NCBI GenBank assembly: GCA_944391225.1
Contig: CALXSS010000004.1
Span: 1 to 64,000 of the forward strand
Direction of reading: 5' to 3'
Length of the DNA stretch: 64,000 bases
Source: an uncultured Clostridia bacterium
GTDB lineage: Bacteria; Bacillota; Clostridia; UBA1381
This document shows, piece after piece, positions 1-64,000 of the stretch; positions within the stretch are counted from its first letter, which is position 1; each line of letters starts with the position of its first letter. A model generated the notes under the pieces. The model searched no databases. It was not told where the DNA came from and saw only the letters and a list, made by a program, of their open reading frames with translations. Made by a program: the position numbers and the translations under genes.

Positions 1-2
1 GC

Positions 3-743
3 TATCATGGCCGAAATATAGTAAGAGAAACATATGGTTCAAACTACTGGGCAGACAGCAATATCCGCTCATGGCTCAATTCATCTGCTGAGGCTGGCGC
101 GGTCGAGTGGCAATGCGGAAATCCTCCTTCAGCAGATAATATCCGCTACGGCTGTAACGCGTATGATGACGAGGCGGGATTCCTGAGCAATTTCACCGCG
201 AGTGAAATAAAGGCGATGAGATCTGTCAGCCAAAAGACGCTCGTGTCAAGCGCTGAGTATGATATAGGGATGTATGATACCGGCTTAAAAAGGCACGACT
301 ATAATATCTCTATTAATAGTGTTGTTCAGAATTATGACACAGCCTTTGCTGAATATGTTACAGATAAGATGTTTCTTTTGGATGTGAAGCAGGTAAACGC
401 CGTGTACAACAATGGCGATATACTCGGAGAGGATTATTATATAGGAACGCCAACAGCGGAGTGCGTGGAAAATTCTGAATATGATGACGATCAGCTGGCT
501 GAGGGAAAAAAATACGATTACTGGCTCCGTACAGCCTTTACCAATTATAATGAAAATGTAAGGTATGTATACAGCGGCGGCGGTGTCATATTTGGATATG
601 CTTACACAGATGCCATAGGCGTGCGCCCGGCTTTCTATCTTGATCTCTCATCATCAGTCAAGTCAGGCACGGGAACAGCAGAGGATCCGTACTCGATCGA
701 GATGAGGACAGTTATCCAGCTCCGGAAAACTCTGTCGACATAA
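3..743 (+). CDS. DUF6273-type surface protein, N-terminal part (starts before window, frameshifted at 3' end)
   Basis: The frame is open from the first bases of the window, so the start lies upstream. The visible part reads like the DUF6273 module of large clostridial extracellular proteins: SNYWADSNIRSWLN near the start, GFLSNFT, YDYWLRTAF, and GVRPAFYLDLS followed by SGTGTAEDPY at the end. The frame stops at 743 after about 14 residues of unrelated sequence. The next gene is open in another frame from about 701 and continues sensibly, so this and the following CDS are probably one protein broken by a single missing base near 690-705 (inference). Function is unknown; a surface role is likely from the family and the partner domains. 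Confidence 0.7.
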   Translation, partial: YHGRNIVRETYGSNYWADSNIRSWLNSSAEAGAVEWQCGNPPSADNIRYGCNAYDDEAGFLSNFTASEIKAMRSVSQKTLVSSAEYDIGMYDTGLKRHDYNISINSVVQNYDTAFAEYVTDKMFLLDVKQVNAVYNNGDILGEDYYIGTPTAECVENSEYDDDQLAEGKKYDYWLRTAFTNYNENVRYVYSGGGVIFGYAYTDAIGVRPAFYLDLSSSVKSGTGTAEDPYSIEMRTVIQLRKTLST

Positions 744-844
744 GCAGCAGCGGCGATGAAAAGCTGATAAATGAGGCAGGGATCGACCCCGGAAACCTGT
801 TAGAGAATATAACGTTCGGAACAGACTCAATCAAAGGACCTAAG

Positions 845-3589
845 GTGAGTGTTTTAGGTCATGATTTTTATCTGTTTGATATAGACGGTAAGCTGAAGCT
901 CAGTATTGGAGATACGAGCATACAGCTTAAGGTCGATGCAAAAAAGCAGACTATACAGCTCATTGGCGGATATGATATTATAAGCGAGAGTATGTCAACC
1001 GGAACGGATTATACCGGTCAGGGAGAGTGGACAAAGTCATATAACGAGCTGAAATCCCTATATAATGCCTTGAATGGAAAAAGCCTTGACGATAAGAAAG
1101 CAAAGAAACAGTTCGGAGCAGTTTACAATAAAATGAAGGCGATGAGATCGAACCTGTTTCTGAATTTAAAGGGAAATTTTGCATTGTATGGCGAGCTTGC
1201 GTTCGATAACGGCAGCTGGAAGCTGAGCGAGGGCGGAGCAATATTAAGCGTCAGCGCCTCTGGCTCAATAGACCCGCGCATAGGCACCATATTTTACGGA
1301 ACGCTGGGACTGACGCTGTCGGTATCGGGGAATATGACTTTGAAATTTGATGGAGCGGATGAGCCTTTGGCAGTCAGCTCAAAGCTAAATCTGGAGCCTG
1401 CTGTCAATTTAGGTCTTGGGGCGGGCTCAAAGGGAGCAAAGCTATACATAGAGGGCGGCGTAAAAGGAAAACTGCCTGTAGATATATTAGCGGCAACAGG
1501 AAGCTTTGTTGACGACTCATCCAGCCTTGAGCCGCTTACCGTAAAGCTGCAGGGATATTTATATCTAACCGGAAAAGCCTTTGTTTTCGGCTATGATAAG
1601 GAATGGCAGCTGGAAGATGATGTGGTTCTCTATCCGAATAACGGCGAGGTGTCCATTAGCAGTACAGACGGCGCTGCGGATGAGGAGTATTCAATAGATG
1701 TGTCAGAGCTTGAGCTTATCCCGCGCGATTATGGAAAGCGGCTGTCAGTTATGAGCATAGAAGATGGATTTGACAAATATGATCTGTATCCATACAGCAC
1801 GCCAAAGCTCGCCGCACTTTCGGACGGGCGCAGGGTGCTCATCTGGATAGATGATGACGCCTCAAAGGCGGACGCGGACAGGACCTCTCTTTATTACAGC
1901 GTGTTTGATCCGTCTGAGGGAGTATGGAGCGCGCCGGCGATCGCAGTCAGCAATATAGGCTATAACGATATGCCGCAGATATGCAGCAGCGGAGATAAGA
2001 TACACATTGTGTGGTCAAGTTCAAACAAAGCGTTTGGCGATAATGCCGACATAGACGAAATGGCAGCGTCTATGGAGCTTTATTATACCTCCTTTGACGG
2101 AGCCGCGTTCAGCGATACAAAGCTCATTTCAGAAGGGGAAAACAGCCTGTGCGAGATGCTATACGCAATTTCTGAAAACGAGGGAAAGGTCACTATAGTA
2201 TGGGCAGAGAACAGTGAAAATGACCTTACTCTTTCAAATGGGATCAATTGTATATTCAGACGCACCCTCGACGGAGAGGAATGGAGCGAAAAGAAGATAG
2301 TTACAGCGGTAACTGACGAGCTGCACGATGTAAGGCTGACAAAGAGCGGCATGGCAGTATATGAGTGCGGTGAGAACGGCGCAACTAAAATATATGAAGA
2401 AAATAATCTTATCGGAAAAAGCTCAAACAGCAATGCAGCGCTCAAAACAGCTTTGTCACTCGTGTCAACAGGATTTACAAGCGAGCTGTACATAAACGAA
2501 TACAGCGGCGGAAAATGGGGCGAATGGACAAAGCTCACTGATCATGACCGTTATATAAGAGATTATTCGGCTATAATAGATGATGGCGGAGCGGTTTCTG
2601 CCGCGTTCAATCTTGTTGAGGTAGAGGATGCGGACAAGGGCGGCTATGGAACAGCGGAGCTAAAGGTGATAAGCGATATTGAGTATTTTGATCTTATACT
2701 CGATTCAGCGTATTATAACGGCAGCGTAACCGAAAACAGCCCATTGGATGTATGCCTTGAAGTCACTAATAACAGCCGTGAGGATATAAGCAGCGTATTT
2801 GCCAGCATTATAGATGAAAGCGGAAATGAGCTGTTCTCTGATGATATAACATGTCTTATAGCCCCGGGTGAAACGAAAACACTTACCGCGCCAATTACTA
2901 TACCGCAGGGGTTCAGCAGGCAGGAGCTTTCTGCCGAGGTATCATGTGATCATAATGAAAATGATATGACGAACAACAGCGATTCGTTTACAGTCGGCTT
3001 TGCAGAGCTTTCTCTGGAGGAACTGAGTATTTATAAGGATAATGACGGAGTGTATATCAGGGGAGCTGTAAGCAACAGCGGATTTGAAACGGCTGAGAAT
3101 GTGACGATTGACGTTCGCAACTCCGACAGCTCAGGAGAGCAGCTTGACAAGATAACGATAGGTGAGATCCCAAAAGGAGAAAGCGTAGATTTTTCATATA
3201 AGCTGCCTGAAAGGTATCTGACTTATTCGGGAGAAAAGCAGTCTGTGTATATTGAAGTGAAAACAGACAGCGAGGAGATGGATACAGGCGGCAATTCTGA
3301 CAGGATACTGCTTTCAGATCTTTCTGGAATAGAGGATATTACAGGCTTTACAGCCTCATATAATGAAGGCACGCTGACCATAAACGCGCCTATGTCGATG
3401 GGTGTGGAGTTTTATGCCGTGTATTATGACGCGGATGGACGGCTGGCGTCATGTATAAAAAACACTCTGTCTGTAGGAGCAGGAAAAAATGATATTCAAT
3501 TGACAGGCTTTGAAACGGGGTGGAATGTGAAGTTCTTTTTCTGGGATGAGAATATGGATCCATTGTGCGAGGCGCTGACATTTGAATAA
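845..3589 (+). CDS. Large extracellular protein with CARDB-like domains and C-terminal module (3' part of frameshifted gene)
   Basis: 914 residues if started at the GTG, but the frame is open back to about 701 and that stretch reads as a natural linker (PAPENSVDISSSGDE), so the start shown is only formal. There is no signal peptide, as expected if the true N-terminus is in the preceding frame. Residues 1-270 are Gly/Ser-rich beta-like sequence, 285-600 contain repeated Trp/Asp strands resembling a beta-propeller (VLIWIDDD, IHIVWSSS, VTIVWAEN), and 610-820 look like two CARDB-like adhesion domains. The last 80 residues end in VKFFFWDENMDPLCEALTFE, a module also seen at the end of the transglutaminase-like protein at 9080-10657. 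Probably a cell-surface or secreted protein; the ligand is unknown. Confidence 0.7.
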   Translation: MSVLGHDFYLFDIDGKLKLSIGDTSIQLKVDAKKQTIQLIGGYDIISESMSTGTDYTGQGEWTKSYNELKSLYNALNGKSLDDKKAKKQFGAVYNKMKAMRSNLFLNLKGNFALYGELAFDNGSWKLSEGGAILSVSASGSIDPRIGTIFYGTLGLTLSVSGNMTLKFDGADEPLAVSSKLNLEPAVNLGLGAGSKGAKLYIEGGVKGKLPVDILAATGSFVDDSSSLEPLTVKLQGYLYLTGKAFVFGYDKEWQLEDDVVLYPNNGEVSISSTDGAADEEYSIDVSELELIPRDYGKRLSVMSIEDGFDKYDLYPYSTPKLAALSDGRRVLIWIDDDASKADADRTSLYYSVFDPSEGVWSAPAIAVSNIGYNDMPQICSSGDKIHIVWSSSNKAFGDNADIDEMAASMELYYTSFDGAAFSDTKLISEGENSLCEMLYAISENEGKVTIVWAENSENDLTLSNGINCIFRRTLDGEEWSEKKIVTAVTDELHDVRLTKSGMAVYECGENGATKIYEENNLIGKSSNSNAALKTALSLVSTGFTSELYINEYSGGKWGEWTKLTDHDRYIRDYSAIIDDGGAVSAAFNLVEVEDADKGGYGTAELKVISDIEYFDLILDSAYYNGSVTENSPLDVCLEVTNNSREDISSVFASIIDESGNELFSDDITCLIAPGETKTLTAPITIPQGFSRQELSAEVSCDHNENDMTNNSDSFTVGFAELSLEELSIYKDNDGVYIRGAVSNSGFETAENVTIDVRNSDSSGEQLDKITIGEIPKGESVDFSYKLPERYLTYSGEKQSVYIEVKTDSEEMDTGGNSDRILLSDLSGIEDITGFTASYNEGTLTINAPMSMGVEFYAVYYDADGRLASCIKNTLSVGAGKNDIQLTGFETGWNVKFFFWDENMDPLCEALTFE

Positions 3590-3689
3590 TAAAATATTAT
3601 GGTGTAGGTGGCAGCGTTATATTATTTTAGCTGCTCCGCGCTGTTTTTAAAAGCTGTTTAAAGCTGCAAGCGGCAGCTATGTCTGAAGA
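3590..3689. other. Intergenic, two weak hairpins
   Basis: Between the surface protein and the repeat element there is no plausible ORF. CAGCG at about 3613 can pair with CGCTG before TTTTT at about 3650, a possible weak terminator. AGCTGC at 3662-3667 pairs with GCAGCT at 3673-3678. Confidence 0.35.
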
Positions 3690-3928
3690 GAGGCTGTAGC
3701 AAAATGCGCAGACCACATAAAGCGAAAATAATGAGGCAGATAAGCCATTTTTATAGATAACTGCAGTTAAGATTAAGGTAGAAATTTTCATAAATGAAAA
3801 TTTCAGCATTAAAATCGCTTTATGTTACGAACGAAACTCACCGCTCGACGTACCCCCGTACGCCTTCGGGCAAGGGGGCTGCGCCCCTTCGTTTCGTCCG
3901 TTCTGCACTATTTTTCTAAAGCCCCCAA
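3690..3928. repeat. 239-bp structured interspersed repeat, copy 1 (MITE-like)
   Basis: This stretch is nearly identical to 47442-47679 except for scattered substitutions and one extra base. Its ends form imperfect terminal inverted repeats (GAGGCTGTAGCAAAATGC at the left; the reverse complement of the right end begins GGGGCTTTAGAAAAATAG). Inside are a hairpin at 3781-3804 (GAAATTTTCAT / ATGAAAATTTC), a long-range pair CATAAAGCGA 3716-3725 with TCGCTTTATG 3815-3824, and a GC-rich stem AAGGGG..CCCCTT near 3880-3895. No coding sequence is evident. It could be a MITE-type mobile element or a structured RNA. Confidence 0.8.
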
Positions 3929-3966
3929 GGCTGTTGCAAACTCGTTGAGTTTGCAACAGCCTCTTT
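3928..3966 (+). terminator. Long perfect-stem terminator
   Basis: A 16-bp perfect stem (AGGCTGTTGCAAACTC with its complement, 3-base loop) is followed by CTCTTTT. It directly abuts the right end of the repeat element. It belongs to a recurring family of hairpins in this window with AGGCTGT-type arms. Confidence 0.8.
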
Positions 3967-3981
3967 TCAGGCGTAAAACAG

Positions 3982-4022
3982 ATTAATAAAATCTTAAGAA
4001 ATACATTAATAAAGTCATAAGA
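3982..4022 (+). promoter_or_regulatory. Direct-repeat operator candidate upstream of response regulator
   Basis: Two 18-bp direct repeats, ATTAATAAAATCTTAAGA (3982) and ATTAATAAAGTCATAAGA (4005), differ at two positions and lie 23 bp apart, about two helical turns. A good -10 box TATAAT follows at 4032-4037 but no -35 is recognisable at the right distance. This fits an activator-dependent, perhaps autoregulated, promoter bound by an OmpR-type regulator (inference). Confidence 0.5.
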
Positions 4023-4074
4023 TTCTTATGCTATAATACAGACAATAAACGGAATTGATCTTGAGGTGGAAACA

Positions 4075-4767
4075 ATGGAGCTTACGGTATTGGTAGTAGA
4101 TGACGATAAGGAGATAACGCGCAGCACAGGCATTTTTCTAAAAGCTGAGGGGTATCGCGTGCTGGAGGCGCACAGCGGGCTTGAGGCTCTTGATATGCTT
4201 ATGAGCGAAACAGTACATCTTGTCCTGCTTGATATCATGATGCCGGGGCTTGACGGTATCTCAACTCTTATGAAAATGAGAAAGTCGAAAAATATACCTG
4301 TCATAATCATATCAGCCAAGTCAGAGGGAGCGGATAAGATACTCGGGCTTACTGCCGGAGCGGACGATTATGTAACTAAGCCGTTTGATCCTCCCGAGCT
4401 TGTGGCGAGGGTCAAATCTCAGCTCAGAAGATATACGATGCTTGGCGCTATGGAAAAGCCGTCTGAAACGGTGATAGAGATACGCGGGCTCGCTCTCGAT
4501 ACCGCCGCGAAAACCGTAACGCGTGACGGCGATGAGGTGCATCTTACGCCTATAGAGTTTAAGATACTTGAGCTGCTTATGCGCAATCCAAACAGAGTGT
4601 TTTCGGCTGATGATATTTACAGGAGAGTCTGGAATGAGGAGATAGCAGTCAGCGATAATACTATAGCGGTCCATGTGCGTCATATCCGCGAAAAGACCGA
4701 GATCAACCCTAAGCAACCGCAGTATATAAAGGTGATATGGGGTATAGGCTACTGTATCAAGAAATAA
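4075..4767 (+). CDS. OmpR/PhoB-family response regulator
   Basis: 230 residues. The receiver domain (about 1-120) has the acidic pair VVDDD near the N-terminus, the phospho-acceptor Asp in LLDIMMPG, and the conserved Lys in DDYVTKPF. The winged-helix domain (about 135-230) contains LTPIEFKILELL and the recognition-helix segment NTIAVHVRHIREK. The start is the ATG at 4075 because GAGGTGG lies 5 bases upstream; the GTG at 4066 is inside that ribosome binding site. It pairs with the kinase that follows after 33 bases. No target gene can be named from the surroundings; direct repeats upstream suggest autoregulation. Confidence 0.93.
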   Translation: MELTVLVVDDDKEITRSTGIFLKAEGYRVLEAHSGLEALDMLMSETVHLVLLDIMMPGLDGISTLMKMRKSKNIPVIIISAKSEGADKILGLTAGADDYVTKPFDPPELVARVKSQLRRYTMLGAMEKPSETVIEIRGLALDTAAKTVTRDGDEVHLTPIEFKILELLMRNPNRVFSADDIYRRVWNEEIAVSDNTIAVHVRHIREKTEINPKQPQYIKVIWGIGYCIKK

Positions 4768-4800
4768 ATTCCGTTAATACAGCATAGGGAGTGGATAGCT

Positions 4801-6852
4801 ATGAAAAAAATCTTATACAGCACGGCAGTAAAGCTTATAGCCGTAATAATGTTTATTGCTGTCACCGCGCTGGCGGTCGGCGAGCTTGTCAGAGTGGGGG
4901 TCAGCTACTCAATATCCGGATATTATTCAGGTGGCTCATTTGAGGACAGTTTCAGCACTTATAACAGCTTATATAATGGATATGGTATGCTTTCAGCTAA
5001 AATATTGTCTGACAGCATGGTGGGCTTGAACGACTCTTTTTTCAGTGATGAGGGCATAGAATACTATGCTGAAAACAAGGTGACAAAGCAGGTGTATACC
5101 AACTCTGAAAATGAGGAAAGAGCAAACCGCGAGTATTACAGCGGAGTTGGAAACGGAGCGTATTTTCTGCTTGAGATAAGCGGAGGAGAGGTGGAGCTAA
5201 ACGGAAACAAGAGAGTCTGCGAGATAGCTTCATACGATTTTAATGTTCCGGAAGGATGGACGCCGCATAACCTGGAGTATGCTGAGCAGCCGGAGGAGAG
5301 CGGAGATAATAAGGATTTAGACGATTCTGTAATATACATGAAGTATACTGAGGAAACCATGGAGAATATGCAAAATGAGTATATAGCGGCAGTAAACGAT
5401 ATACACAACGGGCTTAAAACAATACCAGTATATATTTGCGCCGCGATCCTGCTCGCTTTATTCCTCAGCTTGGTGTCAGGCAGAAAATATGGCAGCGACA
5501 GCGTTCATATGATGGCTATAGACAATGTTGCGGTGGACATCGCAGTCCTTATATTCTGCGCGGCAGTGCTGGGCTTTGGATTGCTCGGTATAATAATAAC
5601 TGAGATATATGACGCTTTTCTTGGCTCGTATTACAACTATGCTCTGCTCATAGGGGGGTGCTTTGCGGCTCTGTTTATAGCGTTATATCTGTCGGTCGTC
5701 CGCAATATAAAGAATCATTCATTCTTAAGCTCATGGTACTTGGGCAGGGCAATAAGATTATTGTTCGTAAAGCTGAAAAACGCGGTCAAAAGGGTGTTCA
5801 GGCGGACGGCTTCGTTAGTCAAAGGCTTTAGAAAGCTCAAGGCAGCAAACACCACGTATGTAAAGATCCTTGCGGTATCGGCTGCCGGTCTTGGGGCGTT
5901 CGGCATAGCGGCGATATTTTTAGGAGTATTTTTGTATGAGAGCGATGCGTTCGCGTCGTTGTTTATGCTCATAGTGTGCGCTCTTATCGCTTTTGCGATA
6001 CTGACGGCAGTTTTTAAAGCACTTAAGGGCTATGACGCGGTTAAGGACGGCTTGAAAAGGATAAAAGACGGAGATGTTGGCTGTAAGATAGAGCTCAGCG
6101 GCAGCGCCGTGACCGATCAGATAGCTGAGAATATAAACGCCATAGGCGAGGGACTGGAAAAGGCGGTAGAAAAATCCATAAGATCCGAGCGTATGAAAGC
6201 GGAGCTTATAACCAACGTAAGTCATGATCTTAAAACTCCGCTCACATCGATAATAAATTATACCGATCTGCTTATGCAGCAGCAGCTCACGCCCGAGGAG
6301 GCTAATGACTATGTAAAAATAATAGATCAGAAAAGCAGACGCCTTAAGCAGCTCACAGCGGATCTTTTCGATGTGTCAAAGGCAAGGAGCGGAAACGAGG
6401 AGCTTGAAATAGAAAGGATAGACTACAAGCTGCTTATAACACAGGCTCTTGCAGAGCTTGAAAAGGAGATAAAAAACTCCGGACTTGAATTTGTGATAGA
6501 TATGCCTGAGGGCGAGGTCGTGCTTGAGACGGATGGGAAAAAGCTTTCAAGAGTATATGAAAACCTTATAATAAACGCTGTAAAGTATTCATTAAAGGGA
6601 ACAAGGGTCTATATAGACATGAGAGCAGAGAACGGCTCATATATCACCGAAATAAAGAATATAGCAGGGTATAAAATGGAGTTTTCGGCTGACGAGATAA
6701 CAGAAAGATTCGTGCGCGGCGACAGCTCAAGAACAGGCGATGGCAGCGGTCTTGGTCTTGCCATAGCAAAATCATATACAGAGCTTCTGGGAGGAGAATT
6801 TTATATAAAGACAGACGGCGATCTGTTCAAGGCGGTAATTGTTTTAGGATAA
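4801..6852 (+). CDS. Sensor histidine kinase
   Basis: 683 residues, membrane-bound. One N-terminal membrane segment (about 8-28) is followed by an extracytoplasmic region (about 30-205) and then several more hydrophobic segments between about 205 and 405. A HAMP-like linker leads to the HisKA domain with phospho-acceptor His475 in VSHDLKTPL. The ATPase domain has an N box (ENLIINAVKYS) and G2 box (GSGLGLAIAKS); the G1 box is degenerate. It is the evident partner of the upstream response regulator, in one operon that ends at a hairpin at 6873. The large sensor region does not match a domain I recognise, so the signal is unknown. Confidence 0.92.
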   Translation: MKKILYSTAVKLIAVIMFIAVTALAVGELVRVGVSYSISGYYSGGSFEDSFSTYNSLYNGYGMLSAKILSDSMVGLNDSFFSDEGIEYYAENKVTKQVYTNSENEERANREYYSGVGNGAYFLLEISGGEVELNGNKRVCEIASYDFNVPEGWTPHNLEYAEQPEESGDNKDLDDSVIYMKYTEETMENMQNEYIAAVNDIHNGLKTIPVYICAAILLALFLSLVSGRKYGSDSVHMMAIDNVAVDIAVLIFCAAVLGFGLLGIIITEIYDAFLGSYYNYALLIGGCFAALFIALYLSVVRNIKNHSFLSSWYLGRAIRLLFVKLKNAVKRVFRRTASLVKGFRKLKAANTTYVKILAVSAAGLGAFGIAAIFLGVFLYESDAFASLFMLIVCALIAFAILTAVFKALKGYDAVKDGLKRIKDGDVGCKIELSGSAVTDQIAENINAIGEGLEKAVEKSIRSERMKAELITNVSHDLKTPLTSIINYTDLLMQQQLTPEEANDYVKIIDQKSRRLKQLTADLFDVSKARSGNEELEIERIDYKLLITQALAELEKEIKNSGLEFVIDMPEGEVVLETDGKKLSRVYENLIINAVKYSLKGTRVYIDMRAENGSYITEIKNIAGYKMEFSADEITERFVRGDSSRTGDGSGLGLAIAKSYTELLGGEFYIKTDGDLFKAVIVLG

Positions 6853-6872
6853 AAATGGGAGATCTATATATA

Positions 6873-6909
6873 GGGGGCTGTTGCAAAAATTGGTTTTGTC
6901 ACAGCCCCC
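6873..6909 (+). terminator. Hairpin after histidine kinase
   Basis: GGGGGCTGT ... ACAGCCCCC encloses an inner AAAA/TTTT pairing. The stem is strong but the T-tract after it is poor. It is a member of the window's GGGCTGTTGC-arm hairpin family. Confidence 0.6.
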
Positions 6910-6939
6910 TCTGGCAGTATTAGTTCGCTTATTAATGTA

Positions 6940-6968
6940 TTGACAATCTTTATGTTTTGGTGTATAAT
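6940..6968 (+). promoter_or_regulatory. Sigma-A-type promoter for exonuclease gene
   Basis: TTGACA and TATAAT separated by 17 bases, 24 bases before the start codon. Confidence 0.85.
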
Positions 6969-6991
6969 ATGCTGATGAGGGGTGATTATTA

Positions 6992-7624
6992 ATGGATTTT
7001 ACGGCGATTGATTTTGAGACCGCTTCATCCGAATACACAAGCGTTTGCAGTCTGGGACTGTGCGTTGTTGAAAACGATAGGATTACTGAGCGGAAAGAGA
7101 TATTAGTGCGTCCAGATCCTTTTGAGTTCAACAGCTTTAATATAAAGATCCATGGCATTACGCCTGATATGGTTTATGATATGCCTACGTTTGATAGATA
7201 TTGGAATGATATAAAGCCATATATAGAAAACAGAATGGTAATAGCACATAATGCAAGCTTCGATGTAAGAGTACTGTGTGCAACACTGGAGCATTTCGGG
7301 ATCGATTTGCCTGAGTTTGACTACATGTGTACAGTAAGACTTTCACAAAAGGCGTATCCTGAGCTTGAAAGTCATAGATTGAATAATCTTTGCGATGCCT
7401 TGGGAATACATTTTAACCACCATCATGCGTATGATGATGCCTATGCGTGCGCGAGCGCATTTTTGAGAATGGCAGAGGATTACAGCCTTGAAACGCTTGA
7501 CGATTTTGAAGAGTGCTTTGAGCTCAAGCGGGGAAATGTTTACCCGGGCTGCGGGATAGGGCATAAAAAGAAGAAAAAATCACGTTCTGTATCAGGTCAA
7601 AAACGTGTAAAAACAGCAGTATAA
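6992..7624 (+). CDS. DEDDh 3'-5' exonuclease (DnaQ/PolC epsilon-like)
   Basis: 210 residues. The exonuclease motifs are all visible: Exo I Asp/Glu in AIDFETAS (residues 6-13), Exo II Asp in AHNASFDV (about 88-95), and Exo III His/Asp in HHAYDDAYA (about 145-153). This is the stand-alone proofreading-type exonuclease family of Firmicutes rather than a polymerase subunit. The C-terminus is a short basic tail (KKKKKSRS) that may bind nucleic acid. It is monocistronic, with its own strong promoter and a terminator right after the stop. The exact substrate (DNA or RNA) cannot be decided here. Confidence 0.88.
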   Translation: MDFTAIDFETASSEYTSVCSLGLCVVENDRITERKEILVRPDPFEFNSFNIKIHGITPDMVYDMPTFDRYWNDIKPYIENRMVIAHNASFDVRVLCATLEHFGIDLPEFDYMCTVRLSQKAYPELESHRLNNLCDALGIHFNHHHAYDDAYACASAFLRMAEDYSLETLDDFEECFELKRGNVYPGCGIGHKKKKKSRSVSGQKRVKTAV

Positions 7625-7626
7625 AT

Positions 7627-7665
7627 AAGGGGCTGTAGCATCAAAACTACTACAGCCCCTTTTGT
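7627..7665. terminator. Bidirectional terminator
   Basis: AAGGGGCTGTAG / CTACAGCCCCTT stem with TTTT after it on the plus strand and a matching T-run on the minus strand. It serves both the exonuclease gene and the convergent membrane-protein gene. Confidence 0.85.
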
Positions 7666-7675
7666 GTATAATGTT

Positions 7676-8365
7676 TTAGTTAGCATTAATCTGCTTTAAA
7701 AAGCGCGCCTTTGAATATTTGCCTGGTATAAGTATAAGCTCAAGCTTGCCTAAATAACGCTTAAGCATTTTGGCTGTAAAGCCAACGGCGAGCGCAGCTA
7801 TAACAGTACCCTCGCGAACTCCGCAGAGAGTGTGGAAAAGCACAAATGATATTATAATTGCTGTAACGGTCATTGATGAATCAAAGACTATCTTTGTTTT
7901 GCCAAAATCGCTGCCTGTAACATGAGTTATCGCTCTTACTGTTGCTTCGCCCGGAAGCATCACAACATTTGCCTCCATCTCCATAAATACGCCGAAGCCC
8001 AGAACAAAACAGCCTATTATAAGCAGTATGAATTTTGATGGGTAGTTTTCCGGAGCGAGTGATGAAAACATTATCATAGTAAGGTCTATGAACGCCGAGA
8101 ACAGAAAGACAACTGGTATCTGCAAAAGAGCAGAAAGTTTAAAATCCTTTTTTAGAAGAACAGCCTGCAGGGCTACAAGCAGCAGATTCATAAAAAATGT
8201 GAACATTCCTATTGTCGGAGCGAAGCCGAGACTGAGAGTGTAGGGGATGCTTGTTATAGGCGATGTGCCAAGATCGCCCTTTGTTATAAGTGTTACGCCA
8301 AGCGCGTTTACAAAAAGTCCGGCTAAAAGAAAAACATATCTTCTTACAAGTTCATTTTTATTCAT
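7676..8365 (-). CDS. YczE/YitT-like multi-pass membrane protein
   Basis: 229 residues with about five hydrophobic segments. The N-terminus, with NALGVTLITKGDLGTSP, is typical of the YczE/YyaS family of integral membrane proteins, whose biochemical role is not established. It is the second gene of a two-gene unit: its ATG overlaps the stop of the MarR-type gene by four bases. This arrangement suggests that the regulator controls it in response to a small molecule, perhaps as a transporter (inference). Confidence 0.8.
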   Translation of the reverse strand: MNKNELVRRYVFLLAGLFVNALGVTLITKGDLGTSPITSIPYTLSLGFAPTIGMFTFFMNLLLVALQAVLLKKDFKLSALLQIPVVFLFSAFIDLTMIMFSSLAPENYPSKFILLIIGCFVLGFGVFMEMEANVVMLPGEATVRAITHVTGSDFGKTKIVFDSSMTVTAIIISFVLFHTLCGVREGTVIAALAVGFTAKMLKRYLGKLELILIPGKYSKARFLKQINAN

Positions 8366-8793
8366 TGCAATTCCTCCGTATCTGCAAGATTATTCAGTAT
8401 TTTGGTTAGTGTGGAAATAAAAGCCGCGCGCTCTGAAACAGATATACCTGTAAAGACATTTGATTCGTTTTTTATGAATACATCTTTGATAAGAGGTATA
8501 TATTCCCTGCCCTTGTCGGTTAGGTACACATGCAGCGAACGCCTGTTTCCGGATTCGCTCCTGCGTGTTATCAGTTCTTTTTCCTCCATACGCGAAAGAA
8601 TACCGGTAAGTGTAGCGCGGTCTATACAGCATCCGGCAGCAATATCTTTTTGAACGCTTCCGTCATGCTCAGAAAGATATTCGATCACCTTTGGCTGTCC
8701 GGTGGTAAGTCCGAGCTTTCCCAGCTCATCCATGATCCGGCGGCTGAAATGCGACTGGACTGCCATCATCATATAGTGAAAGCTTGTATCCAT
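8362..8793 (-). CDS. MarR-family transcriptional regulator
   Basis: 143 residues. The winged helix-turn-helix includes TTGQPKVIEYLSEH, DRATLTGILSRMEEKELI and the wing RRSLHVYLTDKG, the standard MarR pattern. The ATG at 8793 is chosen because GGAGGG lies just upstream; an upstream ATG in frame has no ribosome binding site and would run through the operator. It is translationally coupled to the membrane-protein gene. Two copies of GTATRCTAAT just upstream of the gene are likely its operator, so it probably represses itself and its neighbour. Confidence 0.9.
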   Translation of the reverse strand: MDTSFHYMMMAVQSHFSRRIMDELGKLGLTTGQPKVIEYLSEHDGSVQKDIAAGCCIDRATLTGILSRMEEKELITRRSESGNRRSLHVYLTDKGREYIPLIKDVFIKNESNVFTGISVSERAAFISTLTKILNNLADTEELQ

Positions 8794-8810
8794 GATCCCT
8801 CCCATGATTG

Positions 8811-8835
8811 GTATACTAATAGTTTGTATGCTAAT
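8811..8835 (-). promoter_or_regulatory. Candidate MarR operator
   Basis: GTATACTAAT (8811-8820) and GTATGCTAAT (8826-8835) are repeated with a 15-bp period directly upstream of the regulator's ribosome binding site. Such a position is usual for autorepression by MarR proteins. Confidence 0.5.
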
Positions 8836-8980
8836 TATTATATATTGTTTCGCGGTGACTATCAATGGTAAACTTAAATGAATTTATTTAACGTTTTGCA
8901 GCAACGATAGGTGTTATTGCATATAGCTAACATATACAAAAACTCTATAAAATTTACCTCTTTTTTGGTATTTCAAAATA

Positions 8981-9009
8981 TTGACTAATTATAGTTTTGG
9001 TGTTAAAAT
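8981..9009 (+). promoter_or_regulatory. Promoter for transglutaminase-like gene
   Basis: TTGACT and TAAAAT with a 17-base spacer. The rest of the 8866-9079 gap holds nothing else I recognise. Confidence 0.7.
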
Positions 9010-9079
9010 GTTAATGTCAAAGGGATGATCAAAATGGTGGAAAGAGATAATGCAAACGTAATCATATTGGAGGAATAAA

Positions 9080-10657
9080 GTGAGAAAAAATTTTATATGC
9101 TTTGTGATCGCAGCTATACTGGCAGTCAACTATATATCAGCATTAGCGACAGAAAATAAATATGATGCCTTTTTACCGGCAGGAGGAACGGAGAGCATAA
9201 CGGTCAATATTGTAGATCCGCCGGAGGAGAGCGAGCTTGAAACTGAAGAGTTCTATCTGAGCGGACACGGTGGTATTGAAGAAGCAAAGCAGTTCTACAG
9301 CTACGGCTCGGATTATGCGTATAAAGATATAGAACTCAGAGAAGATCAGGATTTCAGATTTGGCATATATGATGCTATGCTGGAAGCTTGTCAGAAATTC
9401 GCTGTCAGCAATGAGGATGTAGAATATCAGGAAAAACATGAATACAGCTTTGATACTATAGAGTACAGTATCGACGGCGTTGCTCAGTCTGATTTTAATG
9501 AGACTGCCAATTATTATTTCCCGATAGTATCAGCGGTCTATTCTGTATTTAAGAATGACCATCCTGAGTTTTATTGGCTTTCAAATGATATATATATGTT
9601 TGCCTCAATACGCGGAACAGCAAGCAACAGCAAGCTTAATATAGGCATGTATATGAACGTGTATGATGAATATGCAGAAGCGTCATACAGGCATGAGCTG
9701 GATGAAAAAATCGAGGAAAATACGCAGGCGTATATAGATACAATAAGCGAAAGTGATGCAAATGATAACTACAGCATATCAAAGCTGCTGCATGATATGA
9801 TAATAAATGATGTGGATTATGCTTATGATGATAACGGTGATCCGCTCGATACTCCGCAGGCGCACAGTATCGTTGGAGTGCTTGATGGCGATCCCCGTAC
9901 CAATGTCGTATGCGAAGGATATGCAAAAACATATCAGCTTATATTAAATGCTGTAGGAGTAGAAAATGTATATGTTTCCGGCTATGCCTATAATGGTATA
10001 AGCACAGAGGGACACGCATGGAACATGGTGAAGCTCAATGACGGCGAGTATTACAATTTTGATGTTACATGGGACGATCAAAAATATGAGCAGTTCCGTT
10101 ATAATTATTTTGCTAAAGGGATAGGCTTTTATTCGGATCATTTCCCGATGTCGCCGGAGTACACAGGAGTAAATTTCCTTTATGAGTTGCCCGAGGTTCC
10201 GGAAAATGATTATACTCCTATAATAGCTACTCCTGAGCCGGACGATACTCCAAAGCCGACAGAGACGGCAGAGCCTGACGATACTCCAGATCCGACGGAG
10301 ACGGCAGAGCCTGACGATACTCCGGATCCGACAGTAACACCAAATCCTGATAATACGGATACGCCTCCGCAGGAAACCAAAGCGCCTGAATTCGAGATAG
10401 AAATGAAGGTCGATAAAGTAGAAAATGAGGACGGCAGCAAAGCGGTGAAGATAGTTCTTGACAAGGTCGAAGATGATAGCAGTATTTTTGTTGCGATAAA
10501 GAATAAGCATGGCGAAATAATAGCTCTTAAGTGGATACCTGTAAGTGATATGGAAAATTATGTTGATATTATAGAGAGCGGCAGTGTAGAAGTATACGCA
10601 TGGAAGGATACTAATTCAAAGCCTTTGGCAAAAATGAGAAATATAGAGTTTGAATAA
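9080..10657 (+). CDS. Secreted transglutaminase-like protein with Pro/Thr repeat linker
   Basis: 525 residues. A signal peptide (about 1-23) starts with basic residues. The transglutaminase-like (papain-fold) core has Cys278 in VVCEGYAKTYQ, His312 in GHAWNMV and Asp328 in FDVTWDD, the expected triad. Residues 385-430 are tandem repeats of EPDDTPDPTETA, a cell-wall-type linker. The C-terminal about 90 residues end in VEVYAWKDTNSKPLAKMRNIEFE and resemble the end of the surface protein at 845-3589. The start is GTG, seven bases after GGAGG. Known members of this superfamily act as proteases or crosslinkers; which one applies here is open. Confidence 0.85.
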   Translation: MRKNFICFVIAAILAVNYISALATENKYDAFLPAGGTESITVNIVDPPEESELETEEFYLSGHGGIEEAKQFYSYGSDYAYKDIELREDQDFRFGIYDAMLEACQKFAVSNEDVEYQEKHEYSFDTIEYSIDGVAQSDFNETANYYFPIVSAVYSVFKNDHPEFYWLSNDIYMFASIRGTASNSKLNIGMYMNVYDEYAEASYRHELDEKIEENTQAYIDTISESDANDNYSISKLLHDMIINDVDYAYDDNGDPLDTPQAHSIVGVLDGDPRTNVVCEGYAKTYQLILNAVGVENVYVSGYAYNGISTEGHAWNMVKLNDGEYYNFDVTWDDQKYEQFRYNYFAKGIGFYSDHFPMSPEYTGVNFLYELPEVPENDYTPIIATPEPDDTPKPTETAEPDDTPDPTETAEPDDTPDPTVTPNPDNTDTPPQETKAPEFEIEMKVDKVENEDGSKAVKIVLDKVEDDSSIFVAIKNKHGEIIALKWIPVSDMENYVDIIESGSVEVYAWKDTNSKPLAKMRNIEFE

Positions 10658-10664
10658 AGAGCAG

Positions 10665-10695
10665 TGCGGTGGTTTTGTGCCACCGCATTTTCCTT
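10665..10695. terminator. Bidirectional terminator between convergent genes
   Basis: TGCGGTGG / CCACCGCA stem with a T-rich tail ATTTTCCTTTTT on the plus strand. It lies between the stops of the transglutaminase-like gene and the GH28 gene. Confidence 0.8.
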
Positions 10696-10727
10696 TTTGT
10701 AGGGCAGGTAAGCCATATACAGTTTGT

Positions 10728-11990
10728 TCAGCAGCCTGAGCGAATTATCCTCAGCCGCTCTGTGGAAAAGTTTTCTACAGTATCCGTATCAAAGCTGTCA
10801 TCGTCTGCCGATATATCAAGATCACTGAAGCAGAAATTTTTGAGCACATATTGTGAGACGTCAGGCAAAACATTAAAAAAGGTTTTGCAGCGGCATTTGC
10901 AGTTTTTCATGGTGATATTTTCCGCATATGAAAGAGGTATCTCGTCTCTGTCTTTGAGGTCAAAAAACTGCGTCCATGGATTTATATTTATAAAGCTGTC
11001 AACAACGGCATTTACCTCATCCACAAGGATATGCTCATACAGCTGCGGAGTGTCAGGTCTCATTTTCAGCCAGAGCAGATTAAAACCTGAGGAAACATTT
11101 ATGCGGCGCATGATAATATTCCTGTTGTGGATCGATTCGGAGCCGCAGGTAAGACAGCCGTGACAAAAACCATAGGTGCAGTCCTCAATAATTATTCGCT
11201 CGTTAGAGCCGTTTTCGGGCAGAGTATCTGCCCATGGTCCTTTTCCGCCCTTTAGAACTACAGAATCATCATTTACCTCAAGATAACAGTTCTTTATAAG
11301 TACATCGGAGCATACGTCAATGTCTATCGCGTCAGTGCTGGGCGCTTTTATCGGATAGGCAGGCGAAAAGATCCGGCAGCTGAGATATTTTACATGGTCA
11401 CATTTATATATATGGTTTGTCCAGTAGTGGGAGTTTTGCAGTGTAAGCCCGCTTACTGTGACATTGCTGCTGTTTGATATATAGATAAGCCGCGGACGTT
11501 GTTCATCCTTATTGGTACAGTCAGGATTCCATTGCCTTCTGAGCCAGAATGCGTGCCATGAGCGCAGACCGTTCCCGTCTATCGTTCCGCCGCCGAATAT
11601 ACATAGTCCGTCAACACCGTCAGCGTTGATAAGAGCCGGGAAATACAGGCAGGTCTCACCCTCCATTCTCGTTTCGCATATTGGGTAATCAGCTATGTTG
11701 TCGCTTCCTTTAAGTGTGCCGCCGCGTTTGACACAGAGATGAACTCCCTGCTTAAGGTATATTGATCCGGTCAGGTAGGTACCGGCAGGAACAACGAGTA
11801 TTCCGCCCCCTCTCAGGCTTATCTCATCTATCAGGTTCTGTATCTCCTTTGTGTGTACAGCTCCGTCGTCAAATATATTATAGTCTGTCAGAACGTATTC
11901 CTTGCCGAGCTTTTCAGCTGAGGGAGCGTCAGCTTCATAAAACCAGGCGTCTATAGGCGTTCCGTCCGGGAAAAATTCTATCGTATCCAT
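10728..11990 (-). CDS. Glycoside hydrolase family 28 (polygalacturonase-like)
   Basis: 420 residues with the right-handed parallel beta-helix pattern of GH28. The family motifs appear as STDAIDID (in place of NTDG-type sequence), NDDSVVLK (catalytic Asp pair), GFCHGCLTCGSE (the GHG motif with its His) and WLKMRP (the RIK-like motif). There is no signal peptide, so it probably acts in the cytoplasm on imported pectic oligosaccharides. Exo-acting galacturonidase or rhamnogalacturonan activity are both possible. It is monocistronic with its own promoter at 12013-12041 and AAGGAGG before the ATG. It indicates use of plant pectin. Confidence 0.9.
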   Translation of the reverse strand: MDTIEFFPDGTPIDAWFYEADAPSAEKLGKEYVLTDYNIFDDGAVHTKEIQNLIDEISLRGGGILVVPAGTYLTGSIYLKQGVHLCVKRGGTLKGSDNIADYPICETRMEGETCLYFPALINADGVDGLCIFGGGTIDGNGLRSWHAFWLRRQWNPDCTNKDEQRPRLIYISNSSNVTVSGLTLQNSHYWTNHIYKCDHVKYLSCRIFSPAYPIKAPSTDAIDIDVCSDVLIKNCYLEVNDDSVVLKGGKGPWADTLPENGSNERIIIEDCTYGFCHGCLTCGSESIHNRNIIMRRINVSSGFNLLWLKMRPDTPQLYEHILVDEVNAVVDSFININPWTQFFDLKDRDEIPLSYAENITMKNCKCRCKTFFNVLPDVSQYVLKNFCFSDLDISADDDSFDTDTVENFSTERLRIIRSGC

Positions 11991-12012
11991 AATGATCGCC
12001 TCCTTGAGTATA

Positions 12013-12041
12013 ATTATATCCTATAATAGCGAATATTTCAA
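12013..12041 (-). promoter_or_regulatory. Promoter of GH28 gene
   Basis: On the minus strand TTGAAA and TATAAT are separated by 17 bases, upstream of the GH28 ribosome binding site. Confidence 0.75.
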
Positions 12042-12069
12042 TAACAGATAACAAAATCAAAAAAAAGAC

Positions 12070-12098
12070 TTCACAAAAGTAAGTTTTTCGTGTATAAT
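12070..12098 (+). promoter_or_regulatory. Promoter of the cobalamin operon
   Basis: TTCACA and a perfect TATAAT with 17-base spacing, just upstream of the riboswitch aptamer. Confidence 0.75.
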
Positions 12099-12124
12099 AG
12101 TAGGCATAAGTAAATAGAGTACCT

Positions 12125-12280
12125 TATTGAGTGTTTTGGTCTCAAAACAGGAAGACGGGTGAGAGTCCCGCACAGTTCCGCTACGGTATTTACGGAGCCA
12201 AGGCGCATTATGTCACTGGGATAGTTTCCTGGGAAGGCGCGCGGCGGTGAAGATGTATAAGTCCGGATACAGGCTCAATA
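12125..12280 (+). promoter_or_regulatory. Cobalamin (B12) riboswitch aptamer
   Basis: The ends pair as P1: TATTGAG 12125-12131 with CTCAATA 12274-12280. Inside are the B12-box features in order: GGGTGAGAGTCCCGCACAG, TTCCGCTAC, GAGCC, TGTCACTGGG, CCTGGGAAGG and AAGTCCGGATAC. This is the cobalamin riboswitch family and stands directly before cbiL. Ligand binding is expected to reduce expression of the B12 operon through the hairpins that follow. Confidence 0.93.
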
Positions 12281-12318
12281 CAGGATGCAGCAATTCGCGA
12301 GAACGGAGGATGCATATT

Positions 12319-12353
12319 ACACGAACGCAAAAAAACAGATTTTTCGTTCGTGT
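12319..12353 (+). terminator. Riboswitch downstream hairpin 1
   Basis: ACACGAACG pairs with CGTTCGTGT and an inner A-run pairs with T-run. The tail TGTTTGCG is a poor T-tract, so this may be an anti-terminator or stability hairpin rather than a terminator. Confidence 0.5.
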
Positions 12354-12371
12354 TGTTTGCGTACAAAATTG

Positions 12372-12397
12372 ACCGGCTCGCGCAGCCGGTATTTTAT
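12372..12397 (+). terminator. Riboswitch-controlled terminator candidate
   Basis: ACCGGCT / AGCCGGT stem followed by ATTTTATT, about 50 bases before cbiL. This is the most likely attenuator for B12-dependent termination. Confidence 0.65.
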
Positions 12398-12443
12398 TGT
12401 CGTTATTTAAAATAGAACAGCAAGGCTGAAAGGAGATCATATA

Positions 12444-13121
12444 ATGGACAAGGCAAAGCTTTACGGAGTTGGAGTTGGTCCGGGCGACAGAGAGCTTATA
12501 ACAGTAAAGGCAGTCAGGGTAATAAAGGAATGCGGTGTTATAGCAGTGCCGTTAATGAAGAACGGCGGCAAAACAGCATATGATATTGCCGCGGAGTATA
12601 CAAGGGGAAAAAGGCTTATAGAATTGGAAATGCCCATGTCAAAGGATTTTGCGGAGCTTGATAAAAACTATGGAGCGGCGGCAGATGTGATAGAGTCAGA
12701 GCTTAAAGCCGGAAACAATGTGGCGTTTCTGACCTTAGGCGATCCCACGGTATATTCTACATATATGAGGATAGACAGGATAATGCGCTCGCGCGGCTAT
12801 GAAACCGAGATAATCCCGGGCATAACGTCATTCTGTGCCGCGGCGGCGCGTCTTAATATGGCTCTTTGCGAGAGGGATGAGGCTATGACGGTGATACCGG
12901 CAAGCTATGATATAGAAAAAAGTCTGGAGCTGAAGGGAACAAAGATATTTATGAAGTCAAGCCGGGCAATAGACGGAGTTATGGAAAAGCTGAGGGAAAA
13001 GGGTATGCTTGAAAGGACCGTGGTAGTAGAAAACTGCGGCATGGATAACGAAAGGATAGTATATCCGGCAAACGGGGAAGTCCCGGACAAAGGATATTTT
13101 TCTATAGTATTCGTTAAGTGA
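12444..13121 (+). CDS. cbiL: Cobalt-factor II / precorrin-2 C20-methyltransferase
   Basis: 225 residues, tetrapyrrole methylase fold. LYGVGVGPGDRELITVKAV at the N-terminus is the SAM-binding GVGPGD loop typical of CbiL/CobI; FLTLGDPTVYSTY and IIPGITSFCAAAARL are the other family signatures. It adds the C20 methyl group from SAM to (cobalt-)precorrin-2 in the cytoplasm. It is the first gene after the B12 riboswitch, with AAAGGAG seven bases before the ATG. The context makes the cobalt-containing form the likely substrate. Confidence 0.95.
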   Translation: MDKAKLYGVGVGPGDRELITVKAVRVIKECGVIAVPLMKNGGKTAYDIAAEYTRGKRLIELEMPMSKDFAELDKNYGAAADVIESELKAGNNVAFLTLGDPTVYSTYMRIDRIMRSRGYETEIIPGITSFCAAAARLNMALCERDEAMTVIPASYDIEKSLELKGTKIFMKSSRAIDGVMEKLREKGMLERTVVVENCGMDNERIVYPANGEVPDKGYFSIVFVK

Positions 13122-13148
13122 ATATATCAGGTCAAAGGAGAGAGGATA

Positions 13149-13898
13149 ATGGTACATTTTGTAGGGGCAGGTCCGGGCGCGGCGGATCTTATCACTGTGC
13201 GCGGAGCGGAGCTTTTGAAAAATGCTGAGGTCATAATATATGCCGGTTCATTGGTAAACAAGGAGCTGCTTTCATACGCGGATGAAAAATGCGGCATATA
13301 CAACAGCGCGTCAATGACGCTCGAGGAGGTCATTGCGGTAATGACAGAAAATCGTGACAGGAATGTCGTGCGTCTGCACACGGGCGATCCGGCAGTATAT
13401 GGAGCGATAAGAGAACAGATGGACAGGCTCAACGAGCTTGGAATTAAATACGAGGTTTGTCCCGGAGTAAGCTCAATGTTCGGAGCTGCCGCCGCTGTGA
13501 ATGCGGAGTACACTCTGCCCGGAGTAAGTCAGTCGGTTATAATAACGCGGCTTGCCGGCAGAACGCCCGTGCCGGAAAAGGAGAGCATGGAAAGCCTCGC
13601 GTCACACGGCGCGTCAATGGTGATATTTTTGTCGGCAGGAATGACGGGAGAGCTGTCGGAAAAGCTTATAAAGGGCGGATACAGCGCCGATACTCCGGCG
13701 GCGATAGTGTATAAGGCTACGTGGCAGGATGAAAAAACGGTGATAACTACTGTAGGCGGGCTTGAAAAAGCCGCGAGGGAAAACGGGATAACAAAAACAG
13801 CTCTGATCCTTGTCGGGGGCTTTCTTGGAAATCAATATGAAAGGTCAAAGCTGTATGATCCGATGTTTTCACACGGATTCAGAAAGGCAGCGGAATGA
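13149..13898 (+). CDS. cbiF: Cobalt-precorrin-4 C11-methyltransferase
   Basis: 249 residues. VHFVGAGPGAADLITVRG and VIIYAGSLVNKELL are diagnostic of CbiF/CobM; RLHTGDPAVYGAIREQM and CPGVSSMFGAAAAV follow. It methylates C11 of the corrinoid intermediate using SAM. The gene lies 27 bases after cbiL with a GGAGAG site and overlaps cbiG by four bases. Confidence 0.96.
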   Translation: MVHFVGAGPGAADLITVRGAELLKNAEVIIYAGSLVNKELLSYADEKCGIYNSASMTLEEVIAVMTENRDRNVVRLHTGDPAVYGAIREQMDRLNELGIKYEVCPGVSSMFGAAAAVNAEYTLPGVSQSVIITRLAGRTPVPEKESMESLASHGASMVIFLSAGMTGELSEKLIKGGYSADTPAAIVYKATWQDEKTVITTVGGLEKAARENGITKTALILVGGFLGNQYERSKLYDPMFSHGFRKAAE

Positions 13899-14893
13899 TG
13901 CGGATCTCGGTGATATCGTTCACGCAAAACGGAGACAGGCTCAGCGGTGTTATAGGCTCAGCCTTTGCGGAGGAGGAAGTGATCAGAACAGTATCTTCAA
14001 ATCGCGGCTGTACTCTTTCGGAATGGACAGAAAATGCGTTTAAGGAAAGCAACGCAATAATATTTGTTGGCGCGGCAGGCATAGCGGTAAGAGCGATCGC
14101 TCCGTATGTAAGGAGCAAGGATAAGGATCCAGCTGTTATAGTGACAGATGAAAAGGGAGGGTTTGTAATACCGCTCCTTTCAGGGCATATCGGCGGAGCA
14201 AACAGACTGGCGCACAGGATAGCGGCAGCGACAGGCGGAACAGCTGTAATAACAACTGCGACCGATATAAACGACGTCTGGGCGGCTGATGAATGGGCAG
14301 TGGAAAACGGTTGCGCCGTATACAATAAAGAGGAGATAAAGCATATTTCAGGTGCTATGCTGCGAGGTGAAAGAGTAGGGATACTGAGCCGCTTTCCGGT
14401 TTGCGGAGAGCTGCCCGCGGGAACGGTGAGCAGCGAGAGCGGAAAGTACGGTGTTGTTATATCGGACAAGCCGGAATATCCGTTTGAGCATACGCTTGTG
14501 CTGATACCTAAAGTAATAAGCATAGGAGCGGGAAGCAGAGCGGGGGCGGAGCCTGAGGAGCTTATAAGTCTGTACAGATCGTCAAGGGAAAGGCTCGGCT
14601 TTGAGCAGTGCGCGGTAGAATTTGTTGCAACTATAGATATCAAGCGCGGCGAAAAAAGTATAGAGCAGCTTTCTGAGCACATAGGCTGCGGTATAAGGTA
14701 TTATTCAGCCGCGGAGCTGAACAGCGCTGAGGGGAGCTTTACAGGCTCGGATTTTGTAAAAAAGGTAACGGGGGTGGACAACGTTTGTGAGCGCGCGGCA
14801 TCGATGAACGGCGGCAGGCTCATATTGAAAAAGCTCTCCGGCAGAGGAGTGACGCTCTCTGCCGCAAGGCGGGAATATACTGTAAAATTCTGA
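13895..14893 (+). CDS. cbiG: Cobalt-precorrin-5A hydrolase
   Basis: 332 residues. The N-terminal region has AIIFVGAAGIAVRAIAPY and PLLSGHIGGANRLA, hallmarks of CbiG; the C-terminal domain begins at ISIGAGSRAGAEPEEL. It opens the delta-lactone of cobalt-precorrin-5A with loss of the C20 unit as acetaldehyde, a step found only in the anaerobic route. The ATG overlaps the cbiF stop (ATGA); a second ATG follows immediately and either could be used. Confidence 0.95.
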   Translation: MMRISVISFTQNGDRLSGVIGSAFAEEEVIRTVSSNRGCTLSEWTENAFKESNAIIFVGAAGIAVRAIAPYVRSKDKDPAVIVTDEKGGFVIPLLSGHIGGANRLAHRIAAATGGTAVITTATDINDVWAADEWAVENGCAVYNKEEIKHISGAMLRGERVGILSRFPVCGELPAGTVSSESGKYGVVISDKPEYPFEHTLVLIPKVISIGAGSRAGAEPEELISLYRSSRERLGFEQCAVEFVATIDIKRGEKSIEQLSEHIGCGIRYYSAAELNSAEGSFTGSDFVKKVTGVDNVCERAASMNGGRLILKKLSGRGVTLSAARREYTVKF

Positions 14894-14944
14894 GGCTGGA
14901 TCAGCTGGAATATAAATTTGAGATTTAAATTCAGGAGGAAGGAT

Positions 14945-15673
14945 ATGGAAATATATATTGTAGGCATAGGACCGGGCAGCGCGGAGGATATGTCGTTCCG
15001 CGCGCGTGCTGCGATAGAAAAGGCTGATGTGATAGTTGGCTATGGTCTTTATGTAAAGCTTATAGAGGATATTATAAAGGGAAAGGAGATATTTTCAACC
15101 TCTATGACACATGAGCGTGAGCGTTGTGAAAAGGCGGCAGAGCTTGCACTGAGCGGCAAAACAGTTGCTGTGATCTCGGGCGGAGATGCCGGAGTGTACG
15201 GCATGGCAGGACTGATGTACGAGGTCTGCGAGGCGCATCCGGAGATAGAGATAGAAACAGTGCCAGGCATAACTGCTGCGTGCAGCGGCGCGGCAGTGGC
15301 GGGAGCGCCGCTCGGCCACGATTTCGCGGTAATAAGCCTTTCGGATATGCTCACACCATGGGAGCTGATAGAAAAAAGACTGCGCCTTGCGTCTGAGGCT
15401 GATATGGTGATCTGTATATATAATCCTGCCAGCCACAGGCGGGCGGATCATCTCAAGCGCGCCTGCGCAATAGTCATGGAGCATAAGACAGGCTCTACAC
15501 CGTGCGCGTATGTGCGCAATATAGGCAGAGATGGTGAAAGCTGCAGAGTGTGCACTCTTGAGGAGCTTTCAGACGCGCCTGCCGATATGTTCACGACTGT
15601 ATACATAGGCAGCAGCACAACAAGGATAATAAACGGAAGGCTCGTAACACCGCGAGGATACAGGGAAAGATGA
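14945..15673 (+). CDS. cbiH: Cobalt-factor III / precorrin-3B C17-methyltransferase
   Basis: 242 residues. IYIVGIGPGSAEDMSFRARAA, VISGGDAGVYGMAG and ICIYNPASHRRADHL are typical of CbiH/CobJ. It methylates C17 and drives ring contraction in the anaerobic pathway. The ATG at 14945 follows AGGAGG by six bases; an upstream in-frame start at 14918 would overlap no better site. It is followed by cbiJ with a four-base overlap. Confidence 0.95.
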   Translation: MEIYIVGIGPGSAEDMSFRARAAIEKADVIVGYGLYVKLIEDIIKGKEIFSTSMTHERERCEKAAELALSGKTVAVISGGDAGVYGMAGLMYEVCEAHPEIEIETVPGITAACSGAAVAGAPLGHDFAVISLSDMLTPWELIEKRLRLASEADMVICIYNPASHRRADHLKRACAIVMEHKTGSTPCAYVRNIGRDGESCRVCTLEELSDAPADMFTTVYIGSSTTRIINGRLVTPRGYRER

Positions 15674-16413
15674 AAATAACTGTTTTTGCCGGAACGGGAG
15701 ACGGCAGGGAGCTTTGCATGTACCTTGCTTCGCTCGGAGCTGATGTAACAGCGAGCGTTACGACTGAATACGGAGCAGAGCTGTTAAATGACAGCGGCGC
15801 AAAGGTCTGCTGCGGAAGGCTTGATGCAGACGGAATGCGCGCTCTCATTCATTCCTGCGATGTCGTCATAGACGCCACGCATCCGTATGCAGCTGAGGCG
15901 AGCAGGAATATTATTGACGCGTGCAGGGCTGAGCAGATAGAGTATATAAGGGCTGTGAGGCAGGAGATAAAGAGCGAGAATGCAGTGTATGTTGACAGCG
16001 CGGCGGAGGCGGCAGAATATCTTTCAACGGCAGACGGCGAGGTGTTTGTAAGCACGGGCAGTAAGGAGCTTGCGGATTTTGAGCGCATCGGCAGCCGTGT
16101 AACAGCGCGAGTGCTCGATGCAGAACCGGTGCGCCGAATGTGCAGCGGTATGAATATTGGGAAGATCATATATAAAAGACCGCCCTTTGACCTTGAGGAG
16201 AACCTTGAAGATATGTCAGGCTGCAGCTATCTTGTTACTAAGGATGGCGGCGATACAGGCGGGATGCCTGAAAAGCTGAGGGCGGCAGAGCTGCTTTCGA
16301 TGAGTGTTGTTGTTATCACAAGACCGGAGAGCGGCAGAGACGGCTATACATTTGATCGGGTAAAGAAGATGTTCAGATCAAGATTATCGCCGGAGGAGCA
16401 GTGTGAAAAATAG
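15670..16413 (+). CDS. cbiJ: Cobalt-precorrin-6A reductase
   Basis: 247 residues. The N-terminal KITVFAGTGDGRELCMYLAS and VVIDATHPYAAEASRNI are the CbiJ/CobK signatures, with FVSTGSKELADF and KDGGDTGGMPEKL further on. It reduces cobalt-precorrin-6A, presumably with NADH or NADPH. The ATG overlaps the cbiH stop. A perfect 7-bp hairpin (CCGCCGC-GAT-GCGGCGG, about 16444-16460) lies after it, before cbiC. Confidence 0.94.
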   Translation: MKITVFAGTGDGRELCMYLASLGADVTASVTTEYGAELLNDSGAKVCCGRLDADGMRALIHSCDVVIDATHPYAAEASRNIIDACRAEQIEYIRAVRQEIKSENAVYVDSAAEAAEYLSTADGEVFVSTGSKELADFERIGSRVTARVLDAEPVRRMCSGMNIGKIIYKRPPFDLEENLEDMSGCSYLVTKDGGDTGGMPEKLRAAELLSMSVVVITRPESGRDGYTFDRVKKMFRSRLSPEEQCEK

Positions 16414-16474
16414 GTATCAATTTTATCCACACTGTATTTTGTGCCGCCGCGATGCGGCGGAATGGAGGAGCAAT

Positions 16475-17095
16475 ATGGAATATATTAAACCTATGGATAT
16501 AGAAAGACGCAGCTTTGAGATGATAACGGAGGAGCTTAAGGGTCTGGAGCTGCCGGAGGACAATATGGAGGTGCTCAAGCGAGTTATCCATACAACGGCA
16601 GATTTTGATTATGCGCAGAACCTGAGGTTTTCAGAGGGAGCTGTGCAGTCAGGTATAGACGCGCTCAGGAACGGGGCGCATATAGTGACCGATACGAACA
16701 TGGCGTTATCGGGCGTGAATAAAAAGGTAGTGCGCGAGCTTGGCGGAGATGTACATTGCTTTATATCCCATCCCGATGTGATAGGACAGGCGCGGGCATT
16801 GGGAGTTACACGAGCGCGGGTGGCAGTAGAGAAAGCGTGCACACTCAAGCATGAGCTCATTTTTGCAGTTGGCAACGCCCCTACCGCGCTTATAAGATTG
16901 GATGAGATGATAAAACGCGGCAGAGTAAAGCCAAAGCTCGTTATAGGAGTGCCTGTGGGGTTTGTAAATGTTGTCGAGGCAAAGGAGATAATAATGCAGA
17001 GCGGCGTTCCATATATTGTTGCGGCAGGCAGGAAGGGAGGCAGCAGCGTGGCTGCGGCTATATGCAACGCGCTGATCTATAAGATAAAAAGATGA
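16475..17095 (+). CDS. cbiC: Cobalt-precorrin-8 methylmutase
   Basis: 206 residues. The CbiC/CobH family motifs are SFEMITEE, VIHTTADFDYA (with the catalytic His), ALRNGAHIVTDTNMA, IGVPVGFVNVVEAKE and AAGRKGGSSVAAAICNAL. It moves the methyl group from C11 to C12. The ATG at 16475 is chosen because GGAGGAG lies five bases upstream; a GTG at 16403 would add unrelated residues. The gene overlaps the transporter permease by four bases. Confidence 0.95.
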   Translation: MEYIKPMDIERRSFEMITEELKGLELPEDNMEVLKRVIHTTADFDYAQNLRFSEGAVQSGIDALRNGAHIVTDTNMALSGVNKKVVRELGGDVHCFISHPDVIGQARALGVTRARVAVEKACTLKHELIFAVGNAPTALIRLDEMIKRGRVKPKLVIGVPVGFVNVVEAKEIIMQSGVPYIVAAGRKGGSSVAAAICNALIYKIKR

Positions 17096-18135
17096 GCTTA
17101 AAAGAAGATTTGAAACATAAAAGAGCGGTTTTTGCCGTGTTTTATATTGTCCTTGCCGTGCTCTGTGTGTTTATCATCTTTGCCGGGATAAATCTCGGAG
17201 CAATGAAGGTGAGCGGTTATGATGTCATGAGGATAGTGATGTCAAAGCTGACAGGCAGCGAACAGCTGCGCGGCGGGATAGCCGATAATGTGACGGCTGT
17301 TGTGTGGGAAATACGAATACCCCGTATACTCTGCGGCATGTTTACAGGGGCGGGGCTTGCGGCAGCCGGTGTAATATTCCAGGGAATACTGCAGAATCCG
17401 CTGGCTGATCCGTATACGCTCGGAATATCCACGGGCGCGTCCTTCGGCGCGTCGGTCGCTATATATATAAGCATAGTGACAGGTATGTACATGCCTGTGA
17501 CAGGCTTTGCGCTCGCCGCGGCTCTTGCAACTCTTGCGGCTGTTACTGCTATAGCCGGAAAGGGTTCATCATTTGAGAGCAACGATCTTATAATAGCCGG
17601 AATAATAGCAAGCTCGGTGCTCTCGTCCGGGGTAAGCCTGTTAAAGATGCTTTCGGGCGAGAATGTCAGCGCGATAGTGTTCTGGATAATGGGAAATATA
17701 TCGTCCTGCGACTGGTCAGACGCTGCGCTTATATGCCCTGTTGTTACCGCCGCTGTTATCATAGCGTCAATATTTTCAAAGCAGCTCGATATAATGTCGC
17801 TTGGGGACAGGAATGCGGCAGCTATAGGAGTAAACACAAAAAGAATAAGATTTATATATCTCGTTATCGGTTCTGTGATAACTGCCGTATGCGTATCGGT
17901 TTGCGGCGTTATTGGATTTGTGGGGCTTATTGTACCGCATTTGCTGAGGTTCAGACTCTCGTCAAAAAACAGTGTGCTTATTCCCGCGTCAGCGCTCACA
18001 GGCGCGGCTCTGCTTTCACTGGCTGATAATGTTACAAGATTGCTGCCCGGTGGCGAGATACCGGTGGGTATAATAACAACTCTTGTGGGCGGTCCGTTCT
18101 TTATATATATTTTCATGAGGAGGCGCCGTGTATGA
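17092..18135 (+). CDS. BtuC/FecCD-type ABC transporter permease
   Basis: 347 residues with about nine to ten hydrophobic segments. RIPRILCGMFTGAGLAAAG and GFVGLIVPHLLR are the signatures of the FecCD permease family that imports vitamin B12, haem and siderophores. Between B12 genes and followed by an ATPase and a binding protein, it most likely imports cobalamin or corrinoids, but an iron or haem role cannot be excluded by sequence. It overlaps both neighbours by four bases, so the importer is co-translated with the biosynthetic genes. Confidence 0.9.
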   Translation: MSLKEDLKHKRAVFAVFYIVLAVLCVFIIFAGINLGAMKVSGYDVMRIVMSKLTGSEQLRGGIADNVTAVVWEIRIPRILCGMFTGAGLAAAGVIFQGILQNPLADPYTLGISTGASFGASVAIYISIVTGMYMPVTGFALAAALATLAAVTAIAGKGSSFESNDLIIAGIIASSVLSSGVSLLKMLSGENVSAIVFWIMGNISSCDWSDAALICPVVTAAVIIASIFSKQLDIMSLGDRNAAAIGVNTKRIRFIYLVIGSVITAVCVSVCGVIGFVGLIVPHLLRFRLSSKNSVLIPASALTGAALLSLADNVTRLLPGGEIPVGIITTLVGGPFFIYIFMRRRRV

Positions 18136-18887
18136 GTCTGCTCAGTGTAAAGGAGCTGTGTTTTTCATATGGAAAGACACCGTTTTTGGATAATATAAGC
18201 TTTGATATAAACGAGGGTGAGTTTGTTTCGGTGCTTGGCGCCAACGGCAGCGGAAAATCCACGCTGTTCTCGCTTATGAACGGGGCTAAGCGTCCTGATT
18301 CAGGCACGGTGAGCTATAAAGGCAGGAACATCAGCTCAATACGGACTAAGGAAAGAGCAAAGGAGATCGCGGCAGTGTTTCAGAACACTGAGTGCAAGTT
18401 TCCGTTCACCTGCTTTGAAATTGCGGAAATGGGCTTGTTTCCCCATAAGCCGCGAACCGAGCCGGAGGACATAGATCTTATAAAAGGGATAATGGAAAGA
18501 ACAGATACTCTGCAGTTTGCCGATAAGCTCATAACCGAGCTTTCGGGCGGAGAATCACAGCGCGTGCTGCTCGCCCGCGCGCTTGTGCAGAGACCGTCGC
18601 TGCTGCTGCTCGACGAGGCTATGTCGGGTTTTGATATAGCGGCGAGAATAAAGATGACAGCGCTATTAAAGGAGCTTACAAGAACAAGCGGAATGAGCGT
18701 TGTTCTTATCCGCCATGATATTGAGGCGGCATTTATGGAAAGCGACAGGATACTGGCGTTGAAAAACGGCGCGCTTTTGTATAACGGCGCACCGGACGAC
18801 CTAATGTCAGAAAAATTTTTCAGTGATATTTACAGCGTAAGGGCGGAAACAGAAAACGGACGATTCTACATCACCGGAACAGATTGA
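18132..18887 (+). CDS. BtuD/FecE-type ABC transporter ATP-binding protein
   Basis: 251 residues. Walker A is GANGSGKST, the ABC signature is LSGGESQRVLLARAL, and Walker B is LLLLDEAMSGFD, with a switch-loop His in IRHDIEAAF (R-H in place of the usual T-H). It powers the permease encoded just upstream; the genes overlap by four bases. Confidence 0.92.
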   Translation: MSLLSVKELCFSYGKTPFLDNISFDINEGEFVSVLGANGSGKSTLFSLMNGAKRPDSGTVSYKGRNISSIRTKERAKEIAAVFQNTECKFPFTCFEIAEMGLFPHKPRTEPEDIDLIKGIMERTDTLQFADKLITELSGGESQRVLLARALVQRPSLLLLDEAMSGFDIAARIKMTALLKELTRTSGMSVVLIRHDIEAAFMESDRILALKNGALLYNGAPDDLMSEKFFSDIYSVRAETENGRFYITGTD

Positions 18888-18924
18888 ACAGCATAGAGCG
18901 CCGCATTGCGGCTTTCTATATATA

Positions 18925-18941
18925 GGCAGTCGAAGACTGCC
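18925..18941 (+). other. Intercistronic hairpin before cbiK
   Basis: GGCAGTC-GAA-GACTGCC, a perfect 7-bp stem with a stable GNA-type loop, in the 87-base gap between the ATPase gene and cbiK. There is no T-tract, so RNA processing or stability is more likely than termination. Confidence 0.5.
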
Positions 18942-18974
18942 GGGCAAAAAATTCTTACAAGGAGGTTTTCAGGA

Positions 18975-19877
18975 ATGAAAATCAAAAAAATACTGACGGC
19001 TGTGTTTGCCGGAGCGTTAATGGCAGGTGTATGCTCATGCGGAGGAACGAATGTGGAAACACAGAAAGGCGACGCGTCGAAGCAGGCTATACTTGTTGTC
19101 AGCTTCGGTACCAGCTACAGCGAAACAAGGGAAGCTACTATAGGTGCAGTTGAAAAAGAGATCAGCGCATCATTCCCGGATCATGATGTAAGAAGAGCTT
19201 TTACAAGCCAGACAATTATCGACAAGCTCAAGGAACGAGACGGACTTGAGATAGATAATGTTACAGAGGCTATGGACAGACTTGTCAGCGATGGAGTGGG
19301 GACTCTCATAGTACAGCCTACACACGTTATGAACGGAATAGAGTACGATGAGATGGTCAGTATGATAGAGCCTTACAAAGACAGGTTTGAGAGTATTTCA
19401 TATGGAGCGCCTATGCTTTCATCTGATGATGATTATGATAAGGTGGTAGATGTGATAGCTGAGGAGATACCTCAGTTAAGCGAGCCGGATACAGCTGTGG
19501 TGCTTGTAGGGCACGGCAGCGAGCATTTTGCAAACGCGGCATATGCGGCGCTGTCATATCGTTTCCATTCAAAGGGATATGAGAATTGCTTTGTAGGCAC
19601 AGTCGAGGCATTTCCTGATATTGAGGATATCAAGGCGAGAGTAAAGGAAAGCGGCGCTGAAAAGGTAGTCCTTCTTCCGTTCATGATAGTTGCCGGAGAC
19701 CATGCCACAAACGACATATGCGGTGAGGAAGAAGGAACATGGTATACAGAGTTCAAAAACGAGGGCTACGAGGTGACAGCGATAAAAAAGGGACTTGGCG
19801 AATATGCCGGATTGCGTTCGCTGTTTATAGATCATATAAATGATGTCATAGCCGATGGGGAGGATAATAACGAATGA
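18975..19877 (+). CDS. cbiK: Sirohydrochlorin cobaltochelatase, predicted exported lipoprotein
   Basis: 300 residues. The chelatase part has ILVVSFGTSYSETREATI, the metal-site His motifs PTHVMNGIEYDEM and VAGDHATNDICGEE, and VLVGHGSEHFANAAY, as in CbiK. It inserts Co2+ into sirohydrochlorin, the entry step of the anaerobic route. The N-terminus is a signal peptide (KIKK then about 15 hydrophobic residues) ending in AGVCSCGGT, a lipobox-like Cys site. Export is odd for a cytoplasmic intermediate, though a periplasmic CbiK is known in Desulfovibrio. The ATG at 18975 follows GGAGG; a longer start at 18906 is not supported. It overlaps the next gene by four bases. Confidence 0.9.
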   Translation: MKIKKILTAVFAGALMAGVCSCGGTNVETQKGDASKQAILVVSFGTSYSETREATIGAVEKEISASFPDHDVRRAFTSQTIIDKLKERDGLEIDNVTEAMDRLVSDGVGTLIVQPTHVMNGIEYDEMVSMIEPYKDRFESISYGAPMLSSDDDYDKVVDVIAEEIPQLSEPDTAVVLVGHGSEHFANAAYAALSYRFHSKGYENCFVGTVEAFPDIEDIKARVKESGAEKVVLLPFMIVAGDHATNDICGEEEGTWYTEFKNEGYEVTAIKKGLGEYAGLRSLFIDHINDVIADGEDNNE

Positions 19878-21304
19878 ATAAGCTGAAAAGATCTATAATG
19901 GTGGTTTTTGCAGCTGCCATATTTGTGACGGCAGTGTCATCATGCTCTGAAAAAACAGAGGAGCAGACAGCGTCAAATGCCGCAATATCGTTTACAGATG
20001 ATGACGGAGAGCTCATAGAGCTTGACGCACCTGCAGAGCGTATAATCTCGATGTATTCCGCGCACACAGAAAACCTGTATTATCTTGGCGCGGATGATAA
20101 GATGATAGGAGGCTACAAGACCTGTGTTTATCCGCCTGAGGCGGCATTCCTTGATATGTATGACTACAATTCCGATCCGGAAAAGGTGATAGCAGCCGAT
20201 CCGGATGTGGTCATAATAAGACCGTTCATCAGCAGAAATTCACCTGATTTTGTGGACGCTCTCAAAAAAGCCGGGATCTGTGTCGTATCGCTTTATCCGG
20301 ACAGCTTTGATGAATTTGACGATTACATATACAAGCTTGCAAAAGTGAGCGGCACTGAGGAAAATGCCGGAAAGCTGCTTGATGAGTTCCATAGCGAGCT
20401 TGATTCAATATCATCGCTGACTGCCGCGGCAGAGGACAAGCCGACAGTATTTTTTGAATCTATGGAAACGAATATAAGAACAGTGACTGATGATTCTATG
20501 GCAGGCAGATGTATTTCTCTTGCCGGAGGAGTAAACATTGCTGCGGATTCCGAGTCCTCGGGCGAGGGTATAACAATAGCGGATTTCGGAACGGAAAAGG
20601 TGCTTGAAAACGCTGATAATATCGATGTGTACATATCACAGCACGGAGCTATGAACACCGGCGGCAGCGTGGAGGCAATAGCGGAACGGCCGGGGTTTGA
20701 TACTGTAAAGGCAGTAAAAGAGGGCAGAGTATATATAATCGATGAAAAGCTCGTTTCATCTCCGTCTTTCCGGTATGCCAAGGGAGTAAGGGAGATGGCA
20801 AGATATATTTATCCTGAGTTTATGGACGATTATTCAGAGCTTGCAAATGATGAGGCGGCAACGCGCAGCACGCTCGCACGGCTGATAGTTATGCACCGGC
20901 ATCTTCCGATATATATACCGACCTCGGCATCATATTACAGCAGCGAGCACGAGGGACATACATTCGGAATGTTCAAGGATGTATCATGGCGCGATGATGA
21001 TTTTGACTATATCGAAACCACAGTTAATGAGGGCGCTGTAGCCTGGTATGAGGAAGATGATGGAGAGTATTTCTATCCTGAAAACAGGGTGACGCGCGAG
21101 GAGCTTGCAAAGGCGGTGTTTGTTCTTGGTGATTACAAGGCAAACGGCGCAGGCACTGCAATAAGCGATATAGATAAATGCGCAGACAGCCAGATGATCC
21201 AGACCATGGTGGATAACGGCGTGTTTGAATTGAATAACGGAGCGTTTGAGCCTGAGAGAGAGGTAACGAACAATGAGATAATAGCAGCACTCAGCACGCT
21301 GTGA
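19874..21304 (+). CDS. BtuF-like substrate-binding lipoprotein with C-terminal SLH modules
   Basis: 476 residues. A lipoprotein signal ends in AVSSC at about residue 24. Residues 35-325 are a periplasmic-binding-protein domain of the BtuF/FecB class: PAERIISMYSAHTENLYYLGA, DPDVVIIRPF and VSSPSFRYAKGVREMARYIYP. From residue 366 two S-layer-homology-like repeats follow: MFKDVSWRDD...FYPENRVTREELAKAV and ISDIDKCADS...FEPEREVTNNEIIAAL. Such a tail would tie the importer's binding protein to the cell wall as well as to the membrane. It completes the permease/ATPase pair upstream and sits between cbiK and cbiD. Confidence 0.88.
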   Translation: MNKLKRSIMVVFAAAIFVTAVSSCSEKTEEQTASNAAISFTDDDGELIELDAPAERIISMYSAHTENLYYLGADDKMIGGYKTCVYPPEAAFLDMYDYNSDPEKVIAADPDVVIIRPFISRNSPDFVDALKKAGICVVSLYPDSFDEFDDYIYKLAKVSGTEENAGKLLDEFHSELDSISSLTAAAEDKPTVFFESMETNIRTVTDDSMAGRCISLAGGVNIAADSESSGEGITIADFGTEKVLENADNIDVYISQHGAMNTGGSVEAIAERPGFDTVKAVKEGRVYIIDEKLVSSPSFRYAKGVREMARYIYPEFMDDYSELANDEAATRSTLARLIVMHRHLPIYIPTSASYYSSEHEGHTFGMFKDVSWRDDDFDYIETTVNEGAVAWYEEDDGEYFYPENRVTREELAKAVFVLGDYKANGAGTAISDIDKCADSQMIQTMVDNGVFELNNGAFEPEREVTNNEIIAALSTL

Positions 21305-21320
21305 TGATTTCGGAGAGATT

Positions 21321-22427
21321 ATGAAAGCATTAAAAAAGGGTTATACTACCGGCACGTGTGCAGCAGCCGCCTCAAAGGCGGCTGCACTGATGCTTGCCGG
21401 GGACAGAAAAATAAACAGTGTTAAAATAGAACTGCCCGGAGGCGAGATCGTCAGCTTTGAGATAGAGGCGGCAGAAGCAGATGGCAGCAGAGCGGTATGC
21501 GCTGTCAGGAAATACAGCGGAGATGATCCTGATGTGACCAATGGTCTTTTGATATATTCTCAGGTCACAATGGGCGGTAATGGAATCAGGATAGACGGCG
21601 GCGAGGGCGTGGGCAGGATAACAAAGCCGGGCTTGCAGCGCGCCGTGGGCGAGGCAGCTATAAACAACGTGCCGCGGCGTATGATACATGACGCGGTAAA
21701 AGCTGTGTTTGAGGAAAACGGTATTGAGTGCGGCGCAGAGGTGATCATCTCAGTTCAAGGCGGAGAGGAAACGGCAAAGAAAACATTCAATCCGCGGCTG
21801 GGAATAACAGGAGGTATATCAATACTCGGAACAACAGGAATAGTTGAGCCTATGAGCACAAAGGCTCTTATAGATACAATAGATGTGGAGCTGCGCTTTT
21901 TATGCTCCAATAACAGAAAATATGCGCTTATTACACCGGGCAATTACGGCAGGGATCACATAAAGGAAAGCATGGCAATAGATCCCGACAAGGCTGTAAA
22001 ATGCGGGAATTATATAGGGGACGCGATAGATCTCAGCATCAGCAATGGCTTGATGGGGATAACTATCGTTGGGCATATAGGCAAGCTTGTAAAGCTTGCT
22101 GCCGGAATAATGAACACGCATTCATCAAATGCTGACGCTCGCATGGAGATAATCTGCGCGGCGGCAGCAGTATGCGGAGCGCCGCAGAGCGCGGCGCGGG
22201 AGATAATGGATTGTGTGACGACAGATGACGCGCTGAGCGTACTTGAAAAATATGGGCTGCTCAGAAGCGTAATGGATAGAATATCAGATCGGATAGATTT
22301 TTATATAAATAAAAGATGCCGCGGAATGAGCTATGCGTTTATAGTGTTTTCAAACGTATACGGTGAGCTGTGCCGCGGCGGAGATATGAGAGCGCTTGAA
22401 GAAACGTTGAAAGAGGTATCAGTATGA
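21321..22427 (+). CDS. cbiD: Cobalt-precorrin-5B C1-methyltransferase
   Basis: 368 residues. KKGYTTGTCAAAASKAA at the N-terminus, GVGRITKPGL and YALITPGNYGRDHIKESM are typical of CbiD, an enzyme found only in the oxygen-independent pathway. It methylates C1 with SAM. The start codon is 17 bases after the previous stop with GGAGAG upstream. Length is normal for the family. Confidence 0.96.
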   Translation: MKALKKGYTTGTCAAAASKAAALMLAGDRKINSVKIELPGGEIVSFEIEAAEADGSRAVCAVRKYSGDDPDVTNGLLIYSQVTMGGNGIRIDGGEGVGRITKPGLQRAVGEAAINNVPRRMIHDAVKAVFEENGIECGAEVIISVQGGEETAKKTFNPRLGITGGISILGTTGIVEPMSTKALIDTIDVELRFLCSNNRKYALITPGNYGRDHIKESMAIDPDKAVKCGNYIGDAIDLSISNGLMGITIVGHIGKLVKLAAGIMNTHSSNADARMEIICAAAAVCGAPQSAAREIMDCVTTDDALSVLEKYGLLRSVMDRISDRIDFYINKRCRGMSYAFIVFSNVYGELCRGGDMRALEETLKEVSV

Positions 22428-23623
22428 GGATTTATCTTATAGGGACAGGAATGGGCGGAAGAAAAACTCTTACCGCGGAGGCTGAAAGGGCGTGCAGAGA
22501 GGCTGAGGTGCTTATCGGAGCGGAGCGGATGGTCAATGATCTCAGTGATCTTAACAAGCCTGTTTTTATATCCTACAGGTATGATGAGATACGCGGCTTT
22601 GCTGATTCGCATGCGCAATACAGCTGCGCCGCCGTGCTGCTGTCGGGAGATATATCTTTTTACAGCGCGGCAGGAAAGCTCCGCGAAAAGCTGAAAGGAC
22701 ATGAGGTCGTGCCGATAGCCGGAATATCTTCATTGTCGTATATGTGCGCAAAACTGGGTATTGATTTGAACGATACAGAGGCGGTAAGCCTGCACGGAAA
22801 GAAAAACAGCTATATATGCAGAGTAAGGGACAGAAAATATACATTTCTGCTTTTAAACGATGGTGGAGATATTGAAAAAATATCCGAGCAGCTGCGCTGC
22901 TTTGATATTGATTGTATCATTCATGCCGGGTCAAGGTTAGGCTATGAAGATGAGAGGATAATTTCATTCAGACCGGGAGAGAGTATCGCTCAGCTTGGCT
23001 CGCCTGTATGCGCAGTTATAGAGAATCTGTCGTGTGCCGACTTGACCGGCAGGCATATACCTGATAGTGAGTTTATACGCGGCGGTGTGCCTATGACAAA
23101 ATCAGCTGTCAGGGCTGTGAGCATTGCAAGGCTGGAGCTTGGCAGAGAAAGCGTTGTTTATGATATAGGCGCAGGCACGGGCTCGGTGTCGATAGAGGCG
23201 TCGCTGCGTTCACACGATATAAGGGTATACGCAGTTGAACGCGAGATAGAGGCTATTGAGCTGATAAATAAAAATATATTAAAATTCAGAGCCGACAATA
23301 TAGAGATCGTCGCCGGCGAGGCTCCGCAGGCGTTGGAATGTCTGCCCCCTCCCACCCACGTGTTTATAGGCGGCAGCGGCAGAAAAGCGTTTGATATAAT
23401 AGACGCTGTTATAAAAAAGAACCCAAAGGCAAGGATCGTGATGAATGCTGTTACTCTCAATACATGCTCTGAGGTGCTCGCGGTGGTAAAAAGGCTTGGT
23501 CTGAGTCTTGAAACGGTGTGCGTAAATGCGGCTGAGTCAAAAAAAGCAGGAGAAAGTCTGCTTATGATGGCACAGAACCCGGTGTATATTTTCACGATGG
23601 AGGCAAAAGGGAATGATAAATAA
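22424..23623 (+). CDS. cbiET: Fused cobalt-precorrin-7 C5-methyltransferase / C15-methyltransferase (decarboxylating)
   Basis: 399 residues formed by two domains. The CbiE part (about 1-200) begins IYLIGTGMGGRKTLTAEA and contains VVPIAGISSLSYM. The CbiT part (about 215-395) has the SAM site VVYDIGAGTGSVSIEAS and PTHVFIGGSGRKAFDII. Together they methylate C5 and C15 and remove the acetate carboxyl at C12. The fusion is common (CobL has the same order). It overlaps cbiD by four bases and cbiA by eleven. Confidence 0.96.
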   Translation: MRIYLIGTGMGGRKTLTAEAERACREAEVLIGAERMVNDLSDLNKPVFISYRYDEIRGFADSHAQYSCAAVLLSGDISFYSAAGKLREKLKGHEVVPIAGISSLSYMCAKLGIDLNDTEAVSLHGKKNSYICRVRDRKYTFLLLNDGGDIEKISEQLRCFDIDCIIHAGSRLGYEDERIISFRPGESIAQLGSPVCAVIENLSCADLTGRHIPDSEFIRGGVPMTKSAVRAVSIARLELGRESVVYDIGAGTGSVSIEASLRSHDIRVYAVEREIEAIELINKNILKFRADNIEIVAGEAPQALECLPPPTHVFIGGSGRKAFDIIDAVIKKNPKARIVMNAVTLNTCSEVLAVVKRLGLSLETVCVNAAESKKAGESLLMMAQNPVYIFTMEAKGNDK

Positions 23624-24971
23624 CATACCGCGGATAATGATAGCGTCTGTTATGAGCGGCGGAGGAAAAACGACTGTGACAGCTGCTCTGCTGCGCGCCT
23701 TAAATAACAGAGGGCTGAGGACAGCAGCATACAAGTGCGGTCCTGATTATATTGATCCTATGTATCATAGAGCGGCATCCGGCAGGGACAGTATAAACCT
23801 TGATATGTATTTTTACGGCAGGGATAAACTGAGGGAGCTGTTTGCGGAAAGCAGCCAAAGCGCGGATATTGCCGTGGCGGAGGGTGTTATGGGGTTTTAT
23901 GACGGAATGAGCATGGAAAGCGAAAAAGCAAGCACATATGAAACGGCGTCAGCACTGGGCATGCCTGTTATACTCGTGCTGAACGCGCGCGGCATGGCTC
24001 ATACGGTTATCCCAATAATAAATGCTGTCAGTAAATATCGCGAGGACAGCGGGATAAAGGCTGTTATCCTTAATGATGTAACAGAGATGACATATAAAAT
24101 GCTGAAGCCTGTGATCGAGCGGGAAACTGGTGTTGCGGCAGTGGGATATATACCAAGGCTTACAGAGAATATAAAGAGCAGGCATTTAGGGCTCGTGCTG
24201 CCGTTTGAAAACGCTGAAACGGAAAATATCATAGCTCATATTTCGGAGACTATAGAAAAAACGGTAGATATAGATTCAGTTTTAGGAATAGCGGCAGACA
24301 CAAAGCCTATTGGATATTCTCACAGGAATACCGAAAAAAAGGACGGCGTTAAGATAGCTGTGGCATATGATAACGCATTTTGTTTTTATTACCGCGATAA
24401 TATGGATATACTGGAGCGGCTCGGCGCGGAGATAGTATTTTTCAGCCCTCTGAAAGACAGCTCTTTGCCTGAGGGCGCATGCGGACTGCTGCTCGGCGGC
24501 GGTTATCCTGAGCTGCACGCGGCAGAGCTGAGCGCCAATGCGGATATGCTCAGGGACATTAAAAATAAGCTCAGATCAGGCATGCCCACTCTTGCCGAAT
24601 GCGGAGGGTTCATGTATCTGCATGAAAGCATGGAGGGCGCGGACGGAAATGATCACAGGATGGCAGGCGTTATAGCCGCGCGGGCTTTCAGGACGGACAG
24701 GCTGGTGCGGTTCGGATATGCGGAGCTTACTGCAAATAGCGGCAGCCCGTATATGCAGGCGGGAGAAAAAATAAAGGGACATGAATTTCACTATTGGGAT
24801 AGCACCGATAACGGGAACAGCTGTACAGCGGCAAAGCCGTCAGGAAAGAGCAGCTGGAGCTGTATGTATGCAAAGGATAATATATTTGCAGGTTTTCCGC
24901 ATTTATGCTATGCGTCAAACACTGCCTTTGCGGAACGGTTTGTAGATAAATGCAGGGAGTATAAGGAATGA
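23613..24971 (+). CDS. cbiA: Cobyrinate a,c-diamide synthase
   Basis: 452 residues. The ATP-binding dethiobiotin-synthetase-like domain starts MIASVMSGGGKTTVTAALL, with CGPDYIDPMYH. The C-terminal glutamine amidotransferase domain contains GLLLGGGYPELHAAELSAN and the nucleophile Cys in AECGGFMYLHE. It amidates the a and c side chains using glutamine and ATP. Start overlaps cbiET. Confidence 0.96.
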   Translation: MINNIPRIMIASVMSGGGKTTVTAALLRALNNRGLRTAAYKCGPDYIDPMYHRAASGRDSINLDMYFYGRDKLRELFAESSQSADIAVAEGVMGFYDGMSMESEKASTYETASALGMPVILVLNARGMAHTVIPIINAVSKYREDSGIKAVILNDVTEMTYKMLKPVIERETGVAAVGYIPRLTENIKSRHLGLVLPFENAETENIIAHISETIEKTVDIDSVLGIAADTKPIGYSHRNTEKKDGVKIAVAYDNAFCFYYRDNMDILERLGAEIVFFSPLKDSSLPEGACGLLLGGGYPELHAAELSANADMLRDIKNKLRSGMPTLAECGGFMYLHESMEGADGNDHRMAGVIAARAFRTDRLVRFGYAELTANSGSPYMQAGEKIKGHEFHYWDSTDNGNSCTAAKPSGKSSWSCMYAKDNIFAGFPHLCYASNTAFAERFVDKCREYKE

Positions 24972-25489
24972 TAAGTGTTGTAACAGGCGGCAGCGGCAGC
25001 GGTAAATCGGAATATGCTGAAAAGCTTGCTGTAAAACAGGGAGGACGGCTCATATATATTGCTACAATGCAGCCGTTCGGCAGCGAGGCAAAGGAGCGCA
25101 TCTGCCGTCACAGGGAGATGCGCGGCGGCAGGGGCTTTGAAACCATTGAGGCATACACTGCCGCGCAGTGCGCGGCGGCGGAGGTGACGCCTGATTCTGT
25201 TGTGCTGCTTGAGTGTGTGTCAAATCTTGTGGCAAACGAGATGTTTTCAGTAGGAGGAGATCATGTGCGCAGTGTAAAGGAGTGCCTGACTGTTCTTTCT
25301 GAGCGGTGCTCTCAGCTAATAGCAGTTACAAATGAGATATTCTCTGACGGATTGATGTATGATGATGAAACGGTGAGGTATATTAAAGCAATGGCAGATA
25401 TAAACAGGTTTTTGTTTTCTGCTGCGGATTCGGTGACAGAGGTGGTCTATTCCATACCTATATCGTTAAAAGGAGGAGGTTTATATTGA
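24968..25489 (+). CDS. cobU: Adenosylcobinamide kinase / guanylyltransferase (variant C-terminus)
   Basis: 173 residues. The P-loop is SVVTGGSGSGKSEYAEKLA and the guanylylated His lies in ICRHREMRGGRGFETIEA, followed by VVLLECVSNLVANEM. These fit CobU. The usual end of the family (TNEVGMGIVP ... RDxxGxxNQ ... GLPxxLK) is replaced by TNEIFSDGLMYDDETVRYIKA and a short tail, so the C-terminus is divergent. A mini-CobU with the usual end is encoded at 26254-26583. The last codons overlap the TTG start of cobS. Confidence 0.9.
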   Translation: MISVVTGGSGSGKSEYAEKLAVKQGGRLIYIATMQPFGSEAKERICRHREMRGGRGFETIEAYTAAQCAAAEVTPDSVVLLECVSNLVANEMFSVGGDHVRSVKECLTVLSERCSQLIAVTNEIFSDGLMYDDETVRYIKAMADINRFLFSAADSVTEVVYSIPISLKGGGLY

Positions 25490-26238
25490 AGTCTTTGTTT
25501 GTGGCTCTTTCTATGTATTCAAGGATACCTGTGCCGCGCACTGTCTGGACGGAGTCGAGCATGAAATATGCTATGTGCTTTTTCCCTGTGGTCGGCGCGA
25601 TCATAGGCGCAGTCATATTTGCCGCCGGAATGCTTTTAAAGCCGCTCCGCGGCAGCCTTATTTTTTCTGCGGTCATGACTGTCATACCTGTGATCATAAC
25701 AGGAGGAATACATCTTGATGGATACCTTGATACCTCTGATGCGCTCTCATCATATGAAGGGACAGAAAAAAAGCTTGAGATATTAAAGGATCCCAATTCC
25801 GGCGCGTTTGCGGTCATCGCTGCTGCCGTGTATTTTACGCTGTCGCTCGGGGGCTGGAGTATAATATCGTCTGAGGATATTATCATGATCTCTTTATTTT
25901 ATTGCGTGTCAAGAGCGTTAAGCGGGATCTCAATCGTGAGCTTTCCGCTTGCGAAGAAAACAGGGCTTGCCGCTATGTTCTCTGGGGCGGCGCACAGATC
26001 AAGAGTAAGACTTGCGCTTGTTATGTGGCTGGCGGCATCAGCTGCCGCGGCAGTGATAATCAGCCCTGTGATGGCTCTGCTTGCGTCAGTTGCCGCCGCG
26101 GTATCGTTTGCGGTGTATTATGCGATAAGCATCAAAAATTTCGGCGGGATAACAGGCGATACTGCAGGCTGGTTTTTGCAGATATGCGAGCTTGCCGTAC
26201 TTCTGACTGTGGGCGCTGGAAGGATGATAATATTTTAA
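25486..26238 (+). CDS. cobS: Adenosylcobinamide-GDP ribazoletransferase (cobalamin synthase)
   Basis: 250 residues, integral membrane protein with six or so hydrophobic stretches. HLDGYLDTSDALSSYEG and KLEILKDPNSGAFAVIAAA are the active-site signatures of CobS. It joins adenosylcobinamide-GDP to alpha-ribazole at the membrane. The start is TTG, eight bases after AGGAGG and overlapping the cobU stop (TTGA), which implies translational coupling. Confidence 0.94.
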   Translation: MKSLFVALSMYSRIPVPRTVWTESSMKYAMCFFPVVGAIIGAVIFAAGMLLKPLRGSLIFSAVMTVIPVIITGGIHLDGYLDTSDALSSYEGTEKKLEILKDPNSGAFAVIAAAVYFTLSLGGWSIISSEDIIMISLFYCVSRALSGISIVSFPLAKKTGLAAMFSGAAHRSRVRLALVMWLAASAAAAVIISPVMALLASVAAAVSFAVYYAISIKNFGGITGDTAGWFLQICELAVLLTVGAGRMIIF

Positions 26239-26253
26239 GCAATGGAGGAGAAA

Positions 26254-26583
26254 ATGATACTGGTCGTTGGAGGGGCGTACCAGGGGAAAACGGAGTTTGT
26301 TAAGCAGACCCTTGGTATAGCGGAAAAAAATGCGATGTTCAATGCGCACAATATTATAAAGGCTTATATTGAGCGCGGCGAGGATCCGGAACAGATACTT
26401 GAGATCATAGAGAAAAACAATATAGCTGCTGTGACAGCGGATGAGATAGGTATGGGTATCGTGCCTCTGGACAAAAACGACAGGATATGGCGTGAGCGCA
26501 CAGGCAGGATAATATGCCGGATCGCCGCCATGGCGGACGAGGTATACAGGCTGTGTGCAGGGATACCTACGCGTATAAAATGA
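26254..26583 (+). CDS. Short CobU-like P-loop protein
   Basis: 109 residues, against about 170-180 for CobU. The N-terminus MILVVGGAYQGKTEFVKQ is a P-loop of the CobU type, and the C-terminus ADEIGMGIVPLDKNDRIWRE ... ADEVYRLCAGIPTRIK matches the conserved end of CobU well. The middle, including the His that carries GMP, is missing. It may bind nucleotide and assist or regulate the full-length CobU. The ATG at 26254 is preferred over 26242 because GGAGGAG lies between them. It follows cobS by 15 bases. Confidence 0.8.
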   Translation: MILVVGGAYQGKTEFVKQTLGIAEKNAMFNAHNIIKAYIERGEDPEQILEIIEKNNIAAVTADEIGMGIVPLDKNDRIWRERTGRIICRIAAMADEVYRLCAGIPTRIK

Positions 26584-26601
26584 TATAAGGAGAGGTCAGC
26601 T

Positions 26602-27594
26602 GTGTTTATATTTATTTTAACGGCGGTGCTGCCTTTTATTATAGGATATTTGGCAGATCTTTTGATAGGAGATCCACAATGGCGGTACCACCCGATAAGA
26701 CTTATAGGCTCTATGATCGCCGCGTTTGAAAGGAGCATACGCCGCCGCTGCGATGATTCGGAGCGGAGCCTGAAAAAAGGCGGCGCGGCTCTTGTTATAG
26801 CTGTCTGCTTTTGCTCTGCTGCGGCAGCCGCTGCGGCTGTGTGCCTTGCGTATGCTATAAGCCCTGTGGTTTATATAATATCAGAGTCGGTCATATTTTA
26901 TTTCATGCTGTCGGCGCGCTCGCTCTGCACTGAGAGCATGAAGGTCTGTAAAGAGCTGAAGAAAGGAGATATAGAGGGCGCGAGAAAGGCAGTGTCCATG
27001 ATAGTAGGACGCGATACTGCTGCACTTGACAGCGCGGGTATTGCAAGAGCAGCGGTGGAAACTGTGGCTGAAAACGCGTCAGACGGCGTAACTGCGCCGA
27101 TGCTCTATATGCTCATCGGCGGTGCTCCGCTGTGTGTTCTCTATAAGGCAGTAAATACTATGGATTCAATGGTGGGTTACAAGAATGACAGGTATCTGTA
27201 TTTTGGCAGGGCAGCGGCAAGGCTTGACGATGCGGCAAACTTTTTGCCGGCAAGGATATCGGCGGCGTTTATGATAGTTGCGGCGTATATCACAGGCAAT
27301 GACGGCAGGAGAGCGGCGGAGATATACCGCCGCGACAGATATAAGCATGCAAGCCCAAACAGCGCGCATACTGAGGCGGTATGCGCCGGCGCGCTCGGAC
27401 TTCGTTTAGCAGGGGACGCATATTATTTCGGCAGGCTGTATAAAAAGGAGTATATAGGCGATGACATAAGAGGTATAGAGCCTGAGGATATCGTTCGCGC
27501 GAATAGGCTGATGCTTGTTATGTCGACGCTTTGCGCCGCGGCGGCGGTAATACTGCGCGGCGCAGCCGCCGCGGTGATCGGAGGGATATTATGA
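26602..27594 (+). CDS. cbiB: Adenosylcobinamide-phosphate synthase
   Basis: 330 residues, polytopic membrane protein. GDPQWRYHPIRLIGSMI near the N-terminus and NTMDSMVGYKNDRYLYFG, AARLDDAANFLPARISA are classic CbiB/CobD (Pseudomonas) motifs. It attaches aminopropanol (or its phosphate) to the f side chain of adenosylcobyric acid. The start is GTG, with AAGGAGAGG upstream. The gene overlaps cobD by four bases. Confidence 0.95.
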   Translation: MFIFILTAVLPFIIGYLADLLIGDPQWRYHPIRLIGSMIAAFERSIRRRCDDSERSLKKGGAALVIAVCFCSAAAAAAAVCLAYAISPVVYIISESVIFYFMLSARSLCTESMKVCKELKKGDIEGARKAVSMIVGRDTAALDSAGIARAAVETVAENASDGVTAPMLYMLIGGAPLCVLYKAVNTMDSMVGYKNDRYLYFGRAAARLDDAANFLPARISAAFMIVAAYITGNDGRRAAEIYRRDRYKHASPNSAHTEAVCAGALGLRLAGDAYYFGRLYKKEYIGDDIRGIEPEDIVRANRLMLVMSTLCAAAAVILRGAAAAVIGGIL

Positions 27595-28628
27595 TATACA
27601 CGCATGGAGGGGACATATATTCATACAGCCGTGATATGCTTGATTTCTCGGCTAATATAAATCCTCTGGGAACGCCTGATGATATAAAGGAGGCTGTGAA
27701 AGAATGTGCTGACGGGCTTGAGAGGTATCCTGATCCATACTGCCGTCAGCTCAGGTCAGCCATTGCCGCGCGTGAGAACGTGAGGAGCGAGCATATAGTC
27801 TGCGGAAACGGAGCGGCAGAGCTTATATTCAGCCTGGCATATTTCATACGACCTAATAGAGCGGTCATAGCGGCGCCGGCATTTGCCGAGTATTCGCGCG
27901 CGGCGGAGGCGGCAGGGGCTGAAATCGTGTATCACACCGCAAAGGCTGAAAACGGCTATGTTCACAGCGGCGATATAGCGGACAGGATAAAAAGCGATAG
28001 GGATATGGTTTTTATATGCAATCCCGCGAATCCTACCGGTGCGCTGATGGATAGAGATGATATAGAAAGCGTATTAAAACGGGCTGAGGATACAGGAGCT
28101 GTAGCTGTGGTTGACGAGTGCTTTTTGGATTTTGCAGATGATAATGAAAAATACTCGTGCAGGTCTCTGACAGAAAAATACAGAGATCTCGTTGTTTTAA
28201 AATCATTTACAAAGATGTATGCAGTACCTGGTATAAGAATCGGATATATTATTTGCTCCGACAGCGGAATAAGAGAGGGAATATACAGGGCGCGTCAGCC
28301 ATGGACAGTCAGCTCTTTAGCGCAGGCTGCCGGGATAGCCGCCTGTAAGAATACAGCCTATGCCGAGCGCGCCAGGAAATATATTGCCAAGGAGCGGGAA
28401 TATTTGAAAAAAAGCTTTGAGAGGTTAGGGGTCGTATATGAGCAGCCCGGTGCGAACTATATTTTCTTTTATCACAGACCTGAGCTGAAACAGGAGCTTA
28501 TAGAGCGCGGTATACTTATAAGAGACTGTTCTGATTATGCGGGGCTGAAGCCGGGATGCTTCCGCGCGGCGATAAGAACACACGAGGAAAACATGGCGCT
28601 TATAAGGGAGCTTGAGGAGCTGGTATAA
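27591..28628 (+). CDS. cobD: L-threonine-O-3-phosphate decarboxylase
   Basis: 345 residues, class I/II aminotransferase fold. [35 protein letters not shown] and the PLP-binding Lys in [17 protein letters not shown] mark the CobD (Salmonella) family, which makes aminopropanol phosphate for the nucleotide loop. The context next to cbiB supports this over HisC. The ATG at 27591 overlaps the cbiB stop; an upstream ATG at 27531 lies inside cbiB. Confidence 0.94.
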
Positions 28629-28644
28629 GATTGGAGATAGAAAC

Positions 28645-30147
28645 ATGGCAAGAGCGATAATGATACAGGGAACAATGTCCGGCGCGGGTAAAAGCCTGAT
28701 AGCCGCTGCGCTTTGCAGGATATTTACACAGGACGGCTTTAAGGCAGCCCCGTTCAAGTCACAGAATATGGCTCTCAATTCATATGTGACAGCCGATGGT
28801 CTGGAGATGGGCAGAGCGCAGGTCATGCAGGCGGAGGCGGCTATGCGGGAGCCTGACATCAGGATGAACCCTATACTGTTAAAGCCTACAAGCGATGTCG
28901 GCTCGCAGGTCATATTGAACGGCAGACCTATAGGCAATATGCGCGCAAAGGAATACTTTGCGCGAAAAAAGGAGTTTATCCCTGACATAATGAAAGCGTA
29001 TGATTCGCTTGCGGAGGAAAACGATATAATAGTTATAGAGGGCGCGGGAAGTCCGGCTGAAATAAATCTTAAAAAGAACGATATAGTCAATATGGGCATG
29101 GCGCGTCTTGCAAAGACGCCTGTTCTGCTTGTGGGAGATATTGACCGCGGCGGAGTGTTTGCCCAGCTATATGGAACAACTGAGCTGCTTGAGAGAGCTG
29201 AAAAGGAAATGATAAAGGGACTTATAATAAACAAATTCCGCGGAGATGTGTCTATACTTCAGAGCGGGCTTGACACTATAAGCTCTCTTACAGGCAAGCG
29301 GGTGCTCGGAGTTGTGCCGTATACGAATGCAGATATAGATGACGAGGATTCTCTGTCGGAAAGGATAAGCAGAATAAGCAGAGGGAACGGAGCAGACGTC
29401 GCGGTAATAAGGCTGCCGCACATATCGAATTTTACTGATTTTACGCCGTTTGAATGCGCGGAGGGCGTATCTCTGCGCTATGTAAGATCAGCTCACGAGC
29501 TTGGCTCGCCGGATCTTATAATAATACCGGGCACAAAGAATACAATAGGTGATCTTTTGTGGCTGCGCGAGACCGGACTTGAGGCTTTAATATGCCGTAA
29601 CGCAGAAAGCGGCTGCGCGGTCATAGGAATATGCGGCGGTTATCAGATGCTTGGCAGATATGTCCGCGACCCGTACGGCAGCGAGACGGGCGGCGAGGTG
29701 CGCGGAATAGGTCTGCTTGACACTGCTACAGTATTTTCGCAGGAAAAAACAACAAGGAGAGTCAGCGGTATTATAACCGGAGCGCAGGGAATGTTCAAGG
29801 TGCTTAACGGCATAGAGCTCAAGGGCTATGAAATACATATGGGCAGAACAGAAACAGACGGCGAGCCGTTTTCAGAGCTGCTCGGAGATAACGGTGAGAA
29901 AAGCTTTGACGGAGCGGCAAGGGGTAATATCTGGGGAACGTATGTACACGGTATTTTTGATACGGCAGAAATAACGGCGCGCATTGCGGAGGCGCTTGCA
30001 AAGCGGCGTGGTATAGATATAGGATCGGTGCGCGCGTTCGATATGGATACATACAAACAAAAGCAGTATGATATTCTTGCAGATGCGGTGCGCGGCGGAC
30101 TGGATATGGAGGCTGTATATAAAATAGTGGAGGAGGGGCTGAAATGA
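28645..30147 (+). CDS. cbiP: Adenosylcobyric acid synthase (glutamine-hydrolysing)
   Basis: 500 residues. [20 protein letters not shown] and [23 protein letters not shown] (P-loop synthetase domain), [13 protein letters not shown], and the amidotransferase Cys in [10 protein letters not shown] are CbiP/CobQ hallmarks; GTYVHGIFD carries the amidotransferase His. It amidates the b, d, e and g carboxylates. The ATG at 28645 follows GGAGATAG; 28612 lies inside cobD. Confidence 0.96.
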
Positions 30148-30902
30148 TAAGGAGGATCAGTACAGCTGCCATAATTATCGGCGTTCTGTTTCTGATATAC
30201 GGCGCCGCAGTCACAGCCCTTTACGGCGCAGGAACGCCTATGCTGTGGGCGTGGTATGCTGTCGGCGCAGTGCTGACAGCAAACGGGATAACAGGCTTGC
30301 GTTCATCAAAGCGCGGCATCGCGGTAACGAGCCTGGTCATAAACATAGCCGCGGCAGTTTTTCTGTCAGGCGGAGCAGTGTTTTCACTTCTGGCTCTGTC
30401 TGAGCTGGAGAAAGAGCCTGAGCCCGGCTGTGAATATGTGATCATACTTGGCGCGGCAGTGAATGGAGATGCTCCGTCTGAGGCGCTACAAAAGCGGATA
30501 GACGCGGCGTATACATATCTTTGTGAAAATAAAAACTCTGTTGCTGTGGGAACGGGCGGCAGGGGAGATGGTGAGGATATAAGCGAGGGCAGCTGTATTG
30601 CTGCCGGGCTTGAAAAGCTTGGTATTGACAGCAGCAGGATAATATTTGAAGATACCTCAACAACGACTGTTGAGAATTTTGACAACGCGCTTGAGCTTAT
30701 GGGAAATGCTGAAAGCATAGCTGTTGTGAGCAGCGGCTTTCATGTGTTCAGGGCAAGGCTGCTGCTCTCATGCAGAACAGATGCGCGAATAAGCGTTATC
30801 CCGGCATCCGGAACCGATATACTTACTCCGCATTATATGCTGCGTGAATACACAGTGTTTTTAGTGGATATAATTTTAGGTAACTACAGGCGCGCATATT
30901 GA
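30144..30902 (+). CDS. YdcF/SanA-like DUF218 membrane protein
   Basis: 252 residues. Three hydrophobic segments in the first 95 residues are followed by a DUF218 domain: [53 protein letters not shown] and [11 protein letters not shown]. The family is linked to envelope functions but its reaction is not known. Its position inside the B12 operon, overlapping cbiP by four bases, suggests an envelope or intermediate-handling role in corrinoid metabolism (inference). It is absent from textbook B12 operons. Confidence 0.85.
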
Positions 30903-30939
30903 TCTGATATGTGTATAGATATACGAAAGGATAGCAGAG

Positions 30940-31473
30940 ATGAGCAGAATTGATAATGTTGGACTGGTGCATATATACTGCGGAGACGGCAAGGGCAAAA
31001 CCACAGCGGCTGCAGGGCTGGCTGTACGGTGCGCCGGAGGCGGCGGTAAGGTGATGTTCTGCCAGTTTTTAAAAGGAGACAGCTCGGGCGAGAGAGCGGC
31101 ATTGAATAAGATCGATGGCATAAACGTTGTACCCGTGCCTGAACAGATCAAATTTGTATGGAACATGAGCGAGGAGGAAAGGGAAAGTGCGCGGGAATAT
31201 TACAGCGATAAATTTGAGGCTGTATGCGCTGCCGCTCAGGATTATGATATGATGATCCTTGACGAGATGATCCCTGCTCTCAGATATGATTTTGTGAGTA
31301 TCGAGCGGCTTATCAGGTTTTTGAATGAAAAGCCTGTCGGGCTTGAGGTCGTCTTGACCGGACGCGAGCCTGATGAGCGGCTCGTAGAGCTTGCCGATTA
31401 TGTAACTGAAATGCGCAAGCTGAAGCATCCGTACGACAAGGGGATTAATATGCGTAAATACATCGAACTATAG
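30940..31473 (+). CDS. cobO: Cob(I)yrinate a,c-diamide adenosyltransferase
   Basis: 177 residues. VHIYCGDGKGKTTAAAGLAV contains the ATP-binding loop of the CobA/CobO/BtuR family; VMFCQFLKGDSSGE, MMILDEMIPALRY and LTGREPDERLVELADYVTEM follow. It adds the adenosyl group to the corrinoid cobalt. GAAAGGA lies upstream of the ATG. A block of tandem repeats separates it from cobT. Confidence 0.95.
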   Translation: MSRIDNVGLVHIYCGDGKGKTTAAAGLAVRCAGGGGKVMFCQFLKGDSSGERAALNKIDGINVVPVPEQIKFVWNMSEEERESAREYYSDKFEAVCAAAQDYDMMILDEMIPALRYDFVSIERLIRFLNEKPVGLEVVLTGREPDERLVELADYVTEMRKLKHPYDKGINMRKYIEL

Positions 31474-31476
31474 TTT

Positions 31477-31756
31477 GGAAGAAATGCTCGTCACATCTCA
31501 GCCGCATTCACTCGCTTGCGTATAAACATACGCGGCGTTCGTTCATACGCCCGACCTGCATAGAGCATTTCTCCCAAACGGTTACAGCGGCGGGAAAAAG
31601 AACAGAAAAGGAAGAAATGCTCGTCGCATCTCAGCCGCATTCACTCGCTTGCGTATAAACATACGCGGCGTTCGTTCATACGCCCGAGCAGCATAGAGCA
31701 TTTCTCCCAAACGGTTACAGCGGCGGGAAAAAGAACAGAAAAGGAAGAAATGCGCG
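31477..31756. repeat. Tandem 133-bp structured repeat (two copies plus 14-base remnant)
   Basis: Unit 1 is 31477-31609, unit 2 is 31610-31742 (about three mismatches), and 31743-31756 is a partial third copy. Each unit can fold: GAAATGCTC near the start pairs with GAGCATTTC about 85 bases on, and GCGTAT-AAAC-ATACGC forms an inner hairpin. In unit 1 the outer inverted repeat extends to TTTGG/CCAAA. No convincing ORF is present. It fills the 306-base gap between cobO and cobT. Confidence 0.88.
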
Positions 31757-31779
31757 AATAAAATTACGGAGGTAATGGC

Positions 31780-32835
31780 ATGGAGCTTTATGAAATTATA
31801 AAAAATATCCGCCCGGCAGATAAAAGATATTATGAGATCGCACAGAAAAGATGGCTTACTGTTGCTAAGCCGCTGTTCAGCCTTGGCAGGCTTGAGGAGC
31901 TTGTTTCAAGAATAGCGGCAATTACAAAAACAGCGGATGTAAGCATAGACAAAAAGGCGCTTGTTATAATGTGCGCGGATAACGGAGTTGTGGAGGAGGG
32001 AGTTACACAGTGCGGTCAGGAAATAACTGCTATGGTAGCAGGAAATTTCAATAAACGCGCCGCGAGCACTTCGATTATGGCAGAGATAGCAGGCTGTGAT
32101 ATTTTCCCGATAGATATAGGTATGGTGTCTGATGTGGACGGTGTTACAGATGGCAGAAAGATAAGATATGGTACGGATAATATCGCTAAGGGTGCGGCAA
32201 TGACTCGTGATGAGGCGGTAAGAGCGGTAGAAACAGGTATAGAGGCGGTCAAAGCATTAAAGGACAGCGGGTATGAGCTGATAGCCACAGGCGAGATGGG
32301 AATAGGCAATACAACAACGACTGCGGCGGTGCTGTCCGTTCTGCTTGGTGAGGAGCCTGAAAAGCTCACTGGCAGGGGCGCGGGACTGACGTCTGATGGA
32401 CTGGAAAGAAAGATAGCGGCAGTAAAAAGAGCTTTAGCTGTAAACAGACCTGATAAAAATGATATTATAGATGTGCTGTCGAAGGTCGGCGGTCTTGATA
32501 TTGCCGGACTTTGCGGCGTGTTTCTCGGCGGCGCGCTGTACGGGCTGCCGGTCGTGATAGACGGCGTAATATCGGCGGCGGCGGCTCTGTGCGCGGCAAG
32601 ACTGTGCCCGGACTCTGCCGGATATATGATACCGTCGCATAGATCAAACGAGCCATCGGGCGCGGCAGTGCTTGAGGCTCTTGGTCTGGAGCCGTACATA
32701 GTGTGCGGTATGTTTCTCGGCGAGGGCAGCGGGGCGGTAGCGTTGATGCCGCTTATAGATATGGCTGCCGCGGTGTACAGGGACATGCAGACCTTTGATT
32801 CGTGGGACAGAGAGGGTTATAAAATCCTTGAATAA
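31780..32835 (+). CDS. cobT: Nicotinate-nucleotide--dimethylbenzimidazole phosphoribosyltransferase
   Basis: 351 residues. VIMCADNGVVEEGVTQCGQ, GEMGIGNTTTTAAVL, MIPSHRSNEPSG and the catalytic Glu in MFLGEGSGAVALMPLID match CobT throughout. It activates the lower-ligand base as its alpha-riboside phosphate. No gene for making dimethylbenzimidazole (bluB or bza) is in the window, so the actual lower ligand is open. GGAGG lies seven bases before the ATG. Confidence 0.96.
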   Translation: MELYEIIKNIRPADKRYYEIAQKRWLTVAKPLFSLGRLEELVSRIAAITKTADVSIDKKALVIMCADNGVVEEGVTQCGQEITAMVAGNFNKRAASTSIMAEIAGCDIFPIDIGMVSDVDGVTDGRKIRYGTDNIAKGAAMTRDEAVRAVETGIEAVKALKDSGYELIATGEMGIGNTTTTAAVLSVLLGEEPEKLTGRGAGLTSDGLERKIAAVKRALAVNRPDKNDIIDVLSKVGGLDIAGLCGVFLGGALYGLPVVIDGVISAAAALCAARLCPDSAGYMIPSHRSNEPSGAAVLEALGLEPYIVCGMFLGEGSGAVALMPLIDMAAAVYRDMQTFDSWDREGYKILE

Positions 32836-32847
32836 TTTGTTTTTATA

Positions 32848-32876
32848 TTGACAAAATTATATATACATAATATAAT
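32848..32876 (+). promoter_or_regulatory. Strong promoter for sirtuin operon
   Basis: Perfect TTGACA and TATAAT with a 17-base A/T-rich spacer, just after cobT. The genes at 32913-35377 can therefore be expressed independently of the B12 riboswitch. Confidence 0.9.
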
Positions 32877-32912
32877 TGAATATAGGAGTATAGCATTCGG
32901 GGAGGCAGGAAA

Positions 32913-33608
32913 ATGACGCTTCAGGAGATAATAGACAAGTCCGGTCATATAGTGTTCTTTGGCGGAGCAGGCGTATCGACCGCGAGCGGCATACCCGATT
33001 TTCGGAGCGCCAAAGGCATAGGCGGCAAAAAAGCAGAGGAGATACTGTCGCACAGATACTTTATGGAGAACCCGGAGTGTTTTTTTGAGTTTTACAGAAA
33101 GAACCTGCTGTTTCCTGAGGCAAGACCAAACGCCGCGCATTATAAGCTTGCCGAGCTTGAAAGAAAGGGCAAGCTGAAAGCGGTGATAACACAGAACATT
33201 GACGGGCTGCACAGAATGGCAGGCAGCAATACGGTCTATGAGCTGCATGGGAATGTGAATTACAATTATTGCATGGAGTGCGGAAAGGCATTCGGGCTTG
33301 AGCGTATACTGCATAGCAGGGGAGTGCCGCGCTGTGAATGCGGAGGCATAGTCAAGCCTGATGTGGTGCTTTACGGAGAGCCGCTCAATGAGTATATGCT
33401 GCGTATGGCAAATGCCTACGCTATGGCGGCAGAGGCGTTTATAATAGGCGGCACATCACTGAGCGTTTATCCTGCCGGGGATCTCGCAGACAGCTATATG
33501 CGCAGCCGCCTTGTAATAATAAACGAAACGCCCACAGAGCTTGATAAAAGAGCCGATCTTGTTATCCGCGGACGTATAGAAGATGTACTCAAAAGCATTA
33601 TAATATGA
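32913..33608 (+). CDS. Sir2-family NAD-dependent protein deacylase
   Basis: 231 residues. Motifs GAGVSTASGIPDFRS (NAD site), TQNIDGLHRMAG, ELHGN with the catalytic His, and a zinc site formed by CMEC and CEC pairs identify a bacterial sirtuin. Known relatives remove acyl groups from protein lysines using NAD. It overlaps the nitroreductase gene by four bases if that gene starts at 33605, or sits 14 bases before it with the preferred start. Confidence 0.93.
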   Translation: MTLQEIIDKSGHIVFFGGAGVSTASGIPDFRSAKGIGGKKAEEILSHRYFMENPECFFEFYRKNLLFPEARPNAAHYKLAELERKGKLKAVITQNIDGLHRMAGSNTVYELHGNVNYNYCMECGKAFGLERILHSRGVPRCECGGIVKPDVVLYGEPLNEYMLRMANAYAMAAEAFIIGGTSLSVYPAGDLADSYMRSRLVIINETPTELDKRADLVIRGRIEDVLKSIII

Positions 33609-33622
33609 ATGGAGTGATAGGA

Positions 33623-34129
33623 ATGGAATTGCTTGAGCTGTTTAAAAAAAGATACTCTTGTAGGGGATTTGAAAAGAGAGAGGTCGAACAGGAAAAGATA
33701 GATATGATAATGGAGGCGGCGGCAGTGGCGCCTACAGCGGTAAATAAGCAGCCGCAGAGGATACTTGTTCTGCGCGGCGAGGAGCTGAAAAAGGTAGATG
33801 AATGCACAAGGTTCGGTTTTGACGCACCGCTCAATTTCCTTATCTGCTATGATAAGGAGCAGTCATGGCACAGGCGCAGCGACAATGCAGACCATGGCAT
33901 GATAGATTCAGCTATAGTACATACGCATATGTTGCTTATGGCAGAATCTTTGGGTTTGGGTACAACTTGGGTCTGCGCGTTTGACGAGCCTAAGGCGAGA
34001 GAGCTTTTCAATGTGCCGGATAATTATGTTATAGAGGGGTTCATGCCTACAGGCTATCCGGCGGCAGAGCCGTCAGAAATGCATTTTAAGCGCAAGCCTG
34101 TAAACGAGATATTTTTTGATAAGTTTTGA
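33623..34129 (+). CDS. Nitroreductase-family FMN oxidoreductase
   Basis: 168 residues. KKRYSCRGFEKREVEQEKI, AAVAPTAVNKQPQRILVL and LGLGTTWVCAFDEP, PTGYPAAEPS are typical of the small FMN-dependent nitroreductase fold, binding NAD(P)H. The specific substrate is unknown. BluB also belongs to this fold but its diagnostic motifs are not seen. The ATG at 33623 has GGAGTGATAG upstream; an in-frame ATG at 33605 overlaps the sirtuin stop. Confidence 0.88.
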   Translation: MELLELFKKRYSCRGFEKREVEQEKIDMIMEAAAVAPTAVNKQPQRILVLRGEELKKVDECTRFGFDAPLNFLICYDKEQSWHRRSDNADHGMIDSAIVHTHMLLMAESLGLGTTWVCAFDEPKARELFNVPDNYVIEGFMPTGYPAAEPSEMHFKRKPVNEIFFDKF

Positions 34130-34153
34130 TAATATATAAAGGATGGCAATAGA

Positions 34154-35377
34154 ATGAATACTTTATTTATTGACTGCAGTATGGGGGTAAATGCTGTAAA
34201 GCTTTTTGGCGCTCTTGCCGAGCTTTTAGAGAACCCGGAAACCTTTGTCAGAAGATTCAACAGTATAGGTTTCAGCGGCATATCGCTTGAGCGCGAACAG
34301 GATTCTATAAACGGCATAAGCGGCGTTTATATGAATTTCAGAAAGATAAGCGATGGAATGTATGATGATGAAATAGATGATGACGGTGAAAGAGTATCGC
34401 GTCATCATTCAAGAAGTGACAGGCGGCTGAATGATGTAAAGGGGCTGATCGATGATCTTTCGGTGAGCGGTCGCATAAGAAAACGCGCTAAGAATATATA
34501 TGACGTGATAGCAATGGCGTATGCTGATGCTAATAACAAGAATGCTGATGAGCTTATATTGCACAGGACAGGCTCTCGCGATATTGTAGCGGCTGTAGTT
34601 GGAGTGTGCATGCTGCTTGAGGAACTGCAGTGTGATAAGATTATAGTCTCGCCTGTGTCGGTTGGATCAGGATATGCGGTAACGTCAAGAGGAAAGCTGC
34701 CTATACCTGTACCGGCTGTTCAGAATATACTTAAGGGTATACCTTATCAGGCTGGTAATGAGGAGGGCGAGCTTTGCACGCTTGACGGAGCAGCTCTTTT
34801 GCACGAGATAGCGGATGAGTTTTCGCAAATGCCTGATATAACTGTGATCCGTACCGGGATAGGATTGGGACAGAGAAAGTTCAGAACGGGAGTAAACTGT
34901 GTTAAGGCATATCTTGGAAAGATAGTGCGCGCCTCTGCAAATGCGGCAGTAGCAGTGCTTGAGGCTGTGCTGTATGATGATACACCCGAATCCCTTGCTC
35001 TGACAGCTGAAAGACTGTCGTCCTTGGGCAGAGCAGAGGCATATACAGTGCCTATAATGTCATTGAAGGGAAAATCTGGAGTGGTGCTGTATTGTGTCTG
35101 TGACAATGAGTCGGCAGACGCAGCTGCAGGTGAGATATTGCGAAACACCTCAGCGCGCAGGGTAAGAAGGACTGGCACAGCGTCATATGAGCTTGTCAGC
35201 ACTATGGCAGAGGTCTCCACCTCTATAGGAACAGTCAGAACTGTTCGGAACGAAGGGTTCGGAGTGAGCGACATGGAGCCTGTACGGGAGGATGTTGTCG
35301 CGTTGGCACGTGAAAACGGTATAAGCTACCACAGCGCATATAACAGGATAGTAACTGAACTGAATAAAACTGAATAA
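34154..35377 (+). CDS. LarC-like (DUF111) protein with degenerate active-site motifs
   Basis: 407 residues, full length for LarC, the CTP-dependent nickel-insertion protein for the lactate racemase cofactor. The frame of the family is present: LFIDCSMGVN at the start, HRTGSRDIVAAVVG, SVGSGYAVTSRGKLPIPVPA and IGLGQRKFRTGVN. Several motifs are altered: the usual GxxGDM after the first strand reads GVNAVKL, the HEVGAxDSIxD motif is HRTGSRDIVAA, and the ETNIDDM-type motif is EAVLYDDTP. No larA, larB or larE is nearby. It may bind a different metal or substrate (inference). Confidence 0.8.
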   Translation: MNTLFIDCSMGVNAVKLFGALAELLENPETFVRRFNSIGFSGISLEREQDSINGISGVYMNFRKISDGMYDDEIDDDGERVSRHHSRSDRRLNDVKGLIDDLSVSGRIRKRAKNIYDVIAMAYADANNKNADELILHRTGSRDIVAAVVGVCMLLEELQCDKIIVSPVSVGSGYAVTSRGKLPIPVPAVQNILKGIPYQAGNEEGELCTLDGAALLHEIADEFSQMPDITVIRTGIGLGQRKFRTGVNCVKAYLGKIVRASANAAVAVLEAVLYDDTPESLALTAERLSSLGRAEAYTVPIMSLKGKSGVVLYCVCDNESADAAAGEILRNTSARRVRRTGTASYELVSTMAEVSTSIGTVRTVRNEGFGVSDMEPVREDVVALARENGISYHSAYNRIVTELNKTE

Positions 35378-35390
35378 AAATGAATAATAA

Positions 35391-35430
35391 AAGAGGCTGG
35401 TGCAAGCTCAACGAGTTTCACCAGCCTTTT
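35391..35430. terminator. Bidirectional terminator
   Basis: AAGAGGCTGGTG / CACCAGCCTTTT stem between convergent LarC-like and ABC exporter genes; its loop contains CTCAACGAGTTT, shared with the hairpin at 3928. Confidence 0.85.
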
Positions 35431-35499
35431 AATATAACCGCAGTGATCTGAAAAGTTTTTTTCGCTATATGTGGTCTTAGCCTGCTGCCGCAGCCACTT

Positions 35500-37254
35500 T
35501 TACATTGAAGCGTACATACTGTACAGCTTGCTGTATAGTCCGTTTTTATCCATAAGCTCCTTGTGCGAGCCTTGCTCCTCAATTCCGTTTTCAGTCAGAA
35601 CGAGGATCGTGTCAGCGTTCTTGACTGTCGTGAGTCTGTGAGCGATAGTAAGAACAGTTCTTCCTGTGGCAAGCCGCTCAAGAGAATCCTGTACGACCTT
35701 CTCACTTTCATTGTCAAGGGCGGAGGTCGCCTCATCAAGTATAAGTATAGGCGGGTTCTTAAGGAATACGCGCGCTATTGAAATACGCTGCTTCTGACCG
35801 CCTGAAAGCTTCACGCCTCTTTCTCCCACATATGTATCGTATCCATCGGGCAGTGAGCAGATGAACTCATGCGCGCCCGCTGCTTTCGCCGCCTCTATTA
35901 CCGCTTCACGGTCAGAGCCTGGCAGACCGTATTCTATATTGTCAAATACCGTTCCGGAGAACAGATATACATCCTGCTGAACAACTCCAATAGCTGAACG
36001 CAGCGATCTCAATGTCACGTCCTTTATGTCTGTTCCGTCTATCAGTATCCTGCCCTCTGTCACATCGTAAAAGCGCGGGATAAGGTTGCACATTGTCGTT
36101 TTTCCGCCGCCGGAAGGACCTACAAGAGCTACGCTGTGACCCTCCGGTATATGTATATTGATGCCGCTCAGCACCTCTGTATTATCATCGCTGTAATGGA
36201 ATGTAACATTGTCAAAAACAATATCGCCTCGAACGTTTTTAAGCTCCTTTGCGTCCGGCTTTTCTGTTATATCAGCAGGCGCGTCCATGATCTCGCAGAA
36301 TCGCTCTATTCCTGTCATGCCGCGCTGGAACTGCTCGGTAAACTGTATTATCGTGCGTATCGAGGCAAATAGCGAGCTTACATACAGCAGATACGCGGTG
36401 AAATCACCCGGTGTTATAGCTCCCTTTATAAGGAACAGCGCTCCTGCAACTATAACTATAAGATACATAAGTCCCTCGAAAAATCTGTTCGAGCTGCCGA
36501 AGCCGCCCATATAAAGATAGCCAAGCTTTTTTAGCCTTAAAAACTCCTTGTTGCCTGCCTCAAATTTAGCCTTTTCAATAGGCTCGTTGGCAAATGATTT
36601 TACAACGCGTATGCCAAGAAGCGAATCCTCTACCTGCGAGTTTATCTCTCCTACCTGTACTCTCTGTGCCTTGAACGCCCGGCGCATGCGAGTGTTGAAG
36701 AATTTTACAAATATAAAGATCAGCGGCAGGACTGCAAAAACTATCAGTGTAAGCAGCGGGTTAACGCCAAACAGTATAATAAACGATACCGTTATTTTAA
36801 GTCCGGCAATAAAAAATTCCTCAGGACCGTGATGCGCAAACTCGGTAATGTCAAAAAGATCGCTCGTTATCCTCGACATTATCTGACCGACCTTGTGCGA
36901 TGAGAAGTAAGAAAACGAAAGCTTTTGAAGATGTGCGAACAGATCGCGGCGCATATCCGTTTCTATCTTTGCTCCCATTACATGACCCGTGTTCTGCATA
37001 TAGAAATTAGCAGCGGCGTCAAGCAGACGAAGTATAAGATAAAGCGAGCCGAGCCGCAGTATCAACGAAACTGTGAGCGATGCCGGATCGCTGATGCCAA
37101 GATCTGTTATCCTGCGCACTATAAGCGGGAACACAAGGTCGCAGACTGTTGTGAGCGACGCGCATATCAGGTCAAAGATAAGTATTCCCCTGTACTTTTT
37201 AAAATAAGGCAGAAACCGCCGGACAAGCTCGCCGGTTTTCATCTGTTTTTTCAT
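35500..37254 (-). CDS. ABC exporter, fused membrane and ATPase domains (MsbA-like)
   Basis: 584 residues. Six membrane helices in the first 320 residues are followed by an ATPase domain with Walker A GPSGGGKTT, signature LSGGQKQRISIARVF, Walker B ILILDEATSALD and the His switch in IAHRLTTV. This is a half-transporter of the lipid/drug exporter group, acting as a homodimer or with a partner not seen here. It has its own promoter (37327-37355) and GGAGGG before the ATG. Substrate unknown. Confidence 0.92.
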   Translation of the reverse strand: MKKQMKTGELVRRFLPYFKKYRGILIFDLICASLTTVCDLVFPLIVRRITDLGISDPASLTVSLILRLGSLYLILRLLDAAANFYMQNTGHVMGAKIETDMRRDLFAHLQKLSFSYFSSHKVGQIMSRITSDLFDITEFAHHGPEEFFIAGLKITVSFIILFGVNPLLTLIVFAVLPLIFIFVKFFNTRMRRAFKAQRVQVGEINSQVEDSLLGIRVVKSFANEPIEKAKFEAGNKEFLRLKKLGYLYMGGFGSSNRFFEGLMYLIVIVAGALFLIKGAITPGDFTAYLLYVSSLFASIRTIIQFTEQFQRGMTGIERFCEIMDAPADITEKPDAKELKNVRGDIVFDNVTFHYSDDNTEVLSGINIHIPEGHSVALVGPSGGGKTTMCNLIPRFYDVTEGRILIDGTDIKDVTLRSLRSAIGVVQQDVYLFSGTVFDNIEYGLPGSDREAVIEAAKAAGAHEFICSLPDGYDTYVGERGVKLSGGQKQRISIARVFLKNPPILILDEATSALDNESEKVVQDSLERLATGRTVLTIAHRLTTVKNADTILVLTENGIEEQGSHKELMDKNGLYSKLYSMYASM

Positions 37255-37326
37255 GATTTTCCCTCCGGTAATGATGATTTTACGCGGCAGCTGAGTTAGA
37301 TCATGCTCTGCCGCCTTGTTTTTAGT

Positions 37327-37355
37327 ATTATATCATTTTTCACAGGCTATGTCAA
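37327..37355 (-). promoter_or_regulatory. Promoter of ABC exporter
   Basis: Minus-strand TTGACA and TATAAT with a 17-base spacer, between ylbJ and the exporter gene. Confidence 0.88.
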
Positions 37356-37374
37356 CACAGCTGAAGCGGTCTTT

Positions 37375-38442
37375 TCAGCCAAGACGGCGGCGCGACATAT
37401 ATCCTGCGGCAGCTGAGATTATCGCGGCTGTGGTTATGCCTATGGCAAGAAGGAGGGGCGCTGTTGCCGCGGCTGCCGAGAGCATAGCGCTGCAGTCTGA
37501 AAATACAGGCGTGCTTATCGGGAACAGATGCAGCACGGCAGCTGTAATTGCGGCTGCAATGATCCCATGCAGAGCTTTCCCGAGTATATACGGCTTAAGG
37601 CTCAGACCGGAGCCGGAGGTCACAGCCATTACCTGCAGGTGCACGCTTATCCCCGAAAAGCCTGTTATAAAGGAGGTCAGTATAAATTTTCTGTATATGT
37701 CAGCGTCGAGCAGCGAGGTCTTGAGCGTTCCTGTTGAGAACTCGCAAAGACCAGATGCGGCGGCGTCAAGCAGAGGCGGAAGAGCGGCTGTCTCAAGCAA
37801 AGCGCGGGAAATTGTCGAGAAGAATATTATTGAGCAGCACACTGTTATAATATTTTTTGAGGCGTTTGAAAGCGATACCGAAAAAACCTCAGAAAGAGAC
37901 ATCTCGGCAGTTTTGAGCGCCATTGGCGGCGAGCTGTGATGCTTGGCGCCGAACCGCCGGAACAATATGCCTACAATTATGGAGGATATTATATGTATGC
38001 AGTAAAGAATAATTCCGTAGGAGAGCTTTCCGTATATCGAAACGCCAACAGAGCCTATTATGAACAGCGGTCCTGAGTTGCTGCAGAATGAGAGCAGCCG
38101 TTCAGCTTCGGATTTTGACAGGCTGCCGCAGCTGTATAGTTGAGCGGCGGTGACAGCGCCCAGAGGATAACCGCTTATTATCCCGAGCACGAACGCCGCC
38201 GCTCCCGCCGGAGCGACATTGAACAGAGGACGCATTATGTTTTGTGAAAGCTTTGCCAACAGACTCCCAAAGCCGGAGTATATAAGCAGTCCGGAGCATA
38301 CAAAGAAAGGAAACAGAGTGGGGATTATAAGCTCATAGCATATGCGCATAGAATCCTTGGCGTAATATATAACAGAGTTCGCGCGGACAATAATCAGCGT
38401 TATAACGGAAATAACAGAGATATAGAACACAGCCTTTTTCAA
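37375..38442 (-). CDS. ylbJ: Sporulation membrane protein YlbJ
   Basis: 355 residues with eight to ten hydrophobic segments. IPTLFPFFVCSGLLI, GIISGYPLGAVTAAQLYSCG and SFCSNSGPLFIIGSVG are typical of YlbJ, a Gate-domain protein needed for cortex formation and made under sigma-E in Bacillus. I choose the TTG at 38442 because AAAGGAGGG lies nine bases upstream; the ATG at 38490 lacks a site. It is divergent from yqfC. Its presence marks a spore former. Confidence 0.88.
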   Translation of the reverse strand: MKKAVFYISVISVITLIIVRANSVIYYAKDSMRICYELIIPTLFPFFVCSGLLIYSGFGSLLAKLSQNIMRPLFNVAPAGAAAFVLGIISGYPLGAVTAAQLYSCGSLSKSEAERLLSFCSNSGPLFIIGSVGVSIYGKLSYGIILYCIHIISSIIVGILFRRFGAKHHSSPPMALKTAEMSLSEVFSVSLSNASKNIITVCCSIIFFSTISRALLETAALPPLLDAAASGLCEFSTGTLKTSLLDADIYRKFILTSFITGFSGISVHLQVMAVTSGSGLSLKPYILGKALHGIIAAAITAAVLHLFPISTPVFSDCSAMLSAAAATAPLLLAIGITTAAIISAAAGYMSRRRLG

Positions 38443-38570
38443 AACAAATCCCTCCTTTGGAACAAAAGCAAAATACGCTTTATATTGCATCAGCCTCTGT
38501 TTGTTCGTTTTTTAATATATATATTCATTAAATGTTCAACGTAAACATAAAATTTAAAAGGTGATGCAAA

Positions 38571-38837
38571 ATGAGGAGTTTTTCGGAATTTGTGGCTGAT
38601 ACAATGCGTATACCAAAGGACGTGGCAATGGATCTGCCGCGTGTTTCTGTATGCGGCGACAGGGAGATATTTATAGAAAATCACAAGGGACTGCTTGAGT
38701 ATACAGATACCGATATACGCATAAGGATGCGCGATGGTATTATACATATCAGCGGAGATGGACTGCGTATTATAGTGATGGAGTATGAGCGCATGGTCAT
38801 AGACGGCAGGTTCAGATGCGTGGAATACGAAAAATAG
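38571..38837 (+). CDS. yqfC: Sporulation protein YqfC
   Basis: 88 residues. SEFVADTMRIPKDVAMDLPRV and IHISGDGLRIIVMEYERM match the YqfC family, made in the mother cell during sporulation. AAAAGGTG precedes the ATG. It is followed 26 bases on by yqfD, the usual order. Confidence 0.92.
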   Translation: MRSFSEFVADTMRIPKDVAMDLPRVSVCGDREIFIENHKGLLEYTDTDIRIRMRDGIIHISGDGLRIIVMEYERMVIDGRFRCVEYEK

Positions 38838-38863
38838 GAAATAATTACGGAGAAAATTAAAAA

Positions 38864-40060
38864 ATGTTCAAAAAAATCTTTAAATTTGCGACAGGATATG
38901 TTATAATAGAGGTGACGGGAAAAAATTCGGAGCGGTTTATAAATATGTGTCTGCATAACGGGCTTGAGATATGCGACGCTGTGCCGATAGAGGGCGGTCA
39001 GCGTATGAATATCAGAAGACGCGATTTTGGACGGATCAGGCGCATAGTCTATAAATGCGGAGTGCGCGTCCGCATTATATCAAAGCACGGCTTAAAGGCG
39101 CGCTGCAGCAGTCTGCGGCGGCGGTGCGGTTTTTTTGTGTGCGGCGCGGCGGTCTGTATATTTTTCCTTGTAGTTCCACAGTATATCTGGTGTGTGGAAA
39201 TCAATGGGGTATATGATGCCGATACAGAAAAGATAGCGGAGGCTCTGCGTGAATGCGGAGTGTATGTAGGAGCCAAGAAAAGCGATATAGCGGAGCTTTC
39301 TGAGATAAAGGATGCGGTACTGCGCAGCAGTGACGAGCTGAACTGGGCGTGGCTGTATATGGAGGGCTCAAAGGCAAGGCTGGAGGTGCAGGAGGTTACG
39401 CCTGTGCCGGCAGTGGATGATATGGATACTCCTACCGATATAATCGCGGCATGTGACGGCGTGATAAGATCTGCCGTGGTTACAAGAGGCGAACGCCGTG
39501 TCAACGCCGGTATGACGGTAACGGAGGGCGAGCTGCTCGTATCGGGAAAGGTAGCGGTATTCAGAGAGGGTTACCCCGAAAAATATATGTATGTACATTC
39601 ACAGGGCAGGATGATAGCTGATACTATAAGGCGTGAATCGGGAAAATACAGCGCTCAGGAAACGCTGAGGATCAAAACAGGCAGCAGCGGAAAAAGGCTG
39701 ACTCTGGAGCTGTTCGGGAAAAGCTTTGAGATGTTCCGCGATATAAGCTGCGGTTATGATGAATATGATGTAACGGAGGAGGTGTACGATCTGAAACTTC
39801 CGATTTTCGGCTATATGGGTATTTCGGCGGTTGTAAGCAGAGTTGACGAGGTAAGAGAAACGGTCCATGAGCTAAGCGGTGATGAGGTCATAGCGAGAGC
39901 GAAAGAGGAGCTTGAGGAGAAAATATGCCGCGGGCTTGGAACGGGAGCGGTAAAAACTGGCGAGGAGCTGAGCTTTACAGAGAAGGACGATGTTTATGAT
40001 GTGGAGCTGCGAATGTATTTTAGAGAAAATATCGGTATAGAGGTACCGACAGAGGAGTGA
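38864..40060 (+). CDS. yqfD: Sporulation protein YqfD
   Basis: 398 residues. A soluble N-terminal part, one membrane segment (about 88-106), and a large outer domain. GYVIIEVTGKNSERFINMCLH, FRRIV-like basic stretches and NWAWLYMEGSKARLEVQEV follow the YqfD pattern. It is required in engulfment or coat-related steps in Bacillus. The start lacks a strong ribosome binding site (GGAG 15 bases upstream). The phoH gene follows after six bases. Confidence 0.92.
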   Translation: MFKKIFKFATGYVIIEVTGKNSERFINMCLHNGLEICDAVPIEGGQRMNIRRRDFGRIRRIVYKCGVRVRIISKHGLKARCSSLRRRCGFFVCGAAVCIFFLVVPQYIWCVEINGVYDADTEKIAEALRECGVYVGAKKSDIAELSEIKDAVLRSSDELNWAWLYMEGSKARLEVQEVTPVPAVDDMDTPTDIIAACDGVIRSAVVTRGERRVNAGMTVTEGELLVSGKVAVFREGYPEKYMYVHSQGRMIADTIRRESGKYSAQETLRIKTGSSGKRLTLELFGKSFEMFRDISCGYDEYDVTEEVYDLKLPIFGYMGISAVVSRVDEVRETVHELSGDEVIARAKEELEEKICRGLGTGAVKTGEELSFTEKDDVYDVELRMYFRENIGIEVPTEE

Positions 40061-40066
40061 CGATAT

Positions 40067-41056
40067 TTGATAAAACGAGAGATAGAAGTTCCCGAAAATA
40101 TGGATGTGGCGGAGCTGTTCGGCAGATTTGACGAGAATATGAAGCTGGTGGAAAAGGCATTTGAGGTAGCGGTGGCGTTAAGAGATAATTCGGTCAGGAT
40201 AACAGGACCGGAGCTCGGAGTTGACCGCGCCGCGGATGTTATCCATATGCTTATAACAATGCTGTGCAGCGGAGAGCGCATAGACGAGCAAAAGATAGTG
40301 TACGCTATTTCTATGGAGCAGGAGAGCGGAAGCATAGATGTTAAATCGCTCGGCTCCGACTGCGTAGCCATAAATGTAAAGGGGCAGCCTATCAAAACAA
40401 AAACACTCGGACAGAAAAAGTATGTTGACGCTATAGACAAAAATACTATAGTGTTCGGTATAGGTCCGGCAGGAACGGGAAAGACGTATCTCGCTGTTGC
40501 AAAGGCGGTAATGGCGCTCAAGCGGCGTGAGGTGAACAGGATAATACTTACAAGACCGGCGGTAGAGGCAGGCGAAAAGCTTGGATTTCTGCCCGGTGAT
40601 CTTCAGAACAAGGTAGATCCGTATTTAAGACCTCTCTATGACGGAATGTATGAGATGCTCGGCGGCGAGGGCTTTCTGAGGTATCAGGAGCGCGGGATAA
40701 TAGAGGTAGCGCCATTGGCGTATATGCGAGGCAGAACGCTGGACAATGCGTTTATAATCCTTGACGAGGCGCAGAATACAACGCCGGAGCAGATGAAGAT
40801 GTTCCTTACTCGTATAGGCTATGGTTCTCATGCTATAGTAACAGGAGATATAACTCAGATAGATTTGCCGGGAGATAAGCGTTCGGGTCTCAAGGAGGCT
40901 ATGAAGATACTGGGCGGTATCGAGGATATAGCGTTCTGCAAATTTACTGAAAAGGACGTTGTAAGACATCCGCTTGTACAGAAGATAATAAAGGCATACG
41001 AGAAATTTGACGAGGAAAAGGAACGCCGAGCAAGGGCGGCAAAAAAGAAACAATAA
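40067..41056 (+). CDS. phoH: PhoH-family ATPase
   Basis: 329 residues. Walker A is IGPAGTGKTYLAVAKAV, with RPAVEAGEKLGFLPGDLQNKVDPY and Walker B FIILDEAQNTTPEQMK. The family is an RNA-associated ATPase and in Firmicutes sits next to ybeY, as here. The start is TTG at 40067 with GAGGAG nine bases before it. Its precise role is not settled. Confidence 0.94.
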   Translation: MIKREIEVPENMDVAELFGRFDENMKLVEKAFEVAVALRDNSVRITGPELGVDRAADVIHMLITMLCSGERIDEQKIVYAISMEQESGSIDVKSLGSDCVAINVKGQPIKTKTLGQKKYVDAIDKNTIVFGIGPAGTGKTYLAVAKAVMALKRREVNRIILTRPAVEAGEKLGFLPGDLQNKVDPYLRPLYDGMYEMLGGEGFLRYQERGIIEVAPLAYMRGRTLDNAFIILDEAQNTTPEQMKMFLTRIGYGSHAIVTGDITQIDLPGDKRSGLKEAMKILGGIEDIAFCKFTEKDVVRHPLVQKIIKAYEKFDEEKERRARAAKKKQ

Positions 41057-41074
41057 GAGGAAAGAGAACGGGAT

Positions 41075-41572
41075 ATGGTAGAGTTTGTATTGGAAAACGA
41101 TCAGGAGCTTGTAAGTATCACGGAGGAGCAGATAGCGGAGCTCAAACGCGTGTGCGAGGCTGTAATGGAGCTTGAGGAATGTAATTTTGACGCGGAGATA
41201 AGCCTCACATTTACAGATAACGAGGGCATACGCGAGATCAACAGAGAATATAGGGATATAGACAGGGCGACCGATGTGCTGTCGTTCCCCATGCTCGAAT
41301 TTGACGGCGGAGAGGCGGACGCTGAGTATGAAACGGAGGAAGGGCTTGTAATGCTGGGCGATATAGTAATATCGGCAGAACGCGCCCGCGAGCAGGCTCA
41401 GAGCCTTAATCATTCGCTGAGACGTGAGCTGGCGTTTTTAACGGCGCATTCAATGCTGCATCTTCTGGGATACGACCATGTGGACGATGCAGAGGGCGAG
41501 AGGATCATGATCGAAAAACAGAACACCGTACTTGACGGACTCGGTATAACACGGGATGTACCCGAATTATAA
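41075..41572 (+). CDS. ybeY: Endoribonuclease YbeY
   Basis: 165 residues. The zinc site is HSMLHLLGYDH with three His, preceded by INREYRDIDRATDVLSFP and LGDIVIS. The enzyme acts in 16S rRNA 3'-end maturation and ribosome quality control. It belongs to the run phoH-ybeY-dgkA-era-recO. GAGGAAAGAG precedes the ATG. Confidence 0.96.
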   Translation: MVEFVLENDQELVSITEEQIAELKRVCEAVMELEECNFDAEISLTFTDNEGIREINREYRDIDRATDVLSFPMLEFDGGEADAEYETEEGLVMLGDIVISAERAREQAQSLNHSLRRELAFLTAHSMLHLLGYDHVDDAEGERIMIEKQNTVLDGLGITRDVPEL

Positions 41573-41575
41573 GCT

Positions 41576-42046
41576 ATGAAGAACAAGAAATTTTCAGCAA
41601 GCCTGCGTCATGCGTTTGACGGGGTAATATACACCGCTAAGCTGGAAAGAAATTTCAGATTTGATATAGCCGCGGCTCTGTATGTAATATGGTTTTCAGC
41701 CGCATACGGACTGTCACGAACCGAATGGGCGCTGATAGCGGTAGTGATAGGGGTCATGCTTGTTGTTGAAACGATAAACACCGCGGTAGAACAGGCTGTA
41801 GATGCTGCAGTGCATGGATATGAGATACACGCAAAGCACGCGAAGGATGCGGCGGCAGGTGCGTCGCTGATATTTGCGGCGGCTTCTGCGGCAGTAGCGC
41901 TGCTGATATTTTTTGATGTTGACAGACTGCTTGCAGCGTTTACGAGAATAATAAATTCACCGGTGTATATAACGGCATTTGTGCTTATATCATTATTTAC
42001 ATTATGGCTATTTTTCAAAGCCGGAAAGAAAAACAATAAAAAATAA
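41576..42046 (+). CDS. dgkA: Diacylglycerol/undecaprenol kinase
   Basis: 156 residues. ERNFRFDIAAALYV and LVVETINTAVEQAVDAAV are the core signatures of Gram-positive DgkA, which phosphorylates undecaprenol. It is longer than usual by about 30 residues: an additional membrane segment (SPVYITAFVLISLFTLWLFF) and a basic tail end the protein. The gene begins three bases after ybeY. Confidence 0.92.
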   Translation: MKNKKFSASLRHAFDGVIYTAKLERNFRFDIAAALYVIWFSAAYGLSRTEWALIAVVIGVMLVVETINTAVEQAVDAAVHGYEIHAKHAKDAAAGASLIFAAASAAVALLIFFDVDRLLAAFTRIINSPVYITAFVLISLFTLWLFFKAGKKNNKK

Positions 42047-42069
42047 TTATTTGATCGGAAAGGAAATAT

Positions 42070-42972
42070 ATGAAAACTAAATTCAAATCGGGCTTCTGCG
42101 CGCTGATAGGAATGCCCAATGTCGGAAAATCAACACTGCTCAATTGTATAGCAGGACAAAAGATCGCAATAATTTCGGATAAACCGCAGACGACAAGGAA
42201 CAAGATACTCGCGGTATACTCAACTCCGACAGAACAGATAATATTTACAGATACTCCGGGAATACACAATCCTCACAACAAGCTCGGAGAATATATGGTG
42301 CGTATAGCGAACGAGAGTATGCGCGATACAGATGTAGTCGTGTTTGTTGTGGATGCGTCAAAGGGGATAAGGGATAAGGAGCGCGAGATAGCGGAGAATA
42401 TAGATAAGCTTGGCAGACCCTGCATACTTGTTATAAATAAGATAGATCTTGTAAAGAAAGAGGATCTGCTGCCGATGATAGCGGATTTTTCAAGCATAAA
42501 TGATTTTGAGGCGATAATCCCCATAAGCGCCAAGGAAGATGACGGTGTTGAAAGGCTGACAAGCATAATAACGGATTATCTTGAGGAAGGACCGATGTTC
42601 TATGATGAGGACACCGTTACGGATCAGCCGGAAAAGGCGATAGCGGCGGAGATAATAAGAGAGAAGATGCTCTGGCTGCTCGATAAGGAGGTCCCGCACG
42701 GCATAGCGGTCGAGATCACAAGGATGCGGGAAAAGGAAAACATCACAGAGATACACGCCACTATAAACTGTGAGAGAAAAACGCATAAGGGAATAATAAT
42801 AGGAAAGAACGGAGATATGCTCAAGCGCATAGGCTCTATGGCGCGGGAGGATATAGAAAAGATGCTCGGTAAAAAGGTATATCTTGAGCTGTGGGTCAAG
42901 GTAAAGAATGATTGGCGCAACAGTGATTTCCTTATCAGGAATTTTGGCTACAGTGATGATGAGTCTATATGA
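42070..42972 (+). CDS. era: GTPase Era
   Basis: 300 residues. GTPase motifs G1 GMPNVGKST, G3 DTPGIHNP and G4 NKIDL are followed by the C-terminal KH domain with KGIIIGKNGDMLKRIG. It helps 30S ribosome assembly by binding the 3' end of 16S rRNA. GAAAGGA precedes the ATG. Confidence 0.97.
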   Translation: MKTKFKSGFCALIGMPNVGKSTLLNCIAGQKIAIISDKPQTTRNKILAVYSTPTEQIIFTDTPGIHNPHNKLGEYMVRIANESMRDTDVVVFVVDASKGIRDKEREIAENIDKLGRPCILVINKIDLVKKEDLLPMIADFSSINDFEAIIPISAKEDDGVERLTSIITDYLEEGPMFYDEDTVTDQPEKAIAAEIIREKMLWLLDKEVPHGIAVEITRMREKENITEIHATINCERKTHKGIIIGKNGDMLKRIGSMAREDIEKMLGKKVYLELWVKVKNDWRNSDFLIRNFGYSDDESI

Positions 42973-42990
42973 TGGGATCTGAAATGATAA

Positions 42991-43731
42991 ATGGATGATT
43001 CTATATACAGAGGTATAATAATACGTCAGAACAACTATGGCGATGCTCACAGAATGCTTTCTGTGTTTACAAAGGACAGCGGCATAATCAAGGCGGTGCG
43101 CTACGGCGTTAGAGGTAAAAAAACCTCTAACGCCGCGGCGTTCCAGCTGTTCTGTTATGGTGACTTTAAGCTGCGCCCGTCGAGAGGGGAAATAATGACG
43201 GCTGTATCGGCGGATGTTTTGGATGGGTTTTATCCTGTCAGCGAGGATATCGTAAAGCTGTCTCTGCTCTCGTATCTTGCAGATATAACCTACTGTCTGC
43301 TTGGAGAGGGGAATCCGGATAACCGCATTCTTTCGATGTTTTTAAATACAGTGTATGCGGCGGCGTATAGAAATGAGGGATATACAAAGCTAAAGACGGT
43401 GTATGAGCTTAAGCTTATGTGCGCCGGCGGCTATATGCCAAGCTTCAGCGGCTGCGCTGAGTGCGGCGGCTCTCCTGAGTATTTCAGACCCGACAGCGGC
43501 TCATTTGTGTGCCGCGCCCATCATAGAGCGGGCGATATAAAGATATCTAAGGAGGCGGCGTCGCTTATGAAGTATATAGCTGATTCGCCGGATAAACGGA
43601 TGCTTTCGTTTAGGCTCAAGGACAATTCATTGCTTGACGAGCTCAATGCTGTAACAGAGCGATACGTAAGCGTTCAGTGTGAGAAAAGCTTTGAAAGTCT
43701 AAGATACTTTAGGGCTATGCTCAAGGCTTGA
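42991..43731 (+). CDS. recO: DNA repair protein RecO
   Basis: 246 residues. N-terminal OB fold with GIIIRQNNYGDAHRMLSVFTKD, then a zinc-ribbon-like motif CAECG ... CRAHH in the middle. RecO loads RecA on SSB-covered DNA with RecR. It lies right after era. The ATG at 42991 has only a weak site. Confidence 0.93.
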   Translation: MDDSIYRGIIIRQNNYGDAHRMLSVFTKDSGIIKAVRYGVRGKKTSNAAAFQLFCYGDFKLRPSRGEIMTAVSADVLDGFYPVSEDIVKLSLLSYLADITYCLLGEGNPDNRILSMFLNTVYAAAYRNEGYTKLKTVYELKLMCAGGYMPSFSGCAECGGSPEYFRPDSGSFVCRAHHRAGDIKISKEAASLMKYIADSPDKRMLSFRLKDNSLLDELNAVTERYVSVQCEKSFESLRYFRAMLKA

Positions 43732-43816
43732 TTTGGTGAGTTTTTATAAAAACATTAATTCACACACCTTTATTCTTAACTAATTTAGAAAAAATCAAAA
43801 AAATTTAATAAAACAC

Positions 43817-43845
43817 TTGAAATTTTATTAAATATATAGTATAAT
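43817..43845 (+). promoter_or_regulatory. Promoter of rpsT
   Basis: TTGAAA and TATAAT with 17-base spacing in a very A/T-rich gap, a strong promoter as expected for a ribosomal gene. Confidence 0.9.
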
Positions 43846-43885
43846 AATCAAGTATTATGTATTAAATTTGTGGAGGTGTAGAATT

Positions 43886-44149
43886 TTGCCAAACATTAAA
43901 TCAGCAAAAAAGCGTGTTAAGGTAATCGAGAAAAAGACTGCTATAAACACTGCGCGCAAGACTGCTCTCAAAACTGCTATAAAGAAGTTTGAGGCTGCTG
44001 CAGCTGCTGCAGACAAGACTGCTGCAACAGAGCTGTTCAACGAGGCTGTTAAGAAGATTGACCAGAGCGTAGCTCACGGTATAATCCATAAGAACAAGGC
44101 AGCAAGAAAGAAGTCACAGCTCGCTCTTAAGCTTGCAAAGCTTGCGTAA
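43886..44149 (+). CDS. rpsT: 30S ribosomal protein S20
   Basis: 87 residues, highly basic helical protein: PNIKSAKKRVKVIEKKT at the start, IHKNKAARKKSQLALK at the end. The start is TTG at 43886, eight bases after GGAGG; this gives the usual N-terminus MPNIKSAKKR. In E. coli rpsT also uses a TTG start as part of autoregulation; the same codon here hints at similar control (inference). It is monocistronic with terminator. Confidence 0.96.
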   Translation: MPNIKSAKKRVKVIEKKTAINTARKTALKTAIKKFEAAAAAADKTAATELFNEAVKKIDQSVAHGIIHKNKAARKKSQLALKLAKLA

Positions 44150-44199
44150 GTTTAACGCGCATACAGCTTGTGATCGGCTGTATTGAAGAAAAAAAGAGG

Positions 44200-44232
44200 C
44201 CGTATCGGATATTATTTCCGGTACGGTTTTTT
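44200..44232 (+). terminator. Terminator of rpsT
   Basis: CCGTATCGGA / TCCGGTACGG stem followed by TTTTTT. Confidence 0.9.
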
Positions 44233-44298
44233 GATGTGTTAATATTTGTACAGGTCTGAAAAACTTTACAAATAATTTATGAATTGTAAAAATAGATA

Positions 44299-44327
44299 TT
44301 GCAATTTTCACAAATATAAGTTATAAT
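44299..44327 (+). promoter_or_regulatory. Promoter of pyrH-frr
   Basis: TTGCAA and TATAAT with a 17-base spacer, 68 bases before pyrH. Confidence 0.85.
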
Positions 44328-44394
44328 AATAAAAGAATACCGTGAGTAAATTCAGCTTGGATTATTCATGTTCCGAAAGAGGAGGATAATAATA

Positions 44395-45111
44395 ATGAGA
44401 TCAAAATATAAGCGTGTGCTTTTAAAGGTCAGCGGTGAGGCTCTTGCAGGTCCGCAGGGATTCGGCATTGATGAGGAAACTATGGCTGACATCTCAAAGA
44501 ATATAAAGAAGATAGTTGATATGGGAACACAGGTCGCGATAGTTGTAGGTGGCGGAAATATATGGCGCGGACGTTCAAGCGAGAATATGGACAGGACTCG
44601 CGCCGATCATATGGGTATGCTTGCCACGGCTATAAATTCGCTCGGTCTTTGCAGCGCTCTTGAGGCTCAGGGAGTTCCTACGCGTGTACAGACGGCGATA
44701 GATATGCGTCAGATCGCTGAGCCGTACATCAGGGGGAAGGCTATGCGTCATATGGAAAAAGGACGCGTGGTCATATTCGGTTGTGGAACGGGAAATCCGT
44801 TCATGTCAACAGATACGGCTGCAGCTCTTAGGGCAGTCGAGATGGAAGTGGATGTTATACTGCTTGCCAAGAAGGTAGACGCAGTCTATGACAGCGATCC
44901 GAACATAAACCCGAACGCTAAGCGTTATACAAATCTTTCGTTTGACGATATTCTTTCTAAGAATCTCGGTGTTATGGATTCAACCGCGGCATCGCTCTGC
45001 CGCGATAACAAGATGTCTATACTTGTATTCGGACTGAACGATCCGGAAAATATTGTTCGCGCAGTTAAGGGCGACAAGATAGGCACTCTTGTAAATTATG
45101 AGGGAAAATAA
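44395..45111 (+). CDS. pyrH: UMP kinase
   Basis: 238 residues. [34 protein letters not shown]-like [15 protein letters not shown] and [13 protein letters not shown] are UMP kinase motifs; it makes UDP from UMP. The ATG at 44395 follows GGAGG by nine bases; an upstream ATG at 44368 has no site. It is followed by frr, the usual neighbour; tsf is not in this unit. Confidence 0.97.
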
Positions 45112-45171
45112 TATAGGTGTGAGTTTTCAAATTTGCCTATGACGATATATTAATCAAGGAGGACTAACAAA

Positions 45172-45723
45172 ATGGGAAAATATCCTGAAGTAGAGAAAAA
45201 AATGGAGAAAAGGATCAACGGTCTTTTGAGCGAGTTCAAGACTATCCGCGCAGGTCGCGCAAACGCATCAGTGCTTGACAAGATCTCAATAGATTATTAT
45301 GATACAATGACGCCGATAAACCAGGTAGGAGCGATCTCGTCACCGGAGCCGCGCCTGCTTGTGATACAGCCGTGGGATTCATCGATACTCAGCAAGATAG
45401 AGAAGGCTATCAATAAGTCGGATCTCGGTATTTCGCCGCAGAATGACGGCAAGGTTATCCGTCTTACGTTCCCTCCGCTCACAGAGGAGCGCAGAAAAGA
45501 GCTGGTCAAAACAGTTAAGAAGTATGCTGAGGAGGCAAAGGTACAGATCAGAAACGCTCGCCGCGACGGTATAGAAATGTATAAGAAACAGAAGAAGAAC
45601 GGCGAGATAACAGAGGATGATCTTAAGAATATCGAAAAGGATATTCAGAACATGACTGACAAATATATCAAGGAGATAGATAGTATCACAGCTGACAAAG
45701 AAAAGGAGATCACAGAGATCTGA
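45172..45723 (+). CDS. frr: Ribosome recycling factor
   Basis: 183 residues. [51 protein letters not shown] and the C-terminal long helix are diagnostic. It splits the post-termination ribosome with EF-G. AGGAGG precedes the ATG. A terminator follows. Confidence 0.98.
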
Positions 45724-45746
45724 CATTTTCAGCGGCAGAAAATATA

Positions 45747-45784
45747 AACAGTACTGCGCCGCGGTGTTGCGCGGTACTGTTTTT
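45747..45784 (+). terminator. Terminator after frr
   Basis: AACAGTACTGCGC pairs with GCGCGGTACTGTT across a short loop, followed by TTTTT. Confidence 0.88.
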
Positions 45785-45843
45785 AAATGCGCGGGCAAAA
45801 ATATGTATGCCTGCTGAATGATTATAATGAGAGGATCAGAAAA

Positions 45844-46593
45844 ATGCTTTTTGATTTTTTAAGAAGAAAAAAAACCGAGCATGAAATAGACATGAGCAGA
45901 CTTCCTCAGCATATAGGCGTTATTATGGACGGCAACGGCAGATGGGCTAAAAAACGCGGATTGCCGCGCAGCGCCGGACATAAGGCGGGGGCGGAGAGCC
46001 TTAAGAAGATAGTTACAGAGGCTAACAATATGGGGATAAAATATATAACCGTTTACGCCTTTTCAACAGAGAACTGGAAGCGCCCTCAGGCAGAGGTCGA
46101 TTATCTTATGAGCCTGCTTATGGACTATCTTGTAAATGCGGAAAAGACGCTTGCAGGCGAGAACGTGAGGATAAGAGCTATAGGCTCAAGAGCTGAGCTT
46201 TCAGAGGAAATGCGGCGCCAGATAAAGAAAACAGAGGAGCTTACAAGCAACAGGACCGGTATTGTAATGAATATTGCTCTCAATTACGGCGGCAGAGAGG
46301 AAATAGTTCATGCCGCGCGCGAGCTGGGCAAGCAGATCAAGGCGGGAATGCTCGAGCCCGAGAATATAACAGAGCGCGATATTGAGGAAAATCTCTATAC
46401 GGCAAATCAGCCGGATGTGGATCTTCTGATACGCACAAGCGGCGAGCAGAGGCTTTCAAACTTCATGCTGTGGCAGGTCAGCTATGCTGAGATGGTATTT
46501 GTGAATAAGCTCTGGCCGGATTTCAAGCCGCAGGATCTGAGGGAATGTATACTTGCATTTCAGGGCAGAGGCAGACGCTTCGGAGGAATATAA
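45844..46593 (+). CDS. uppS: Undecaprenyl diphosphate synthase
   Basis: 249 residues. HIGVIMDGNGRWAKKRGLPR with the catalytic Asp, GHKAGAESLK, YAFSTENWKRP, and DLLIRTSGEQRLSNFMLWQ are the cis-prenyltransferase signatures. It makes the lipid carrier for cell wall synthesis. The ATG at 45844 follows GAGAGGA; an upstream ATG at 45787 sits at the terminator. Confidence 0.97.
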   Translation: MLFDFLRRKKTEHEIDMSRLPQHIGVIMDGNGRWAKKRGLPRSAGHKAGAESLKKIVTEANNMGIKYITVYAFSTENWKRPQAEVDYLMSLLMDYLVNAEKTLAGENVRIRAIGSRAELSEEMRRQIKKTEELTSNRTGIVMNIALNYGGREEIVHAARELGKQIKAGMLEPENITERDIEENLYTANQPDVDLLIRTSGEQRLSNFMLWQVSYAEMVFVNKLWPDFKPQDLRECILAFQGRGRRFGGI

Positions 46594-46611
46594 AGAAAGG
46601 CGGTATTTTTT

Positions 46612-47421
46612 ATGCTGACACGTATTATAACATCAGTGGTGGCGTTGGCGGTATTTTTTGCTGTTATATTTTCCGGCGCAGTCCCGCTGATGATAGCTAT
46701 AGCGATAGTCATATTGGCTATGCTTTACGAAACGCTTTCCGCCATGACAAAGTCACGCGCTCTGAAGCTTTGCGGATATGTGAGCGGTATACTTATGATG
46801 GCAGGAACATATTTCGGCATGACCGAACAGGCGTTGGCTCTGACGGTGCTTGTGACATTGTTTTTTCTCGTGTTCCTGCATGGCAAAACTGATTTCAAGG
46901 AGGTATTCGCCGTTGTATTCATGGCGGTGTATATACCTTTGTTTATGAGCTATATACCAAGGCTCAGAATGAATCTCGGGCTTGGCTACATGGCGTTTAT
47001 ATTTATTATCGCATGGGGCAGCGATACGTTTGCGTATTTTTGCGGAACGTTTTTCGGAAAGCATAAGCTTATACCAAAGGTAAGCCCTAAAAAGACGGTC
47101 GAGGGTTCTGTTGGCGCGCTGATATCGGTCATGATCTTATGTATGCTGTATATGTTTATAATGTATAAGAGCGGTCATCCGCTGGGCGGAGTGAAACCGG
47201 ATATGATTTCGTATATCAAGACCGGCGCGTTAGGCGCGGTCACAGCTGCTGTATCGCAGATGGGCGATCTTGCGGCATCGGCAATAAAGAGAGACACGGG
47301 CATAAAGGACTACGGAAAGATATTTCCGGGACACGGCGGATTTATGGACAGATTCGACAGTGTTATTTTTATATCACCTGTAGTATACTATTATTGTCTG
47401 CATATATTGGGAATAGGTTAA
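46612..47421 (+). CDS. cdsA: Phosphatidate cytidylyltransferase
   Basis: 269 residues, about eight membrane segments. The signature SQMGDLAASAIKRDTGIKDYG followed by FPGHGGFMDRFDS is that of CdsA, which makes CDP-diacylglycerol. It is part of the uppS-cdsA-dxr-rseP-ispG order of Firmicutes. A structured repeat is inserted between this gene and dxr. Confidence 0.96.
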   Translation: MLTRIITSVVALAVFFAVIFSGAVPLMIAIAIVILAMLYETLSAMTKSRALKLCGYVSGILMMAGTYFGMTEQALALTVLVTLFFLVFLHGKTDFKEVFAVVFMAVYIPLFMSYIPRLRMNLGLGYMAFIFIIAWGSDTFAYFCGTFFGKHKLIPKVSPKKTVEGSVGALISVMILCMLYMFIMYKSGHPLGGVKPDMISYIKTGALGAVTAAVSQMGDLAASAIKRDTGIKDYGKIFPGHGGFMDRFDSVIFISPVVYYYCLHILGIG

Positions 47422-47441
47422 ATGAGAGAGCGGGCACCTGC

Positions 47442-47679
47442 GGGGCTGTAGCAAAATGCACAGACCACATAAAGCGAAAAAAACAAAGCAGGTAAGCCAT
47501 TTTTATGGATCACTGCAGTTAAGTTTAATGCTGAAATTTTCATAAATGAAAATTTCAGCATTAAAATCGCTTTATGTTACGAACGAAACGCACCACTCGA
47601 CGTACGCCGTACGCCTTCGGGCAAGGGGGCTGCGCCCCTTCGTTTCGTCCGTTCTGCACTATTTTTCTAAAGCCCCCAA
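47442..47679. repeat. 239-bp structured interspersed repeat, copy 2 (MITE-like)
   Basis: The closer-to-consensus copy of the element at 3690-3928. The terminal inverted repeats are GGGGCTGTAGCAAAATGC and the complement of CTATTTTTCTAAAGCCCC. The centre (47524-47565) is a perfect 20-bp inverted repeat around AA, longer than in copy 1, whose left arm has mutated. It lies between cdsA and dxr, with no ORF of interest, and its outer stem may terminate cdsA transcription. Flanking CGGGC/GCCCG could extend the stem. Confidence 0.85.
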
Positions 47680-47710
47680 GCCCGTGTGATAAGATAACAG
47701 AGGTACACAT

Positions 47711-48862
47711 ATGAAATTATCAATACTCGGATCTACCGGGTCTATAGGAACACAGACGCTTGAGGTCGTAAGGGCATATCCGGAGATAGGAGTGCATGCG
47801 ATAGTCGGAAACCGAAACGCCGGTCTGCTTGAGGCTCAGGCGAGAGAATTCAAGCCTGAGTATGTGTGCGCTGCTGACTGTGATACGGCAGCGGAACTTA
47901 AATCAAGGCTGGCTGATACTGACATCAAGGTGTTAGGCGGTGATGAGAGCGTGGAATTTGCTGCGGCATCACCGGGGTCTGACACAGTCGTGGTGGCAGT
48001 CGTTGGCATGGCAGGTATAAAACCGACGCTCAGCGCGATAAAGGAAAAGAAACGAGTAGCCTTAGCTAACAAGGAAACTCTTGTGGCAGCGGGAAATATA
48101 ATCAAGAAGTACGAGGAAGAATATGGGAAGAGAATAATACCTGTAGACAGCGAGCATTCAGCCATATTCCAGTCTATGCTGGGTATGAACGATAAACGCG
48201 AGATAAAAAGGATAATACTCACAGCCTCAGGAGGTACATTTTACGGCAAAAAGCCGCATGAGCTGAAGGACATCACGCCGGAGCAGGCGCTGCACAATCC
48301 AAACTGGGATATGGGCGCAAAGGTAACAATAGATTCTTCGACTCTTGTGAATAAGGGGCTTGAGATGATCGAGGCGAAATGGCTGTTTGATGTAGACATC
48401 GACAGGATAAAGGTGCTTATCCATCGTCAGAGCGTGCTGCATTCGGCGGTGGAATTTACAGACAATGCGGTGATAGCTCAGCTTGGAGCGCCTGATATGC
48501 GCCTGCCTATCCAGTTTGCTCTGACGTATCCGGCGCGCAGACCTATGAGTGGGAACGAGCTGGATTTGACAAAGTATGCCGGTCTTACATTTGAGGAGCC
48601 GGATATCGAAACATTCTATGCTTTGGAGCTTGCAAAGCGCGCAGGCCGCGAGGGCGGAACGCTGGCAGCGGTGTTCAACGGTGCTGATGAGGCGGCAGTC
48701 GAGCTGTTCAGAAAGGGCAGGATAAGGTATCCTGAGATCACCGAGGCTATAGCCAGAGCGATGGAGGAGCATAAAAATATTGTTGATCCCACGCTTGATG
48801 ACATATATAATGCTGACCGTGAGGCAAAAGAGCTTGTTACGAAAATGTATGTCAATAAATAA
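47711..48862 (+). CDS. dxr: 1-deoxy-D-xylulose 5-phosphate reductoisomerase
   Basis: 383 residues. LSILGSTGSIGTQTLEVV (NADPH), ALANKETLVAAG, PVDSEHSAIFQSM and ASGGTFYGKKPHEL, HPNW-like HNPNWDMGAKVTIDSSTLVNKG are Dxr motifs. It catalyses the committed step of the MEP isoprenoid pathway. It precedes rseP, the usual partner. Confidence 0.97.
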   Translation: MKLSILGSTGSIGTQTLEVVRAYPEIGVHAIVGNRNAGLLEAQAREFKPEYVCAADCDTAAELKSRLADTDIKVLGGDESVEFAAASPGSDTVVVAVVGMAGIKPTLSAIKEKKRVALANKETLVAAGNIIKKYEEEYGKRIIPVDSEHSAIFQSMLGMNDKREIKRIILTASGGTFYGKKPHELKDITPEQALHNPNWDMGAKVTIDSSTLVNKGLEMIEAKWLFDVDIDRIKVLIHRQSVLHSAVEFTDNAVIAQLGAPDMRLPIQFALTYPARRPMSGNELDLTKYAGLTFEEPDIETFYALELAKRAGREGGTLAAVFNGADEAAVELFRKGRIRYPEITEAIARAMEEHKNIVDPTLDDIYNADREAKELVTKMYVNK

Positions 48863-48911
48863 CTGCGGAGGCTGAGCTTAAGGCTGACGCATCTTAAGGA
48901 GGACTTGTGTT

Positions 48912-50066
48912 TTGGTTACTGCTATTGTAACGATACTGATGTTTCTCGTGATGGTTTCGCTTCACGAGTTCGGACATTTTATAACTGCAAAGGTATTGGG
49001 CTTTAAGATACTTGAATATTCAATAGGCTTTGGACCTGCGATATGGCACAGCAAAAAGTCCGAGATAAAGTATTCACTGAGAATAATACCGTTCGGCGGA
49101 TACTGTAAGTTTGAGGGCGAGGATGAAAGATCCGAGGATGAGAGAGCTTTTTCAAATCAGCCGGTATGGAAAAGGATAATAGTTGTCGCAGCCGGAGGCA
49201 TAGTGAATGTTATCTTAGGTTTTATCCTGTTTATTATAATACTGCCGGGAGCCTCGCCTATAAGCACAAATGTGATAGATGAGGTGGTGCCGGGAAGCTA
49301 TATAGAGGACGCGGGTATAAAGCCGGGCGATAAGGTGGTAGAGCTTAACGGAAAGAGGATCAATATTTATGATGAAATAGCGCTCTACATGCAGAATGTA
49401 CAGCAGGATGAGGAATGTTCCCTTGTTATTAAAAGGGACGGTGAAAAGCTTGATTTTACATTCAAGCCGTCTGTGCAGGAGATCACCTACAGCCATACGG
49501 AAACGGGCATAGATGTGTCATCATCTGTAAACGGGATAGAAAACACGAGTGAGTTTGTGGAGTACAGCGACAGTGTGCCCGCTGACGAGGAAAAGATAGG
49601 TACTACCGAGGTGGTCACAAGGCTTCTAATAGGCTTTGTAAATCGTCCTGAGGATATAACATTTACAAATATATGGAAAAATGCCTGGAATGAAACAAAG
49701 TTTGTAGTAAAGCTTGTGTATTACTCACTGTGGCAGATGGTAACAGGCAGAGTGGGAGTAGACCAGATGAGCGGCCCTGTGGGCATTGTATCGGAAGTTA
49801 ACACGGCTGTCAATTCGGGCGAGGGCAGCTGGCTTAGGGTCCTAAATCTTACGGCGCTTCTGACTATAAATTTAGGAGTGTTCAATCTGCTTCCGCTGCC
49901 GGCTCTTGACGGCGGAAGGCTGCTGTTTATGATAATAGAGCTGATACGCCGCAAGCCTATACCGCCTGAAAAGGAGGGGCTTGTTCATGCTATCGGTTTC
50001 CTGCTGCTTATTGCGCTGATACTTCTTGTTTCATTCAACGATATAATGAGATTGGCAGGCAGATAG
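48912..50066 (+). CDS. rseP: Site-2 intramembrane metalloprotease RseP
   Basis: 384 residues, polytopic. Zinc-binding HEFGHF lies in the first helix, a single PDZ domain (about 115-180) contains DAGIKPGDKVVELNGK, and LPALDGGRLLF supplies the third ligand. It cleaves membrane-bound substrates such as anti-sigma factors. The start is TTG at 48912 with AAGGAGG about nine bases upstream. Confidence 0.94.
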   Translation: MVTAIVTILMFLVMVSLHEFGHFITAKVLGFKILEYSIGFGPAIWHSKKSEIKYSLRIIPFGGYCKFEGEDERSEDERAFSNQPVWKRIIVVAAGGIVNVILGFILFIIILPGASPISTNVIDEVVPGSYIEDAGIKPGDKVVELNGKRINIYDEIALYMQNVQQDEECSLVIKRDGEKLDFTFKPSVQEITYSHTETGIDVSSSVNGIENTSEFVEYSDSVPADEEKIGTTEVVTRLLIGFVNRPEDITFTNIWKNAWNETKFVVKLVYYSLWQMVTGRVGVDQMSGPVGIVSEVNTAVNSGEGSWLRVLNLTALLTINLGVFNLLPLPALDGGRLLFMIIELIRRKPIPPEKEGLVHAIGFLLLIALILLVSFNDIMRLAGR

Positions 50067-50079
50067 GATAATAGACCTG

Positions 50080-50116
50080 AGAGGCTGTAGCAACGTGTTT
50101 GCAGCAGCCTCTTTTG
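50080..50116 (+). terminator. Terminator after rseP
   Basis: AGAGGCTG / CAGCCTCT stem and TTTT. Another member of the AGGCTGT-arm hairpin family. Confidence 0.88.
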
Positions 50117-50138
50117 ATTTGGCGGCGGTGATTGATAC

Positions 50139-50167
50139 TTGAATTAAACAGCATATTGTGGTATACT
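50139..50167 (+). promoter_or_regulatory. Promoter of ispG operon
   Basis: TTGAAT and TATACT with a 17-base spacer. Confidence 0.75.
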
Positions 50168-50245
50168 GGTACTATAATGATACAGAAAACATCAAAGCTC
50201 AGCTATTGAAAGAGGAGCTTGCAGAGTATACAGGAGGTGGATTCC

Positions 50246-51295
50246 ATGCAAAGAAAGAAAACAAGAGTGGTCAATGCGGGCGGAGTTAAGATAGGCGGCG
50301 GGAACAGGATCTCTATCCAGTCCATGTGCAATACCGACACTCGTGACGCTAAGGCGACCGCGGCGCAGATAATACGTCTTGAGGAGGCAGGCTGCGAGAT
50401 AATACGTGTGGCGGTGCCGGATATGGAGGCAGCCGAGGCTATAGCGGAGATAAAAAGGAACATACATATCCCGCTTGTAGCCGATATACATTTTGATTAT
50501 CGGCTGGCTTTAAAATGTATAGAAAACGGGATAGACAAGGTCAGAATAAACCCGGGAAACATAGGCAGCAGAGACAGAGTAAAGCTTGTGGCAGACGCCG
50601 CAAAGGCGGCGGGCATACCGATCCGCATAGGCGTAAACGGCGGCTCGCTTGAACGCAGACTGGTGGAAAAATATGGCGGCGCAACAGCGGACGCGCTCGT
50701 AGAAAGCGCGCTTGGTCATGTGGAGATACTTGACGACGTCAATTTCAATGATATAGTTGTTTCTATCAAGGTCTCGAATGTTCCGGTGATGCTTGACGCT
50801 TACAGAAAGTTTTCGGAATGCTCTGATATACCGCTGCATGTAGGTGTTACCGAGTCGGGAACAGAGCGCATGGGAACGATCAAGTCGAGCATAGGTATAG
50901 GCGCTCTCTTATCGGAGGGGATAGGCGATACGATACGCGTTTCGCTGACGGCTGATCCTGTGCGCGAGGTGTATGCCGCAAAGGATATACTCAGGATCCT
51001 TGGCGAGCGTGAGCGTGGAATAGAGTTTGTTTCATGCCCGACCTGCGGAAGAACACAGATAGACCTTATAAGCATAGCAAATGAGGTCGAAAGCCGTCTT
51101 GCAAATGTTGAGAAAAACATCAAGGTGGCAGTAATGGGCTGCGTGGTAAACGGTCCGGGCGAGGCGCGCGATGCTGATATAGGTATAGCGGGAGGAAACG
51201 GAGAGGGACTAATATTTAAAAAGGGCGAGATAATACGCAAGGTCCCGGAAAATGCTATAGTTGACGAACTGATAAAGGAGATAGAAAAAATATGA
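50246..51295 (+). CDS. ispG: (E)-4-hydroxy-3-methylbut-2-enyl-diphosphate synthase
   Basis: 349 residues. [37 protein letters not shown] and the 4Fe-4S ligands in CPTCGRTQ and CVVNGPGEA identify IspG of the MEP pathway. The ATG at 50246 is six bases after AGGAGGTG; 50219 has no such site. It overlaps aroQ by four bases. Confidence 0.97.
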
Positions 51296-51729
51296 GCAAA
51301 TTTCTTGTGATAAACGGTGTGAATCTGAATATGCTCGGTGTGCGCGAGCCGGATATTTACGGCACAAACTCATTGGACGGGCTTATGTCGCAGATCAGGG
51401 CGAAGGCGGACAGCCTTGGAGTGGAGGTAGATTTTTATCAGAGCAACTATGAGGGCGATATATGCACAAAGATACAGCAGGCTCTCGGCGTGTACGATGG
51501 GATAATAATCAACCCCGGCGCTTTCACTCATTATTCATACGCTATCCGTGATGCCTTAGGCTCAGTAAAGCTTCCTGCAATAGAGGTGCATATTTCAAAT
51601 ATCCATAAGCGCGAGGAGTTCAGGCACACATCGGTGACGGTGCCAGAATGTATAGGTCAGATCTGCGGTCTGGGCTTCAAGGGCTATGAGCTTGCATTGG
51701 AGGCGCTTTGCGATGAAGTCAAGAATTGA
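51292..51729 (+). CDS. aroQ: Type II 3-dehydroquinate dehydratase
   Basis: 145 residues. [19 protein letters not shown], the catalytic Tyr region, [33 protein letters not shown] and [15 protein letters not shown] fit AroQ of the shikimate pathway. It overlaps ispG and the peptidase gene, so the three genes are likely co-translated. Confidence 0.97.
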
Positions 51730-52762
51730 ACGGCTGCTTGATGGGCAGGACGGCGGGAATGTATATTTCATTTCAGGTTATCCGAATATATTTTATTACA
51801 GCGGCTTTACGTCAGAGGACGCATTTTTATTCATAGCGGAGGATACGCGCATACTCGTGACTGATTCAAGGTACACGGTGCAGGCAAAGCAGCAAGCTCC
51901 GGAATTTGATATAATGGATATTTCTGAGGGCTGGGAAAAAATATTTGCGGCTGTGCATCACACGCAGATAGGCTTTGAGGAAAATAAAATGTCTGTGGGC
52001 AGCTTTGAGCGCATACGCGCTCACGCGGCAGGAAAGGATTTTTTCAGAGCGCAGAATATCATAAACGCTCCGCGCAGACATAAGGACAATGAGGAACTGA
52101 AAGCTATAGCAGACGCGGAAAGAATAGGCGATGAGGCATTTTCGCATATACTTAAATATATAAGACCGGGAATGACTGAAAGAGATATCGCTCTGGAGCT
52201 TGAGATGTACATGAAGCGCAGCGGCGCGACTGATCTTTCATTCACTACTATAGCTGCATCCGGAGCGCGTTCGGCAATGCCGCATGGAACAGCGTCAGAG
52301 AAGATAGTGGAAAACGGCGATATCCTGACGCTTGATTTCGGCTGTGTGTATAAGGGTTATTGCTCCGACATGACAAGGACGGTAGTTGTGGGCAGAGCGG
52401 ACGAGATGCAGAGGAAAATATATGATATTGTGCTTGGCGCGCAGATGGCGGCTCTTGATGGAATGAGGGCAGGGATGCGCTGCTCTGAGATCGACGCGCT
52501 TGCGAGAGACTATATAGCCAAGGCGGGCTATGGAGATAAATTCGGTCATTCGCTCGGGCACGGCGTAGGCATAGAGATACACGAGTCGCCTAATTTTTCG
52601 CCAAAGAGCAAGGATGTGCTTGAGGAGGGAAATGTGCTGAGCGTTGAGCCGGGAATATATATAGAGGGCTTCGGCGGCGTGAGGATCGAGGATCTTATAG
52701 CTGTAAAGGATGGCAAAATAGTAAATCTCACATATTCACCAAAGCAGCTTATAGAGCTGTAA
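51713..52762 (+). CDS. Xaa-Pro aminopeptidase (M24 family)
   Basis: 349 residues. N-terminal creatinase-like domain, then the pita-bread catalytic domain with metal ligands in [53 protein letters not shown]. It cleaves N-terminal residues before proline, or Xaa-Pro dipeptides. The ATG at 51713 follows GGAGGCG within the end of aroQ. Peptidases of this type usually precede efp, as here. Confidence 0.93.
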
Positions 52763-52816
52763 ACAGCGTTTTTTTGACGCAGGAGTATATTTGTTAAGTA
52801 TTTCTTGAAAAAAGTC

Positions 52817-52845
52817 TTGCATTTTCTGCGGATTTTTGATAAAAT
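52817..52845 (+). promoter_or_regulatory. Promoter of efp
   Basis: TTGCAT and TAAAAT, 17-base spacer. A small GC hairpin (CCCGG/CCGGG) lies just before the ribosome binding site. Confidence 0.7.
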
Positions 52846-52942
52846 AGATATGTGTATGATTATCCGGATATTTACGCGGCATGATCAGATTAAGAAATAA
52901 AGATAAAATCCCCGGTCTTCCGGGTGGAAAGGAATGAATAAT

Positions 52943-53506
52943 ATGGTAACTGCAGGTGATTTTAGAAACGGAGTAACATTTGAAATGGACGGCGGCGTTT
53001 GGCAGGTCGTAGAATTTCAGCACGTTAAGCCGGGTAAGGGAGCAGCCTTTGTAAGAACAAAAATGAAGAATGTTATTACTGGCAGTGTGATCGAAAAATC
53101 GTTCAGACCTACAGAAAAGTTTGAAAACGCATTTGTTGAAAGACGCGATATGCAGTATTCATACAATGACGGCGATCTTTATTACTTCATGGATCAGGAA
53201 ACTTTCGATATGCTTCCCATCGGCATGAATGAGATAAAGGACAAGATGAAGTTCGTTAAGGAAAACGATGTCTGCAAGATCCTGTCCTATAAGGGCAAGG
53301 TATTTGATATAGAGCCGCCGACATTTGTTGAGCTTGCTATTGCAGAGACAGAGCCGGGCTTTGCCGGAAACACAGCAACAGGCGCTACAAAGCCTGCAAC
53401 ACTTGAAACAGGCGCTGTTATCCAGGTTCCGCTGTTCGTAGACGGTTCTGATATAATCAGAGTAGACACAAGAACAGGCGAATACATGGAGCGCGTAAAC
53501 AAATAA
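52943..53506 (+). CDS. efp: Translation elongation factor P
   Basis: 187 residues. [34 protein letters not shown] and RTGEYMERV are EF-P motifs; the factor relieves stalling at polyproline. The loop that is modified in other bacteria carries Lys in KPGKG. I prefer the ATG at 52943 over 52934 because it gives the standard N-terminus and a correct distance to AAAGGA. Confidence 0.96.
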
Positions 53507-53540
53507 TAGAAATTTATCCTGCTGAAAGGAGGGTTTGACT

Positions 53541-54053
53541 ATGAGTGATATTTCTAAGGATATAGCATTTTTGAAGGGGCTTGCCGAAGGCATGGCTATA
53601 GAGGGTAAATCTGATGAGGGAAAGCTTATTACAAGGCTTATAACATTGCTTGAAACGGCGGTGGACGAGATAGAGCGTCTTGAGACAAATTTAGAGGAGC
53701 TTTCAGAGCGTGTAGAGCTTATGGATGACGATATAGGCGAGCTGAGTCAGACTATATATGATCTTGAAGAAGATGACGAGGATGATGACGAGGTCCCGTT
53801 CGGATTCGATCATGACTTTGATGATGACGATGACGATCTTTTCGATATGTATGATGATGACGGAGACGATCTATTTGAGATAATGTGTCCCGAATGCGGC
53901 GAGGATGTAGTCGTTGACTTTGATATGCTTGACGAGGACAACAGCATTGTCTGCCCTAATTGTCATCAGAGTATAGATCTGGAGTTCGATATTCCTGAGG
54001 AGGAGCCTGAGGATGAGAACAAGCCTGAAGATGACGAGGATATAAACGATTGA
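53541..54053 (+). CDS. Acidic zinc-ribbon protein (CD1247-like N-terminal domain)
   Basis: 170 residues. The N-terminus ISKDIAFLKGLAEGM is that of the CD1247 family of Clostridia, followed by a coiled-coil-like helix (about 40-75). A run of Asp/Glu (about 75-115) leads to a zinc ribbon with CPECGE and CPNCHQ. The tail is again acidic. Function is unknown; the zinc ribbon hints at contact with nucleic acid or RNA polymerase. The ATG at 53541 is eight bases after AAAGGAGGG. It is followed by a terminator. Confidence 0.85.
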   Translation: MSDISKDIAFLKGLAEGMAIEGKSDEGKLITRLITLLETAVDEIERLETNLEELSERVELMDDDIGELSQTIYDLEEDDEDDDEVPFGFDHDFDDDDDDLFDMYDDDGDDLFEIMCPECGEDVVVDFDMLDEDNSIVCPNCHQSIDLEFDIPEEEPEDENKPEDDEDIND

Positions 54054-54057
54054 TAAT

Positions 54058-54082
54058 AAAAACCGCCGTTTAGGCGGTTTTT
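54058..54082 (+). terminator. Terminator after zinc-ribbon gene
   Basis: AAAAACCGCC / GGCGGTTTTT perfect stem with five-base loop and T-tract. Confidence 0.92.
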
Positions 54083-54100
54083 ATAGTTGGAGGAATATAT

Positions 54101-55204
54101 ATGAAAGGATTATATATCCACATACCTTTCTGTGCAAAAAAGTGTGAATATTGTGATTTTGTATCGTATTCGGGCATGGAAAGCCGTATTGATGAATACC
54201 TTGACGCATTGTCGGCAGAGGCGGCTCAAAGAGGCGGAGCAAGGGTGGACACAGTGTTCATAGGCGGAGGAACGCCTACTATATTGAATGCTGAACAGAT
54301 CACAAGACTGTGCGGCATAGTTCGGAATAATTTTGAGCTGAGCAGCGGAGCGGAATGGACTGCCGAGGCGAACCCCGGCACAGTTACGGATAGGAAAATA
54401 TACGCTATGCTTAAGGGAGGCATAAACAGGATCAGCGCGGGTGTTCAGTCTTTTAACGACAGGGAGCTGAGGGCGGCAGGAAGAATACACGATGCTGAAA
54501 CAGCATACAATACGGTTATTTCTTTGGTGAAAAACGGGTTCAGGAATATAAGTATAGACCTTATGGCGTCTTTGCCGTATCAGACGCCCGAAACCTTTGC
54601 AGAGTCGCTGAGGACAGCCGCGGAGCTGCCGCTTGAGCATGTAAGCGTTTACAGCCTTATAATAGAGGAGGGCACGCCTATAAAGGAAAAGTATGACGAG
54701 GGCATATATTCCGAGCCTGACGAGGATACGGACAGAGAGCTGTATTCGTACACAAAAAGCTTTCTTGAAAGCAGAGGGTTTTATAGATATGAGATATCCA
54801 ATTATGCAAGGCATGGCTATGAATCAAAGCATAATATGCTTTACTGGACCTGCGGAGAGTATATAGGACTTGGCGCGGCAGCTCATTCCTATACCGGCGG
54901 GGAGAGATATTTCAACACTTCTGATATTAACAGATATATGAGCGGAAGCTTTTCTGACGGAGAAAGAGAAAGACTTACAAAGCGGGATATGATGGGCGAG
55001 TTTATGATGCTTGGACTGAGGATGACGCGCGGTGTAATGGCTGATGAGTTTTTAAAACGGTTCGGCTGCGGTATGACCGATGTGTTCGGAGCTGAAATAA
55101 AAAAGCATGTATCTGCCGGTCTGCTTGAATATGACGGCAAGGTGTGCAGGCTTACTGAGCGCGGTCTGGACATTGCCAACACTGTAATGTGTGATTTTAT
55201 CTGA
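54101..55204 (+). CDS. hemW: HemW/CPDH-like radical SAM haem chaperone
   Basis: 367 residues. YIHIPFCAKKCEYCDF contains the CxxxCxxC cluster, VFIGGGTPTIL and GVQSFNDRELRAAGRIH are typical. Members were named HemN-like, but this one is the HemW clade that binds haem and hands it on. It precedes hrcA, the usual Firmicute order. GGAGG precedes the ATG by 8 bases. Confidence 0.93.
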   Translation: MKGLYIHIPFCAKKCEYCDFVSYSGMESRIDEYLDALSAEAAQRGGARVDTVFIGGGTPTILNAEQITRLCGIVRNNFELSSGAEWTAEANPGTVTDRKIYAMLKGGINRISAGVQSFNDRELRAAGRIHDAETAYNTVISLVKNGFRNISIDLMASLPYQTPETFAESLRTAAELPLEHVSVYSLIIEEGTPIKEKYDEGIYSEPDEDTDRELYSYTKSFLESRGFYRYEISNYARHGYESKHNMLYWTCGEYIGLGAAAHSYTGGERYFNTSDINRYMSGSFSDGERERLTKRDMMGEFMMLGLRMTRGVMADEFLKRFGCGMTDVFGAEIKKHVSAGLLEYDGKVCRLTERGLDIANTVMCDFI

Positions 55205-55261
55205 ATTGATGCGCGTTAAGGAATAATTTATGAATAAAATATTAAAAATAAAATAAAACAC

Positions 55262-55290
55262 TTGACAATCCGGTGTAAAAGTGTTATCTT
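55262..55290 (+). promoter_or_regulatory. Promoter of hrcA-grpE-dnaK
   Basis: TTGACA and TATCTT with a 17-base spacer, directly followed by the CIRCE operator. Confidence 0.88.
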
Positions 55291-55301
55291 ATATATAGTT
55301 G

Positions 55302-55328
55302 TTAGCACTCAACTAATATGAGTGCTAA
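55302..55328 (+). promoter_or_regulatory. CIRCE operator
   Basis: TTAGCACTC-N9-GAGTGCTAA, a perfect match to the HrcA-binding CIRCE element. It covers the region right after the -10 box, so HrcA would block transcription until heat shock. Confidence 0.98.
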
Positions 55329-55345
55329 CAAAGGAAGATTTGGTG

Positions 55346-56410
55346 ATGGCATACGAAAGGATGCGAACACATATGGATCTTAATGACAGAAAAAAATTGA
55401 TATTGCAGGCGATAATAGACGAGTACATCGGCTCGGCGGAGCCGGTAGGTTCGAGGGCTATATCGAAAAAGCATGAGCTTGGCTTATCAAGCGCCACTAT
55501 CAGGAATGAGATGGCAGACCTGGAGGAAATGGGTTATCTTATCCAGCCGCACACCTCAGCAGGCAGAGTTCCGTCAGATGCAGGCTATAGATTTTATGTA
55601 AACTCGTTGATGAAAAGGTATCAGCTGGGCGTTGAGGCGATAGAGCGTCTGCGCGATGAGCTTTCGGGCAGGCTTGGCATACTTGATAAAGCCGTAAAAA
55701 GAGCAGGTTATCTTGCATCAGCCCTTACGGACTATACAACAGTAGTTTCCGCGCCGGTGTCAGAGCGTGTAGAGATAAAGAAGGTTGATCTTGTTCCGGT
55801 ATCTGAAGAATCGGTAATGCTTCTTATAGTAACAAGGACGGTAAGGAGCAGGATAATAAAAACAAGGCTCAGCTTTGAAAAATGCGAGGCTCTTGCTGCA
55901 ATACTGAACGCAAAGCTCAGAGATAAAACGGCTGATGAAATAACGTTCAATACTATAAGCGATATAGAACAGGAGATAATAGGCAGGATAGACGTAGAGC
56001 CAAAGGTACTCATAAACGTACTTCATTTTGTGTATGAGTCGGTTTCGGAGCTTGATGATACTGAGATATATGTTGAGAACGCAAAGTCGATACTGCAGTA
56101 TCCTGAGTACCGTGATGTTGATAAGGCTCGTGAGATATTCAGCTTCCTTGATGATAAATCAAACCTCAAGCGGCTCATATCAGAGACCGGCAACGAGGGT
56201 ATAAACGCTAAGATAGGCGATGAAAATGATTCTGAGATATTACAGGATTGCTCGCTTGTCACAGTCAATTATTCGCTTGACGGAAAGGCTATCGGAAAGC
56301 TTGGCGTAATTGGTCCGAAGAGAATGGACTATGCAAGGGTTTTTGCAAGTCTTGATCTTATATCACGAGAAATAGACAGACTGTTAGAATATTTTTCCGG
56401 AAACGGATAG
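55346..56410 (+). CDS. hrcA: Heat-inducible transcription repressor HrcA
   Basis: 354 residues. N-terminal winged helix: IIDEYIGSAEPVGSRAISKK, LGLSSATIRNEMADLEEMGYL, PHTSAGRVPSDAGYRFYV. It represses the dnaK operon through CIRCE with help from GroEL. The ATG at 55346 is eight bases after AAAGGAAG; an apparent start at 55322 lies inside CIRCE. Start of the hrcA-grpE-dnaK unit. Confidence 0.96.
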   Translation: MAYERMRTHMDLNDRKKLILQAIIDEYIGSAEPVGSRAISKKHELGLSSATIRNEMADLEEMGYLIQPHTSAGRVPSDAGYRFYVNSLMKRYQLGVEAIERLRDELSGRLGILDKAVKRAGYLASALTDYTTVVSAPVSERVEIKKVDLVPVSEESVMLLIVTRTVRSRIIKTRLSFEKCEALAAILNAKLRDKTADEITFNTISDIEQEIIGRIDVEPKVLINVLHFVYESVSELDDTEIYVENAKSILQYPEYRDVDKAREIFSFLDDKSNLKRLISETGNEGINAKIGDENDSEILQDCSLVTVNYSLDGKAIGKLGVIGPKRMDYARVFASLDLISREIDRLLEYFSGNG

Positions 56411-56441
56411 GATGAGAAGCTGAAAAAAGGAGGTAACCGAT

Positions 56442-56960
56442 TTGAGTAATGAGAATGAGGAGCTTGAGCAGACCGAGAATACAGAAACAGAGGCTGCCGA
56501 GACTGAAATGACAGAGGAGGATAAGCTGCGCGAGCAGCTCAAGGAGCAGAATGATAAATATATCAGACTGCTTGCGGAGTACGATAATTATCAGAAGAGA
56601 ACGCAGAAAGAAAAGGCTGCGCGCTATGCTGACGCCGTTATCGACACAGTGGAAAAGCTGCTGCCGATTGGCGATAACCTTGAAAGAGCGCTTAAGACCG
56701 AGGTCAGCACCGAGGAGGCGGTCAAGTTCAAGGAGGGCGTCGAGATGGTAATGAAACAGTTCACAGACTGCCTTGAAAAGCTTGGCGTAACGCCGATAAA
56801 GGCAGAGGGTGAGCAGTTCGATCCGAATCTTCACAATGCGGTAATGCATGTCGATGACGACAGCGTTGACGATAATACCGTAGTTGAGGATTTCATGAGA
56901 GGGTATATATATAAAAATGAGCGTGTTGTAAGGCATTCCATGGTCAAGGTGGCAAACTGA
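56442..56960 (+). CDS. grpE: Nucleotide exchange factor GrpE
   Basis: 172 residues. Acidic N-terminus, coiled-coil helix with RLLAEYDNYQKRTQKEK, then VEMVMKQFTDCLEKLGV and DPNLHNAVMHVDD in the beta domain. It releases ADP from DnaK. The start is TTG, nine bases after AAAGGAGG. Confidence 0.96.
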   Translation: MSNENEELEQTENTETEAAETEMTEEDKLREQLKEQNDKYIRLLAEYDNYQKRTQKEKAARYADAVIDTVEKLLPIGDNLERALKTEVSTEEAVKFKEGVEMVMKQFTDCLEKLGVTPIKAEGEQFDPNLHNAVMHVDDDSVDDNTVVEDFMRGYIYKNERVVRHSMVKVAN

Positions 56961-57042
56961 CGCGCATATAAATAGTTTTAGTAAATAACAATAATGCAAG
57001 GGGCGGGCAGATAAGCCCGGTATAATACAGGAGGAATTTAAA

Positions 57043-58884
57043 ATGGGAAAAATCATCGGTATAGACTTAGGAACAACTAACAGCTGTGTAGCGGTAATGG
57101 AGGGCGGAAGTCCTAACGTTATAACAAACAGCGAGGGTGCAAGAACAACACCGTCAGTAGTAGCTTTCCAGAAGGACGGCGAAAGAATAGTTGGTCAGGT
57201 AGCAAAGCGTCAGGCGGTAACAAACGCTGACCGTACCATCATGTCAATAAAGAGAAAGATGGGAACAACAGAAAAGGTTACCATCGACGGCAAGGCATAT
57301 ACTCCGCAGGAGATCTCGGCAATGATCCTTTCAAAGCTCAAGAGCGATGCAGAGGCATATCTTGGCGAGCCGGTAACACAGGCTGTAATAACAGTTCCTG
57401 CATATTTTAACGATTCACAGCGTCAGGCTACAAAGGACGCGGGCAAGATAGCAGGTCTTGAGGTTCTCAGAATAATCAACGAGCCTACAGCAGCAGCTCT
57501 TGCATACGGCATGAGCGATAAGGATCAGACCATCATGGTATACGACCTTGGCGGCGGTACATTCGATGTATCTATCCTTGAGATCGGCGACGGCGTATTT
57601 GAGGTTCTTTCAACAAACGGCGATACACACCTTGGCGGTGACGATTTCGACCAGAAGATCATAGATTATCTTATAACCTCATTCAAGAACACAGACGGCA
57701 TAGACCTTTCAACAGATAAGGTAGCTATGCAGAGACTTAAGGAGGCTGCTGAAAAGTCAAAGATAGAGCTTTCAGCTACAACTACATCAGAAATAAACAT
57801 CCCGTTCATCACAGCAGATGCTACAGGTCCAAAACATATGAACATCACACTTACAAAGGCTAAGTTCGATGAGCTCACTGCTGATCTTGTAGACAGAACG
57901 CTTGTATGTATCAGAAACGCTATGAGAGACGCAGGCCTTTCAGCATCACAGATCAACGAGGTTCTTCTGGTAGGCGGTTCTTCAAGAATACCGGCTGTTC
58001 AGGAGGCTGTTAAGAAGGAAATGGGCAAGGAGCCGCATAAGGGCATAAATCCTGATGAATGTGTTGCAGTCGGAGCTGCTCGTCAGGCTGGCGTTCTCGG
58101 CGGCGAGGAAACAGGAGTGCTTCTTCTTGATGTAACACCGCTTTCACTCGGTATCGAAACACTCGGCGGCGTTTGCACAAAGCTTATTGAGAGAAACACA
58201 ACTATCCCGACAAGCAAATCACAGGTATTCTCAACAGCTGCTGACGGTCAGACACAGGTTGAGATACACGTGCTCCAGGGTGAGCGCGAGATGGCTCAGT
58301 ACAACAAGACTCTGGGCAGATTCAACCTCACAGGAATAGCTCCTGCTCCGCGTGGTGTTCCGCAGATAGAGGTAACATTTGATATTGACGCCAACGGTAT
58401 AGTAAACGTAACAGCGAAGGATCTCGGCACAGGCAACGAGCAGAAGATCACAATCACAGCATCTTCAAATCTCAGCGATGAGGACATCGACAGAGCTGTA
58501 AAGGAAGCAGAGAAGTATGCTGAGGAGGATAAGAAGCGTAAGGAAGAGGTCGAAACAAGAAACAGCGCAGAATCAATGGTATTCCAGTGCGAAAAGGCTC
58601 TCAAGGATCTTGGCGACAAGGTAAGCGACGCAGAAAAGAGCGAGATCCAGGCTGAGATCGACAAGGTAAAGGAGGCTCTCAAGGGTACAGACTCAGCAGC
58701 TATAAAGGCGGCATCAGAGGCTCTTACACAGAAGTTCTACTCGATCTCAGAAAAGATGTATCAGCAGGCTAATCCGAACGGCGGCGCAGCGGGTTTTGAT
58801 CCTTCACAGGCACAGCAGCAGGCTCCGGGCGCAGAGAATGTGTACGACGCTGACTACAGAGAGGTAGATAATGACAATAAATAA
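57043..58884 (+). CDS. dnaK: Chaperone DnaK (Hsp70)
   Basis: 613 residues. [49 protein letters not shown] and [14 protein letters not shown] are the ATPase signatures; the substrate-binding domain and a Gln/Ala-rich tail follow. Codon use is more restricted than in neighbours, as expected for high expression. AGGAGG is eight bases upstream. Confidence 0.98.
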
Positions 58885-58922
58885 TAACAGGGATATTATG
58901 AATATTGACTGTTGAAACAGCA

Positions 58923-58957
58923 GGGCGGGCACATTTGCAGTGTTCCGCCCGTTGTTT
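58923..58957 (+). terminator. Terminator after dnaK
   Basis: GGGCGG / CCGCCC stem around a 16-base loop, with TTGTTT after it. The T-tract is moderate. Confidence 0.6.
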
Positions 58958-58999
58958 GGTTAAAAACTGTATTTTTTGTATAAATATTCGCTTAAACTA

Positions 59000-59028
59000 T
59001 TTACAAAAGCGTTAAAATGGATTATAAT
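59000..59028 (+). promoter_or_regulatory. Promoter of dnaJ
   Basis: TTTACA and TATAAT, 17-base spacer. No CIRCE is present, so dnaJ is not under direct HrcA control from this promoter. Confidence 0.78.
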
Positions 59029-59102
59029 ATAATTCGGTGTTTGTATTGCACCGGAAAAATTCGTGTTTTGAACAGCGGCGGCTGTTATGGAAGGTGAGAA
59101 TT

Positions 59103-60233
59103 GTGGCAGATAAACGAGATTATTACGAGGTGCTGGGCGTCAGCAAGGGCGCTTCGGGCGATGAAATAAAAAAGGCATTCCGTAAAATGAGTAAGAAATA
59201 TCATCCCGATCTGCATCCGGGCGATAAGGAAGCCGAAGAAAAATTCAAAGAGGTAAACGAGGCGTATCAGGTTCTGTCAGATGATGAAAAGCGTCAGCGA
59301 TACGACCAGTTCGGTCATGCAGGGGTTGACGGCAATGCGGGCTTTGGCGGCGGAGGCGGATTCAACGGCGGCTTTGATTTCGGCGATCTGGGCGATATTT
59401 TCGGCGATTTCTTCGGCGGCTTCGGCGGCGGAGGAAGAGCGCGCAGAAACGGACCGCGCCGCGGCTCGGATCTGAGCCAGTATATAAATCTTACATTTGA
59501 GGAAGCAGCCTTTGGATGTAAAAAGAAAATAAATATCACAAGCAACGAGCGCTGTGAGGAATGCGGCGGCTCAGGAGCTAAAAAGGGAACACAGCCGGTA
59601 ACTTGTCCGCAGTGTAACGGAACAGGTCAGGTGCAGCAGCGTCGTCAGACGATGTTCGGATTTACCAATGTGGTATCAGAATGTCCCAGCTGTCATGGAA
59701 AGGGCAAGATAATAAAGGAGCCGTGTTCATCATGCCGCGGCACCGGCAGAATAAGAAAGAACAAGACAATAGAGGTAAATATCCCGGCAGGAATCGACAC
59801 CGATCAGGTAATGAGAATACAGGGCGCGGGCAACGCAGGCGAGAACGGCGGTCCGAACGGAGACCTTCAGCTTGTTATAAAGGTAAAGCCGCATCAGCTC
59901 TTTAAGCGCAGCGGCTTTGATGTAAACGTTGTATTCCCGATAACCTTTGTTCAGGCGGCGCTTGGCGCTACGCTAAAGGTGCCTACGATACATGGCATAG
60001 TAGAGTATGACATACCTGAGGGCACACAGACGAACACAAGGTTCAGGCTCAAGGGCAAGGGTATCCCGGTTCTTAATGGGCGCGGAACGGGTGACGAGTA
60101 TGTTACAGTCACTGTAGAGGTGCCAAAGAACCTCAGCCAGAAGCAGAAGGAGCTTTTGCGCGAGTTTGACGAGGATAAAAACTATACAAAAAAGAAAAGC
60201 TTCATGGATAAGATGAGAGAGGCTTTTAAATAA
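59103..60233 (+). CDS. dnaJ: Chaperone DnaJ (Hsp40)
   Basis: 376 residues. J domain with HPD in [11 protein letters not shown], a Gly/Phe-rich linker (about 75-115), four CxxCxGxG zinc repeats ([32 protein letters not shown]) and the C-terminal substrate domains. It delivers substrates to DnaK. The start is GTG at 59103, giving [12 protein letters not shown]; an apparent upstream start at 59037 runs through the -10 region. Confidence 0.97.
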
Positions 60234-60286
60234 TATGCCGGGGCGCAGAGCCGCCCCGTGAAAAAAATATGAAAGGAACAACAGTT

Positions 60287-61585
60287 ATGACACCAAACAT
60301 TTACGAGCTTGATAAAATGACTAAGGAACAGTATGATTTTATCATGAAAAGGGCGGAGCTTGATATTACTGAGCAGATGAAGCTTGCAAAGGAGGTTTCA
60401 GACGATATAAGAGATCGCGGCGACGAGGCTGTGCTTGAATATACTGCAAAGTTTGACCGTGTAACTCTGACCGCGGATCAGATGAAGGTAACCGAGGAGG
60501 AGATCGAGGCAGGCTATGCGCGTCTTGACAAGGAAACACGCGAGGCAATAGAGTACGCATACAAGAATATTTATGATTTCCATGAAAAGCAGCTGCCTGA
60601 GGAGATGTGGTTCACAATGGTAGACGATGGTCTTATGGTAGGCGAAAAGACAACGCCTATCGTAGATGTTTGTCTTTATGTGCCGCATGGCAAGGGATCC
60701 TTCCCGTCAGTGCTCTGCATGCTCGGAATACCGGCTGTTGTTGCAAAGGTGCCGAGGATAGTAGTAGTTACGCCTCCGAATGAAAAGGGAGAGGTAGATG
60801 ACGCTATTCTCTGCGCTGCAAAGATAATAGGGATCAAGGAGATATACAAGGTAGGCGGCATACAGGCTGTAGCGGCTGTGGCATACGGAACAGAGACAAT
60901 ACCGAAATGTCATAAAATAATAGGACCGGGAAACAGCTATGCAACTGCCGCAAAGAGAGTTCTTGCAAACAGGATAGACGCAGGTCTCCCGGCAGGTCCG
61001 TCAGAGATCATCGTTCTCGCTGATGAAAAGGCGGATCCGGAAAAGGTAGCTCTTGACTGGATGATCGAGGCGGAGCACGGTCCGGACAGCGCGGCGCTGC
61101 TTGTTACACATTCGCGCGAGCTGGTGGACGCTGTTATTCCGATAGTAAACAGACAGCTTGAAAAGATATCGCCTAAACGCAAGGAATGGATAGAGACTAA
61201 TCTCACCACATACGGCGGCGTTATACTTACAAAGTCACTTGATGAGTCAATAGACTTTGTAAACGACTATGCGCCGGAGCATATGGAGGTAATGACGGAA
61301 AAGCCGTTCGACACCCTGCCCAAGATAAAGAATGCGGGCGAGATACTGCTTGGCGACTACACGCCGGTAACTCTCTGCAACTTTGTGCTCGGACCTAACG
61401 CTATTCTTCCTACAGGAGGATTTGCAAAGACGTATTCGTCAGTATCTGTAATGGATTTCTTAAAGCGTTCATCTGTAGGCTACGCGTCTAAGGATGGTTT
61501 TGAAAATGTGCGCGAATATGCGTATCGTTTTGCAAATGTAGAGGGCTTTGACACACACGGACTTGCTGTAAAGGAAAGAAAGTAA
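60287..61585 (+). CDS. Histidinol-dehydrogenase-family protein with altered zinc ligands
   Basis: 432 residues, full length for HisD. CLYVPHGKGSFPSVL, GGIQAVAAVAYGTETIP, IIGPGNSYATAAKR, AGLPAGPSE, APEHME and PTGGFAKTYSSVSVMDFLKR are clearly of the family. HisD binds zinc by Gln, His, Asp and His; here the Gln of QAEH is Glu261 (IEAEHG) and the Asp of AGDY is Asn365 (LCNF), while His264 and His424 remain. This may be a charge-preserving swap in a HisD or a paralogue with another alcohol substrate. The ATG at 60287 follows AAAGGAAC. A divergent HisB follows after four bases. Confidence 0.82.
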   Translation: MTPNIYELDKMTKEQYDFIMKRAELDITEQMKLAKEVSDDIRDRGDEAVLEYTAKFDRVTLTADQMKVTEEEIEAGYARLDKETREAIEYAYKNIYDFHEKQLPEEMWFTMVDDGLMVGEKTTPIVDVCLYVPHGKGSFPSVLCMLGIPAVVAKVPRIVVVTPPNEKGEVDDAILCAAKIIGIKEIYKVGGIQAVAAVAYGTETIPKCHKIIGPGNSYATAAKRVLANRIDAGLPAGPSEIIVLADEKADPEKVALDWMIEAEHGPDSAALLVTHSRELVDAVIPIVNRQLEKISPKRKEWIETNLTTYGGVILTKSLDESIDFVNDYAPEHMEVMTEKPFDTLPKIKNAGEILLGDYTPVTLCNFVLGPNAILPTGGFAKTYSSVSVMDFLKRSSVGYASKDGFENVREYAYRFANVEGFDTHGLAVKERK

Positions 61586-61589
61586 TAAG

Positions 61590-62213
61590 ATGAAGAAAGT
61601 AAAAGCGATAAGAAAAACGACCGAATCGGAAATGAGCGTAACTCTTGATTTTTCACCGCTCAAGCCGGACTACAGAAAAAGAATAGCCACGCCTATACCG
61701 TTTTTGAATCATATGATAGAGCATACCGCATACCGCGCGGGTTTCAATATTGAAACGGAGCTTAAGCTGGCAGATTATTCTCTTACTCATGTTGTGACAG
61801 AGGACCTCGGAATTGCGCTGGGCAAGGCTGTAAAGGAGTACATAGATAAGACTGACGGCGCTTATGGCTACGGCGATGCTATAGGAATAATAGACGAGGC
61901 AAAGGCTGAAAGCGTGCTGAGCTTTGAGTCGCGCGCGTATATTGATATAGACTATCATGGCATAGAGATCCCGACCGAAACTGAGGGAATGCTCAGCGAG
62001 GATCTGGAAACCTTCCTTGAGGGCTTTGTTCAGGGCGCGATGTGCACGCTGCATATCGACCTGTTCAAGGGACATAACGGCCATCATATCTGGGAGGCTA
62101 TTTTCAGATCGTTTGGCGCGGCGCTCAACAAGGTCACGGCGGTAGACGAGTCGCGTCTGGGCAAGACCTCGGGTGTTGCCGGAAAAATTGATTGGATAAT
62201 TGAATCTGAATAA
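61590..62213 (+). CDS. Divergent imidazoleglycerol-phosphate-dehydratase (HisB)-like protein
   Basis: 207 residues. The overall HisB pattern is kept: IPFLNHMIEHTAYRAG, THVVTEDLGIALGKAV, IIDEAKAESVLSF and NGHHIWEAIFRSFGAAL. Against B. subtilis HisB from memory, the His of KHG is Ala50, the HHxxED motif is HVVTED (second His is Val68), and the NRP motif is SRA. Part of the dimanganese site is therefore lost. A changed substrate or weak activity is likely; histidine biosynthesis is not assured. It overlaps the next gene by one base. Confidence 0.75.
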   Translation: MKKVKAIRKTTESEMSVTLDFSPLKPDYRKRIATPIPFLNHMIEHTAYRAGFNIETELKLADYSLTHVVTEDLGIALGKAVKEYIDKTDGAYGYGDAIGIIDEAKAESVLSFESRAYIDIDYHGIEIPTETEGMLSEDLETFLEGFVQGAMCTLHIDLFKGHNGHHIWEAIFRSFGAALNKVTAVDESRLGKTSGVAGKIDWIIESE

Positions 62214-63226
62214 TGAAAAGCTTTTTAGATAAATACGATACAATAATTTTTGACATGGACGGCGTTATCACAAGCGAGCAGAATTACTGGAACAGCGCGG
62301 CGCTTGTGGTCAGAGAATATCTCACCTCAGAAAAATATTTCGGGGGTGAGAGCATAGACGCCGCGGCTATGAGCAGAGATGTTGCAGCGATACGCGGCGA
62401 GGTGTTCGCCGGAGACAGGATAATTAACGAGCTAAAGGGGCGCGGAGTAAATTCCAACTGGGATCTTGGCTATGTCACTGTGTGTATAGCTCTCATAATA
62501 GGCAGCAGCGATCCCGAAAGGATACTTGAATATTCAAAGGGGCTTGGCGCCAATATACTTGACGAATATGACGAGCTGGCAGAGCAGGCGGCAAAAGTTC
62601 TGGGCATAGATGAAAGCGAGGCAAGCCGCAGCGGCAGATTGTGGAGCGAAATGCGCGACTGTTTTCAGGAATGGTTCCTTGGCGACGAGGCTTTTGAGCG
62701 CGTATACGGCAGAGAGCCGGTACAGTGCGGAAAGCCGGGTCTTATGCACAGCGAAAAACCTATAATAGGCATGGATGAGCTTAAGCGGATGCTCAGCGAG
62801 CTTTCAGAGAGCAAGCGTGTTTGCACCGGAACGGGCAGACCATATATAGAGCTTGAGGCTCCACTAAAGAGCTGGGATGTTATGAGGTATTTTGCTGCTG
62901 ACGGTCTCTGCAATTACGACCATGTAATGGAGGCTGAGCGAAAAACAGGCATAAACGCGCTTACAAAACCGCATCCGTACATGTTTTTAAAGGCGCTTTA
63001 CGGAACAGATTATGACGATTCAAGGCTCATAAGTGGCGATTATGACAGCTCGCTCATAAGAAAGACTCTTGTGGTTGGCGATGCCGGAGCCGATATACTC
63101 GCGGCAAAGGCGATGGGCGCTGACTTCTGCGCCGTGCTTACGGGTATAGCAGGCAAGGCGGGTCGCGGATATTTTGAAGAGCTTGGAGCGGAATATATAC
63201 TTGATTCTGCAGCCGAGCTCATATGA
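62213..63226 (+). CDS. HAD-superfamily phosphatase
   Basis: 337 residues. Motif I is IIFDMDGVITS, motif II is VCTGTGRPY, motif III Lys is in TKPHPYMFLKAL and motif IV is VVGDAGADILAAKAMGA. A large cap (about 40-200) sits between motifs I and II. It is co-transcribed with the HisB-like and HisD-like genes and overlaps the former, so it could remove the phosphate from the product of that pathway, as histidinol-phosphatase does (inference). Confidence 0.87.
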   Translation: MKSFLDKYDTIIFDMDGVITSEQNYWNSAALVVREYLTSEKYFGGESIDAAAMSRDVAAIRGEVFAGDRIINELKGRGVNSNWDLGYVTVCIALIIGSSDPERILEYSKGLGANILDEYDELAEQAAKVLGIDESEASRSGRLWSEMRDCFQEWFLGDEAFERVYGREPVQCGKPGLMHSEKPIIGMDELKRMLSELSESKRVCTGTGRPYIELEAPLKSWDVMRYFAADGLCNYDHVMEAERKTGINALTKPHPYMFLKALYGTDYDDSRLISGDYDSSLIRKTLVVGDAGADILAAKAMGADFCAVLTGIAGKAGRGYFEELGAEYILDSAAELI

Positions 63227-63252
63227 TCAAGGCATAGGAAAGGAATATGGAA

Positions 63253-63804
63253 ATGGAGAAAAGAATTACAGTTCCTATCGACAGGGCGACAGCGGCAGAG
63301 CTGAGAGCCGGAGACAGCGTGCTCATATCCGGTGTCATTTATACGGCAAGAGACGCCGCTCATGAGCGCATGACAAGGCTGCACAAGGACGGCGAGCCGT
63401 ATCCTATAGCTCTTGACGGACAGATAATATATTATGCCGGCCCGTGTCCGGCAAAGCCGGGCGAGGTGATAGGCTCCTGCGGTCCTACTACAGCCGGAAG
63501 AATGGACGCGTACACGCCGGAGCTGCTCGATAACGGTCTTGGCGCGATGATAGGCAAGGGCGCTCGCTCTCAGGCGGTCAAGGACGCCATAATAAGGAAT
63601 AAGAGCGTTTATTTCGGCGCGATAGGCGGCGCAGGAGCGCTTATAGCCGGATGTATCAAAAAGGCCGAGGTCGTGGCTTATGACGATCTTGGAACAGAGG
63701 CTATACGCCGGCTGGAGGTCGAGGACTTCCCGGCAGTCGTATTGTTTGACAGCGCAGGCGAAGATCTTTATGAAGAAGGACAGAAAAAATTCAGGCAGAT
63801 ATAA
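63253..63804 (+). CDS. Fe-S hydro-lyase beta subunit (fumarase/tartrate dehydratase class I type)
   Basis: 183 residues. LRAGDSVLISGVIYTARDAAH, IIYYAGPCPAKPGEVIGSCGPTTAGRMD and GKGARSQAVKDAI are standard for the beta subunit of two-subunit class I hydro-lyases. The iron-sulfur alpha subunit that must complete it is not in the window. The ATG at 63253 is preferred over 63247 for spacing to AAAGGA. It ends in a terminator. Confidence 0.88.
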   Translation: MEKRITVPIDRATAAELRAGDSVLISGVIYTARDAAHERMTRLHKDGEPYPIALDGQIIYYAGPCPAKPGEVIGSCGPTTAGRMDAYTPELLDNGLGAMIGKGARSQAVKDAIIRNKSVYFGAIGGAGALIAGCIKKAEVVAYDDLGTEAIRRLEVEDFPAVVLFDSAGEDLYEEGQKKFRQI

Positions 63805-63820
63805 TTGCCTGGATTTTTTT
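63792..63820 (+). terminator. Terminator overlapping the hydro-lyase stop codon
   Basis: CAGGCA / TGCCTG stem with the TAA in the loop, followed by TTTTTTT. Confidence 0.85.
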
Positions 63821-63830
63821 CGTATACGGC

Positions 63831-63859
63831 TTGTTTTTTGTGCGGAATGCTGATATAAT
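63831..63859 (+). promoter_or_regulatory. Promoter of last gene
   Basis: TTGTTT and TATAAT with 17-base spacing. Confidence 0.7.
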
Positions 63860-63901
63860 TGAACTATAAGATAAATTTATACTCAGGAAGGAGCTTTAAT
63901 T

Positions 63902-64000
63902 ATGAAAATAAGGAAGATATTGGTATCGGCTCTGATCTGCGCGTCATTCTGCTGCGCGGGGGCGGCTGTATCGGCAGAGGAGCTGATGAAGGAGAGCTAT
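63902..64000 (+). CDS. Secreted protein, start only (runs off window)
   Basis: 33 codons are visible. KIRK followed by about 18 hydrophobic residues and AVSAEE is a Sec signal peptide with a likely cut after VSA. AAGGAG is nine bases before the ATG. Nothing can be said of its function. Confidence 0.8.
   Translation, partial: MKIRKILVSALICASFCCAGAAVSAEELMKESY

What the first reader, a model, noticed from the sequence alone, without database searches (positions are those of the whole stretch)
24968..26583. Complementary CobU pair around cobS: one lacks the usual C-terminus, the other is little more than it
The 173-residue CobU has the kinase P-loop and guanylylation His but a non-standard C-terminus. 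The 109-residue protein 15 bases after cobS has a P-loop and the canonical C-terminal GMGIVP...IPTRIK but no guanylylation His. The two may form a mixed oligomer sharing active sites, or the mini-CobU may be a nucleotide-sensing regulator. I do not know a description of this arrangement.
Basis: partly seen in the sequence, partly recalled or inferred. Interest (0 to 1): 0.6.

Follow-up and report, generated by a model that had tools for sequence, protein, structure and literature searches.

The report
Two-gene split CobU, vitamin B12 assembly
In many gut-type Firmicutes the B12-assembly enzyme CobU is replaced by two related genes, one keeping the catalytic half of the signature residues and a mini one keeping the other half, and because they occur together, are sometimes fused and co-vary, they probably form one two-part enzyme that does not seem to have been described.

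Summary
The window carries a 173-aa CobU (alpha, 24968-25489), cobS, then a 109-aa mini-CobU (beta, 26254-26583). Among 393 genomes of the window's class, 57 have both, 2 alpha only, 1 beta only (alpha lost at a contig end) and 112 a single canonical CobU with no beta (Fisher 5e-42). All 13 beta-bearing genomes found outside the class also have a non-canonical CobU.

The canonical signature residues are partitioned. Alpha keeps Walker A Ser, the guanylylation His, Arg52, Walker B and Asn90, but 0 of 80 alphas have G-x-[IV]-P...R...[DE]..GR. Beta keeps that motif's GxVP core in 76 of 76 but has no His, no Walker B, and Ser/Thr after GK in only 20 of 76. Beta models as half of CobU (Z about 12). 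Alpha and beta are fused in five species, and beta distances follow alpha, not CobS. Beta is under purifying selection.

Most likely they are subunits of a heteromeric CobU, beta being a non-catalytic paralogue; a composite active site is inferred, not shown. Lone alphas with intact B12 operons show beta is dispensable in one subclade. No published description was found in the library searched.

The parts
24968..25489 (+). alpha: CobU-type protein, 173 aa, with Walker A GGSGSGKS, His48, Walker B region VVLLE, but without the GMGIVP...R...D..GR signature
   Evidence: PF02283 5.5e-32; conserved columns; model pLDDT 91.5, Z 20.5 to 1c9k
24986..25009 (+). alpha Walker A loop, residues 7-14 GGSGSGKS
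   Evidence: GK-S in 80 of 80 alphas
25109..25111 (+). alpha His48, aligned with the guanylylated His of Salmonella CobU (His46, from memory)
   Evidence: invariant in alphas, 0.00 in betas
25331..25360 (+). alpha-specific motif NEIFSDGLMY in place of NEVGMGIVPE
25486..26238 (+). cobS (adenosylcobinamide-GDP ribazoletransferase), TTG start overlapping the alpha stop
   Evidence: PF02654 2.5e-48
26254..26583 (+). beta: mini-CobU, 109 aa (alternative upstream ATG at 26242)
   Evidence: PF02283 5.4e-13; model pLDDT 91.6, Z about 12 to CobU structures
26269..26292 (+). beta P-loop-like GGAYQGKT
   Evidence: GG..xGK kept, Ser/Thr after it in 20 of 76 betas
26443..26508 (+). beta signature EIGMGIVPLDKNDRIWRERTGR
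   Evidence: G, P, R, G invariant in 45 betas; G[ILVM][ILVM]P in 76 of 76
23613..24971 (+). cbiA, directly upstream in the same operon
   Evidence: ORF and operon position
26602..27594 (+). cbiB, directly downstream in the same operon
   Evidence: ORF and operon position

Best explanation
[quoted passage not shown] Alpha carries the chemistry: Walker A with Ser, Walker B, and the His that takes GMP. Beta is a non-catalytic, shrunken CobU paralogue that keeps strand 1 with its loop, strands 5-7, and the G-x-G-[IV]-V-P...R...[DE]-x-x-G-R element that alpha has lost, and supplies this element at the alpha-beta interface so that the pair reconstitutes what a canonical homo-oligomer does with one chain. 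Shown by sequence: the pair, its conservation, the complementary residue loss, the fusions, the co-variation, and that beta lacks catalytic residues. Inferred: the physical complex, its stoichiometry, and that the beta element reaches into alpha's active site or shapes corrinoid/nucleotide binding there.
For: Near-perfect co-occurrence in 393 genomes: 57 both, 2 alpha only, 1 beta only, 112 canonical without beta (Fisher p 5e-42); 13 of 13 beta genomes outside the class also have a non-canonical CobU. Signature residues divide cleanly: alpha vs beta occupancy Ser14 1.00/0.24, His48 1.00/0.00, Arg52 1.00/0.07, Asn90 1.00/0.08, against Gly142 0.08/1.00, Pro145 0.01/1.00, Arg151 0.18/0.97, Asp155 0.15/1.00, Arg159 0.28/0.92. 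Five species have alpha and beta in one ORF of 317-350 aa. Two genomes have beta straight after alpha without cobS between. Beta distances follow alpha given CobS (partial r 0.41, 0 of 500 permutations) but not CobS given alpha (0.05, 103 of 500). Both fold confidently as CobU.
Against: G035 and G177 have an intact late B12 operon with a lone alpha and no beta; a third lone alpha lies beside cobS in G725. Their alphas form one subclade with further changes (GEN/GAN-SSGKS type P-loops), so beta can be dispensed with there. The beta element sits at the end of strand 5, next to beta's own P-loop, so it may serve beta's own pocket rather than alpha's site. Beta is also fused to a CobD-type decarboxylase (L035) and to a CobC-type phosphatase (L074), so fusion is not exclusive to alpha.
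Confidence: 0.7

Rival explanations
1. Beta is a regulatory subunit or sensor: it binds a nucleotide or corrinoid in its own retained pocket and switches alpha on or off, without giving residues to alpha's active site (compare HisZ and HisG-S).
For: Beta keeps a coherent pocket of its own: GG..xGK, the GxGIVP loop and R..R(D/E)..GR. It folds as a stable half sheet. All co-occurrence evidence fits this equally well.
Against: Alpha has lost exactly the residues beta keeps, which a pure regulator would not require. Beta lacks Walker B and mostly the Walker A Ser/Thr, so hydrolysis-based sensing is unlikely.
Confidence: 0.2
2. Beta is a partner of CobS: it docks the soluble CobU to the membrane enzyme CobS and hands on AdoCbi-GDP.
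For: Beta follows cobS in nearly all loci, even where alpha has moved away, as in G271 and G286.
Against: Beta distances do not follow CobS once alpha is accounted for. In five genomes beta is fused to alpha, and in two it follows alpha without cobS between. Canonical loci have cobS but their genomes never have beta.
Confidence: 0.06
3. Beta is a decaying remnant of a duplicated cobU and alpha alone is a fully working CobU.
For: Lone alphas with intact operons exist.
Against: Beta dN/dS 0.06-0.34, similar to alpha and CobS; invariant motif in 76 of 76; no internal stop in any listed copy.
Confidence: 0.04

Closest known systems
Canonical CobU / CobP (PF02283; PDB 1CBU, 1C9K, 7TM8, 8YEP, 9VIO)
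   Same: Fold (alpha Z about 19-22, beta Z about 12), operon position beside cobS, and all signature residues if alpha and beta are added together
   Different: Canonical CobU is one chain carrying all signature residues; here they are divided over two genes, and neither protein reaches the NCBIfam equivalog cut-off (97 and 56 bits against 161)
HisG-S / HisZ ATP phosphoribosyltransferase (PMC10795190)
   Same: Logic only: a catalytic subunit paired with a separate non-catalytic regulatory subunit in one biosynthetic enzyme
   Different: Unrelated fold and reaction; HisZ is an allosteric activator, whereas beta keeps the very residues alpha has lost
RecA-fold heteromers such as Elongator Elp456 and F1-ATPase alpha/beta
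   Same: Alpha's next best structural neighbours after CobU include RecA-like ring ATPases, some of which pair non-identical subunits (from general knowledge)
   Different: No evidence here for a ring or an arginine finger; only the fold class is shared
CobY
   Same: Does the guanylyltransferase step of CobU (PMC4626045)
   Different: Non-homologous single protein, typical of archaea; alpha and beta are both CobU homologues

Membership tests
CobU (PF02283), applied to alpha | Whole-length match to the family profile | tested here: met
   111 bits against cut-off 27, profile 2-167 of 168; below the NCBIfam equivalog cut-off of 161 bits (97.5)
CobU (PF02283), applied to alpha | Walker A GxxxxGK[ST] and guanylylation His | tested here: met
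   GK-S in 80 of 80; His48 invariant
CobU (PF02283), applied to alpha | C-terminal signature G-x-G-[IV]-[IV]-P ... R ... D ... GR | tested here: not met
   0 of 80 with the motif; Pro145 0.01, Gly142 0.08
CobU (PF02283), applied to beta | Match to the family profile | tested here: met
   49 bits, but only profile 105-168
CobU (PF02283), applied to beta | Guanylylation His and Walker B | tested here: not met
   His 0.00; the segment holding strands 2-4 is absent
CobU (PF02283), applied to beta | C-terminal signature | tested here: met
   GxVP core in 76 of 76; Gly142 and Pro145 1.00, Arg151 0.97
CobU enzyme | AdoCbi kinase and AdoCbi-P guanylyltransferase activity | not testable with these tools
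   needs purified proteins
CobU enzyme | Homotrimer (Salmonella enzyme, from memory) | not testable with these tools
   no complex prediction available

The most novel reading that the evidence does not exclude
An ancient split of CobU, kept across a large part of Bacillota, in which a canonical homo-oligomeric enzyme became an obligate alpha-beta heteromer by complementary loss of residues, so that the active site is built from a catalytic CobU and a catalytically dead half-CobU.
Probability: 0.5. Interest if true: 0.7.

Novelty: new variant of a known kind. Interest (0 to 1): 0.6.

Why it matters
CobU makes AdoCbi-GDP, a late step that every CobU-dependent cobamide producer needs. If it is a two-subunit enzyme in about a third of the CobU-bearing genomes sampled in this class, B12-pathway annotation in gut bacteria counts one enzyme as two or misses the mini gene, heterologous expression of the larger gene alone may fail, and the natural split shows which CobU residues can act in trans.

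Tried and rejected
Genome artefact or frameshift: rejected, as the arrangement recurs in dozens of genomes with no stops inside. Pseudogene: rejected by dN/dS. Beta as CobS partner: disfavoured by partial distance correlation. Hits near 20 bits in 350-400-aa frames in the family search lie below the curated cut-off and were ignored as probably other P-loop proteins. PHMMER hits of alpha to TAL effectors have no domain passing on its own and are spurious. Literature searches for a second, split or paralogous cobU found no description; the library is open access only. Surveys of two other phyla could not be run (a centre must be a genome handle).

Full report
Observation. The window holds a cobalamin operon. 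Between cbiA (23613-24971) and cbiB (26602-27594) lie a 173-aa CobU (called alpha here, 24968-25489), cobS (25486-26238) and a 109-aa mini-CobU (beta, 26254-26583). Both match Pfam CobU above cut-off: alpha over the whole profile, beta only over profile 105-168. Both fall below the NCBIfam equivalog cut-off. No other CobU is in this assembly.

Conservation. In the window's family the two matches recur about 1 kb apart in most genomes with an alpha-type CobU. Over 393 genomes of the class, at least 90% complete apart from the window's own, a profile of betas (A1) and a profile of alphas (A2) each separate sharply from canonical CobU: betas score 78 bits or more and, apart from one partial match (G388), over their whole length, against at most 70 bits for canonical C-termini; alphas score 160 bits or more against at most 127 for canonical ones. 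G277 and G423 score lower as alphas but were added by inspection. Counting: 57 genomes with both, 2 alpha only (G035, G177), 1 beta only (G248, whose contig begins inside cobS), 112 with a single canonical or canonical-like type of CobU and no beta. Fisher p is 5e-42; this ignores shared ancestry, so it measures strength and is not an independent-trial probability. Outside the class, 13 genomes carrying beta were found in a phylum sample, and all 13 have a non-canonical CobU too, including three deep ones (G597, G620, G684) whose larger protein scores like a canonical CobU against the alpha profile yet lacks the GIVP motif.

Partition of residues. In a joint alignment of 44 canonical, 78 alpha and 76 beta sequences, the strongly conserved canonical columns fall into three groups. 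Kept by alpha only: Ser14 after GK, Tyr30-Ala32, His48, Arg52, the acidic residue at 82 and Asn90. Kept by beta only: Gly140, Gly142, Pro145, Arg151, Asp/Glu155 and Arg159. Kept by both: Gly7, Gly8, Gly12, Lys13, Val171 and Lys183, with Gly177 nearly so. By pattern, GK-S occurs in 80 of 80 alphas, Ser/Thr after GK in 20 of 76 betas, G[ILVM][ILVM]P in 76 of 76 betas, and that motif followed by the Arg in 0 of 80 alphas. Alpha's replacement, FSDG-x-x-Y-x-x-x-T-x-x-Y, is conserved in its own right.

Structure. AlphaFold models from shallow alignments are confident: alpha pLDDT 91.5, beta 91.6. Alpha matches solved CobU at Z about 19-22 and then type II thymidine kinase and RecA-like ring ATPases; beta matches CobU over all 109 residues at Z about 12, well above the next rows. 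Beta keeps strands 1, 5, 6 and 7 and lacks strands 2-4. From general knowledge of RecA-like sheets the kept strands would lie side by side, making beta one coherent half of the sheet; this was not measured.

Links between the two. Five species of one genus encode alpha and beta in one ORF of 317-350 aa; a sixth species of that genus has them apart. In G665 and G725 beta follows alpha directly. Beta distances correlate with alpha given CobS (partial r 0.41, 0 of 500 permutations), not with CobS given alpha (0.05, 103 of 500). Beta dN/dS in close pairs is 0.06-0.34, like alpha and CobS. Alphas and canonical CobUs separate on one branch of a maximum-likelihood tree (support 99/97), compatible with one origin of alpha.

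Exceptions. G035 and G177 keep cbiB, cobD, cbiP, cobA, cobT, alpha, cobS and a CobC-type phosphatase but no beta. With a second alpha of G725 they form one subclade that has also altered GGS to GEN or GAN and the NE-FSDG region. So beta is dispensable in at least one lineage, by an unknown compensation. Fusions of beta to a CobD-type decarboxylase (L035) and to a CobC-type phosphatase (L074) exist.

Interpretation. The simplest account is a heteromeric CobU: a catalytic alpha and a non-catalytic beta that supplies the element alpha has lost. Physical association and a composite active site are inferred. A regulatory beta is the main rival. Literature searches in the open-access library gave no description of this pair. 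I file it as a new variant of a known kind.

Noticed in passing
L142 8064-8591, L143 6539-7078, L153 (second alpha of G725): A subclade of alphas without beta in otherwise intact cobalamin operons, with GEN/GAN-SSGKS type P-loops; possibly beta-independent or with another partner.
   Followed up: partly
L035 2995-3411 and onward: Beta fused to the N-terminus of a CobD-type decarboxylase in one 571-aa frame, in Candidatus Copromonas faecavium.
   Followed up: no
L074 (G363:C23), 339-aa frame on the minus strand: Beta fused to a histidine-phosphatase (CobC-like) domain.
   Followed up: no
L145/L158 (G665), L153/L159 (G725): Genomes with two alpha-type CobUs: in G665 two alpha-beta pairs, one with beta straight after alpha; in G725 one pair plus a lone alpha.
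   Followed up: partly
window 19874-21304: Iron/cobalamin-type ABC substrate-binding protein whose C-terminal third looks like S-layer-homology repeats, just upstream of cbiD (by eye, no family search).
   Followed up: no
window 30144-30902: A membrane protein with a DUF218/YdcF-like part inserted between cbiP and the cobA adenosyltransferase gene of the B12 operon (by eye, no family search).
   Followed up: no
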